Virus record (IMG/VR): IMGVR_UViG_3300024433_001174
Location: 1 to 32,927 of that record
DNA: 32,927 nucleotides
Source of the DNA: a virus
Strand: one strand, 5' to 3'
Part shown: piece by piece, positions 1 to 32,927 of the stretch
How the letters are laid out: each line of letters starts with the position of its first letter
Position numbering within the stretch: the stretch's first letter is position 1
Position numbers and translations under genes: made by a program
The notes under the pieces: generated by a model
Told to the model about the DNA's origin: nothing
Seen by the model: only the letters and a program-made list of their open reading frames with translations
Databases searched by the model: none

Positions 1-144
1 AAATATTTTGGAGTAGAAACCCAAGATGAGATCAGAGAGAAAACAGAAAGAGGCCGGCCGATTTGGACGCCGCAGTTTGAAAAGATAAACGAAATATTAA
101 GATTGAAAAAAACATTTGTTATGAAAGCATTAGGAGAAAATTAA
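1..144 (+). CDS. C-terminal fragment of unidentified protein
   Basis: This reading frame is open from the first base and stops with TAA at 142-144, giving 47 residues without a start, so it is the 3' end of a gene cut by the window edge. The other two frames close within the first ~30 bases, which supports this one as coding. The fragment is charged, with a TERGRPIWTPQFEKI stretch and a helical end; I do not recognise the family. Joined in frame to the truncated VRR-NUC gene at the right end it would give a ~113-aa protein, a normal VRR-NUC length, but the join does not rebuild the nuclease E-x-K motif. The next gene begins on the following base. Confidence 0.55.
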   Translation, partial: KYFGVETQDEIREKTERGRPIWTPQFEKINEILRLKKTFVMKALGEN

Positions 145-288
145 ATGAAAACTTGTAAGGATTGTCAATATTTTATTGAAACGAACTATGTGTTTATGTG
201 TCGTTGTTATCCTAAAATAAATCTTACCGTTCCTTATAGTTTGGCTTGCAAAGAATTTAAAGAAAAAGAGAAAAGGAGGCTAAATTAA
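145..288 (+). CDS. Small Cys-rich putative zinc-binding protein
   Basis: A 47-aa ORF that starts immediately after the preceding stop and ends immediately before the next ATG. It begins MKTCKDCQYF and has a C-x2-C pair near the N-terminus, a CRC pair about residues 19-21 and a later Cys near residue 35. The spacing and the ending 'ACKEF' resemble small Cys-rich proteins common in phages and bacteria that probably hold one metal ion. An AAAAGGAGG ribosome site for the following aminotransferase lies inside its last codons, so the two are likely co-translated. No specific role can be assigned. Confidence 0.65.
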   Translation: MKTCKDCQYFIETNYVFMCRCYPKINLTVPYSLACKEFKEKEKRRLN

Positions 289-1434
289 ATGACAATATCA
301 ATTGAGTTGTTCCGGCCTAATTCTGACGAGAGAGAAGCAGAAGCAGTAAAAGAGGTTATAGAAAGTAAATGGTGGGGGCTTGGCCCCAAAACTAAAGAAT
401 TTGAGGAAAATTTTGCTGCTTATATAGGAGTTAAACACGCAATAGCAGTTAATTCTTGTACCGCAGCTTTGCAATTAGCTGTTAATGCTTTGCCGAAATT
501 ACCTGTAATAGTGCCAGCAATTTCTTTTATTGCGACTGCATTTGCGCCTATATATGAGCGACGTTTGGTTTATTTTGCTGATGTTGAAGAAGATTATTTA
601 ACCATTGATACTCAATCGGTTGAACGTATAAAAGAAGAAAAGCAAATTAAGCAAGCCATTATTATCCCGGTACAGCTTTATGGTAATTTGGCTATGGGTG
701 ATATAAAAGATGATTTTATTATTGAAGATTGCGCTCATGCTTGTGGAACTTATATTGATGCTCACCCTAATAAATATTATGCCGGATCGTTTGGCATAAT
801 TAGTTGTTTTTCATTTCATGCTGTTAAAAACCTTGCTTGTGGCGATGGCGGAATGGTTTGCACTAATGATGATGAAATTGCAAAAAAGATAAGAAAACAG
901 CGATGGTTTGGAATTTCTAAAAGTACATTTGAACGAAATGATACGGCAGAAGATAAAACGGTTTATGGTTGGGAATATGAGGTTGATGATATTGGTTATA
1001 AGATGCACGCAAATGATATTTCATCTTCAATAGGATTGGTGCAACTAGATAAACTTGAAGCTGGAAACGAACGACGCCGAGAAATAACAGATATTTATAA
1101 TCGAGAATTGGCAAATGAAGATTGGATAAGAACCCCTAAGAAACAAGAAGGCGTTATATCAGCAAGTCATATTTATGCAATCCGTACTGAACACCGAGAT
1201 AAATTAAATTTATTTTTAAAAGAAAAGGGGGTCGCAACTGGTGTGCATTATCGGCCAATGTATCAATTTGAATATCATGATAAATATCCTTTCTTAAATC
1301 AACCTAATCCTGATTGTCCGGTAGCTGATCGAGAATGGAAGAAATTATTATCTTTGCCGTGTTATCCATCATTAACTGAAATTGAGCAGATGTATATCAT
1401 TGATCGAATAAAAGAATTTGGGAGGAAATTATAA
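289..1434 (+). CDS. DegT/DnrJ/EryC1-family sugar aminotransferase
   Basis: 381 aa, full length for PLP-dependent nucleotide-sugar aminotransferases (fold type I). Visible features are the N-terminal substrate segment, the NSCTAALQLAV phosphate-binding region, Asp147 in IIEDCAHACG (pairs with the pyridine nitrogen) and Lys180 in SFHAVKN, the expected Schiff-base lysine, followed by GDGGMV. Family members such as WecE, VioA, DesI and PglE transfer an amino group from glutamate to a 4-keto-6-deoxy nucleotide sugar. With RmlA/RmlB homologues in the same window the likely substrate is dTDP-4-keto-6-deoxyglucose, giving a dTDP-4-amino-4,6-dideoxyhexose; gluco or galacto stereochemistry cannot be read. 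AAAAGGAGG precedes the ATG. The downstream acetyltransferase overlaps the stop by one base, so the two steps are coupled. Confidence 0.9.
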   Translation: MTISIELFRPNSDEREAEAVKEVIESKWWGLGPKTKEFEENFAAYIGVKHAIAVNSCTAALQLAVNALPKLPVIVPAISFIATAFAPIYERRLVYFADVEEDYLTIDTQSVERIKEEKQIKQAIIIPVQLYGNLAMGDIKDDFIIEDCAHACGTYIDAHPNKYYAGSFGIISCFSFHAVKNLACGDGGMVCTNDDEIAKKIRKQRWFGISKSTFERNDTAEDKTVYGWEYEVDDIGYKMHANDISSSIGLVQLDKLEAGNERRREITDIYNRELANEDWIRTPKKQEGVISASHIYAIRTEHRDKLNLFLKEKGVATGVHYRPMYQFEYHDKYPFLNQPNPDCPVADREWKKLLSLPCYPSLTEIEQMYIIDRIKEFGRKL

Positions 1435-1883
1435 TGATTGAACTAAGAGAATTTAACAAACTGTTTCCAAGATATGTAAAAGGCATGTATGAAACGAGGA
1501 ACGATTGCCGACAATTCCTTAAGAATGATAAGGAAATAAGGGAACCAGATGTGGTTAATTTTTTCTTAACCAAGATTAAGCCCGGCAATGAAAAAATATA
1601 TATGATTTTCTATGAGGATGAGATTCTTGGATATGTTAATGCTATTCCACTTGATGAAAATAAATGTGAAGTAGGAATAAAAATTAAAACTACTCATCGG
1701 GGTAATGGTTTTGGGAAACAAGCATTGGCTTTGTTGATTGGCAAATTAGAAGGGAAAGAGTTGATTGCTGAAATTAAAACAACAAATGAAGCTAGTAAAA
1801 AATTGTTTGCTTCTCAGGGATTTAAACCATTAAAGATTAATGAGGAGGAAGGGATAGAAACATGGCAATTAAGCAAAAAATAA
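1434..1883 (+). CDS. GNAT-family N-acetyltransferase
   Basis: 149 aa. The acetyl-CoA pyrophosphate-binding motif A is visible as R89-GNGFG-K95, followed by a helix and the typical late NEASKKLFASQGFKPL stretch. GNAT enzymes move acetyl from acetyl-CoA to an amine. The start overlaps the aminotransferase stop (TAATG), so the probable substrate is the new 4-amino group, as WecD (a GNAT) does for dTDP-4-amino-4,6-dideoxygalactose in enterobacterial common antigen. It could instead be a ribosomal-protein-type acetyltransferase, but the position argues for the sugar. The next gene begins 22 bases before this one ends. Confidence 0.85.
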   Translation: MIELREFNKLFPRYVKGMYETRNDCRQFLKNDKEIREPDVVNFFLTKIKPGNEKIYMIFYEDEILGYVNAIPLDENKCEVGIKIKTTHRGNGFGKQALALLIGKLEGKELIAEIKTTNEASKKLFASQGFKPLKINEEEGIETWQLSKK

Positions 1884-2785
1884 TGTTTGCTGGAGCTTCC
1901 GGTTATGGCAATTTAGGTGACGATTTTTATAAGTATATCTTTGATAAATATTTAAGTGATGAGTTTGAGCTTATTTTCGACAGCCCATATCCGGATATTC
2001 GGTATATGGATCAAGTGGATTATTTAGTTATCGGTGGTGGAGGTTTAATTTATGATAATGATACTGACCATTTTTATTATATGCAGAAGTATTTGGATAT
2101 GGCTATCGAAAAAGGGATACCATTCTTTTTTATCTCATGCGGTATACAAATTAGGACGCCAACGTTTAGAGAGGATTTGGCGAACCAAGATTATAAAAAA
2201 TTAGCTGCTTCGCTTGTTAATTGGAAACCTTATCTTGAAAAGGCAGAACTAATAACAATTCGATCGGCGGTTGATGGTAAAGTCTTGGAAGAGTTATCAG
2301 ACAATATAAACCCGATTGTTTTACCTGATTTAGGATATTTAATTGAGCCATCAAATTATCAGATTGCTGATAATATCGAAACGGTAATCATTCCTAATAA
2401 ACAATTATACGGATTTGAAGAGTATTTAGCAGAGATTCAACAATATATCAATGAGAAAACTTATTTATTAGCCCTGTCTAGTGAAGATAATTATATCATT
2501 ATGCAGCTTTGTACCAGATTGCAAATTCATAGCATGTTAAATGATCGTCGAATTGTAACCCCATTTGAGGCTGCACGAATGATTAAGGATTGTAAGCAAA
2601 TTATAACAAGTCGATATCATGGTTTGGTTTTTGCTAGGGCAATGGGGAAGGGGGAAGATGAAATAACTAAGTTAATGAATAATTACAAAGGGTTGTCGGA
2701 AACTAAACCTCTTTGCTCATTAGTAGCAGATGACAATATAAATTATTTAAAAAATAAAATTAAGGAGATTAAAAATGGGAAATAA
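1862..2785 (+). CDS. Polysaccharide pyruvyl transferase family protein
   Basis: 307 aa with hallmarks of the PS_pyruv_trans family (CsaB/WcaK/AmsJ type, GT-B-like fold): GYGNLGDD at residues 14-21, an IGGGG glycine loop at 58-61, an ISCGIQ strand, and the C-terminal SRYHGLVFA motif at 250-258 containing the conserved His. Such enzymes put a ketal-linked pyruvate from phosphoenolpyruvate onto a sugar, adding negative charge to surface polysaccharides. GAGGAGGAAGGGA upstream supports the ATG. It is embedded in the aminosugar cassette and overlaps the GNAT gene. An alternative within the superfamily is a transferase that does not use PEP; family assignment is firm, substrate is not. Confidence 0.88.
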   Translation: MAIKQKIMFAGASGYGNLGDDFYKYIFDKYLSDEFELIFDSPYPDIRYMDQVDYLVIGGGGLIYDNDTDHFYYMQKYLDMAIEKGIPFFFISCGIQIRTPTFREDLANQDYKKLAASLVNWKPYLEKAELITIRSAVDGKVLEELSDNINPIVLPDLGYLIEPSNYQIADNIETVIIPNKQLYGFEEYLAEIQQYINEKTYLLALSSEDNYIIMQLCTRLQIHSMLNDRRIVTPFEAARMIKDCKQIITSRYHGLVFARAMGKGEDEITKLMNNYKGLSETKPLCSLVADDNINYLKNKIKEIKNGK

Positions 2786-2978
2786 ATGTTTTGGTTGCGA
2801 GAATATTAAAGATAATAGTTTTCCTTTTGAATTTATGCGAGATATAGAATCAACGGAATATTATCTTGATACAGAAGGTTGCGGAGATGGTTTAAACGAA
2901 GATGCTTCAATGTTAAGAATATTTTATTGTCCTGTTTGTGGAAAAAATTTAAAGGAGCTTAATAATGAGAAATCTTGA
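2775..2978 (+). CDS. Small zinc-ribbon-like protein
   Basis: 67 aa with CFGC near the N-terminus and a CPVCGKNL knuckle near the C-terminus, plus a single Cys at about residue 36. Two C-x2-C pairs indicate a structural zinc site. The middle is acidic. It overlaps the pyruvyl transferase by 11 bases and the methyltransferase by 14, so it is an integral operon member. Function is unknown; a small metal-binding adaptor or regulator is a guess. Confidence 0.65.
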   Translation: MGNKCFGCENIKDNSFPFEFMRDIESTEYYLDTEGCGDGLNEDASMLRIFYCPVCGKNLKELNNEKS

Positions 2979-3438
2979 CGAACTAAAAAAACTTAATATT
3001 GGGTGTGGTGCTGATTGTCCGGCTGATTTTCTTAATCTTGATATTAGAGAAGGCACGGGGGTTGATATTATAGCGGATTGTCGCAAGCTACCGTTTTCTG
3101 ATGGAAGGTTTGACCATATAGAGTCGCACGATTGCCTTGAGCATATTTCACACCGTGAAACTTATGCGACTTTAATTGAATGGTTACGAGTTTTAAAAAA
3201 GGGTGGGACGATCCGAATAATCGTTCCGAATTTATTAGTAGCTTTTGATAGTATCCGTAAACGTGATTATGCAACTGGTTTAAATATTCTTTATGGCGCA
3301 CAAGATTATCCTGAAAATAAACATCTTATGGGTTTTACTCCTGAGAATATTAGAAACATTTTGACTGAATTAAAGGTTAATGTGCAAGTAGTTAAGCCTC
3401 AAAGTTTACACATTATTGTAGAAGGAGTTAAAAAATGA
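2965..3438 (+). CDS. Class I SAM-dependent methyltransferase
   Basis: 157 aa. Motif I is LNIGCGA (10-16), followed by an acidic residue at the end of strand 2 (LDI, D26), a DCRKLPFSDGRFDHIES segment and a LEHIS helix typical of Methyltransf_11-type enzymes, then LKKGGTIRIIVPN. It is shorter than many relatives (~200-250 aa) and lacks an obvious extra substrate domain. In this setting it may O- or N-methylate a sugar, but a small-molecule, lipid or nucleic acid target cannot be excluded. An AAAGGAGC ribosome site precedes the ATG, and the stop overlaps the next start by four bases (ATGA). Confidence 0.82.
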   Translation: MRNLDELKKLNIGCGADCPADFLNLDIREGTGVDIIADCRKLPFSDGRFDHIESHDCLEHISHRETYATLIEWLRVLKKGGTIRIIVPNLLVAFDSIRKRDYATGLNILYGAQDYPENKHLMGFTPENIRNILTELKVNVQVVKPQSLHIIVEGVKK

Positions 3439-4313
3439 GTATTGATATAGGAATAGCGGTAATCAATAGGTTAGAGTTTTTAAAAAAGATTATTAAAAGC
3501 CTTGAGGAAACTTTATCAGAGAAACGAAACACGATCATTCTTGATAATGGATCAAAGGTGGATGATATAAAAGGCTATGCTGAGTCAATAGGTGCTAATT
3601 TTATCAGGAATGAATCAAACGAGGGGATTTATAAAGGATACAATCAAATTTATAAATCTAGTAAAGCTGATTTTGTTGCGTTTCTTCATAACGATATTTG
3701 TATTTTTGAGAAAGATTGGGATAAGCGGGTTTTAGCAACAATCAATGATATTGAGAAAAAATTCAAAAGGAAAGTGGGGATTATTGGGTTTGCAGGTAGC
3801 CGGGGAGCTGGGCGAGAGGGCGCACGTGTTGGCTTTATGAGTAATTTAAAAGAATGGGAAGGTTCACATTCGGCCGAAGTGCATGGACGACGAATAACTG
3901 ATTATAAACCGGCCACGTTTCTTGATGGCTCTGTATTAATTTGTCGGCGTGAATTGTTAGATAAAATTGGTGGATTTGATGAGGGTTATAAATGCCATCA
4001 TATTTACGATTATGATATTTCCCTATCCTCATTACGGGCAAGATATGTTAATGCTGTAGTTGGTATTGAATTTGCTCATCGAGGCGGCATTACTGCGATA
4101 AGTGATTGGGCTATTTTATCTTTTAGTGAATGGTGCGAGAAAGACGAAACATTAAAAAAGTATTTTGCAGACAATATGCAATATAATCCCAAACTTACCC
4201 AAGAACAGGCAATTATAGATTTTAATACACAAAGATTTTTTAAGAAGTGGGCGGGATTTATACCTTGTTTTATGAATGATAATTTTCACCTAATAAAAGG
4301 GAGGAGTCATTAA
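3435..4313 (+). CDS. GT2-like (GT-A fold) glycosyltransferase
   Basis: 292 aa. The N-terminus shows the GT-A nucleotide-sugar fold: an early strand, LDNGS at 36-40, and FLHNDICIF with N86-D87 in the place of the metal-binding D-x-D. A GGFDEGY motif near residue 180 and a following YDYDISLSSLRARY stretch match the acceptor region of GT2 rhamnosyl/galactosyl-type enzymes. No membrane segment is seen, so it is probably soluble. It starts inside the methyltransferase stop. The enzyme would transfer a sugar from an NDP donor, plausibly the one made by this phage. Donor and acceptor are inferred from context only. Confidence 0.82.
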   Translation: MSIDIGIAVINRLEFLKKIIKSLEETLSEKRNTIILDNGSKVDDIKGYAESIGANFIRNESNEGIYKGYNQIYKSSKADFVAFLHNDICIFEKDWDKRVLATINDIEKKFKRKVGIIGFAGSRGAGREGARVGFMSNLKEWEGSHSAEVHGRRITDYKPATFLDGSVLICRRELLDKIGGFDEGYKCHHIYDYDISLSSLRARYVNAVVGIEFAHRGGITAISDWAILSFSEWCEKDETLKKYFADNMQYNPKLTQEQAIIDFNTQRFFKKWAGFIPCFMNDNFHLIKGRSH

Positions 4314-4314
4314 A

Positions 4315-4521
4315 ATGAAGAGTCAAAGCAGATTGGTTGCGGCATTGTTAGCGATTTTTTTGGGGGGAGTTGGTATTCATAAATTTTACATGGGTTCGAT
4401 TATTTGGGGGATAATTTATCTTTTTTTTTGTTGGACTTTTATCCCGGCTATAATTGGATTCATAGAGGGGATTTATTATTTAAGCATTAGCGATATTACG
4501 TTTATGGAACATTATTTATAA
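4315..4521 (+). CDS. TM2-domain membrane protein
   Basis: 68 aa, essentially one TM2 domain: a basic start (MKSQSR), a hydrophobic helix with FLGGVGIHKFYMG, a short loop, and a second helix ending IPAIIGFIEGIYYL. This is the classic TM2 signature (G-x-H-x-F-Y-x-G). The protein should sit in the inner membrane as a two-helix hairpin. It lies one base after the GT2 gene and shortly before the GT4 gene, so a link to membrane glycan handling or host-surface change is plausible but unproven. GGGAGGAG upstream supports the start. Confidence 0.85.
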   Translation: MKSQSRLVAALLAIFLGGVGIHKFYMGSIIWGIIYLFFCWTFIPAIIGFIEGIYYLSISDITFMEHYL

Positions 4522-4540
4522 AAAGAGAGGAGAATTAATA

Positions 4541-6091
4541 ATGAGCGAAAAAATAATAAAGTCCGAAGATATGCTCAAGCAAGTAGTAATGCCAGAAGTA
4601 AAAAAAGCTAAAGAGAAACGAGGACGGCCTAAGAAAAAGAAAAAAGTAAAAGATAATATTATTCCTAAAAATCAAGGTATAGCTGGTGATGAGGACTATG
4701 CGCTTGGCAAAAAATTATTTACTCCTCAAGCAAACATAGAGGAGCTTGGAGAAAACCCTATCTTAACCAGATTAACCGAAGACAAAAATAAGCCAATAAA
4801 AAAGAAAATAAAACTGCTTTGGTATGGTGATAGCCCGACTGCTAATACGGGATTTGGCGTAGTATCTAGGAATATTTTAAAACATCTTCAAGCTACTGGC
4901 GAATTTGAAATCACAGTATTAGGCGTACAGTATTTTGAGGAGCCATTAATTGATTTATTTGTTGGTTATGAAATGCCTTATAAATTAATTGCAGCCGGGA
5001 ATAACCGAGAAAACGACATGTTTGGCCGCAAAAAACTTATTAATTTAATTATAAACGAGCATTTTGATTTAGTTATAACCTTCTCAGACCTTCAAAATCT
5101 TATTACACAAAAGCACGGTTGCACAAATTCAATCAGAAATGCGATCGATAAGGCTAAACTTAAATTCCAAAAGGATGTTAAATGGATGATTTATACTCCG
5201 ATTGATGGTCAATTGTTTCCTTGGGAGCTTGACCCGGTAAGGGAAGCAGATTTTACTTTCTTTTATACCCAATATGGCTATTTCCAATCGCTCAAAATAT
5301 TAACTGATGAAATATTAAACCAATGCCCGAATAAGAAAATACAAAAATTATTGCTTAGAGAAATGACTGAGCGGATTGGGTTTGCTTATCATGGTATTGA
5401 TACAAATAATTTTTATCCGATTGATCGTAAAGAGTTGCTTGAATTTCGCAATGAATATTTTGGGATAGACCCGGATACTTTTTTAATCATTAACGTTAAT
5501 CGTAATCAGCCTCGTAAAATGTTAGCGCATACAATAGAGGCTTACGCTAAGTTTAAAAAGGAGTGTCCAGACTCAATGCTTTATTTGCATTGCCGAGATG
5601 TGGATATTGGCGGTGATTTACACAAGATGGTTAAAGCATATGGCAACCCTTTAGGCATTAAGATTGCAGATAATATAAATATTATAAAAGGTTGTCCGGT
5701 TGAAACACTTAATAAAATATATAATTGTGCTGACCTTTTTGTAACAACCACAATGGGTGAGGGGTGGGGATTAACGATCACGGAAGCAATGGCAACCAAA
5801 ACATTAACGACTATTCCGCCTCATTCAAGCCTTAAAGAGATAGGCGCAGAAAACCGCTCTATTTTTGTTAACTGCAATAATACTCTATGTTTGCATGAGG
5901 ATTTTTACCGGATAAGACCATTGGTTGATACCAATGATTTAGCATCAAAAATGAAAATGATTTATGACAAAGTAGATCAGAAAGCATTTATTGAAATCAG
6001 AGAAAAAGCCTATAAATGGGTTACTCAAATAACATGGGAGGCAATATCAAAAGAATGGTTCGCAAGAATAATGCAATTATTAGGTAGGTAA
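4541..6091 (+). CDS. GT4-type glycosyltransferase with basic N-terminal extension
   Basis: 516 aa. Residues 1-85 are a charged, probably disordered extension holding RGRPKKKKK at 27-35, which matches an AT-hook core (GRP flanked by basic residues). A GT-B domain follows, starting LLWYGDSPTANTGFG and ending with E407-GWGLTIT-E415, the E-x7-E nucleotide-sugar motif of GT4 enzymes. The middle Rossmann-like half contains NVNRNQPRKML, also typical of GT4. Such proteins transfer hexoses with retention. The basic extension could bind DNA or another polyanion, or simply be a linker. AAAGAGAGGAG precedes the ATG. It ends 4 bases before the next gene. Confidence 0.85.
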   Translation: MSEKIIKSEDMLKQVVMPEVKKAKEKRGRPKKKKKVKDNIIPKNQGIAGDEDYALGKKLFTPQANIEELGENPILTRLTEDKNKPIKKKIKLLWYGDSPTANTGFGVVSRNILKHLQATGEFEITVLGVQYFEEPLIDLFVGYEMPYKLIAAGNNRENDMFGRKKLINLIINEHFDLVITFSDLQNLITQKHGCTNSIRNAIDKAKLKFQKDVKWMIYTPIDGQLFPWELDPVREADFTFFYTQYGYFQSLKILTDEILNQCPNKKIQKLLLREMTERIGFAYHGIDTNNFYPIDRKELLEFRNEYFGIDPDTFLIINVNRNQPRKMLAHTIEAYAKFKKECPDSMLYLHCRDVDIGGDLHKMVKAYGNPLGIKIADNINIIKGCPVETLNKIYNCADLFVTTTMGEGWGLTITEAMATKTLTTIPPHSSLKEIGAENRSIFVNCNNTLCLHEDFYRIRPLVDTNDLASKMKMIYDKVDQKAFIEIREKAYKWVTQITWEAISKEWFARIMQLLGR

Positions 6092-6095
6092 ATTC

Positions 6096-6461
6096 ATGGC
6101 AAAAAGAAGCAAGCAGAATATTGAGCTGGAACTTGGATGGAAATTATTAAACAATGATAAGCGAGTTTTTATTGACGAGATTTTGGATTTATTAACCCTA
6201 GAAGAACGTAAGATTTTTTGTTGTGTATATGGGCTAAAGAATTATAGACATTTCAAACGGCCATCAATGAGAAATGCAGCTAAAGTTTTAGATAAAGACG
6301 AAAGATTTATCTCAAAAGTAATTAAGAATTGTATAGCCAAAATTAAACATGAAAAGATTAAAAACTATATAGGTCGGGAGATATGGCCAATATTAAGAGA
6401 TATCAATATTAATGCTTTTGAACTATTTGAAATATTGGTGGATCATGCGAAGAAAAGATGA
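6096..6461 (+). CDS. Sigma-70 region-4-like regulator, candidate late activator
   Basis: 121 aa. Residues ~33-90 resemble sigma factor region 4: LTLEERKIFCCVYGLKNY, then a helix-turn-helix (RNAAKVLDKDERFISKVIKN) and CIAKIKHEKIK, parallel to the RpoD pattern of 'EER-x-V-x-x-x-RYGL ... RIRQIE-x-KALRKLRH'. No region 2 is present, so it is not a complete sigma factor. Many phages place such a protein just before terminase as the late-gene switch (ArpU/RinA-like position). It probably binds DNA or RNA polymerase at the late promoter; the adjacent repeat region 6601-6757 is an obvious place to look. The similarity is judged by eye. Confidence 0.6.
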   Translation: MAKRSKQNIELELGWKLLNNDKRVFIDEILDLLTLEERKIFCCVYGLKNYRHFKRPSMRNAAKVLDKDERFISKVIKNCIAKIKHEKIKNYIGREIWPILRDININAFELFEILVDHAKKR

Positions 6462-6600
6462 CCAAAAAATTGAATTATGTATGAATTGTAAGAAACGCCC
6501 GAAAACGAATTATTCTGTATTTTGTAAGCGTTGTTATAAAGCTACAGTTAGGCATAATAAAGCTATTATAAAATATAAGCGGGAGGGGAGTTACGATTAA
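6445..6600 (+). CDS. Small zinc-finger-like protein
   Basis: 51 aa from the ATG at 6445, which has GGTGG just upstream; an upstream in-frame ATG at 6412 lacks a ribosome site and lies deeper in the previous gene. The sequence is very basic and contains CMNCKKRP followed about 12 residues later by CKRC, a four-Cys zinc knuckle. Nucleic-acid binding is likely. It is the last gene before the packaging module and overlaps the sigma-like gene by 17 bases, so it may act with it. Function unknown. Confidence 0.6.
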   Translation: MRRKDDQKIELCMNCKKRPKTNYSVFCKRCYKATVRHNKAIIKYKREGSYD

Positions 6601-6603
6601 CTA

Positions 6604-6686
6604 ATTCCAACAGGTAACCCCATTTACTCCAACGATAACCCCCTAAAATTCCAACGATAACGACCCTTTGCTCCTACGACTAATGC
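6604..6686 (+). repeat. ~22-bp tandem repeats, candidate terminase recognition (pac/cos) site
   Basis: The gap between the regulator genes and terminase small subunit contains units at 6604-6625, 6626-6647 and 6648-6670, with a decayed fourth starting at 6671. The shared core is TCCAACGATAAC followed by CCC (first unit TCCAACAGGTAACCCC; fourth TCCTACGACTAA). The period of 22-23 bp is two helical turns, so a protein would see the copies on one face. The + strand is unusually C-rich and G-poor here. Position directly before terS suggests binding by the small terminase; binding by the sigma-like regulator is the main alternative. Confidence 0.5.
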
Positions 6687-6757
6687 AGTATTACCCCCTA
6701 AACCGCCGTATTGTAGAGGCGTATATCTCTTTTTAATCTTAAAAGGATGCAATATTT

Positions 6758-7222
6758 ATGGCAAAAAGCGCAGCTACAATTTTTAGGTATATCAAAAATA
6801 AAAAAATATCTCTAAAAGATTTGTCTGTAAGTGACAAGAGGAATATAGCCTTTTTCTTGTTTGAGCAAGGAAAACATCATGCCCCCGAAATTGCTGATTA
6901 TTTAGGTTATTCGGTATCAAGGATTAATCAATTAAAAGCTGAATATAAAAAGAAATTAACTCATCTTGTTGATGAGCTTGATGTTAAAAAATTAGCTGCC
7001 GATACAATCATGGTGGCTAGTAGATCAAAGATTGAATTAAATAAACAAGGGCGTTGGGACAAGGCTTGGCAAGTACAAAAAGAATTAGTTGCTTCATTGC
7101 AGGAACTTGGATATATCCATAAAGCTCCGATTGAACACAAAGTTACACTCCAACAAGAAGCTATCGAATTTTACAGGTTGTTAGGAATTAACAAAGAGGT
7201 AAATTTTGCCAACAGTAATTGA
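6758..7222 (+). CDS. terS: Terminase small subunit
   Basis: 154 aa. A helix-turn-helix is visible at about residues 40-65 (HAPEIADYLGYSVSRINQLKAEYKK), followed by helices suited to oligomerisation, ending with the LYR-like EFYRLLGI stretch. Small terminases bind the packaging site and load the large subunit. Identity rests on the HTH, size and the immediate large-subunit neighbour, which starts 17 bases before this gene ends. AAAAGGA lies upstream of the ATG. Sequence alone would also allow a generic DNA-binding protein. Confidence 0.75.
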   Translation: MAKSAATIFRYIKNKKISLKDLSVSDKRNIAFFLFEQGKHHAPEIADYLGYSVSRINQLKAEYKKKLTHLVDELDVKKLAADTIMVASRSKIELNKQGRWDKAWQVQKELVASLQELGYIHKAPIEHKVTLQQEAIEFYRLLGINKEVNFANSN

Positions 7223-8480
7223 GAATGAACCCAAGATTGATAATCAAATAAATGTGGCTTATCAATTCCAAAAAGAATTAGTCGCATGGAATGAGCCAAA
7301 ACAGTTATGGAATAAGTCGAGGCAGATTGGTTTTTCGCTTGGGCTTGCTATGCGGGCTTTTGGTAAGGGGCTAGAGAATGACGCTTTTGAGGCTATGTAT
7401 TTGTCAGTCGGAGAACGTCAGGCTAGTGAGTGGCTTGATAAAATTAGAGTATTTTTGTTACTTAAACATGTTGAGCCAGTAACAGATAAACACACCGAGA
7501 TTAGATTATCTAATGGCTCACGTTTTATTGCACTACCACAAAACCCGGCTACTGTTAGAAGTTATTCACCTGATGAAATTTATATGGATGAATTTGCTCA
7601 TTATAAACAAGACCGGGAAATGTTGATTGCATTAACACCTTCGTTATCAAGAAAAGATAAGCAACGAACGCTTATCATAGGTTCGACTCCATTTGGCAAG
7701 CTAGGCGAGTTTTATAGGCTTTGGGATAGCGATAATACATATGCTAAAAAGCAAATTGATATTTATGAAGCGATTAAGCAAGGCGTACCCTTAGATGCTG
7801 AGGCTTGTCGAGCGTTAAGCCCTGATGAGCAAGCCTTTCAACAAGAGTATTTGTGTCAATTTGTAGATGATGCAACCTCATTCTTTCCTTATGAGGTTAT
7901 TAAAGCATGTTGGAATGAATCATTAACTAATATGACGTTTGAGTCTATGGCTGCGCTTAAATCCCCTCTATTTGCTGGGTATGACCCCGGTAAATTACAG
8001 GATAGTGGAGTATTCACTATTGTTGAAATGACTCACAATAAGGCAATTTTAAGACACAAAAAGAAATGGGATGGTGTGCCTTATACCAAGCAACTTGAAT
8101 ATATCTATGAAGCCATGCAGAAAGCCAAGATAACTAAACTCAATACAGATCGTACCGGAGTAGGCGAGAAGCTCTACGAGGATTTGTGTAATAAATTCAG
8201 CTCACGGGTTAACGGGATAACTTTTACTAATGCAGTTAAAGAGAAGATGATTATTGATCTTAAGGTGCTGTTTCAAGATAACAAGATCGAGATACCCTAC
8301 GATATGAGCCTTACTAATCAACTACATTCATTGCAGCGTTCTATTTTGCCTTCAAAGAAAGTGAGATATGCACACCCATCGGGTAAACATGATGATGAAG
8401 TTTGGGCTTTAGCCTTGGCAACAATGAGCGGAGGCTCACCAAAGGTAATAACAGTTAGAAGACTAGGGGGGGATTTATGA
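7206..8480 (+). CDS. terL: Terminase large subunit (ATPase and nuclease)
   Basis: 424 aa, TTG start with AAAGAGG upstream. The ATPase half has a deviant Walker A, KSRQIGFS at 37-44, in which the usual GK[T/S] lysine is replaced and Lys37 precedes the loop, as in lambda gpA and Mu-like terminases. Walker B is EIYMDEFAHY with D128-E129, followed by a GSTPFG coupling motif. The RNase H-like nuclease half shows D260 (AGYDPGK), an LNTDRTGVGE strand and D396/D397 (KHDDEVWAL). Together with the portal it forms the packaging motor that cuts and pumps DNA into the prohead. Its stop overlaps the portal start. Confidence 0.93.
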   Translation: MPTVIENEPKIDNQINVAYQFQKELVAWNEPKQLWNKSRQIGFSLGLAMRAFGKGLENDAFEAMYLSVGERQASEWLDKIRVFLLLKHVEPVTDKHTEIRLSNGSRFIALPQNPATVRSYSPDEIYMDEFAHYKQDREMLIALTPSLSRKDKQRTLIIGSTPFGKLGEFYRLWDSDNTYAKKQIDIYEAIKQGVPLDAEACRALSPDEQAFQQEYLCQFVDDATSFFPYEVIKACWNESLTNMTFESMAALKSPLFAGYDPGKLQDSGVFTIVEMTHNKAILRHKKKWDGVPYTKQLEYIYEAMQKAKITKLNTDRTGVGEKLYEDLCNKFSSRVNGITFTNAVKEKMIIDLKVLFQDNKIEIPYDMSLTNQLHSLQRSILPSKKVRYAHPSGKHDDEVWALALATMSGGSPKVITVRRLGGDL

Positions 8481-10492
8481 GCTGGATAGATACGCTTAAA
8501 AGTAAATTTGCTAAGACGACCAAGGATTTAAAAAGTTTCATTATGCCGATTTCATTGTCGCAATTATATCCACAGAGTAATTTCACTGATTATAATAGCT
8601 ATTTATCCGCAGCGCAGACTATTTCATGGGTTTATAAGTGTGTGTCAATTGTTGGCGAGAACGTAGCGACGACTGATGGCTATGTTTATGACACAAAAGA
8701 TAACGAAATCCATGATCCTGTTTTGGATAAATTATTTGATAAGCCTAACGAGTGGATGAGCTGGTATGAGTTTAAAGAGGCATTGCTTTGGTATCTATGG
8801 CTTACCGGTAATTGCTACATTTTAAAAGATGAAATTAATATGAAGAAACAGCCGACCAAGATGTATTTATTGCGCCCAGATTATATGCAGGTGATACCAT
8901 CCAAGACTAAGTTTATAGCAGGTTATCAATATGTGGTGAACGGTGAAAAGATACCGTTTGCTATTGATGATATTATTCATTTAAAATTACCCAATCCTCG
9001 TAATGAGTTTTACGGCATGGGCAAGATCGAGGCTTGTAAGGTTGTTTATGATACTGAGATAGCAGCATCTACTTATAACTGGAATTTCTTCAATCATGGA
9101 GCTACTCCCGCAGCAATTCTCGAAAATGAAGGCACGTTAGATGACGATAGTTATAGGCGATTATCTAAACAATTTGAAGCTCGGCATGTTGGATTTAAGA
9201 AGATGCAACGGCCAATGTTGCTCGAACAAGGCACAAAATATACTCAATTAGGCTTGAGCCAGCAAGATATGGCCTTTTTTGAGCAAAGGAAATTTACTCG
9301 TGAAGAGATACTTTCAATATTCGGTGTGCCACCGGCAAAGGCTGGGATATTAGAGTATGCGAGTTTTGCTAATACAAAAGAGCAAGAGAATACTTTCCGC
9401 AAAGATACGTTAAAGCCTTTCTTAGTACGCTTACAAAACATGCTTACGATGAAATTAGTGCAGTTGTTTAATGAGAATTGGCATTATGAATTTGAGGAAG
9501 TGGTTGAGCGTGATGAAACTATGTACATGGACTTGGCAACAAAGGGTATACAAACAGGCATAATAACCTTAAATGAAGCACGTGAGCAATACCTTGAATT
9601 ACCTCTAATTCCTAATGAGCCGGCAATGGACTCTACCTATTTACCTATCTCATTAATGCCGATAACAGGAGAGCCAGCTAAAGAGCTTAGTGCTTATATT
9701 GGAACTTCACAGCCAGAAGTAGAAGAAGCTCCCGCAGAAGAAAAGAAGTTAACATCGGTTAACCAGCAAAAAGCGGTTAACATACAGCAAGCGTTACTTA
9801 AATTGGCTACTTTAACTAAGCAAAAGATCGGGGTTAAGTATAAAGATACATCAAAGAAATACTTTAAAAAGCAGACCGAAAATATATTAGAGAAATTAGA
9901 CGAGCTGGATAAAGAGAAGAAGCTACAAATTAATGGGATAAAGGCTATCAATTTTGCTGAATTGTTTGATGATCCTGATGATTATGCTGCTTATCAAAAA
10001 TCAATGGATAGTATATCGGTTAATTTAGCTCTTACTTCACTTTCCAATGTATCAGGGATAATGCAGGCCGAAGAGCCTACTAATCCGCTTGATAACCCTA
10101 AATTAAAAGATCAATTAGACAAATTGGGTAAGCGTATTAAAGGCATTAACGATACAACGCTTAATCAGTTAGATGCTTCATTGAACGAGGGATTATCGAA
10201 TGGCGAGTCAATTACAGAGCTTAAAAACCGGGTTAAATCCGTAATGAAGAACCGGGAAGGGTGGGAGGCGGTAAGGATAGCTCGAACTGAAAGTGCCTAC
10301 GCTTATGATCGGGGGGCTGTTTTTGGATATGACGAGGCAGGCGTTAAGTTTGTAGATGTTATTGGTTGCACAATGATTGAACCAGAGTGGGCGTGCGGAG
10401 CAACAAACGTACCAATAAGCGAAGCCTATAGCCTTGAATTTCATCCAAATCATACGGGAACGTTTGTGCCTTCGTTGGGTGCAATAGGATAA
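8477..10492 (+). CDS. Portal protein fused to MuF-type minor head domain
   Basis: 671 aa. Residues ~1-390 are an HK97-type portal: SAAQTISWVYKCVSIVGENVA, a LWYLWLTGNCYI segment, LKLPNPRNEFYGMGKIEA and the EEILSIFGVPPAKAGI stretch. A low-complexity linker (EVEEAPAEEKK) follows, then a helical region and a C-terminal MuF-like domain with RIARTESAYAYDRGAVFGYDEAG and DVIGC. Portal and MuF proteins are usually separate genes; here they share one chain. The dodecameric portal is the DNA channel and connector; MuF proteins are minor head components, some of them internal or ejected. No C-terminal toxin or enzyme domain follows the MuF part. Confidence 0.9.
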   Translation: MSWIDTLKSKFAKTTKDLKSFIMPISLSQLYPQSNFTDYNSYLSAAQTISWVYKCVSIVGENVATTDGYVYDTKDNEIHDPVLDKLFDKPNEWMSWYEFKEALLWYLWLTGNCYILKDEINMKKQPTKMYLLRPDYMQVIPSKTKFIAGYQYVVNGEKIPFAIDDIIHLKLPNPRNEFYGMGKIEACKVVYDTEIAASTYNWNFFNHGATPAAILENEGTLDDDSYRRLSKQFEARHVGFKKMQRPMLLEQGTKYTQLGLSQQDMAFFEQRKFTREEILSIFGVPPAKAGILEYASFANTKEQENTFRKDTLKPFLVRLQNMLTMKLVQLFNENWHYEFEEVVERDETMYMDLATKGIQTGIITLNEAREQYLELPLIPNEPAMDSTYLPISLMPITGEPAKELSAYIGTSQPEVEEAPAEEKKLTSVNQQKAVNIQQALLKLATLTKQKIGVKYKDTSKKYFKKQTENILEKLDELDKEKKLQINGIKAINFAELFDDPDDYAAYQKSMDSISVNLALTSLSNVSGIMQAEEPTNPLDNPKLKDQLDKLGKRIKGINDTTLNQLDASLNEGLSNGESITELKNRVKSVMKNREGWEAVRIARTESAYAYDRGAVFGYDEAGVKFVDVIGCTMIEPEWACGATNVPISEAYSLEFHPNHTGTFVPSLGAIG

Positions 10493-10505
10493 AAAGGGGG
10501 TAAAT

Positions 10506-11678
10506 ATGGGTTTAAAACCTTATCCAAACGAACATAGCGCAAGGATACGAGAGCCAGAAGACTTTGACGATAGCACTTTTAGAAGTAAAGACGTTGAAAC
10601 CGGTATCAGAATAATAATCGGGAAACTTAAAGGTGCAACGGGTGAAGATGATCCAATGGTAATACAAGCATATCGATTTGATGACCAGAAATTTACAGTA
10701 TCAGAAGCTAAGAAATGGTTAAAAGACCACGATATTAAATATATTAAATTTGAACCATCAACGGAAGCCTCGGAAGAGGAACAAATCGAAGAAGCAACGG
10801 AAGGAGAAAATAACATGGGAAATGAAAATATAAAGAAGTTTAATTGTGAGTGTATTGAGTGTGGGCATAAATTAGAAAGTGAGCAACATTGTAAAGATAT
10901 TCTATGTCCTGAATGTGGCGGAGAAATGCGGAGGGCAGAACGTCCGGGAGAGGGTAGAACCGCAGACAAAATGCAGCATAAACAGTTTGCTATCAATGAT
11001 TTTAAATCGGGCAAAATGGATGATGGCCGGGTATTTATTGAAGGGTATGCTAATACTAAAAACCGTGAGGATAGATACGGTGATGTGCCGACAGTGCTTT
11101 CAAAGAAACGGAATTATGTTTATGAACTACAAGAATTTGTTAAAAACCCTGTTTTATTACTAGATCACAATAATAGTACAGGTAATATTGCTGGTTCATT
11201 TAATCCTAAATATGGCGGGCATATTTATGAGGATGATATTGGTTTAAAGTTTAAAGCAGTATTTTCAGATAGTGATTATCCCCCCGTTAAACATGCACGC
11301 ACAGTATATAACGAAGGTCATGGCCGAGCTTTATCTATAGGTGGGCAGTGGTTTTATGAAGATGAAAACAATCCTAAAAATTTAACTTTAGCCAAGATTT
11401 TCGAGGTTTCACTGGTGGGCGTTGGTGCTGATAGTGCAGCACTTACCCTTAAATCGCCGTATAGTGAGGGGCTTAACAAGAACGACAGTCATCAAGCGGG
11501 TTTACCCGAAGATGCAAAAGTCGGCAGAGTGCTTTCAAAAGCCAACGAAGGCAAAATAAGAAAGGCACAAGAAGCTCTAACCGAAGTCTTAGACGCTTTA
11601 CAAAAAGAGGAGGAAAAACAATGTCAACAGAAACAAAAGACAAGGACATGGAAATTAACCTTGCGGAAAAAGAATTAA
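10506..11678 (+). CDS. Prohead protease with N-terminal PNEH-type domain and zinc ribbon
   Basis: 390 aa in three parts. Residues 1-80 (PYPNEHSARIREP ... AKKWLKDHDI) form a small domain often found beside phage head proteins. Residues ~112-140 hold CECIECG and CPECGG, a zinc ribbon. From ~150 onward is an HK97-type (U35) protease with His221 in LLDHNNSTGNIAG and Ser277 in RALSIGGQW, and KIFEVSLVGVGAD near the end of the fold. The protease trims capsid and scaffold during maturation. An internal ATG at 10815 (Met104) has its own GGAG, so a shorter zinc-ribbon-protease form may also be made. The capsid gene starts 58 bases before the stop. Confidence 0.85.
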   Translation: MGLKPYPNEHSARIREPEDFDDSTFRSKDVETGIRIIIGKLKGATGEDDPMVIQAYRFDDQKFTVSEAKKWLKDHDIKYIKFEPSTEASEEEQIEEATEGENNMGNENIKKFNCECIECGHKLESEQHCKDILCPECGGEMRRAERPGEGRTADKMQHKQFAINDFKSGKMDDGRVFIEGYANTKNREDRYGDVPTVLSKKRNYVYELQEFVKNPVLLLDHNNSTGNIAGSFNPKYGGHIYEDDIGLKFKAVFSDSDYPPVKHARTVYNEGHGRALSIGGQWFYEDENNPKNLTLAKIFEVSLVGVGADSAALTLKSPYSEGLNKNDSHQAGLPEDAKVGRVLSKANEGKIRKAQEALTEVLDALQKEEEKQCQQKQKTRTWKLTLRKKN

Positions 11679-12826
11679 AAGATTTAATTTCCAGCTCTGT
11701 AAAAGAATTACTCGCTGAGAAGAAAGAACCGGAAACAAAAGAACCGGAGAAAAAAGAGGATAAAGCAACCTCGGAAGAAAATATCAAAAAGATGATCGAA
11801 GATGCTTTATCAAAGGTAACAACTGATAGCAAAATGCAATTCCCAAGTGTTGTTAAAGAACAAGGCGACAAAAAACGTTCTTTTGGTGAAATGTTATTAG
11901 GGGTAAAAACCAAAGACCCATATTTAACCAAGAAATATGATTTACAATTTAAAAAAGATGAGAAAGTATTGGTCGAAGGTGTCCCAAATCTTGGTGGATT
12001 TATTGTCCCGCCTGAATATTCAACTCAATTAATTGATTTAGTAACAAGTTTCTCAATTATTCGCCCTCTATGTTCAGTCGTGCCAATGTCAAGTAATGTG
12101 CTTTATATGCCAGTCGTAGATGGTGGGGGATCAGCATATTGGATCGATGAAAATGCGCAAAAAACCCCAAGCGACTTGAATTTCAAGCAATTAACACTTA
12201 ACGCATATAAACTTTGTATGTTAATCAAAGTATCTGATGAATTACTTGCAGATAGTAACCCAGCCGTTGACTCAGTTTTAATGTCAATGTTTGCAAAAGT
12301 AATCGCAAATCAGGAAGATTTAGCCTTCTTGCAAGGTGCTGGCGTACCCGGTGATCCTATTACAGGGATTATTAACTCAGGTATCGTTAATATTCCATCG
12401 GGCGCAGCACTTGATTTTGATGATTGTTTTGATGCAATCGGTAGCGTATTAACCAACAATGGTAAAGATATTGATACCGTATTTGCACCTAGAGATCACA
12501 CAACTTTGAGGAAACTTAAAGATGCTGCTGGTCAATATCTATGGGCGCCGGCTGCTGGCTCATCTCCTGAAACCATTGACGGAAGACCTGTCTATTATGA
12601 TGGCAATATTCCTACCAATCTTGGTGCAGGTTTAAATGAGTCTTATGCAATAGTAGGTGATTTTAATTCTGCTTATATTGGTGATCGATCAGATATTACG
12701 ATTACCGTCGGTTTAGATAATAACGATTTCTCATATGATAGAACTAGCTTTAGAGCGGTAAAACGAGTTGGGTTTGCGGTAGCAGATGCAACCAAATTCG
12801 CTCAAATTTCAGGTATTTTACCCTAG
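11621..12826 (+). CDS. Major capsid protein, HK97 fold
   Basis: 401 aa. Residues 1-100 are Lys/Glu-rich and helical, the delta/scaffold-like domain expected to be removed by the prohead protease. The HK97 fold begins near the VEGVPNLGGFIVPPEYSTQLIDL stretch and includes VDGGGSAYWIDENAQ, the long spine helix around DSVLMSMFAKVIANQEDLAFLQGAG, and a late YDRTSFRAVKRVGFAVAD strand. A strong AGAGGAGG lies before the ATG, fitting high expression. The cleavage site is likely between ~residues 90 and 115 but cannot be fixed by eye. Confidence 0.93.
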   Translation: MSTETKDKDMEINLAEKELKDLISSSVKELLAEKKEPETKEPEKKEDKATSEENIKKMIEDALSKVTTDSKMQFPSVVKEQGDKKRSFGEMLLGVKTKDPYLTKKYDLQFKKDEKVLVEGVPNLGGFIVPPEYSTQLIDLVTSFSIIRPLCSVVPMSSNVLYMPVVDGGGSAYWIDENAQKTPSDLNFKQLTLNAYKLCMLIKVSDELLADSNPAVDSVLMSMFAKVIANQEDLAFLQGAGVPGDPITGIINSGIVNIPSGAALDFDDCFDAIGSVLTNNGKDIDTVFAPRDHTTLRKLKDAAGQYLWAPAAGSSPETIDGRPVYYDGNIPTNLGAGLNESYAIVGDFNSAYIGDRSDITITVGLDNNDFSYDRTSFRAVKRVGFAVADATKFAQISGILP

Positions 12827-12869
12827 TTAATTAAGGGGTTGATCGCCCATAGTTGGCAGGGAGGTCATT

Positions 12870-12898
12870 TGGTAGTTTGGACAAAAACTAAACTACCA
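12870..12898 (+). terminator. Hairpin after capsid gene, possible attenuator
   Basis: A perfect 9-bp inverted repeat, TGGTAGTTT at 12870-12878 and AAACTACCA at 12890-12898, with an 11-base loop. It is followed by GTTTAAAAAAGG, only a weak U tract. It sits in the 97-base gap after the capsid gene. It could dampen read-through from the highly expressed capsid or protect the mRNA 3' end rather than fully terminate, since the tail genes need transcription. The rest of the gap holds a GGGAGG at 12859-12864 with no ORF behind it. Confidence 0.5.
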
Positions 12899-12923
12899 GT
12901 TTAAAAAAGGGAGGAAAAATAAA

Positions 12924-13556
12924 ATGACGTCATATATGCAAGATTTGAAAGCATTTACATTTTGTGAATATTCAAAAAAAGGAATATTCGAGTTTCATGA
13001 GTCTGTAATCTTTATCCCTTCGGAAAAGGATAGTCAGATTGTTATTACTAACGTTATGGCAACATCGAGTATAGAGGGACAATGGTCAAATCCGGGTTAT
13101 CTTGAAGTTTGGGGGAGTTATTATCCAAATGAAAGATTTTACGCTAATTGGACTAGAAGAGTAACCGTTGCAATTCCAGCCGGTACGAACACAGCAACAG
13201 TTGATAATGTTACCAATCTTAGCCCTTCTTCGATTGTTGCATTGCGTTGTGAAACAGATTGGACACGACAAGAATGGTTACAAGTTATTAATCTTGTTGG
13301 TAACACCTTAACTTTTGCAACAAATACAAGATATAACTATGGCGTGGGCGATGCAGTAATTGATATTTCATACCCGGAACATATACCGGTAAATAAACTT
13401 GATCCAATTAGGTCATCAACCAATTCACCGGTTGGCATGGTAGATATTCAAGGTGAAAATCTATATACCGCACCTATTAACTTACCATTAAAAGTGCGTA
13501 TGTATGGAACAAATTCGTTACTTGTTGTTAGTGGGTATTGGAAAGATTCTGTTTAA
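12924..13556 (+). CDS. Putative head decoration/structural protein
   Basis: 210 aa, beta-rich, with no signal peptide or TM segment. Motifs include VAIPAGTNTATVDNVTNLSP and LVNVGNTLTF-type strand pairs that look like an Ig-like or jelly-roll repeat. It is the first gene after the capsid, with GGGAGG before the ATG, a usual place for decoration or head-fibre proteins. I recognise no specific family. A second ORF in the +1 frame takes over at the stop, GTT-TAA at 13551-13556, without a good ribosome site, so a longer frameshifted product is possible. Confidence 0.65.
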   Translation: MTSYMQDLKAFTFCEYSKKGIFEFHESVIFIPSEKDSQIVITNVMATSSIEGQWSNPGYLEVWGSYYPNERFYANWTRRVTVAIPAGTNTATVDNVTNLSPSSIVALRCETDWTRQEWLQVINLVGNTLTFATNTRYNYGVGDAVIDISYPEHIPVNKLDPIRSSTNSPVGMVDIQGENLYTAPINLPLKVRMYGTNSLLVVSGYWKDSV

Positions 13557-13713
13557 AAAGGATGATCCTCTAAAAGAAATGGAAGAGTTAGAGCAAAGTG
13601 CAGCTCTTCCGTTTCTTGATGAGGACGATGGATTTCCGGGGTATACCAAAAAAGACGGTAAGCGAAATAAACGCTTAAAAATAAAGAAGAAAAAGGGGAA
13701 AAATAATGGCTGA
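13504..13713 (+). CDS. Small acidic/lysine-rich protein or frameshift extension
   Basis: An open frame of up to 69 codons in the +1 frame relative to the preceding gene. None of its possible starts (ATG 13504, GTG 13531, ATG 13579) has a well-spaced ribosome site. The portion beyond the upstream stop is acidic (DEDDGFPGY) and then ends in a Lys-rich tail (KRLKIKKKKGKNNG). It may be a separate small protein translated by coupling, or the C-terminal extension of the decoration-like protein made by a +1 shift at GTT-T. Function unknown. Confidence 0.45.
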   Translation: MEQIRYLLLVGIGKILFKKDDPLKEMEELEQSAALPFLDEDDGFPGYTKKDGKRNKRLKIKKKKGKNNG

Positions 13714-14029
13714 ATATCATGAAAGATGGCAGCATCCCTCAACGGAAAACGTTTTAAAGCCTAATCAAAGAATGTTAAGTATGCCGGTTGGTGGTAATAT
13801 CTATGCTTTTACTTTCCCAGCTTATACTCGAAGAATACGAGTGCGTATGTTAGAAGGCGTAGGCTCACCGGGTTTTGATGTTAGTTATGAGCCAACAATG
13901 CCAAATTATGAGTCAATACCTTCGGCACAAGTTTTTCAGGAAGACGCAATTTATTGTCGGCATAATCGTACTATGTATTTTAGACCAACGGCTCCGGGGA
14001 CTGCGCAAATTACTTTTTGGAATGAGTAA
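13706..14029 (+). CDS. Small beta-rich virion protein
   Basis: 107 aa with AAAAGGGG before the ATG. It reads as alternating strands (YAFTFPAYTRRIRVRML, AQVFQEDAIYCRHNRTMYFRP, TAQITFWNE) with no helix-rich or TM part. It may be a second decoration protein or a head-completion protein, given the position between capsid and connector genes. It overlaps the Lys-rich ORF by 8 bases. No family is recognised. Confidence 0.6.
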   Translation: MAEYHERWQHPSTENVLKPNQRMLSMPVGGNIYAFTFPAYTRRIRVRMLEGVGSPGFDVSYEPTMPNYESIPSAQVFQEDAIYCRHNRTMYFRPTAPGTAQITFWNE

Positions 14030-14032
14030 AAA

Positions 14033-14305
14033 ATGGCAGAAGTCATTTTAAAGAAGAAGAAAAAAGAAATAAAACTTTCTCCTAGTGAGCATGAATTTAT
14101 CTTATGGAATTTAAACAAAATTAATAGTCATAAACGTACCGCAGCTATTTTTTCTAAGCATTTTAGTGATTATCTTAATGAAGTTTTACGGAAGCATAAC
14201 GAAATACCCGGAGATCATTGGGATTTTGACCCACAAAAGGGTGTAATTTTCGAAAAAGGAGTGCCGATCATTGGCAGTAACAGTAACGGCAATAAGCCCA
14301 AATAG
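14033..14305 (+). CDS. Hypothetical head-tail region protein
   Basis: 90 aa. A Lys-rich start (ILKKKKKEIKLSPSEHEFILWNLN) leads to an amphipathic helix and a short C-terminal DPQKGVIFEKG strand. There is no signal peptide or TM segment. It follows the previous stop by three bases, and the connector gene starts 35 bases before its end, so it belongs to the head-completion block. Function unknown. Confidence 0.55.
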   Translation: MAEVILKKKKKEIKLSPSEHEFILWNLNKINSHKRTAAIFSKHFSDYLNEVLRKHNEIPGDHWDFDPQKGVIFEKGVPIIGSNSNGNKPK

Positions 14306-15089
14306 TGAGAATAATTGCGGATTGGTTGAAGTTGTTATCACTGGTACAAACTATCAAACTGATCCGGCATTTAACGTTTATTTAATCAATGGTGCTGTAA
14401 CCATTCAATGCGCTAACTTTACCATTGTTAGTGATACTTCAATTACTTGTGATTTTGACTTACATGGACAAATTGCGCAGGCTTATGATGTTGTAGTCGA
14501 AAGTTTATTAGGTGATGGAACTTTAGCCACCGGATTTACGATTACAACTAACAATAATTATTGCACTTATGTTGATGTTAAACGGTTTTGTCAGATTGAT
14601 CGATCAAATCATAATAATGATGAGAAGATAAAGCAGCTTATCCCCCGTGCTTCTGAAATGATTGATATTAATACTAAAAGAGTTTGGAACCAGAGGGCTT
14701 TTTTAGAGATACACGATAGTGAAACGCAGACGATTGAGGAAACCCTTTTATTCCCTGAATATTATCCTATTGATAGTGTTATATCTTTATTAATAGATGG
14801 TGCTGCGCAAGTTGAAGGCACTAACTTTTGGGTATATCCCACTTATATTAAAGCCGCACAAGATTTTTCATCAGAACCGCAGGGAATAACTTTGAGTTAT
14901 ATTGCTGGAAATGTAATAGTACCTGATTTTATTAGGCAATTAGCAACTGAGATAACAGCTATTCTATCTAATTTAAAAACCGTTACTTATACGACTGAGG
15001 ATGGCATTGATAAAGCAGTTATATTAACTACTTTCCCGGAATATATACAAGATACCTATAATAAATTTAGGAAGGTAGAGCTATGGTAG
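14271..15089 (+). CDS. Head-tail connector with N-terminal IPT/TIG-like Ig domain
   Basis: 272 aa, TTG start with AAAGGAG upstream. Residues 1-~95 look like an IPT/TIG immunoglobulin-like domain: VTAISPNSENNCGLVEVVITGTNY, then a SDTSITCDFDL strand and YDVVVESLLGDGT. Residues ~100-272 resemble HK97 gp6/SPP1 gp15-type adaptors: YVDVKRFCQI, a helical RASEMIDINTKRVWNQR segment, YPIDSVISLLIDG and a helical C-terminus with FIRQLATEITAIL. The adaptor half would form the ring below the portal, leaving the Ig domain exposed on the outside of the neck. The fusion is unusual. The downstream gene overlaps by 7 bases. Confidence 0.72.
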   Translation: MAVTVTAISPNSENNCGLVEVVITGTNYQTDPAFNVYLINGAVTIQCANFTIVSDTSITCDFDLHGQIAQAYDVVVESLLGDGTLATGFTITTNNNYCTYVDVKRFCQIDRSNHNNDEKIKQLIPRASEMIDINTKRVWNQRAFLEIHDSETQTIEETLLFPEYYPIDSVISLLIDGAAQVEGTNFWVYPTYIKAAQDFSSEPQGITLSYIAGNVIVPDFIRQLATEITAILSNLKTVTYTTEDGIDKAVILTTFPEYIQDTYNKFRKVELW

Positions 15090-15499
15090 GGATTAATTTA
15101 ATAGCTGAATTTGATCCTAATTTATCTACATTGATAAATCAATTGGAAAAATCGGATAGGAAAACCTTTGAAAATGTTGATAACGCTTTAAGAATTGCAG
15201 CACTTAATCTTAATAAAGACCTTAAAAATGCTAATCCAGCTAACACAGGTCATTCACGAAGAGGTTGGGGCGCTCCGAGGAGAATTGATAAAGCATCTTG
15301 GCTTGTTTCAAATAAAGTTAATTATGTTCCATATATTAAATATGGGATAACAAAACCTAGTCGTTATGTTGGCTCACCAAAGGGTGTAACGATAAGAGGC
15401 GGTAAACCATTTAAAGAAGTTATTGAACAGTCGTTTGATGCAATTCTTTCTGGACTAGAAAAAAATATCGGCAAAATTGTAGAGGAGTATTTTGCATGA
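15083..15499 (+). CDS. HK97 gp10-like head-tail/tail-completion protein
   Basis: 138 aa with the family pattern: N-terminal helix, a NPANTGHSRRGWGAP turn (compare the P-V-D-T-G-x-L-R-x-S motif) followed by a VNYVPYIKYGI strand and a C-terminal helix. Gp10-like proteins sit at the head-tail joint or help tail completion. Position between the connector and the tail-terminator candidate fits. A GTAGAGCT stretch precedes the ATG, and the stop overlaps the next ATG. Confidence 0.72.
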   Translation: MVGINLIAEFDPNLSTLINQLEKSDRKTFENVDNALRIAALNLNKDLKNANPANTGHSRRGWGAPRRIDKASWLVSNKVNYVPYIKYGITKPSRYVGSPKGVTIRGGKPFKEVIEQSFDAILSGLEKNIGKIVEEYFA

Positions 15500-15993
15500 C
15501 AGTAAAAGGCGATATTCATTATGAGGTAATGCGAAGGTTAGAAGAAAACCCGGTTTTATCTGCCTATGTTAAAAATGTTTTTAATAGCAATTTTAATATG
15601 GACAGAATTGTATCGGGTGAAATGCCTTGTATTACTGTTCACCCAATAGGTGCTGATGAAGAATATGCAGACTTTCCAAAACGTAAGCAGGATTTTTATA
15701 TATTGGAAATTAGAGGAATTATTGATATTAGAGATCGGAAACCATATAACAATAACGTTATGTTTGATGATCCCGCTAATAATTATATTGGTTTGTATAC
15801 TTTTGAGGCCGATATAAAAAATGCTATTGAGAATTTGCCAGATGCTTCAGCGGATGATTTAAGTTTTAATAATACTGGTCATTATCCAACATTAAAAACA
15901 ATTGCATATGAAAATATTGGGCAAAACGTATCTGCGCATGTTGTTATTGAATTGAAAGTACATAGCAGATACTTCTTTGTAGGTCAAAGATAA
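15496..15993 (+). CDS. Putative tail terminator protein
   Basis: 165 aa. It begins with a helix (IHYEVMRRLEENPVLSAYV) followed by beta strands including PCITVHPIGADEEY, YILEIRGIIDIR and VSAHVVIELKVHSRYFF, the helix-then-sheet order of the lambda gpU/HK97 gp9-like tail terminator. The genomic position, just after the gp10-like gene and before the tail tube, is as expected. The ring would end tail growth and join the head. Assignment is mostly by position and fold pattern. Confidence 0.6.
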   Translation: MTVKGDIHYEVMRRLEENPVLSAYVKNVFNSNFNMDRIVSGEMPCITVHPIGADEEYADFPKRKQDFYILEIRGIIDIRDRKPYNNNVMFDDPANNYIGLYTFEADIKNAIENLPDASADDLSFNNTGHYPTLKTIAYENIGQNVSAHVVIELKVHSRYFFVGQR

Positions 15994-16009
15994 AAAGGGA
16001 GGTAAAAAA

Positions 16010-16180
16010 ATGAAGATCAGATACATTGGCGAGAAAAATTGCACTATCAAATTAATTGATGGTGGGGAGATCGGGAATATAACGCCCGGTAAAGTAATTA
16101 ATCTCCGGCCAAAAGATCATGCAAGTTTAATTGATTTAGCAAGCAGGACAAAAAAACCTGAATGGCAACCAGTAGAATAA
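16010..16180 (+). CDS. Small hypothetical virion-region protein
   Basis: 56 aa with a strong GGGAGG seven bases before the ATG. It begins MKIRYIGEKNCTIKLIDGG and has a beta-turn-beta look followed by a ITPGKVINL strand and a basic tail. Such short 'K-IRYIG' proteins are frequent between tail terminator and tube genes in uncultured siphophages. No function is known. It is followed by GGGGGA for the tube gene. Confidence 0.6.
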   Translation: MKIRYIGEKNCTIKLIDGGEIGNITPGKVINLRPKDHASLIDLASRTKKPEWQPVE

Positions 16181-16194
16181 AGGGGGAATAAAAA

Positions 16195-17160
16195 ATGGTA
16201 AATTTAGGATATGACAGTTATTGGGGATTAGCAGTTGAAACAGTATGGGGCGCATACGATCATCCAACAATCTTTATCCCGTTTAAAACAGAAACTTTAA
16301 AGGGGGATATGGCTTGGATTGAAAGAAAATCAGAAATGAGATCGAGTCGGTTTGGCCATACGCCAGTGCAAGGAAGGCGAGCATATACCGGAGGCGTAAC
16401 TTTTAATGGTTATCCTCATGTCATGGGTATTATTCTTGCTTCTTTCTTTGGTGATGCCGTATCTGATGTTATAACCTTCCCCGGCGTTGTAAGACACGAA
16501 TATATTGCCGGGACTACTTGCGATCGCCAACTTTCACTGACATTAAGGAAAGGTTTAACCGATCCTCGTGATGGTTGTGGTTATAAAGTTAATGAATTAA
16601 ATATGACACAGGATAATGAAAACCTGTTAGATGTTGAGATTAATGGAAGCGGTAAGCAAGAGGATGCCGGAGTAGCCGAGGTTGCAGTATTTACCGAAAC
16701 ATTCCCATTTGTCTTTTGGCAAGCAGCTTTGACGGCTAATGCAGGTGCGGTAACTTATTATTGTGATGATGTTGCTTTGAAATATAACCAAACGATTAAG
16801 CAAGATAATTGGAAAATCGGTGGCGGTCAAACTGTAATGAATCAGCCATTTAAAGATCGTCCATTATTCGGTGGAACATTTACAATTGACTTTGAAAATT
16901 GGGACGAATACGACAGATTTTATGATTTTGAAGATATGGCATTACGAGTTGTTTATACCTCTACTGAGGAGATTGTACCCGGTCAAGTTTATGAAATGAT
17001 TATTGATATGCCTAAAGTAAGGTTTAAAAACAACATGCCAGAGGTCGGCTCTTCTGAATTAATGACGCAAACCATTGAATTTGAATGTTTTGCTGATAAC
17101 GTATATGGCTACGATACGCCAATACACGTTTATTTATATGATGGTGAAGCTACTCACTAG
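16195..17160 (+). CDS. Major tail tube protein
   Basis: 321 aa. It begins MVNLGYDSYWGLAVETVWG, then FIPFKTETLKGDMAWIERKSEMR and VQGRRAYTGGVTFNGYP, the pattern of the long 'phage tail tube' family, whose members start with a short-strand loop and a 'K-x-E-x-R' segment. Beta content is high throughout. It is about 50-100% longer than minimal tube proteins (~150-200 aa), so a C-terminal extra domain probably decorates the tube. Location directly upstream of the tape measure supports the call. Confidence 0.78.
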   Translation: MVNLGYDSYWGLAVETVWGAYDHPTIFIPFKTETLKGDMAWIERKSEMRSSRFGHTPVQGRRAYTGGVTFNGYPHVMGIILASFFGDAVSDVITFPGVVRHEYIAGTTCDRQLSLTLRKGLTDPRDGCGYKVNELNMTQDNENLLDVEINGSGKQEDAGVAEVAVFTETFPFVFWQAALTANAGAVTYYCDDVALKYNQTIKQDNWKIGGGQTVMNQPFKDRPLFGGTFTIDFENWDEYDRFYDFEDMALRVVYTSTEEIVPGQVYEMIIDMPKVRFKNNMPEVGSSELMTQTIEFECFADNVYGYDTPIHVYLYDGEATH

Positions 17161-17172
17161 GGGGTGAAATAA

Positions 17173-17388
17173 ATGCTTCCTAGATGGGCAAAGGCGCTAC
17201 AATGGTTGCTTAATTTGCTGACCATTGCTGGTGTCGCATATTTAGTCATAAAGTTTAATCTTTATACACCGCTAATGTTTGTGTCGTTAGGTTTATTGTT
17301 TCTTCATGTTCGTAATCTTCATTCAACTTTAGAGCGAATCCTTTTATTATTGTTAAAGCTGGAAGGCGATATAAATAATGGTAGATAA
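17173..17388 (+). CDS. Small two-helix membrane protein before tape measure
   Basis: 71 aa. Two hydrophobic stretches (WLLNLLTIAGVAYLVIKF and TPLMFVSLGLLFLHV) separated by a short loop suggest an inner-membrane hairpin, followed by a leucine-rich amphipathic helix. GGGGGTG precedes the ATG. Its place, between tube and tape measure, is where most siphophages encode the two frameshifted tail-assembly chaperones, which are not seen here. It might be a membrane protein used in DNA entry, or an unrelated insertion. Overlaps the tape measure by 11 bases. Confidence 0.65.
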   Translation: MLPRWAKALQWLLNLLTIAGVAYLVIKFNLYTPLMFVSLGLLFLHVRNLHSTLERILLLLLKLEGDINNGR

Positions 17389-19378
17389 AGAAGTCAAATT
17401 AAGAATAAAGGCCGTTAAAGAGGGTAAGGGATTAGAGAATATTCAATCCGGCCTTAAAAAAGTAGAAGCACAAAGCAAAAAAACTGCGGCTACTGCTAAA
17501 TCAGGCTTTAAATCAATGGGCGCTACTTGGATGGAGTTTGCCAAGGGGCTTTTAGCCGTTGAGGTATTTAAACAAGTTGGTAGAGCGATTGTTGGCTTTG
17601 CACAAGATTCAATAAAAGCATTTGAAAAGCAGGAACTAGCCGAAGCCAAATTAGCCGCAGGTATAAAAAATGTAGCCAATATGCTTGGTAAGCGAACAGA
17701 TTTAATTAACGAAGATGTTATAGCATTAAAAGAACAAGCTGCGGCATTACAAAAAGTAACTGGATTTGCTGATGAGGAAATAACAAATGCTCAAGCTATG
17801 TTATCTACATTTGCCCTTCAAAAAGATGGGCTTGAGGCATTAACTCCACGTTTATTAGATATGGCTGCTGCGACTGCTAAATTATCAGGTCAAGAAGTTG
17901 ATTTACAAAATATAGCGGTTGCTTTAGGTAAATCAATGACAATGGGGGCAGGGGCTTTAAGTAGATATGGTATCGTAATGAATGATGTTCAGCGAGAAGC
18001 ATTTAATCTTGCTGAGGGCGAAGAAAAAGTAAATATTTTAACAGAGATATTAGATCAGAACTTTGCCGGATTTGCAGAGGCTTCGGGTAAAACAGCCGCC
18101 GGACAAATGCGAATAATAACGGCTGAAATTGGTGATTTACAGGAAGAAATCGGAGAAAAGTTATTACCTGTTTGGCTAAGTTTACAACGTGCATTTTTAA
18201 ATCTAGTTAGAGTTGTTACTCCGCTTATTTTAAATCTTGCCTCTGTAATTGAGAAGGTATCCGGTGCTGTTGGCAATTTGGCCGGTAGATTTTCAGCAAC
18301 AGCAAGTGTTATTAAATCAGAATTTACACCTGAAACAAACTCTGCTAGAGCCTCAATCATTAATTTTACTACTGCGGTAAATAAGGGTGCAAATGTAGCA
18401 TTAAAAAGTTTTTGGAATTGGTTAAAAAATATTGCAAACGTTATTGCGAATGTTGTTGCTCCTGTAATAAACGAATGGAAAAAATCATTAGCTCCAATAT
18501 TACAATTATTAGGCAAAGCTATCCCAGAGGAATGGAAACAGGGTTTTAATAGGATAAAAACAACATTTTCTAAAGCTAAAGCTGCATTTGTTGATTATGG
18601 CAAGGGAGTTAAGGAAACAAATACTAATGTTGTTAATTCGATGATAGCCGGGACAAACCTTGCTGCTGAAAACGCTAAAGCTAAAGCTATTGAAAAAGCT
18701 GCGATTGAAACAGCAAAGGCAAAAGAAACTGCGGATGAAAAGAAAAAGGTTCTTGAAGATTTTACTAAAGAATTTAATAAAGCCACAAAATCTAAGTCTG
18801 AATTAATGCAAATTGCATATGAGGAAGAGCTTGCATTATATGAAAAAAATGTTGAAGACGTGCTTATGCTTGCTGAATGGAAAGCCGTTAGAGAAAAAGA
18901 AATAGCCGCTCAGGTTGCTGAAGAAAAGAAATTAATTGATGGGGATTTACTTAAAACACAAGAAGATATTGCAACTGCGGGTGTTATCAGTGGATTAGAA
19001 GGCATAAAAAGTGAAATCTCAGCAAAAATTAAAGCATGGGGCGCAGAGCAAACAGCAAAAGCATTTGTTGAAGCACCTTTAACGGCTGGTGCAAGTTTAG
19101 CCAGTATTCCTCTTATTGCCGCAGCTACCGCAGCAGGATTAGCAGCCGTTAATGCAATTCAATTAGCCGAGGGTGGGATTGTAACAAAACCAACTAAGGC
19201 CATCATTGGTGAAGCTGGCGCCGAAGCTGTTATCCCACTTGAAAAAATGGGAAATATGGGTGGCACTGTAAATATAAACGTTGGCGCATTTATGGGGAAA
19301 CCAGCCGATGCTTTTGCATTTGCCAAGATGGTTAAGACCAATATTAACAAAATTGATAGAAGGAATATAACTGTATGA
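17378..19378 (+). CDS. Tail tape measure protein
   Basis: 666 aa, the largest tail gene apart from the portal fusion. Mostly helical and rich in Ala and Lys, with an N-terminal coiled coil (KKVEAQSKKTAATAKSG), hydrophobic patches at ~270-300 and ~600-625, and the C-terminal AEGGIVTKPTKAIIGEAGAEAVIPL block characteristic of tape measure proteins. It sets tail length and is ejected with DNA, where its hydrophobic parts may cross the membrane. At 666 aa it predicts a relatively short to medium tail (about 0.15 nm per residue is the usual relation, so roughly 100 nm). The stop overlaps the next ATG (ATGA). Confidence 0.92.
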   Translation: MVDKEVKLRIKAVKEGKGLENIQSGLKKVEAQSKKTAATAKSGFKSMGATWMEFAKGLLAVEVFKQVGRAIVGFAQDSIKAFEKQELAEAKLAAGIKNVANMLGKRTDLINEDVIALKEQAAALQKVTGFADEEITNAQAMLSTFALQKDGLEALTPRLLDMAAATAKLSGQEVDLQNIAVALGKSMTMGAGALSRYGIVMNDVQREAFNLAEGEEKVNILTEILDQNFAGFAEASGKTAAGQMRIITAEIGDLQEEIGEKLLPVWLSLQRAFLNLVRVVTPLILNLASVIEKVSGAVGNLAGRFSATASVIKSEFTPETNSARASIINFTTAVNKGANVALKSFWNWLKNIANVIANVVAPVINEWKKSLAPILQLLGKAIPEEWKQGFNRIKTTFSKAKAAFVDYGKGVKETNTNVVNSMIAGTNLAAENAKAKAIEKAAIETAKAKETADEKKKVLEDFTKEFNKATKSKSELMQIAYEEELALYEKNVEDVLMLAEWKAVREKEIAAQVAEEKKLIDGDLLKTQEDIATAGVISGLEGIKSEISAKIKAWGAEQTAKAFVEAPLTAGASLASIPLIAAATAAGLAAVNAIQLAEGGIVTKPTKAIIGEAGAEAVIPLEKMGNMGGTVNINVGAFMGKPADAFAFAKMVKTNINKIDRRNITV

Positions 19379-20133
19379 AAATCTTTGGTAAAAATTATGT
19401 AGAAGATACATCACTTGTTAATGTTTCTAGTGGTGATGCAACCAAGGCAAATCTTTATGATAGAAACACTTCCTCACAATGGGCGAGTGTTGGCAGTAAT
19501 GATTTGATTGGTGAAGCTGTATCAATTTGGTATCCCGCATTTAAAACTTTTGACCATATTTGTTTGAGAAACATAAACTTAGATAGTTATCGAATAATGT
19601 ATTTTGATACTGGAATGGGTATGTGGGTAGATTTCTCACCAGTTATTTCGGTAACTGGAAATACTGACGAAAGCGTAATACATAGTTTTACCCAAATTAC
19701 TACTACCAACGTTATATTAACTTCACAAACTACTTTCCCGGCTGATGATGAGAAACGTATTGGTGAGTTTATGTGTTATCAGGAATTAATTGACCTTGAA
19801 GACGAATGGTTGCCAGATACGCACGAACCGGTATATTACACAAAGAAACACGAACATGAAAAAGCAAATGGTGGCAATCTAATCATAATAGAAAATATGA
19901 ATCCTAAATATCAAAATAATTGGGAATTTGAAACATTACCTGAAGATTTAGTCGATGATTTATATGATTTAAAACTTACGCATCAATCAGTTTGGGTACT
20001 TCCTGATGAAAACCAATTACTCGATCAATATTATGTTAATTGGGTAAATGATTTTAATTTTAAAAAGATTATTGCATGGACACCTGCGGGAACGAGATGT
20101 TATTCCGGGAACATAGAAGTTAAGGAAGTATAA
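19375..20133 (+). CDS. Distal tail protein with F5/8-type (discoidin-like) N-terminal domain
   Basis: 252 aa. Residues ~20-110 read like a discoidin/F5-8C domain: NLYDRNTSSQWASVGSND, then AVSIWYPAFKTFDHICLRNINLDSY, a typical carbohydrate-binding sandwich. The remainder is beta-rich with NWEFETLPEDLVDDLYDL. Following the tape measure it is in the position of a distal tail (Dit-like) protein, some of which carry carbohydrate-binding insertions. It is therefore a possible early contact with a host glycan. Overlaps the tape measure by 4 bases. Confidence 0.65.
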   Translation: MKIFGKNYVEDTSLVNVSSGDATKANLYDRNTSSQWASVGSNDLIGEAVSIWYPAFKTFDHICLRNINLDSYRIMYFDTGMGMWVDFSPVISVTGNTDESVIHSFTQITTTNVILTSQTTFPADDEKRIGEFMCYQELIDLEDEWLPDTHEPVYYTKKHEHEKANGGNLIIIENMNPKYQNNWEFETLPEDLVDDLYDLKLTHQSVWVLPDENQLLDQYYVNWVNDFNFKKIIAWTPAGTRCYSGNIEVKEV

Positions 20134-20137
20134 TAAC

Positions 20138-21595
20138 ATGGCACTTACTGATGAGATAAATAAAGATTATCAATATTGTTTTAAAACAGTTTCAATGAAA
20201 CGCCGGTTATTAGTACCTATTGCTGGTGAATATTTTGAAACGGATTGGTTGGATGTTTCCGATTATGTACTTGATATTTCAGCAATAACTTGGAATATTG
20301 ACGATGCGGAATTAAACGAATTTACGCAAGGTGATTTTACTTTAACCTTAGTTAGTCGATTACAAGAGTTTTCTCCTGAAACAAATCCCGGAAGTTTTTT
20401 TAGTGGTTATTTAACAAGGCATAAAACGAAGATAAAAATATCTGCTGGGTATACTGATATTGAAACGGGAACATCTTATTCTTACGATGTTGGTGTTGGT
20501 TTTATAAATGCTGACGAAATTAATATTGAATCTGATAGCACAATAACCATCCCTTGTATTAATCCTACTATGATTTTTGATGAGCAAACAGCAGAAGACA
20601 TTAATGATGGAACCTTGGCGGGTGGAACAGTAACAACAGAAACGGATTTTAGATTAAGAGATGCGGCCGCAAGTTTTGATGAGCATTACATTGATTTAGA
20701 GGTAACAAATGTAACAACCGGAGAAAGCACAAAGATAACTAATTATGTAGATGGAACTCAATTAATGTTACAGGATGATATTTTTAGTCTTGGTGATGTT
20801 TATAGTTTTGAAGGACAAATACGTTGGTGGCGAAGTCAAACAATTACGCAATTAGTACAGAAATTATACGATTTACAAAAAGATACTAATTATGTTTTTC
20901 ATCCATTTTTAGATGGGTCAAGTATTAGCCCCGGAAATGACATAACAGTTGATTTAGCAGACTTTACGGGAATGACTTGCCGAGAAGCATTAGGCAAGCT
21001 AGCCGAGATAAGTAATTCATGTTGGTATATTAATGGTGATTGGGAATTAGTATTTAGGGATAGGGAGCCAGCCGGGGCGAGTGTTTATTCCTTTACCAAT
21101 CAAGGTATGTATGTAAATATTCTTGGGGCATCTGCTTATAATGATGGATTAAAAAAGGTTAAGAATCGAGCTACATGGAAAGATACGCTCCCATTATTAA
21201 TCGTTGAAGAAACTGGCTGGCAAATAGGGGATGATTCTTCTTCTTGGAAATATGGTGTTCGTGAATATGAATTTGATAATCCTTTTATAACAGATAGCAC
21301 TTTGCAAACAACTATTTGCACTGCATTTTTGCAAGAATTTTCAATATCAAGAGAAGAAATAATATTACATACAAAATTTATTCCGCACTTAGAATTACTT
21401 GATCCTGTAACGGTAACTTATGTGGGGGTAGCAGCTAAGAATCCGGGTTATTTTTGGAATAAATTTTATTGGAATAAAGGATATTGGACAGGTCGAATAG
21501 GGGGGATTCAAATACAAGAAAGAGCAATGAAAATAATTAAACTTGTATATAACGTCATGGATTTTACGTGTGATTTTAAAATGAGAGGGGTGTAA
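20138..21595 (+). CDS. Tail tip/baseplate hub protein
   Basis: 485 aa, beta-rich. It includes TCREALGKLAEISNSCWYINGDWELVFRDRE, the pattern seen in the gp27/Tal-like hub core where a short helix follows a strand and leads to a Y-x-N-G-D turn. It also has a C-terminal strand-rich part with an unusual aromatic stretch, YFWNKFYWNKGYWTGRIGG. No peptidase or lysozyme motif is visible. It probably closes the tube end and holds the receptor-binding protein. Starts five bases after the previous stop. Confidence 0.65.
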   Translation: MALTDEINKDYQYCFKTVSMKRRLLVPIAGEYFETDWLDVSDYVLDISAITWNIDDAELNEFTQGDFTLTLVSRLQEFSPETNPGSFFSGYLTRHKTKIKISAGYTDIETGTSYSYDVGVGFINADEINIESDSTITIPCINPTMIFDEQTAEDINDGTLAGGTVTTETDFRLRDAAASFDEHYIDLEVTNVTTGESTKITNYVDGTQLMLQDDIFSLGDVYSFEGQIRWWRSQTITQLVQKLYDLQKDTNYVFHPFLDGSSISPGNDITVDLADFTGMTCREALGKLAEISNSCWYINGDWELVFRDREPAGASVYSFTNQGMYVNILGASAYNDGLKKVKNRATWKDTLPLLIVEETGWQIGDDSSSWKYGVREYEFDNPFITDSTLQTTICTAFLQEFSISREEIILHTKFIPHLELLDPVTVTYVGVAAKNPGYFWNKFYWNKGYWTGRIGGIQIQERAMKIIKLVYNVMDFTCDFKMRGV

Positions 21596-21599
21596 ACAT

Positions 21600-22238
21600 A
21601 TGGTTTGGACAAATATACAAAATGATCCTTGTGATGGGACTTGGCCAGCAGATGCAACTCAAGTTATGGGAAATTTTCAATATAGATTGCAACATGTTCT
21701 ACCTCTTGATGCAACCGGGGCTGAAACAGATAGTACCTATAATTTAGGTAGCAATCTTTTTCGTTGGGATACGCTATATTGCAATTCCATCGATTTGGGT
21801 GGATCAGTAACACAATATTATGCTATTGCGGGTAATGAATTTAGAGGCGCAAAAGAGGGTGATAATTCTTATCACGACAATGCGTATGGTTATTCTTATA
21901 TACAAGCAGGTGAACATGAATTAGTTGCGCCACTTCATTTGCCACATGGGGCAGTTATGACTCAAGGTTATTTCAAAGCCTATATAGCGGCTGTTCCGGG
22001 GCCTGTATCTTTCTATATGTATTCTAAGCCTATTGCTTCTGCTTACAATGTATTGGGAACACTTTTGGATTGGGGGACAACTGATCCATTGCTTACTGGA
22101 GAATTAACCGTAACATTAAATCCTGTCCCGGCAACAATTGATAATGCTAATAATTATTATTATTGCAGAGTTAATACTCAATACCCCGCCAATAGAATTG
22201 AAGGCGGAATAATTACTTATACAACGACAATTTTTTAA
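21600..22238 (+). CDS. Putative tail fibre / receptor-binding protein
   Basis: 212 aa. Near residue 43 it has DSTYNLGSNLFRWDTLYC, matching the short 'N-L-G-x-x-x-x-R-W-x-x-L-Y' repeat common in tail fibres. The C-terminal half is beta-rich with aromatic strands (YFKAYIAAVPGPVSFYMYSK, NNYYYCRVNTQYPANRIEGG) fitting a trimeric adhesin head. It is the last gene before the lysis module. If the host surface is what the phage sugar cassette changes, this is the protein to test for altered binding. GAGGGG precedes the start region. Confidence 0.65.
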   Translation: MVWTNIQNDPCDGTWPADATQVMGNFQYRLQHVLPLDATGAETDSTYNLGSNLFRWDTLYCNSIDLGGSVTQYYAIAGNEFRGAKEGDNSYHDNAYGYSYIQAGEHELVAPLHLPHGAVMTQGYFKAYIAAVPGPVSFYMYSKPIASAYNVLGTLLDWGTTDPLLTGELTVTLNPVPATIDNANNYYYCRVNTQYPANRIEGGIITYTTTIF

Positions 22239-22252
22239 TTAAAGGAGATTTT

Positions 22253-22495
22253 ATGAGTGAAGGTAATGGATTTATAGAGGGGCTAAAGAGTGGTAATGGT
22301 TGTGGATATGGAGCGGTAAGCAGAGAAAAAATAAATGATCTTGAGAATAATGTTTTTAATGGATTTAAAGATATGAAAGGAGCCTTAAAAGAACTCAATA
22401 ATAAACTTTTTATAATGGTTATTATTGGTATTACGCTTTCTTTCTTGTCAGGTATAAATGTATGGGAAAGCATAATAAAGCTAGTAGTTAAATGA
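22253..22495 (+). CDS. Holin-like (XhlA-type) coiled-coil/TM protein
   Basis: 80 aa. Residues ~25-52 form an amphipathic coiled coil (REKINDLENNVFNGFKDMKGAL) and residues ~53-68 a single TM helix (FIMVIIGITLSFLSGI). This order, soluble helix then one C-terminal TM, matches XhlA/hemolysin-like lysis helpers. AAAGGAG precedes the ATG. It overlaps the next gene (ATGA) and lies upstream of the candidate endolysin. Confidence 0.65.
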   Translation: MSEGNGFIEGLKSGNGCGYGAVSREKINDLENNVFNGFKDMKGALKELNNKLFIMVIIGITLSFLSGINVWESIIKLVVK

Positions 22496-22698
22496 GTAAA
22501 AACGTATTAGAAAATTTACATAAAGATTTTTGTATTGTTGATCGTAAAGCATTAAAGGCTTTACACGATGAGCTAGTAAAAATCCGTAAATGGCAAGAGC
22601 GAGCATTAAAAATAATTAGGCATTTAAAAAAACTAATAAAGGGGTTAAGATGCAAAATTACAGCCAAAAAAACGAAAAATGGAAAAACAAAAAAATAG
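22492..22698 (+). CDS. Small basic helical protein of the lysis module
   Basis: 68 aa, strongly helical and basic, with a KALKALHDELVKIRKW coiled-coil stretch and a Lys-rich tail. There is no clear TM segment. It overlaps the genes on both sides, and the last 49 bases are shared with the peptidase gene. Possible roles are a lysis regulator, antiholin-like partner or spanin-like helper; none is shown by the sequence. Confidence 0.5.
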   Translation: MSKNVLENLHKDFCIVDRKALKALHDELVKIRKWQERALKIIRHLKKLIKGLRCKITAKKTKNGKTKK

Positions 22699-23273
22699 GG
22701 AAAACTAATCTAACACTCGGTGAGATTGGTTGTTTTGTTACAGCTTTGGCTATTATGGATGGTCGAACTCCTGATGTTATACTTGATCTTTTAAATGAAG
22801 GTAATGCGTTTAATGACAATGGTTTATTATTTCCTGATGTTGCAGCTAAGATTTTAAGGTTTAGTTATTGTGGAGAAACGCATAATCAACAAAAAGTAGG
22901 GATGCCTTGTATTGCAGAAACAAATTATTATGTAGATAAAGGAGTCCCGCAACATTTCTTTGTATGGCTTGGTGATGGATTAATAATTGATCCTATTGAT
23001 GGGCAAACCAAAGGGAATTGTTACCCAATAGTTACCTTTAGATTGTTTGCGAAAAAAGAGGAAGTTAAAAAAGCAGAGCCTAAGAAGATAGAGCCACTTA
23101 TTAATCCCCCGGATTTTGGAAAATGTCTTGAAGATAAAGAACCTAGAAATAAACCAATAACCGCAAAAACATTAGAGCAAAGTTTTACCTTTTGGGAGCA
23201 TATAAAAGTTTGGCTTGAGAGATTCCGAGATAGTTTATTCCATAAATATTTTGAAAAAAGGGGGTGGAATTAA
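22650..23273 (+). CDS. C39-like papain-fold peptidase, candidate endolysin
   Basis: 207 aa. Residues 1-120 match a C39-like papain fold: YSQKNEKW near the start with Gln6 as oxyanion residue, LTLGEIGCFVTALA with Cys28 as nucleophile, PQHFFVWLG with His102, and IIDPIDG with Asp114. A charged linker follows (KKEEVKKAEPKK) and a ~50-residue C-terminal segment with EHIKVWLERFRDSLFHKYF that could bind wall or membrane. Position between holin-like genes suggests it cleaves peptidoglycan peptides during lysis. AAAGGGG lies five bases before the ATG. An alternative is a non-lytic virion or host-targeted protease. Confidence 0.7.
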   Translation: MQNYSQKNEKWKNKKIGKTNLTLGEIGCFVTALAIMDGRTPDVILDLLNEGNAFNDNGLLFPDVAAKILRFSYCGETHNQQKVGMPCIAETNYYVDKGVPQHFFVWLGDGLIIDPIDGQTKGNCYPIVTFRLFAKKEEVKKAEPKKIEPLINPPDFGKCLEDKEPRNKPITAKTLEQSFTFWEHIKVWLERFRDSLFHKYFEKRGWN

Positions 23274-23440
23274 TGGATTTCATTAAAAAGTTTTTAAGTA
23301 GAAAATTAATTGTTGTAGTGGCTGGCGCAGTTTATTTTATTGGTAACGGGGATGTTAATCAAGCAGTAGCATTGATATTAGGATATATTGCAGTTGAAGG
23401 TGGTATCGATTTAGCCAAGACAATTAAAACAAAGGCATAA
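23273..23440 (+). CDS. Short holin-like membrane protein
   Basis: 55 aa starting inside the previous stop (TAATG), with GGGGGTGG just upstream. After a basic start (MDFIKKFLSRK) come a hydrophobic helix (LIVVVAGAVYFIG), a hinge and a second apolar helix (QAVALILGYIAVEGGIDLA), then a Lys tail. The two-helix layout resembles a small family of phage holins found next to endolysins. It is the last gene of the rightward late operon. Confidence 0.68.
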   Translation: MDFIKKFLSRKLIVVVAGAVYFIGNGDVNQAVALILGYIAVEGGIDLAKTIKTKA

Positions 23441-23445
23441 ACAAT

Positions 23446-23521
23446 GCCGTCCTATTCAATTATTTGGTCACCAAACATATAACTTATTTTAGTATAGGGC
23501 TAAAATAAAGGGTAGGGCGGC
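23446..23521. terminator. Multi-branched inverted repeat between converging operons
   Basis: An outer stem pairs GCCGTCCTA (23446-23454) with TAGGGCGGC (23513-23521), 9 bp with one G-T wobble. Inside lie two hairpins: TTTGG-TCA-CCAAA (23463-23475) and TTATTTTAG (23484-23492) with CTAAAATAA (23500-23508). On the + strand the outer stem is followed by CTTATTTTAT, giving terminator character. It lies exactly between the end of the late operon and the end of the leftward repressor gene, so it may stop transcription from both sides. The three-arm layout is more elaborate than a normal terminator. Confidence 0.5.
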
Positions 23522-23740
23522 TTATTTTATATAGCCTATCAATTCATCTACAGAAAGTTTGAAGTGATAGGCTAATTTGACGATTGTTTGGATATAAGGC
23601 TTTGATCTCCGGCCTTCTTCGAGAGATTGATAGGTATATATGGACATATTAAGCTCCCAAGCCATCTCTTGTTGGGTATAACCCTTATCCCGCCTCAATA
23701 ACTTTAATTTAAGCCCTAGATATAAAGGATTATATTGCAT
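23522..23740 (-). CDS. XRE-family (Cro/CI-type) HTH repressor
   Basis: 72 aa, a single helix-turn-helix: LKLLRRDKGYTQQEMAWELNMSIYTYQSLEEGRR with recognition helix around SIYTYQSLE, followed by a helix typical of small Cro-like proteins (VKLAYHFKLSVDELIGYI). It would dimerise on palindromic operators; candidates centred on GTAC lie just upstream at 23758-23856. The start overlaps the end of the upstream 45-aa ORF, so translation is probably coupled. A second repressor beside the CI/LexA-type gene suggests a two-regulator switch or immunity function. Confidence 0.85.
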   Translation of the reverse strand: MQYNPLYLGLKLKLLRRDKGYTQQEMAWELNMSIYTYQSLEEGRRSKPYIQTIVKLAYHFKLSVDELIGYIK

Positions 23741-23867
23741 TTATCCACACCTCACTTGTACGGTCGTATAATGCTACGTGTACACCTTTACTATGTTTTA
23801 AGACTTGAGAAGGGCATATTTTCCGTACGCTAAGTTGATAACTCGTACAATTGTACAGATAACCCAT
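23730..23867 (-). CDS. 45-aa leader/co-regulator ORF upstream of XRE repressor
   Basis: On the - strand an ATG at 23867 follows a perfect GGAGGT (23881-23876) at an 8-base spacing. The 45-aa product begins MGYLYNCTSYQLSVRK and ends EVWINAI. Its stop lies 8-10 codon positions inside the XRE gene (TAA at 23732-23730), so the two are translationally coupled. It contains two Cys and has no TM segment. It could be a small regulator, an anti-repressor or simply a leader that tunes repressor translation. The good ribosome site makes it more than chance. Confidence 0.5.
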   Translation of the reverse strand: MGYLYNCTSYQLSVRKICPSQVLKHSKGVHVALYDRTSEVWINAI

Positions 23868-24007
23868 GTTTAATTACCTCCAATCGAATTTTTACTAATC
23901 TACCACCAAAAGTGCTAATGTCCTAATCGTCACCGTTACGAATTTTACCCCTTTACTTATTAACACCTAACGTCGCATAATATACAGCTTGGGCAATAAT
24001 TCTGTAC
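23758..24007. promoter_or_regulatory. Cluster of GTAC-centred palindromes, candidate operators
   Basis: Short palindromes with a GTAC centre occur at 23758-23761 (in TTGTACGG), 23778-23785 (GTGTACAC), 23824-23829 (CGTACG), 23845-23856 (GTACAATTGTAC, 12 bp perfect) and 24004-24007 (CTGTACGG). They flank and lie within the 45-aa ORF. Upstream of the XRE gene they are natural sites for autoregulation. The stretch 23868-24024 contains no ORF with a usable start on either strand and presumably holds the - strand promoter; a TATTAT at about 23978-23983 (- strand) is a weak -10 candidate without a convincing -35. Confidence 0.45.
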
Positions 24008-24024
24008 GGATTAACTTGACATAA

Positions 24025-24378
24025 TTATTTTTCTTTCTTTTCCAGCTTAGATATTTGCATAAAGTTTTTTTTAGTGGCTGAATATAGGTAGATTAATGTT
24101 GCTAATGGAATTGATCCCCCAACTATTAAAACTATTAGATTAAAGGGTTTTTCCCAATGAGAAATAAATAATTCTTTATATTCTGTCATTTGAATTAAGG
24201 GTAAAAAGAGTAATAATATTATTGCAAATGTTATTAAAAATAATATAAATATCCATTGAATGTTTCTGTAAAGAGTAAATAGGCGGTCGGTAATCATACT
24301 AAATATTTTGAAAGTATCGTTAAATGTATCTTGGCAATTTTTGTCTACTGTTTTTAGTTTCTCTTCAAGTTTTGTCAT
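24025..24378 (-). CDS. Two-TM membrane protein with flanking coiled coil
   Basis: 117 aa. Residues ~1-38 are an amphipathic helix (MTKLEEKLKTVDKNCQDTFNDTFKIF). Two TM helices follow, at ~42-62 (IQWIFILFLITFAIILLLFLPLI) and ~78-98 (FNLIVLIVGGSIPLATLIYLYSA), then a short Lys/Glu-rich cytoplasmic tail. Inner-membrane proteins in prophage immunity regions can block superinfecting DNA or act as exclusion factors. No family is recognised. Its ATG overlaps the stop of the 46-aa gene upstream (ATGA), so the two are co-translated. Confidence 0.65.
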   Translation of the reverse strand: MTKLEEKLKTVDKNCQDTFNDTFKIFSMITDRLFTLYRNIQWIFILFLITFAIILLLFLPLIQMTEYKELFISHWEKPFNLIVLIVGGSIPLATLIYLYSATKKNFMQISKLEKKEK

Positions 24379-24515
24379 TTTTTTCTTTTCCTTTTAGGTA
24401 TTTTTATTCTTTCAACAACATGAGTATCTTTGTATTTTCGAGCTTTTTCTACGGTTGTAAATCGACCGGTTACGGCGCTTCTTCCTTTTAATATTGCCTT
24501 CCTTTTCTTTGCCAT
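24375..24515 (-). CDS. Small basic protein, 'AVTGRFT' type
   Basis: 46 aa, start ATG at 24515 with AAGGA upstream on the - strand; stop overlaps the next gene's ATG. The core SAVTGRFTTVEKARKYKDTHVVERIK resembles a widespread family of ~50-aa proteins with a 'TGRF-x-x-x-x-x-A' motif found in phages and proteobacteria. The C-terminus is Lys/Arg-rich, suggesting nucleic-acid contact. Function is unknown. Confidence 0.6.
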   Translation of the reverse strand: MAKKRKAILKGRSAVTGRFTTVEKARKYKDTHVVERIKIPKRKRKK

Positions 24516-24533
24516 TATTCCTTCCCCCTTTAT

Positions 24534-24944
24534 TTAATACTCAACATGATGCGTTAAATTCATGCTTGGTAAAGATTTTGTTTCGATATCTATATCAATC
24601 ACGCCATTAAATTTCTTTTTGCATCTATCATAATAAGCAGGGCAGAGCTTACAAGTAGCAGTTTTGCATACCCTTCGGTTACTATCATAGAGCATACATT
24701 CTAATGCCCAATGAAGATAATGGATTGTAATAGCATGATCGTTGACATAAACAAAAGCACCTTTCCATTGCCAAATACGAGCAAGCATTACACCAAGATC
24801 GGGGCATTTATCTTTGTTGTAAATAAAAACTATCTTTTTTTCTTCTTCTTTATATTCTGAGGCTGTATCTTTCCCGAACTCAATTACAGCATCATAGTTT
24901 TTAGATTTACTTGGATAAATTTCGACCTTAGCTTGCCAAGTCAT
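24534..24944 (-). CDS. Hypothetical Cys-rich protein
   Basis: 136 aa, predicted soluble. The N-terminal half is charged (FGKDTASEYKEEEKKIVFIYNKDK) and includes LARIWQWKGAFVYVN. The second half has ECMLYDSNRRVCKTATCKLCPAYYDRC, five Cys within ~27 residues, fitting a zinc or possibly iron-sulfur site. I recognise no family. It sits between the exported protein and the 46-aa gene in the - strand accessory block and starts right after the exported protein's stop, so it may share its promoter. Confidence 0.6.
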   Translation of the reverse strand: MTWQAKVEIYPSKSKNYDAVIEFGKDTASEYKEEEKKIVFIYNKDKCPDLGVMLARIWQWKGAFVYVNDHAITIHYLHWALECMLYDSNRRVCKTATCKLCPAYYDRCKKKFNGVIDIDIETKSLPSMNLTHHVEY

Positions 24945-25538
24945 TTATAAAGCCTTTTCTAGGTCTTTGTCTTCCTTTTTATCAACTTCTTTTGCAATTG
25001 GCCTATATCTATATATTAAAGTCCAAAGAGTTGCATCATTGTAGCTTTCAGGATCGGTGGATATAGAAATTCTGCCTGTGACATTATCATCCTTGAAATC
25101 AGTATAATGCCAAGCGGTTCCTTGCCCTAAAGCATAAGAAAATAATGAGTTAGATAAATAATCCGGGAAATGTTCGCTTCTTGTACATTCATACTTTTTG
25201 CTCAAAGCAGTAACAATTTGATTATATTCTGCTTTCGCCATTTTCCCATATGGATCATTGGGGTTATCTTTACTTGTAACTACGATTCCCCATAAACGGT
25301 TTTCATTAAAAAACACAAAAGATGAAGATACTTCGGAAAGAGGAAAAGAATATTTTTCTACTTTATACATAATACTTTTTGTTTCTTTTAATTCAGCTCT
25401 ATGTGTTAATTTACATATTTTAGATACTTCTGCATGAGAGGCTCCAAATGTAAAACCTAATGCCTTTACAGGCTCAGTTTCAGCAAGTGCAGGGCTAGCG
25501 ATAAACAACAACATCAATCCGATTAATAGTTTTTTCAT
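24945..25538 (-). CDS. Exported protein, likely lysogenic-conversion (moron) gene
   Basis: 197 aa with a clear sec signal peptide: MKKLLIGLMLLFIASPALA, cleavage after ALA (residue 19). The mature part starts ETEPVKALGFTFGAS and is a mixed alpha/beta domain with two Cys (about residues 42 and 117) that could form a disulfide in the periplasm, then a Lys/Glu-rich tail. No lipobox is seen, so it should be soluble periplasmic or secreted. It is read from the lysogeny strand and has its own candidate promoter, the hallmark of a gene expressed from the prophage. GGAAGGA precedes the ATG. Confidence 0.72.
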   Translation of the reverse strand: MKKLLIGLMLLFIASPALAETEPVKALGFTFGASHAEVSKICKLTHRAELKETKSIMYKVEKYSFPLSEVSSSFVFFNENRLWGIVVTSKDNPNDPYGKMAKAEYNQIVTALSKKYECTRSEHFPDYLSNSLFSYALGQGTAWHYTDFKDDNVTGRISISTDPESYNDATLWTLIYRYRPIAKEVDKKEDKDLEKAL

Positions 25539-25555
25539 GTTTTTATCCTTCCATT

Positions 25556-25583
25556 ATTATATATGGTTGCGAAACTCGTCCAA
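25556..25583 (-). promoter_or_regulatory. Candidate promoter of exported-protein gene
   Basis: On the - strand TTGGAC (25583-25578) and TATAAT (25561-25556) are separated by 16 bases. The -10 is perfect, the -35 weak. It lies between the CI-like gene and the exported-protein gene, 18 bases before that ATG, so initiation would give a very short leader. This fits a separately expressed prophage cargo gene. Confidence 0.5.
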
Positions 25584-25606
25584 CCGGGGCAGGGGAATTG
25601 AACGAA

Positions 25607-26281
25607 TTACTCAACCATGTTTAATTGAGCTACTACTTGTCCGATAATTGTTACACCGGAACCACAAGGAATATCCTTGAACTTACGATTATCGGATTTT
25701 AGTATGTAACCTTTTTTGGTTTTAACCAGTCTTTTGAGTACGGCATCTTCATCATGGTTTATTCTAGCCACAATTACCTTGCCGACTAAATCTTTATAGT
25801 CTTCATGGACACGGACGTAAATTAATTCGCCGTTTTTTAATGTGGGTTCCATAGATGACCCATCTACGACGAGTGCAAAGGCTTTGCCTTTTTTGAGTTT
25901 GTACATTTTTGCCACCTCGTCTGGTATTGGTATCCAGTCGAGTATCTCGTCATAGATTCCTTTTTCTACCCCAGCGGAGCATGATCCCAATAGGGGAATA
26001 TGTAGTGATTTGCTGGTAAGTGTGGCGGGGCGGATATTAGCAGGGAGCGTATCTAATAAAAGATTTAATTTTTTTTGTACTTTAATTCCAATTAAATCTT
26101 TTAAAGAAAGTTTAGAGATATGAGCAAATTTTGTTAAAAGTTTTTCCCCAGCTTGTCTTTTTCCCTGTTCAATCATTGCGACAGTATTATCTCTGACTTT
26201 TAATTTAGCTGCTAACTCAGTCTGAGTAAGCCCATTTTCTTTTCTATATTTTTTAAATATTTCAGCAATATTGTTTTTCAT
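25607..26281 (-). CDS. CI/LexA-type self-cleaving phage repressor
   Basis: 224 aa. Residues ~6-64 are an XRE helix-turn-helix (GLTQTELAAKLKVRDNTVAMIEQGKRQ). The C-terminal half is an S24 peptidase domain with the Ala103-Gly104 cleavage site in GSCSAGVEKG, nucleophile Ser142 in DGSSMEP and Lys182 in DEDAVLKRL. RecA-DNA filaments from DNA damage would trigger self-cleavage and induction. It lies on the - strand behind a promoter that overlaps the rightward early promoter, the usual lysogeny switch. Gene order and the Ser/Lys dyad make the call firm. Confidence 0.93.
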   Translation of the reverse strand: MKNNIAEIFKKYRKENGLTQTELAAKLKVRDNTVAMIEQGKRQAGEKLLTKFAHISKLSLKDLIGIKVQKKLNLLLDTLPANIRPATLTSKSLHIPLLGSCSAGVEKGIYDEILDWIPIPDEVAKMYKLKKGKAFALVVDGSSMEPTLKNGELIYVRVHEDYKDLVGKVIVARINHDEDAVLKRLVKTKKGYILKSDNRKFKDIPCGSGVTIIGQVVAQLNMVE

Positions 26282-26309
26282 AAAGCCCTCAAAAAAACCT
26301 TAAAAATAC

Positions 26310-26338
26310 TTGACGCCTATACCAATTATATGTATACT
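26310..26338 (+). promoter_or_regulatory. Rightward early promoter (PR-like)
   Basis: TTGACG (26310-26315) and TATACT (26333-26338) are spaced by 17 bases, with TG just before the -10. This is the best sigma-70 promoter in the window. It would direct rightward transcription into the early genes across an unusually long (~640-base) leader that also runs antisense to the small - strand gene at 26461-26616. Confidence 0.7.
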
Positions 26339-26354
26339 TATTTTCGGTAATCAA
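26325..26354 (-). promoter_or_regulatory. Leftward repressor promoter (PRM-like)
   Basis: On the - strand TTGATT (26354-26349) and TATAAT (26330-26325) are spaced by 18 bases. It overlaps the rightward promoter almost completely, so repressor or polymerase binding at one blocks the other. A GCCTATA (26315-26321) and its inverted copy TATAGGC (26384-26390), plus TTATAGTATCC at 26362-26372, may be operator half-sites. Confidence 0.6.
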
Positions 26355-26460
26355 TATTTTGTTATAGTATCCAAAGTTTTTTTTATAGGCTGAGTTAGAG
26401 CCTAGAACCTTGAAAAATTGAATTGAAAACTGGCAGGAAGGGGATTTATTCACTTTTTAC

Positions 26461-26616
26461 TTAAATAAAGAAGTGAAAAACTTTACCCTTAGTGGGAAAG
26501 ATTTTCTTACCATTACGTATTATGTAACGGCAAAATATTTCAATTCCCTTTTTAGGGCTTGAATCCTTTTTAGCTCTTTTATTAGAACTAGAAGAATTCT
26601 GCTTACTGTCGGCCAT
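26461..26616 (-). CDS. Small basic hypothetical protein
   Basis: 51 aa, starting at the ATG at 26616, which has a strong AAAGGAGGT on the - strand; a longer frame reaching 26745 lacks such a site. The N-terminus is Ser/Lys-rich and probably disordered (MADSKQNSSSSNKRAKKDSS) and the C-terminus has a FCRYIIRNGKKIFP strand pair seen in a widespread small-protein family of unknown role. It is transcribed opposite to the PR-like transcript crossing it. Confidence 0.6.
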   Translation of the reverse strand: MADSKQNSSSSNKRAKKDSSPKKGIEIFCRYIIRNGKKIFPTKGKVFHFFI

Positions 26617-26694
26617 CTTAAACACCTCCTTTCGTATGGATTTAACCGCCAACTCTTCCCCCCGAACTATATTTTTATAGATCGGAGGGGGTTG

Positions 26695-26724
26695 ACAATA
26701 GATAAATCCTGAAAGAAGGGTCAA
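26695..26724 (-). promoter_or_regulatory. Candidate promoter for the 51-aa gene
   Basis: On the - strand TTGACC (26724-26719) and TATTGT (26700-26695) are separated by 18 bases, about 80 bases upstream of the ATG at 26616. The complementary strand has a TTGACA at 26692-26697 but no matching -10, so only the leftward reading is proposed. The stretch 26725-26786 shows no other feature. Confidence 0.4.
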
Positions 26725-26786
26725 ATGGCCGGCGTTTACCCACAACCCACCAGATTTTTATTCATTTTTCAAAGATCAAATTCGGA

Positions 26787-26865
26787 GAGTCCGGTATGAA
26801 AATCAATAATTCAACTAAACTTAATCACCTCGGGGAAGATTCCTATACCGGACTCCACCCGAGGT
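26787..26865 (+). promoter_or_regulatory. Early leader with two overlapping hairpins, candidate attenuator
   Basis: GAGTCCGGTAT (26787-26797) pairs perfectly with ATACCGGACTC (26845-26855). ACCTCGGG (26827-26834) pairs perfectly with CCCGAGGT (26858-26865), which is followed by TTTATTTTA, a rho-independent terminator shape. Each pairing puts one arm of the other in its loop, so they either exclude each other or make a pseudoknot. The first stem also covers the ATG of the leader ORF at 26796. This fits control of rightward early transcription by termination and antitermination. Confidence 0.5.
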
Positions 26866-26987
26866 TTTATTTTACTAGAGGGGGTGTGGTTATACAAGGT
26901 GCTATTTCAATATTTTTTTGCCCTCAGTATCACCATAGATCACCACACCATAACCATATATCACCAGAAGGGAGGTTTTTCGCATGA
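26796..26987 (+). CDS. Possible 63-aa leader ORF
   Basis: An open frame from ATG 26796, with GGAG eight bases upstream, to TGA 26985-26987, which overlaps the next ATG (ATGA). It covers both hairpins, the terminator-like stem and the ATCACCA repeats, and its product (rich in His and Pro near the end) looks like no normal protein. The ATG lies inside a stem. It may be a translated leader coupling ribosome movement to termination and to the downstream regulator, or it may be non-coding sequence that happens to be open. Confidence 0.3.
   Translation: MKINNSTKLNHLGEDSYTGLHPRFYFTRGGVVIQGAISIFFCPQYHHRSPHHNHISPEGRFFA
26929..26970 (+). repeat. Four ATCACCA-type repeats at one-turn spacing
   Basis: ATCACCATAG (26929-26938), ATCACCACACC (26939-26949), ATAACCATAT (26950-26959) and ATCACCAGAAG (26960-26970) follow each other at 10-11-bp spacing, so one helix face carries all copies. 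They lie just before the GGGAGG ribosome site of the CII-like gene. GGTGTGGT at 26883-26890 is complementary to ACCACACC at 26942-26949. They could be a multimeric operator or an RNA structure; too short for CRISPR. Confidence 0.45.
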
Positions 26988-27352
26988 CAGAGGAAAATAT
27001 TCAGCTAAATCTAGTATTTGAGAAACCCGCCCATGAAACCATTAAAGAGGCAATTATAGCAGCGGTATCTAATAGTGGAATGTCGCAAAGAGCGGTAGCT
27101 GCCGAATTAGACTACAGCCCTCAAGAGTTTCATCGTATTTTAAGCTCAGAAGAGTATCGATACTTCCCGGTAGAGAAACTACCCAAATTATTGGAGATTA
27201 CCGGAGATTATACCCCGCTATATTGGCTAGTTAATAAATTCCTAATGCCCTTACAGGACGCACGAGAGCAACAATTCCAAGAGTTTCTAAAGGCTATGCC
27301 AAAGATCGAGAAGTTATTAAAGACCATTAAAAAAGGAAAGGGGGTGGGCTAA
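26984..27352 (+). CDS. CII/CP76-like phage regulatory protein
   Basis: 122 aa. The helix-turn-helix GMSQRAVAAELDYSPQEFHRILSS is at residues ~32-55, followed by FPVEKLPKLLEITGDYTPLYWLVNKF, which matches the CII/CP76 family pattern closely ('PLYWL-x-x-x-F'). These proteins act early, often deciding lysogeny by activating repressor or integrase promoters. The C-terminus is helical and basic (PKIEKLLKTIKKGKG). Strong GGGAGG upstream. It is the first clear gene of the rightward early operon and overlaps the next ATG. Confidence 0.75.
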   Translation: MTEENIQLNLVFEKPAHETIKEAIIAAVSNSGMSQRAVAAELDYSPQEFHRILSSEEYRYFPVEKLPKLLEITGDYTPLYWLVNKFLMPLQDAREQQFQEFLKAMPKIEKLLKTIKKGKGVG

Positions 27353-27444
27353 TGAAGAAGATAGCATTTTTTTGTAAGGCTAGAGATTTGAAGACGAGGC
27401 TCGCTGAAATTATTAAAGGATCGGAGGCAAAACAATGGGCGTAA
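27352..27444 (+). CDS. 30-aa small ORF
   Basis: Starts inside the CII-like stop (TAATG) with GGGGGTGGG upstream and gives MKKIAFFCKARDLKTRLAE and a short tail. Amphipathic and basic. The strong ribosome site and coupling on both sides favour real translation, but no function can be assigned. Confidence 0.45.
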   Translation: MKKIAFFCKARDLKTRLAEIIKGSEAKQWA

Positions 27445-27575
27445 TGAAAAAGATTTATACAGATTTGAACGAGTGGAGATATGACACAGCAATTGGGATG
27501 GCTACGGAGCAGGCAGAAATGGATACAGAGGAAGAGAACGTACAAAAGAATATTAAGTTTTTGTTGACTAAATAA
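27435..27575 (+). CDS. 46-aa acidic hypothetical protein
   Basis: ATG at 27435 with GGAGG seven bases upstream; it overlaps the previous ORF by 10 bases. The product (begins MGVMKKIYTDLNEWRYDTA) is helical with an acidic middle (EMDTEEENVQK). Possible small anti-host or regulator protein; unknown. Confidence 0.5.
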   Translation: MGVMKKIYTDLNEWRYDTAIGMATEQAEMDTEEENVQKNIKFLLTK

Positions 27576-27579
27576 ACAT

Positions 27580-27617
27580 TGAGAAGCTGGCCTATTAAGA
27601 CCAGAGCCAGCCTCTCA
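27580..27617 (+). other. Intergenic hairpin A in early operon
   Basis: TGAGA-A-GCTGGC (27580-27591) pairs with GCCAGC-C-TCTCA (27606-27617): a 6-bp and a 5-bp stem around one mismatch, 14-base loop. No U tract follows; the next ribosome site comes right after, so it is not a simple terminator. It resembles hairpin B at 28243-28293 in its GCTGG/CCAGC stem. Confidence 0.55.
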
Positions 27618-27631
27618 GGGGAGATTATAAC

Positions 27632-27904
27632 ATGAGAAATAAAAATTATGACCATATTCATTTTTGCGGAAAGTGTGGAGCAGAAGTAGAAAATCTTTAT
27701 GACAGTGCGTATGTGGCTGTAGTTTTCATGCCGGCCATGTTTAAAGATGTTGATAAAAAAAGCTATACGATTTGTGAGAAATGTTGGAAAGAAAGTATAG
27801 GTAAATTGAAATATGCAATGGAAGATGAGCCACAAACTGCAATCGTAAATGAAAATCAACTCAAGCTATTTAAAAAACGAGAGGGGGTGAAATGCAATGT
27901 CTAA
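27632..27904 (+). CDS. Zinc-binding hypothetical protein
   Basis: 90 aa with C-G-K-C at residues 12-15 and C-E-K-C at about 48-51, giving a four-Cys zinc site around a short beta/helix core (YVAVVFMPAMFKDVDKKSYTI). The C-terminus carries a KLFKKREGVKCNV tail. GGGGAG precedes the ATG. It overlaps the following gene by 8 bases. Possibly a nucleic-acid or protein adaptor in the replication block; no family recognised. Confidence 0.6.
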   Translation: MRNKNYDHIHFCGKCGAEVENLYDSAYVAVVFMPAMFKDVDKKSYTICEKCWKESIGKLKYAMEDEPQTAIVNENQLKLFKKREGVKCNV

Positions 27905-28235
27905 AGTCTTATCCAAAGAAGAAATGCTCGAATTAGGAGATAAATCATCACAATATTTGAAACTTATCGATAATGAGCCTCAAGAGCTTACCTATATGGG
28001 ATGCCTAGGGCAATTTGACGGTATGTATAACGGCAATCCTCAATTGAATAAAGATGGTTCTCCTAGAAAAGTATTTAGGTATAAGTTTTTAAGCTCTTAC
28101 GGTACTGAGAAAATTTACGATAACGGGAAATTAAATCTATTCGATGAGTTTTCAAAGCTAGAACCTAATACAAAGATTAAGTTAACTAAATGGAAAGATG
28201 CAGGAAAGAATAAGTTTAAGGTGGAAATAATATAA
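27897..28235 (+). CDS. OB-fold-like protein, candidate ssDNA-binding protein
   Basis: 112 aa. After a helix (KEEMLELGDKSSQYL) the rest reads as five strands: ELTYMGCLGQFDGMY, KVFRYKFLSSYGTEKIYDN, and TKIKLTKWKDAGKNKFKVEII, with the glycine and aromatic spacing of a small OB fold. The same shape occurs in small phage SSB-like proteins from replication modules. GGGGGTG precedes the ATG. This is a fold guess from pattern; no direct DNA-binding motif can be named. Confidence 0.5.
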   Translation: MSKVLSKEEMLELGDKSSQYLKLIDNEPQELTYMGCLGQFDGMYNGNPQLNKDGSPRKVFRYKFLSSYGTEKIYDNGKLNLFDEFSKLEPNTKIKLTKWKDAGKNKFKVEII

Positions 28236-28242
28236 ATACATA

Positions 28243-28293
28243 GGGGCTGGTAGCAAGATTTTTTAATCACTTTCTTTAATCCCTACCAGCCCC
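28243..28293 (+). other. Intergenic hairpin B in early operon
   Basis: GGGGCTGGTAG (28243-28253) and CTACCAGCCCC (28283-28293) pair perfectly over 11 bp around a 29-base T-rich loop. It lies in the 68-base gap before the 108-aa gene and ends just before its AAAAAGG ribosome site. No U tract follows on either strand. Suggests RNA processing, protein binding or anti-termination rather than termination. Confidence 0.6.
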
Positions 28294-28309
28294 GAGAAAA
28301 AGGTTGCCG

Positions 28310-28636
28310 GTGGAATACAGACTAGATTATTTAAAATTATGGGGAAAGTTTTATAACCAAAACCCTAACATGTTATGGGTAACAAAATGGAAAACTAGAC
28401 TTTGTGCATTTATAAAACAGTATTTCGATTTTGTACTTAATACCGATGAGGGAGGGCTTAATGGTTGGGTAGGAGTATTTAATAAACTCCCCGATTTTGA
28501 AACTCTTCGCAGATCAGATCAAGAATACCGCAAGAAAAATAGTCAATTATTCCCCGAAAGCTCAAAACGAACATGGCGTAATCAAGCGACTTTATGGAAA
28601 AAGCCAGATGACAGAAAGGCGAGGTTTGAAGGATGA
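28310..28636 (+). CDS. Hypothetical protein of the replication block
   Basis: 108 aa from the GTG at 28310, which has AAAAAGG six bases upstream; a TTG at 28304 is too close to that site. Aromatic and basic, with YLKLWGKFYNQNPNMLWVTKWKTRL and a Trp near the end (RTWRNQATLWKKP). No known motif. It overlaps the HNH gene (ATGA). Confidence 0.6.
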   Translation: MEYRLDYLKLWGKFYNQNPNMLWVTKWKTRLCAFIKQYFDFVLNTDEGGLNGWVGVFNKLPDFETLRRSDQEYRKKNSQLFPESSKRTWRNQATLWKKPDDRKARFEG

Positions 28637-28914
28637 AATATAAGAAAAAAAATATTCCATATAAATTGAGATTAGCTGTTGCTCAAAGAGATAAAGGTAT
28701 TTGCCAGCATTGTGGAATACAGGGTAATTTTGAAAGTGGATTTGTTTATCATCCAACAAACACTTATATGATTAATTGGTCAAAAGATAATAAAGAATCT
28801 TTTGAAGTCGATCATATAATGCCGGAATATCTTGGCGGGAAAACTACTTTAAATAACCTTCAATTATTATGCAAATCATGTAATGCAGCAAAGGGGGCAA
28901 AATATGCGGGGTAG
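28633..28914 (+). CDS. HNH endonuclease
   Basis: 93 aa. A first zinc pair C24-Q-H-C27 is followed by FEVDHIMPEYLGGKTTLNNLQLLCKSCNAAKG, containing the DH of the catalytic core, the Asn of HNH and the second C-x2-C. A complete compact HNH. Phage HNH enzymes often help terminase at packaging; this one instead sits in the early replication block, so it may nick DNA for replication or recombination. Overlaps the genes on both sides. Confidence 0.88.
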   Translation: MKYKKKNIPYKLRLAVAQRDKGICQHCGIQGNFESGFVYHPTNTYMINWSKDNKESFEVDHIMPEYLGGKTTLNNLQLLCKSCNAAKGAKYAG

Positions 28915-29644
28915 GAGAATGTTGCATAAAAACATATGTTTAAGCGAAAAGATGAATTTGATTTCGTGGTTCGAACAGGTGTTATGGATTCGGATTTTGG
29001 TCAATTCCGATGACTATGGATTGTGTTTTAGTGCCTCCGGCACCATAGATGAATTGTGTTTCCCGACAAAAAACGTGGGGATGAATAACATTTCTAGGGG
29101 GGTAAGGCACCTTGTGAAGGTCGGACTTTTAGAATCATTGACCGATAAACATGGTAGGGTGATTTTAAGAATTGCTGGTTTTGAAAAGTACCAAAATTTG
29201 CGTAATGACTATAAAAAACGTACATATTTTGAAGATACAGGCTTTGATTTCTGTAACGAAACCCGTACGGATGGCGTAACGAAACCCGAACGAAACTCTC
29301 CCTCTGAAGTAGAAGTAGAAGTTAAAGTAGAAGTAGAAGGGGAAGCTGAACGGATCGGAACACCCCCTGTGGATAACTTTAAAAAAGAGGGACTCGAACC
29401 AACAAAAAATTCTTATTTAATCACTCTTTATAAATCCCAAAATAGGAATTTGCTAACTGCCTATCCTAACCACCTTAAAAAGTTTGTACATGCTTTAGAG
29501 GTGGCGGTTGGGGATGGGTGGTCGAGGCCGGAGGTGGAGAAAAGGCTTTATGAAATTGCGGGTAAGGATATACCACCTTGGGAAATCTTTAAAAGAAAGG
29601 AAGGGGATATAAATTGGAACAAGTTGCTTTCGGAATCGAATTAG
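28904..29644 (+). CDS. Phage replication initiator (DnaD/'SKFPE-like' type)
   Basis: 246 aa from ATG 28904, with AAAGGGGG upstream; an upstream in-frame ATG (28883) lacks that spacing. The N-terminal ~100 residues follow the replication-protein pattern: RRMLHKNICLSEKMNLISWFEQVLWIRILVNSDDYG, then a winged-helix-like NNISRGVRHLVKVGLL and IAGFEKYQNLR. A glutamate/valine repeat (EVEVEVKVEVEGEAE) links it to a C-terminal helical part ending WNKLLSESN. It would bind the origin and recruit the helicase loader encoded next. Assignment by domain order and position. Confidence 0.72.
   Translation: MRGRRMLHKNICLSEKMNLISWFEQVLWIRILVNSDDYGLCFSASGTIDELCFPTKNVGMNNISRGVRHLVKVGLLESLTDKHGRVILRIAGFEKYQNLRNDYKKRTYFEDTGFDFCNETRTDGVTKPERNSPSEVEVEVKVEVEGEAERIGTPPVDNFKKEGLEPTKNSYLITLYKSQNRNLLTAYPNHLKKFVHALEVAVGDGWSRPEVEKRLYEIAGKDIPPWEIFKRKEGDINWNKLLSESN
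29306..29349 (+). repeat. GAAGTA microsatellite inside the replication gene
   Basis: Six-base GAAGTA units repeat with small changes between 29306 and 29349, encoding the EVEVEVKVEVEGEAE linker. Lambda-type phages put origin repeats inside the initiator gene, so this could also be a DNA element, but the imperfect units and coding sense fit a flexible acidic linker equally well. Confidence 0.45.
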
Positions 29645-30165
29645 AACGGTTAGGACAGAATTTTGGGGTGCGAGGAAAGATTTTAGAAGATAAGGCTAAA
29701 TTGCTTTGGGATGAATTTAAAGGTGTACCTTATGACGTTTGGAAATTAACTTGTAAAAATTTACTGGAGAATGAGGATCGATTTCCTACTATCAAAAAAT
29801 TCAAAGAAGCATTGAGGGGCGCTTCAATGAATTTGAAATATAGACAAAAACCCACTAGAGAAATAACTATTTGTGAAAAATGTGAAGGGAGTGGATATTT
29901 AAGCACTGTAAAAGTTAATAACGATAGGGTGTTGGGTGAATATCTTTTTAGATGTGATTGTGAAAATGGTGCTTATCGAGAACGGGAATTACTTGTATGG
30001 CATGACAAGTTTAAAAATATGGGGCATGTCTTAAGGGTTGAATATTTTGAATTTGATGCAGAAGGATTTTTAAAAGAGCTAGAAGAAACTAAAAAAGAGC
30101 TTATTGATCCGAAAGGGATTGTTGAAAAGGTTATTAAAATTTTTGATGGAAAGGTTGTGGAATGA
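29614..30165 (+). CDS. Putative helicase-loader-like protein with CxxC zinc motif
   Basis: 183 aa, TTG start with GGAAGGGG upstream, overlapping the initiator by 31 bases. The N-terminal ~65 residues are helical (RGKILEDKAKLLWDEFKGVPYDVWKLTCKNLLENEDRFP), like the G39P/loader N-domain that meets the replicative helicase. A zinc region CEKCEGSGYL...CDCENG (about residues 87-111) resembles a DnaJ-type knuckle. No Walker ATPase motif is present, so it would be a non-ATPase loader. No helicase gene is seen, so the host helicase is probably recruited. Confidence 0.55.
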   Translation: MEQVAFGIELERLGQNFGVRGKILEDKAKLLWDEFKGVPYDVWKLTCKNLLENEDRFPTIKKFKEALRGASMNLKYRQKPTREITICEKCEGSGYLSTVKVNNDRVLGEYLFRCDCENGAYRERELLVWHDKFKNMGHVLRVEYFEFDAEGFLKELEETKKELIDPKGIVEKVIKIFDGKVVE

Positions 30166-30335
30166 TGAGTTTAGAATTTTTAGCGCAGTTATGGCGGATT
30201 AGTAGAGATCATGAGGATGAAACAAAAATCACTTTTTTATGTGATCCAAGGCAATTGCAAAAAGTTTTAAGTATTCCGGCTCAAACTTTATTAAGAATAA
30301 AAGTTGTGATTGAAGAGGAAGGAGTCGAATCATGA
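30162..30335 (+). CDS. Small hypothetical protein before rmlA
   Basis: 57 aa, coupled to the upstream stop and to the rmlA start (TCATGAAGG). It begins MMSLEFLAQLWRISRDHEDE and reads as a compact alpha/beta protein with one Cys. No family known. It shows that the rml genes follow the replication genes in one operon without a terminator. Confidence 0.55.
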   Translation: MMSLEFLAQLWRISRDHEDETKITFLCDPRQLQKVLSIPAQTLLRIKVVIEEEGVES

Positions 30336-31048
30336 AGGGTGTAATTTTAGCAGGTGGTACAGGCTCAAGACTTTTTCCTTTAACTAAGGTTACGAATAAA
30401 CATTTATTGCCGGTTGGGAATAAACCAATGATTTTTTATCCGTTAGAAAAATTAGTTGAAGCCGGGATTGAAGATATTTTAATTATTACTGGTACTGAAC
30501 ATATTGGCGATTTTATGGAGCTTTTAGGCAGCGGTAGGGTTTATGGAGCTAATCTAACTTACAAAGTACAAGATGAATCCGGCGGGATAGCACAGGCGTT
30601 AGCTTTAGCCGAGGCTTTTGCTAATGGTGAAAAGATTGTTGTAATTCTTGGTGATAACGTTTTTGATGATGATTTATTTGAAATTGTTGAATTATTTGAA
30701 AGGCAAGCCAGTGGTGCATTAGTTTTGGTTAAAGAAGTTGAAGACCCAAAACGATTTGGCGTAGTTGAATTTGATGACAAATTGAAACTTCTTGGCATAG
30801 AAGAAAAGCCAGAAAACCCTAAAAGCAATTTTATTATTACGGGTATTTATTTTTATGACCAACGAGTATTTGAAATTATAAAAACTTTAGAACCTTCTGA
30901 AAGAGGAGAACTTGAAATTTCTGATGTTAATAAAGTTTATTTAGAAAAAGGATTATTACAGTGTGCGCCTTTAATGAATTATTGGACTGACGCAGGGACA
31001 TTTAAATCATTGCATAAGGCTAATCAATTAGTGCGAGGTGAGAAATGA
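30332..31048 (+). CDS. rmlA: Glucose-1-phosphate thymidylyltransferase (short form)
   Basis: 238 aa. Clear nucleotidyltransferase motifs: GGTGSRLFPLT at 8-18 (nucleotide binding), LPVGNKPMI at 30-38, GGIAQALA (base contact), GDNVF (metal-binding Asp), EEKPENPKSN, GELEISDVN and WTDAGTF. It makes dTDP-glucose from dTTP and glucose-1-phosphate, the first step of dTDP-sugar synthesis. Long RmlA is ~290 aa; this one ends soon after WTDAGTF and lacks the ~50-residue C-terminal part linked to the allosteric site, as in other short forms. UTP use cannot be excluded. Stop overlaps the rmlB start. Confidence 0.9.
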   Translation: MKGVILAGGTGSRLFPLTKVTNKHLLPVGNKPMIFYPLEKLVEAGIEDILIITGTEHIGDFMELLGSGRVYGANLTYKVQDESGGIAQALALAEAFANGEKIVVILGDNVFDDDLFEIVELFERQASGALVLVKEVEDPKRFGVVEFDDKLKLLGIEEKPENPKSNFIITGIYFYDQRVFEIIKTLEPSERGELEISDVNKVYLEKGLLQCAPLMNYWTDAGTFKSLHKANQLVRGEK

Positions 31049-31986
31049 AATTATTAGTAACGGGTGGACTAGGTTTTATCGGGAGTAATTTTATTAAGCA
31101 TATGATAACCAGTTATCCCGATATTGAAATTATAAATTTTGATTATAGAACTTATGCAGCAAATGATATTGAATTTCCATCAAATAAAGTGGCGAATTTT
31201 ACTGTTGATATTAGCGATTGGACATTTCTTGATCTAATGGCGGATAGCCTTAAATTTAAAAATGGAGATATAGATTGCGTTATAAATTTTGCGGCTGAAA
31301 CCCATGTTGATAATTCAATCCAAAATGCTGATAAATTTATCAAGTCAAATATTTATGGGGTTTATAACTTACTTAAACTTGTTAGGAATTTTAACATTAA
31401 AAAGTTTATTCAAATTTCCACCGATGAAGTTTATGGCAGCGTAAAAACTAAAGTTTGCAAAGAAACTGCTAATTTTAAACCAAGCTCCCCATATAGCGCA
31501 TCAAAAGCTAGCGCTGAAATGCTTTGTATGGCTTATCGAAAGACTTATGATTTGCCGATAATTATTACCCGGGCATGTAATAACTATGGGCAGTTTCAGC
31601 ATGAGGAAAAATTTATACCAACGGTAATAAGAAATGCTTTGCAAGATAAAAAGATACCTCTTTATGGCAACGGTGAAAATATTAGGGAATGGCTTCATGT
31701 AATTGATAATTGCCGGGCTATTGAGAAAGTTTTATTGAAAGGGAAAATTGGAGAAATTTATAATGTTGGTTCCGGTGAACGGCATCAAAATATCCAAATG
31801 ATTGAAGATATATTACAACTTATGGGTAAAAGCTATGACCTAGTTGAAACGGTAACAGATAGAGCCGGGCATGATCTTAGATATGCGATTGACTCAACGA
31901 AAATTAAACGTTTAGGCTGGTATCCAAAAATCCAACTGGAAGAAGGATTAAAAGAAACCATTGAATATTATAAAGGAAAAATATAA
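31045..31986 (+). CDS. rmlB: dTDP-glucose 4,6-dehydratase
   Basis: 313 aa, short-chain dehydrogenase. GGLGFIGSNF binds NAD+, FAAETHVDNSI and STDEVYGS carry active-site residues (the TDE triad characteristic of 4,6-dehydratases), YSASKA is the Y-x3-K pair, and RACNNYGQFQHEEKFIPTVI, GNGENIREWLHV and TDRAGHDLRYAID are typical RmlB segments. It turns dTDP-glucose into dTDP-4-keto-6-deoxyglucose, the substrate expected for the aminotransferase at 289-1434. Slightly shorter than cellular RmlB (~350 aa). Overlaps rmlA by 4 bases. Confidence 0.93.
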   Translation: MKLLVTGGLGFIGSNFIKHMITSYPDIEIINFDYRTYAANDIEFPSNKVANFTVDISDWTFLDLMADSLKFKNGDIDCVINFAAETHVDNSIQNADKFIKSNIYGVYNLLKLVRNFNIKKFIQISTDEVYGSVKTKVCKETANFKPSSPYSASKASAEMLCMAYRKTYDLPIIITRACNNYGQFQHEEKFIPTVIRNALQDKKIPLYGNGENIREWLHVIDNCRAIEKVLLKGKIGEIYNVGSGERHQNIQMIEDILQLMGKSYDLVETVTDRAGHDLRYAIDSTKIKRLGWYPKIQLEEGLKETIEYYKGKI

Positions 31987-32150
31987 TGCAATATTTTGCT
32001 GATTGTTTATTTGATTGGTTACTAAAAACAAAAGTAATAAATGAAGCACAATTTAAAGAGTTGCATATTTTATTAACAGAAGAAGTAAAAAAAGAATTTC
32101 AATCAATAGAAAAAGAAAAAAAACGACCGTGGTGGCAAAAAATATTATAA
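31986..32150 (+). CDS. Small hypothetical protein after rmlB
   Basis: 54 aa starting in the rmlB stop (TAATG). Begins MQYFADCLFDWLLKTKVINE and is helical with a basic, Lys-rich end (KKRPWWQKIL). No TM segment or known motif. Coupled to rmlB, so it may be linked to the sugar genes or be a late spacer gene. Confidence 0.5.
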   Translation: MQYFADCLFDWLLKTKVINEAQFKELHILLTEEVKKEFQSIEKEKKRPWWQKIL

Positions 32151-32362
32151 AAGAAAACCATAAACAACGACAGTTTAAAGGCTGTATTTGGCAGCAAGAG
32201 CGATCGCAGGAAAGTATCCGGTATCGCAAGCAAAAAGAATGGTTAGTTAGTAAAACTGAAATGCCGATAGAAAGGGGAGGATTGCCATTAGTAAACATAT
32301 TAAGAAAAATAAGAGAGAGTTTAGTTGTTGGAATTGGTTTGCTGAAAACTGGAAACAATTAA
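32129..32362 (+). CDS. Hypothetical basic protein
   Basis: Up to 77 aa from GTG 32129 (or GTG 32132), overlapping the previous gene. The N-terminal part is basic and Gln-rich (KENHKQRQFKGCIWQQERSQE). There is no clear ribosome site, so translation would depend on coupling. The following ORF begins near 32281 in another frame, inside this one, with a strong AAGGGGAGG. Function unknown. Confidence 0.4.
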   Translation: MVAKNIIKENHKQRQFKGCIWQQERSQESIRYRKQKEWLVSKTEMPIERGGLPLVNILRKIRESLVVGIGLLKTGNN

Positions 32363-32544
32363 TTATTACCGGGTTGGCTCTTAATTTTGCTTCAATGGCA
32401 ATCTTTTGGGCTGTGATGACAGTAGTTTTAATACAGGCAGACCTAAACCTTGAAGCGGTTTTAAACTTAAAACAACGAGTGGCAATAGTAGAAAAGATAC
32501 AGACTAATTTGGCAAAGATTGTTTATAAAGGAGCCACGCCATGA
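32287..32544 (+). CDS. Small single-TM protein with unusual start
   Basis: The frame is open from 32260 to TGA 32542-32544 without ATG, GTG or TTG before the membrane segment. An ATT at 32287 lies six bases after a perfect AAGGGGAGG (32272-32280), so an AUU start (known for infC) is proposed; ATT 32281 is the other option. The product has a charged start (KHIKKNKREF), a Trp pair, one TM helix (LIITGLALNFASMAIFWAVMTVVLI) and a C-terminal coiled coil. The layout is like a spanin or XhlA-type helper, but the location in the early block is unusual. Confidence 0.4.
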   Translation: MSKHIKKNKREFSCWNWFAENWKQLIITGLALNFASMAIFWAVMTVVLIQADLNLEAVLNLKQRVAIVEKIQTNLAKIVYKGATP

Positions 32545-32684
32545 GTAAGAAGAAGAAAAAAAAGAAAAAGAAAAAAAAGATAACTAAGCACGTTCATCTA
32601 GTTTGGGATGAAGATGTTTTATTTAATCATGCGTTTGCAACAAAATCTGGTAAGGAAATGAGGATTTTGATTTGGAGGAGGTAG
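32541..32684 (+). CDS. Poly-lysine small protein
   Basis: 47 aa, ATG at 32541 overlapping the previous stop. Eleven consecutive Lys residues (3-13) are followed by ITKHVHLVWDEDVLFNHAF and a short tail. The Lys run would bind nucleic acid or membranes. AAGGAG precedes the start. Function unknown. Confidence 0.45.
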   Translation: MSKKKKKKKKKKKITKHVHLVWDEDVLFNHAFATKSGKEMRILIWRR

Positions 32685-32689
32685 AAGAA

Positions 32690-32734
32690 TGAACTACATA
32701 GCAGTAAGTAAGTTGAAGGAGGTTAAGAAGTGAC
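32690..32734 (+). CDS. 14-codon possible leader peptide
   Basis: A 14-codon ORF (MNYIAVSKLKEVKK) after GGAGGTAGAAGA. It carries the AAGGAGG ribosome site of the next gene inside its coding sequence, so its translation could influence the nuclease start. It may be chance. Confidence 0.25.
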
Positions 32735-32927
32735 AATGGCGCTTAAAAAAGAAAAAGATATACAAAAAGAAATATCGGATTACTTACAGCTTAAGGGTTG
32801 GGTTGTTGTAAAGATCAATAATGTAGGGATTAAAAAACCAAACGGGCATTATATCCCACCTCGTCAATTAGGGATTAGTGATTTGTTATGTTGCCGAGGA
32901 ATTGACGGTAAATTTATAGCGATTGAA
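32730..32927 (+). CDS. VRR-NUC domain nuclease, truncated by window end
   Basis: 66 codons are present from a GTG at 32730 (AAGGAGG seven bases upstream; the ATG at 32736 is spaced worse). The visible part is the VRR-NUC (PD-(D/E)xK) N-terminus: KEKDIQKEISDYL with Glu14, KINNVGIKKPNGHYIPPRQLG, GISDLL with Asp51, and FIAIE ending at Glu66, the second active-site acid. The gene is cut exactly there, before the E-x-K lysine. Phage VRR-NUC proteins (~90-120 aa) resolve branched DNA at replication or recombination. Confidence 0.8.
   Translation, partial: MTMALKKEKDIQKEISDYLQLKGWVVVKINNVGIKKPNGHYIPPRQLGISDLLCCRGIDGKFIAIE

Follow-up and report, generated by a model that had tools for sequence, protein, structure and literature searches.

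The control region and its genes

The virus record IMGVR_UViG_3300024433_001174 was analysed over its full 32,927 bases (G+C 35.5%), hereafter the window, which carries terminase, portal and capsid genes. Two stems, named S1 and S2 here, sit between a leftward CI-like repressor gene and a rightward CII-like gene, in a stretch that we call the leader. The following features frame it:

25607-26281, minus strand: CI-like repressor gene, with an HTH and an S24 peptidase domain
26310-26338, plus strand: best rightward promoter candidate (pR-like), TTGACG-17-TATACT, 10 of 12 matches in the promoter scan, beside the CI-like repressor gene
26318-26336, no strand assigned: palindrome TATACCAATTATATGTATA, overlapping the pR-like promoter and presumably an operator
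26984-27352, plus strand: gene for a CII-like HTH regulator of 122 aa (PHROG 101, E 9.6e-7; Pfam PF06892, 25.9 bits)

Both the PHROG 101 and the PF06892 profiles of CII-like regulators recover the 122-aa protein, the PF06892 score lying 0.1 below the Pfam cut-off of 26, and its comparison with solved structures gave no match. Its gene probably steers the choice between killing and hiding. The pR-like promoter has to be read against the finding that promoter-like sites in the window are, in total, no more frequent than in shuffles. As for TATACCAATTATATGTATA, no other site in the window matches the half-site pattern with 0 mismatches, and that pattern was drawn from TATACCAATTATATGTATA itself. 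The nearest good rightward promoter lies about 440 nt upstream of the leader; the promoter scan found no leader-proximal one.

Between the pR-like promoter and the leader there is no plus-strand ORF of at least 50 aa. On the opposite strand, a 51-aa ORF (26461-26616, minus strand; lysine- and serine-rich, beginning MADSKQNSSSSNKRAKKDSSPKKG) with a strong Shine-Dalgarno sequence (-12.9 kcal/mol) occupies the place expected for cro or apl, and its protein has no match in PHROGs or phages. Further upstream, a 72-aa ORF (23522-23740, minus strand) is, by reading alone, a candidate second small HTH-type gene, and a 10-bp perfect stem (23532-23574) lies near its end. Sugar or glycan genes form a large set found at both ends of the record (289-6091 and 30332-31986), coding for an aminotransferase, a pyruvyl transferase, glycosyltransferases, a nucleotidyltransferase and an epimerase; the two parts may be a single cluster divided where the record was cut.

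Searches for a homologous leader found none. They compared the control-region DNA with phages and plasmids and the CII-like protein with phages, viral contigs and genomes, looked for the stem patterns and a CII motif pattern in viral contigs, and also used the terminase, portal, capsid, repressor and replication proteins. The only near-identical relative, IMGVR_UViG_3300009529_001323, has terminase and portal genes 99-100% identical to those of the window and ends at window position 26040, about 750 bases short of the leader. Hence the S1/S2 switch proposed below draws no support from covariation or conservation. At its other end, the start of this relative differs from window positions 65-300 near 145-285, where a short stretch of the window is missing.

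Interlocked stems in the leader

An earlier note on this DNA had reported an 11-bp perfect stem and an 8-bp GC-rich terminator-like stem in the leader, and our analysis confirmed both at their positions. S1 has 11 bp with zero mismatches, and S2 has 8 bp, of which six are G-C pairs. The structural features of the leader are:

26753-26804, plus strand: S0, a weak long hairpin found by folding (about -8.5 kcal/mol), pairing the region of the S1 5' arm before S1 is possible
26787-26797, plus strand: S1 5' arm GAGTCCGGTAT, including the A and T of the leader-ORF ATG
26827-26834, plus strand: S2 5' arm ACCTCGGG, terminator stem
26845-26855, plus strand: S1 3' arm ATACCGGACTC, within the S2 loop
26858-26865, plus strand: S2 3' arm CCCGAGGT, terminator stem
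26865-26874, plus strand: U-tract TTTTATTTTA, directly 3' of S2, its first 9 bases holding 8 T
26883-26949, plus strand: S3, a third stem (GGTGTGGT at 26883-26890 with ACCACACC at 26942-26949), -17.2 kcal/mol, with no T after it
26932-26965, no strand assigned: two direct repeats ACCATA(G/T)ATCACC, 21 bp start to start, a candidate CII-binding site

The arms thus alternate along the RNA (S1 5', S2 5', S1 3', S2 3') and have no nucleotide in common. An outer extension of S1 takes in the S2 3' arm, and inner pairs of S2 take in the S1 3' arm. The claim that the stems overlap and block each other, or else form a pseudoknot, therefore stands as to the interlock, while mutual exclusion holds solely for non-pseudoknotted folds, the arms sharing no base.

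When all perfect stems of 7 bp or more with a span of at most 100 nt were ranked by stacking energy over the whole window, S1 came second (-22.6) and S2 fourth (-18.8) among 274. As a pair they are the strongest interlocked stems of the window (-41.4 vs -24.9 for the next), and when the whole window was dinucleotide-shuffled 240 times in 1-kb blocks, no shuffle reached -41 (best interlocked pair per shuffle: mean -28.5, best -38.3). The stretch also folds at z = -2.85, and none of its own 200 shuffles folds as well. Taken together, the rarity of the pair and the fold z-score make chance a poor explanation. An Rfam covariance-model search returned nothing above threshold, and below it two miRNA hits (E 0.45 and 1.6).

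S2 has the make-up of an intrinsic terminator, namely a GC-rich stem of 8 bp followed by the T-rich tract TTTATTTTAC. A scan that allowed loops of up to 30 nt, and that required a stem stacking energy no weaker than -12 with 7 or more T among the next 9 bases, yielded three distinct sites for the whole window. S2 was the strongest of them (-18.8), and shuffles gave 0.1 sites per window whose stem reached -18. The S2 loop is 23 nt long with inner pairing, and a general scan missed S2 because it limited loops to 8 nt or fewer. On the opposite strand no T-tract follows the S2 stem, which sets its polarity as rightward, towards cII. S2 may terminate transcription in its U-tract. The strongest perfect stem of the window lies elsewhere, between two early genes at 28243-28293 (GGGGCTGGTAG/CTACCAGCCCC, 29-nt loop, stacking -26.3); with no T-tract after its stem it is not terminator-like, and the loop motif TTAATCAC that it has in common with the leader is not above chance.

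Predicted folding of the leader transcript

Folding of 26745-26875 predicted two nearly isoenergetic states, the S1 state at -29.5 kcal/mol and the S2 state, which comes with S0, at -28.4 kcal/mol. The leader is thus predicted to have two competing folds, one a terminator and one an antiterminator, whose stabilities are close, as in attenuators. The two states were also near balance at 25 degrees. When the chain was folded as it grows, the predicted order was S0, then S1, then S2: the S1 3' arm is made about 10 nt ahead of the S2 3' arm, and S1 reached a probability of 0.99 once 26855 had emerged, with S2 possible only from about 26864. Refolding directly from S1 into S2 would meet a barrier estimated at about 27 kcal/mol, which is an upper limit with pseudoknots ignored, so that the stem formed first would decide the outcome.

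By this model the default would be S1 with read-through, and S2 would require that S1 be prevented. Simulated occupancy of 26776-26812 or of 26790-26826 led to S2, and that of 26805-26840 led to S1. The bias towards S1 held for nine of ten assumed 5' ends, S2 being favoured when the RNA started at 26783.

Alternative readings of the stems

The above data can be read in several ways. S2 could be an ordinary intrinsic terminator in front of cII, with S1 tuning its efficiency or being incidental and nothing being sensed. Such a reading draws on S2 and its U-tract being the best terminator-like site of the window and on the absence of a visible ligand or sensor, and a terminator ahead of cII is a known layout in lambda. 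It accounts poorly for an 11-bp perfect stem with exactly such an interlock, which is rare, and a constitutive terminator whose formation is kept back by a stem predicted to form first would be poorly designed. We therefore consider a plain terminator rather unlikely.

Alternatively, S1 and S2 could coexist in an H-type pseudoknot and serve as a protein-binding site, for example for translation control of the leader ORF or cII, or for recruitment of an antitermination factor. Two interlocked stems with non-overlapping arms, which might form simultaneously, are the arrangement that this needs. A rough energy of about -31 kcal/mol (stems of -22.2 and -18.5, plus an assumed penalty of 9.6) at least equals that of either hairpin state. 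Nevertheless, with 29, 10 and 2 nt the loops are unlike the classical compact form, in whose geometry a 2-nt loop should be unable to cross the 11-bp S1, and Rfam holds no match. A structured binding site of this sort seems quite improbable.

Finally, that the inverted repeats act in DNA, as protein-binding half-sites in an overlapping pR/pE control region, is very unlikely: CCTATACC is common to the S1 3' side and the pR operator-like site and the 21-bp-spaced direct repeats lie in the same region, but the S1 arm has no other copy within 1 mismatch in the window, and arms 58 bp apart, an interlocked second stem and a well-placed U-tract suit RNA better.

The leader open reading frame

Translation is one way in which the fold could be set, and the leader contains a candidate ORF:

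26796-26987, plus strand: leader ORF of 63 aa, whose stop TGA (26985-26987) overlaps the cII start at 26984 as ATGA

The 63 codons span both stems up to the cII start. The earlier note had correctly placed the end of this ORF on the ATG of the CII-like gene and its own ATG (26796-26798) within S1, at the top of which the codon lies. The GGAG found 8 nt upstream of this ATG lies with it in the region of the S1 5' arm. The anti-Shine-Dalgarno energy of the start, -6.6 kcal/mol, is fair and of a size seen in real genes here, and 5.7% of other ATGs reach this value or better. A ribosome may start at this ATG.

As a translated element the ORF is doubtful, the fair Shine-Dalgarno sequence being set against non-coding-like codon use and the lack of a family match: its codon score of -0.14 per codon is within the spread of non-coding ORFs (mean -0.23, sd 0.14), every short gene scored alongside ranks higher, and Pfam and PHROG searches gave no match. 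It is unlikely that the ORF encodes a conserved peptide or is a conserved protein gene.

Proposed attenuation mechanism

Our preferred reading is that S1 and S2 make up a conditional intrinsic terminator, that is, an attenuator, in front of the cII-like gene. We give it a probability of about 0.5, a figure that jointly covers the DNA being that of a temperate phage with the stems in its rightward early leader. The reading is based on an S1/S2 pair unmatched in 240 shuffles, on S2 as the strongest terminator-like site, on the near-equal energies and on S1 forming first, and it is supported by the context of a CI-like repressor, an operator-like promoter and a CII-like gene. Counting against it are the failure to find a related leader, the codon use of the leader ORF, the distance to the promoter, the dependence on the 5' end and the possible S1+S2 pseudoknot. 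Judged from the nucleotides, the RNA fold itself may decide whether the cII-like gene is transcribed.

In this scheme S1 would be the antiterminator, and S2 with the U-tract the terminator. If formed first, S1 would enclose the S2 5' arm while its outer pairs took the S2 3' arm, and RNA polymerase would read through into cII. If the S1 5' arm were occupied as it emerged, S1 would fail, S2 would form and transcription would stop. The simplest occupant would be a ribosome at the GGAG and ATG in that arm; an antisense RNA from a leftward pE-type promoter would be an alternative. We infer that a transcript crosses the leader, that S2 terminates it, and what would occupy the arm.

Comparison with known systems

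Rival hairpins of similar energy and a terminator with a U-tract are found in trp-type and similar attenuators. In them, too, the antiterminator's 5' arm holds a start site and is paired beforehand by a weak hairpin, here S0. The leader differs from them in that the rival stems interlock rather than share an arm, in probably lacking a short leader peptide with control codons, and in having no known ligand.

Lambda tR1, between cro and cII, is Rho-dependent and is overcome by N at nut. The leader resembles it in having a terminator-like site directly before a cII-type gene in a rightward operon. Unlike tR1, S2 would be of the intrinsic type, no plus-strand ORF of 50 aa or more separates the pR-like promoter from the leader, and a search for nut elements at the level of boxA gave one loose boxA-like match (TGCTATTTCAAT at 26900) and identified no boxA/boxB pair.

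The layout found here, with a leftward CI-like gene, an operator-like promoter and direct repeats spaced 21 bp ahead of cII, also recalls phage 186. The CI gene of 186 is leftward too; its CII occupies two half-sites separated by two helical turns, at -38 and -58 of pE (PMC6593788), and pE, which CII activates, lies just ahead of cII, convergent with pR (186 annotation; PMC6593788). The direct repeats of the present leader overlap the 3' part of S3 and extend just beyond it, upstream of cII, and a comparable pair was present in 2 of 2000 shuffles of the region. By analogy they may belong to a leftward pE-like promoter, the RNA from which would be antisense to the leader. Several differences stand beside these likenesses: 186 has apl between pR and cII, its annotated tR1 comes after dhr, beyond cII, and its repeats are called inverted (PMC6593788), whereas those found here are direct.

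The earlier note had suggested a cis-acting attenuator or a put-like antitermination RNA. The first is supported structurally, by a terminator-like hairpin with a U-tract and its nearly isoenergetic rival, predicted to form first; the second is not supported. HK022 put RNA is about 70 nt long and consists of two successive stem-loops (PMC9378689). A cis-acting RNA in the early leader would be common to both systems, but put has no interlock, and the stems here are interlocked rather than successive. The best match between the leader and HK022 27658-30029 was 10 nt (E 0.43), which is not above chance, neither putL nor putR having been pinpointed within that region.

Biological implications

Most likely, S1 and S2 form a terminator/antiterminator leader of a known type ahead of a cII-type gene. 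A more specific proposal, that an interlocked, pseudoknot-capable leader reads ribosome availability or pE antisense RNA and so sets cII transcription through the choice between terminator and antiterminator, appears distinctly improbable. If the leader does act in this way as an attenuator, an RNA switch, besides protein stability, would set the amount of CII in a temperate phage, and the lysis-lysogeny decision would gain a sensing step. The leader would then also provide a compact model of a terminator under the control of an interlocked, not arm-sharing, antiterminator.
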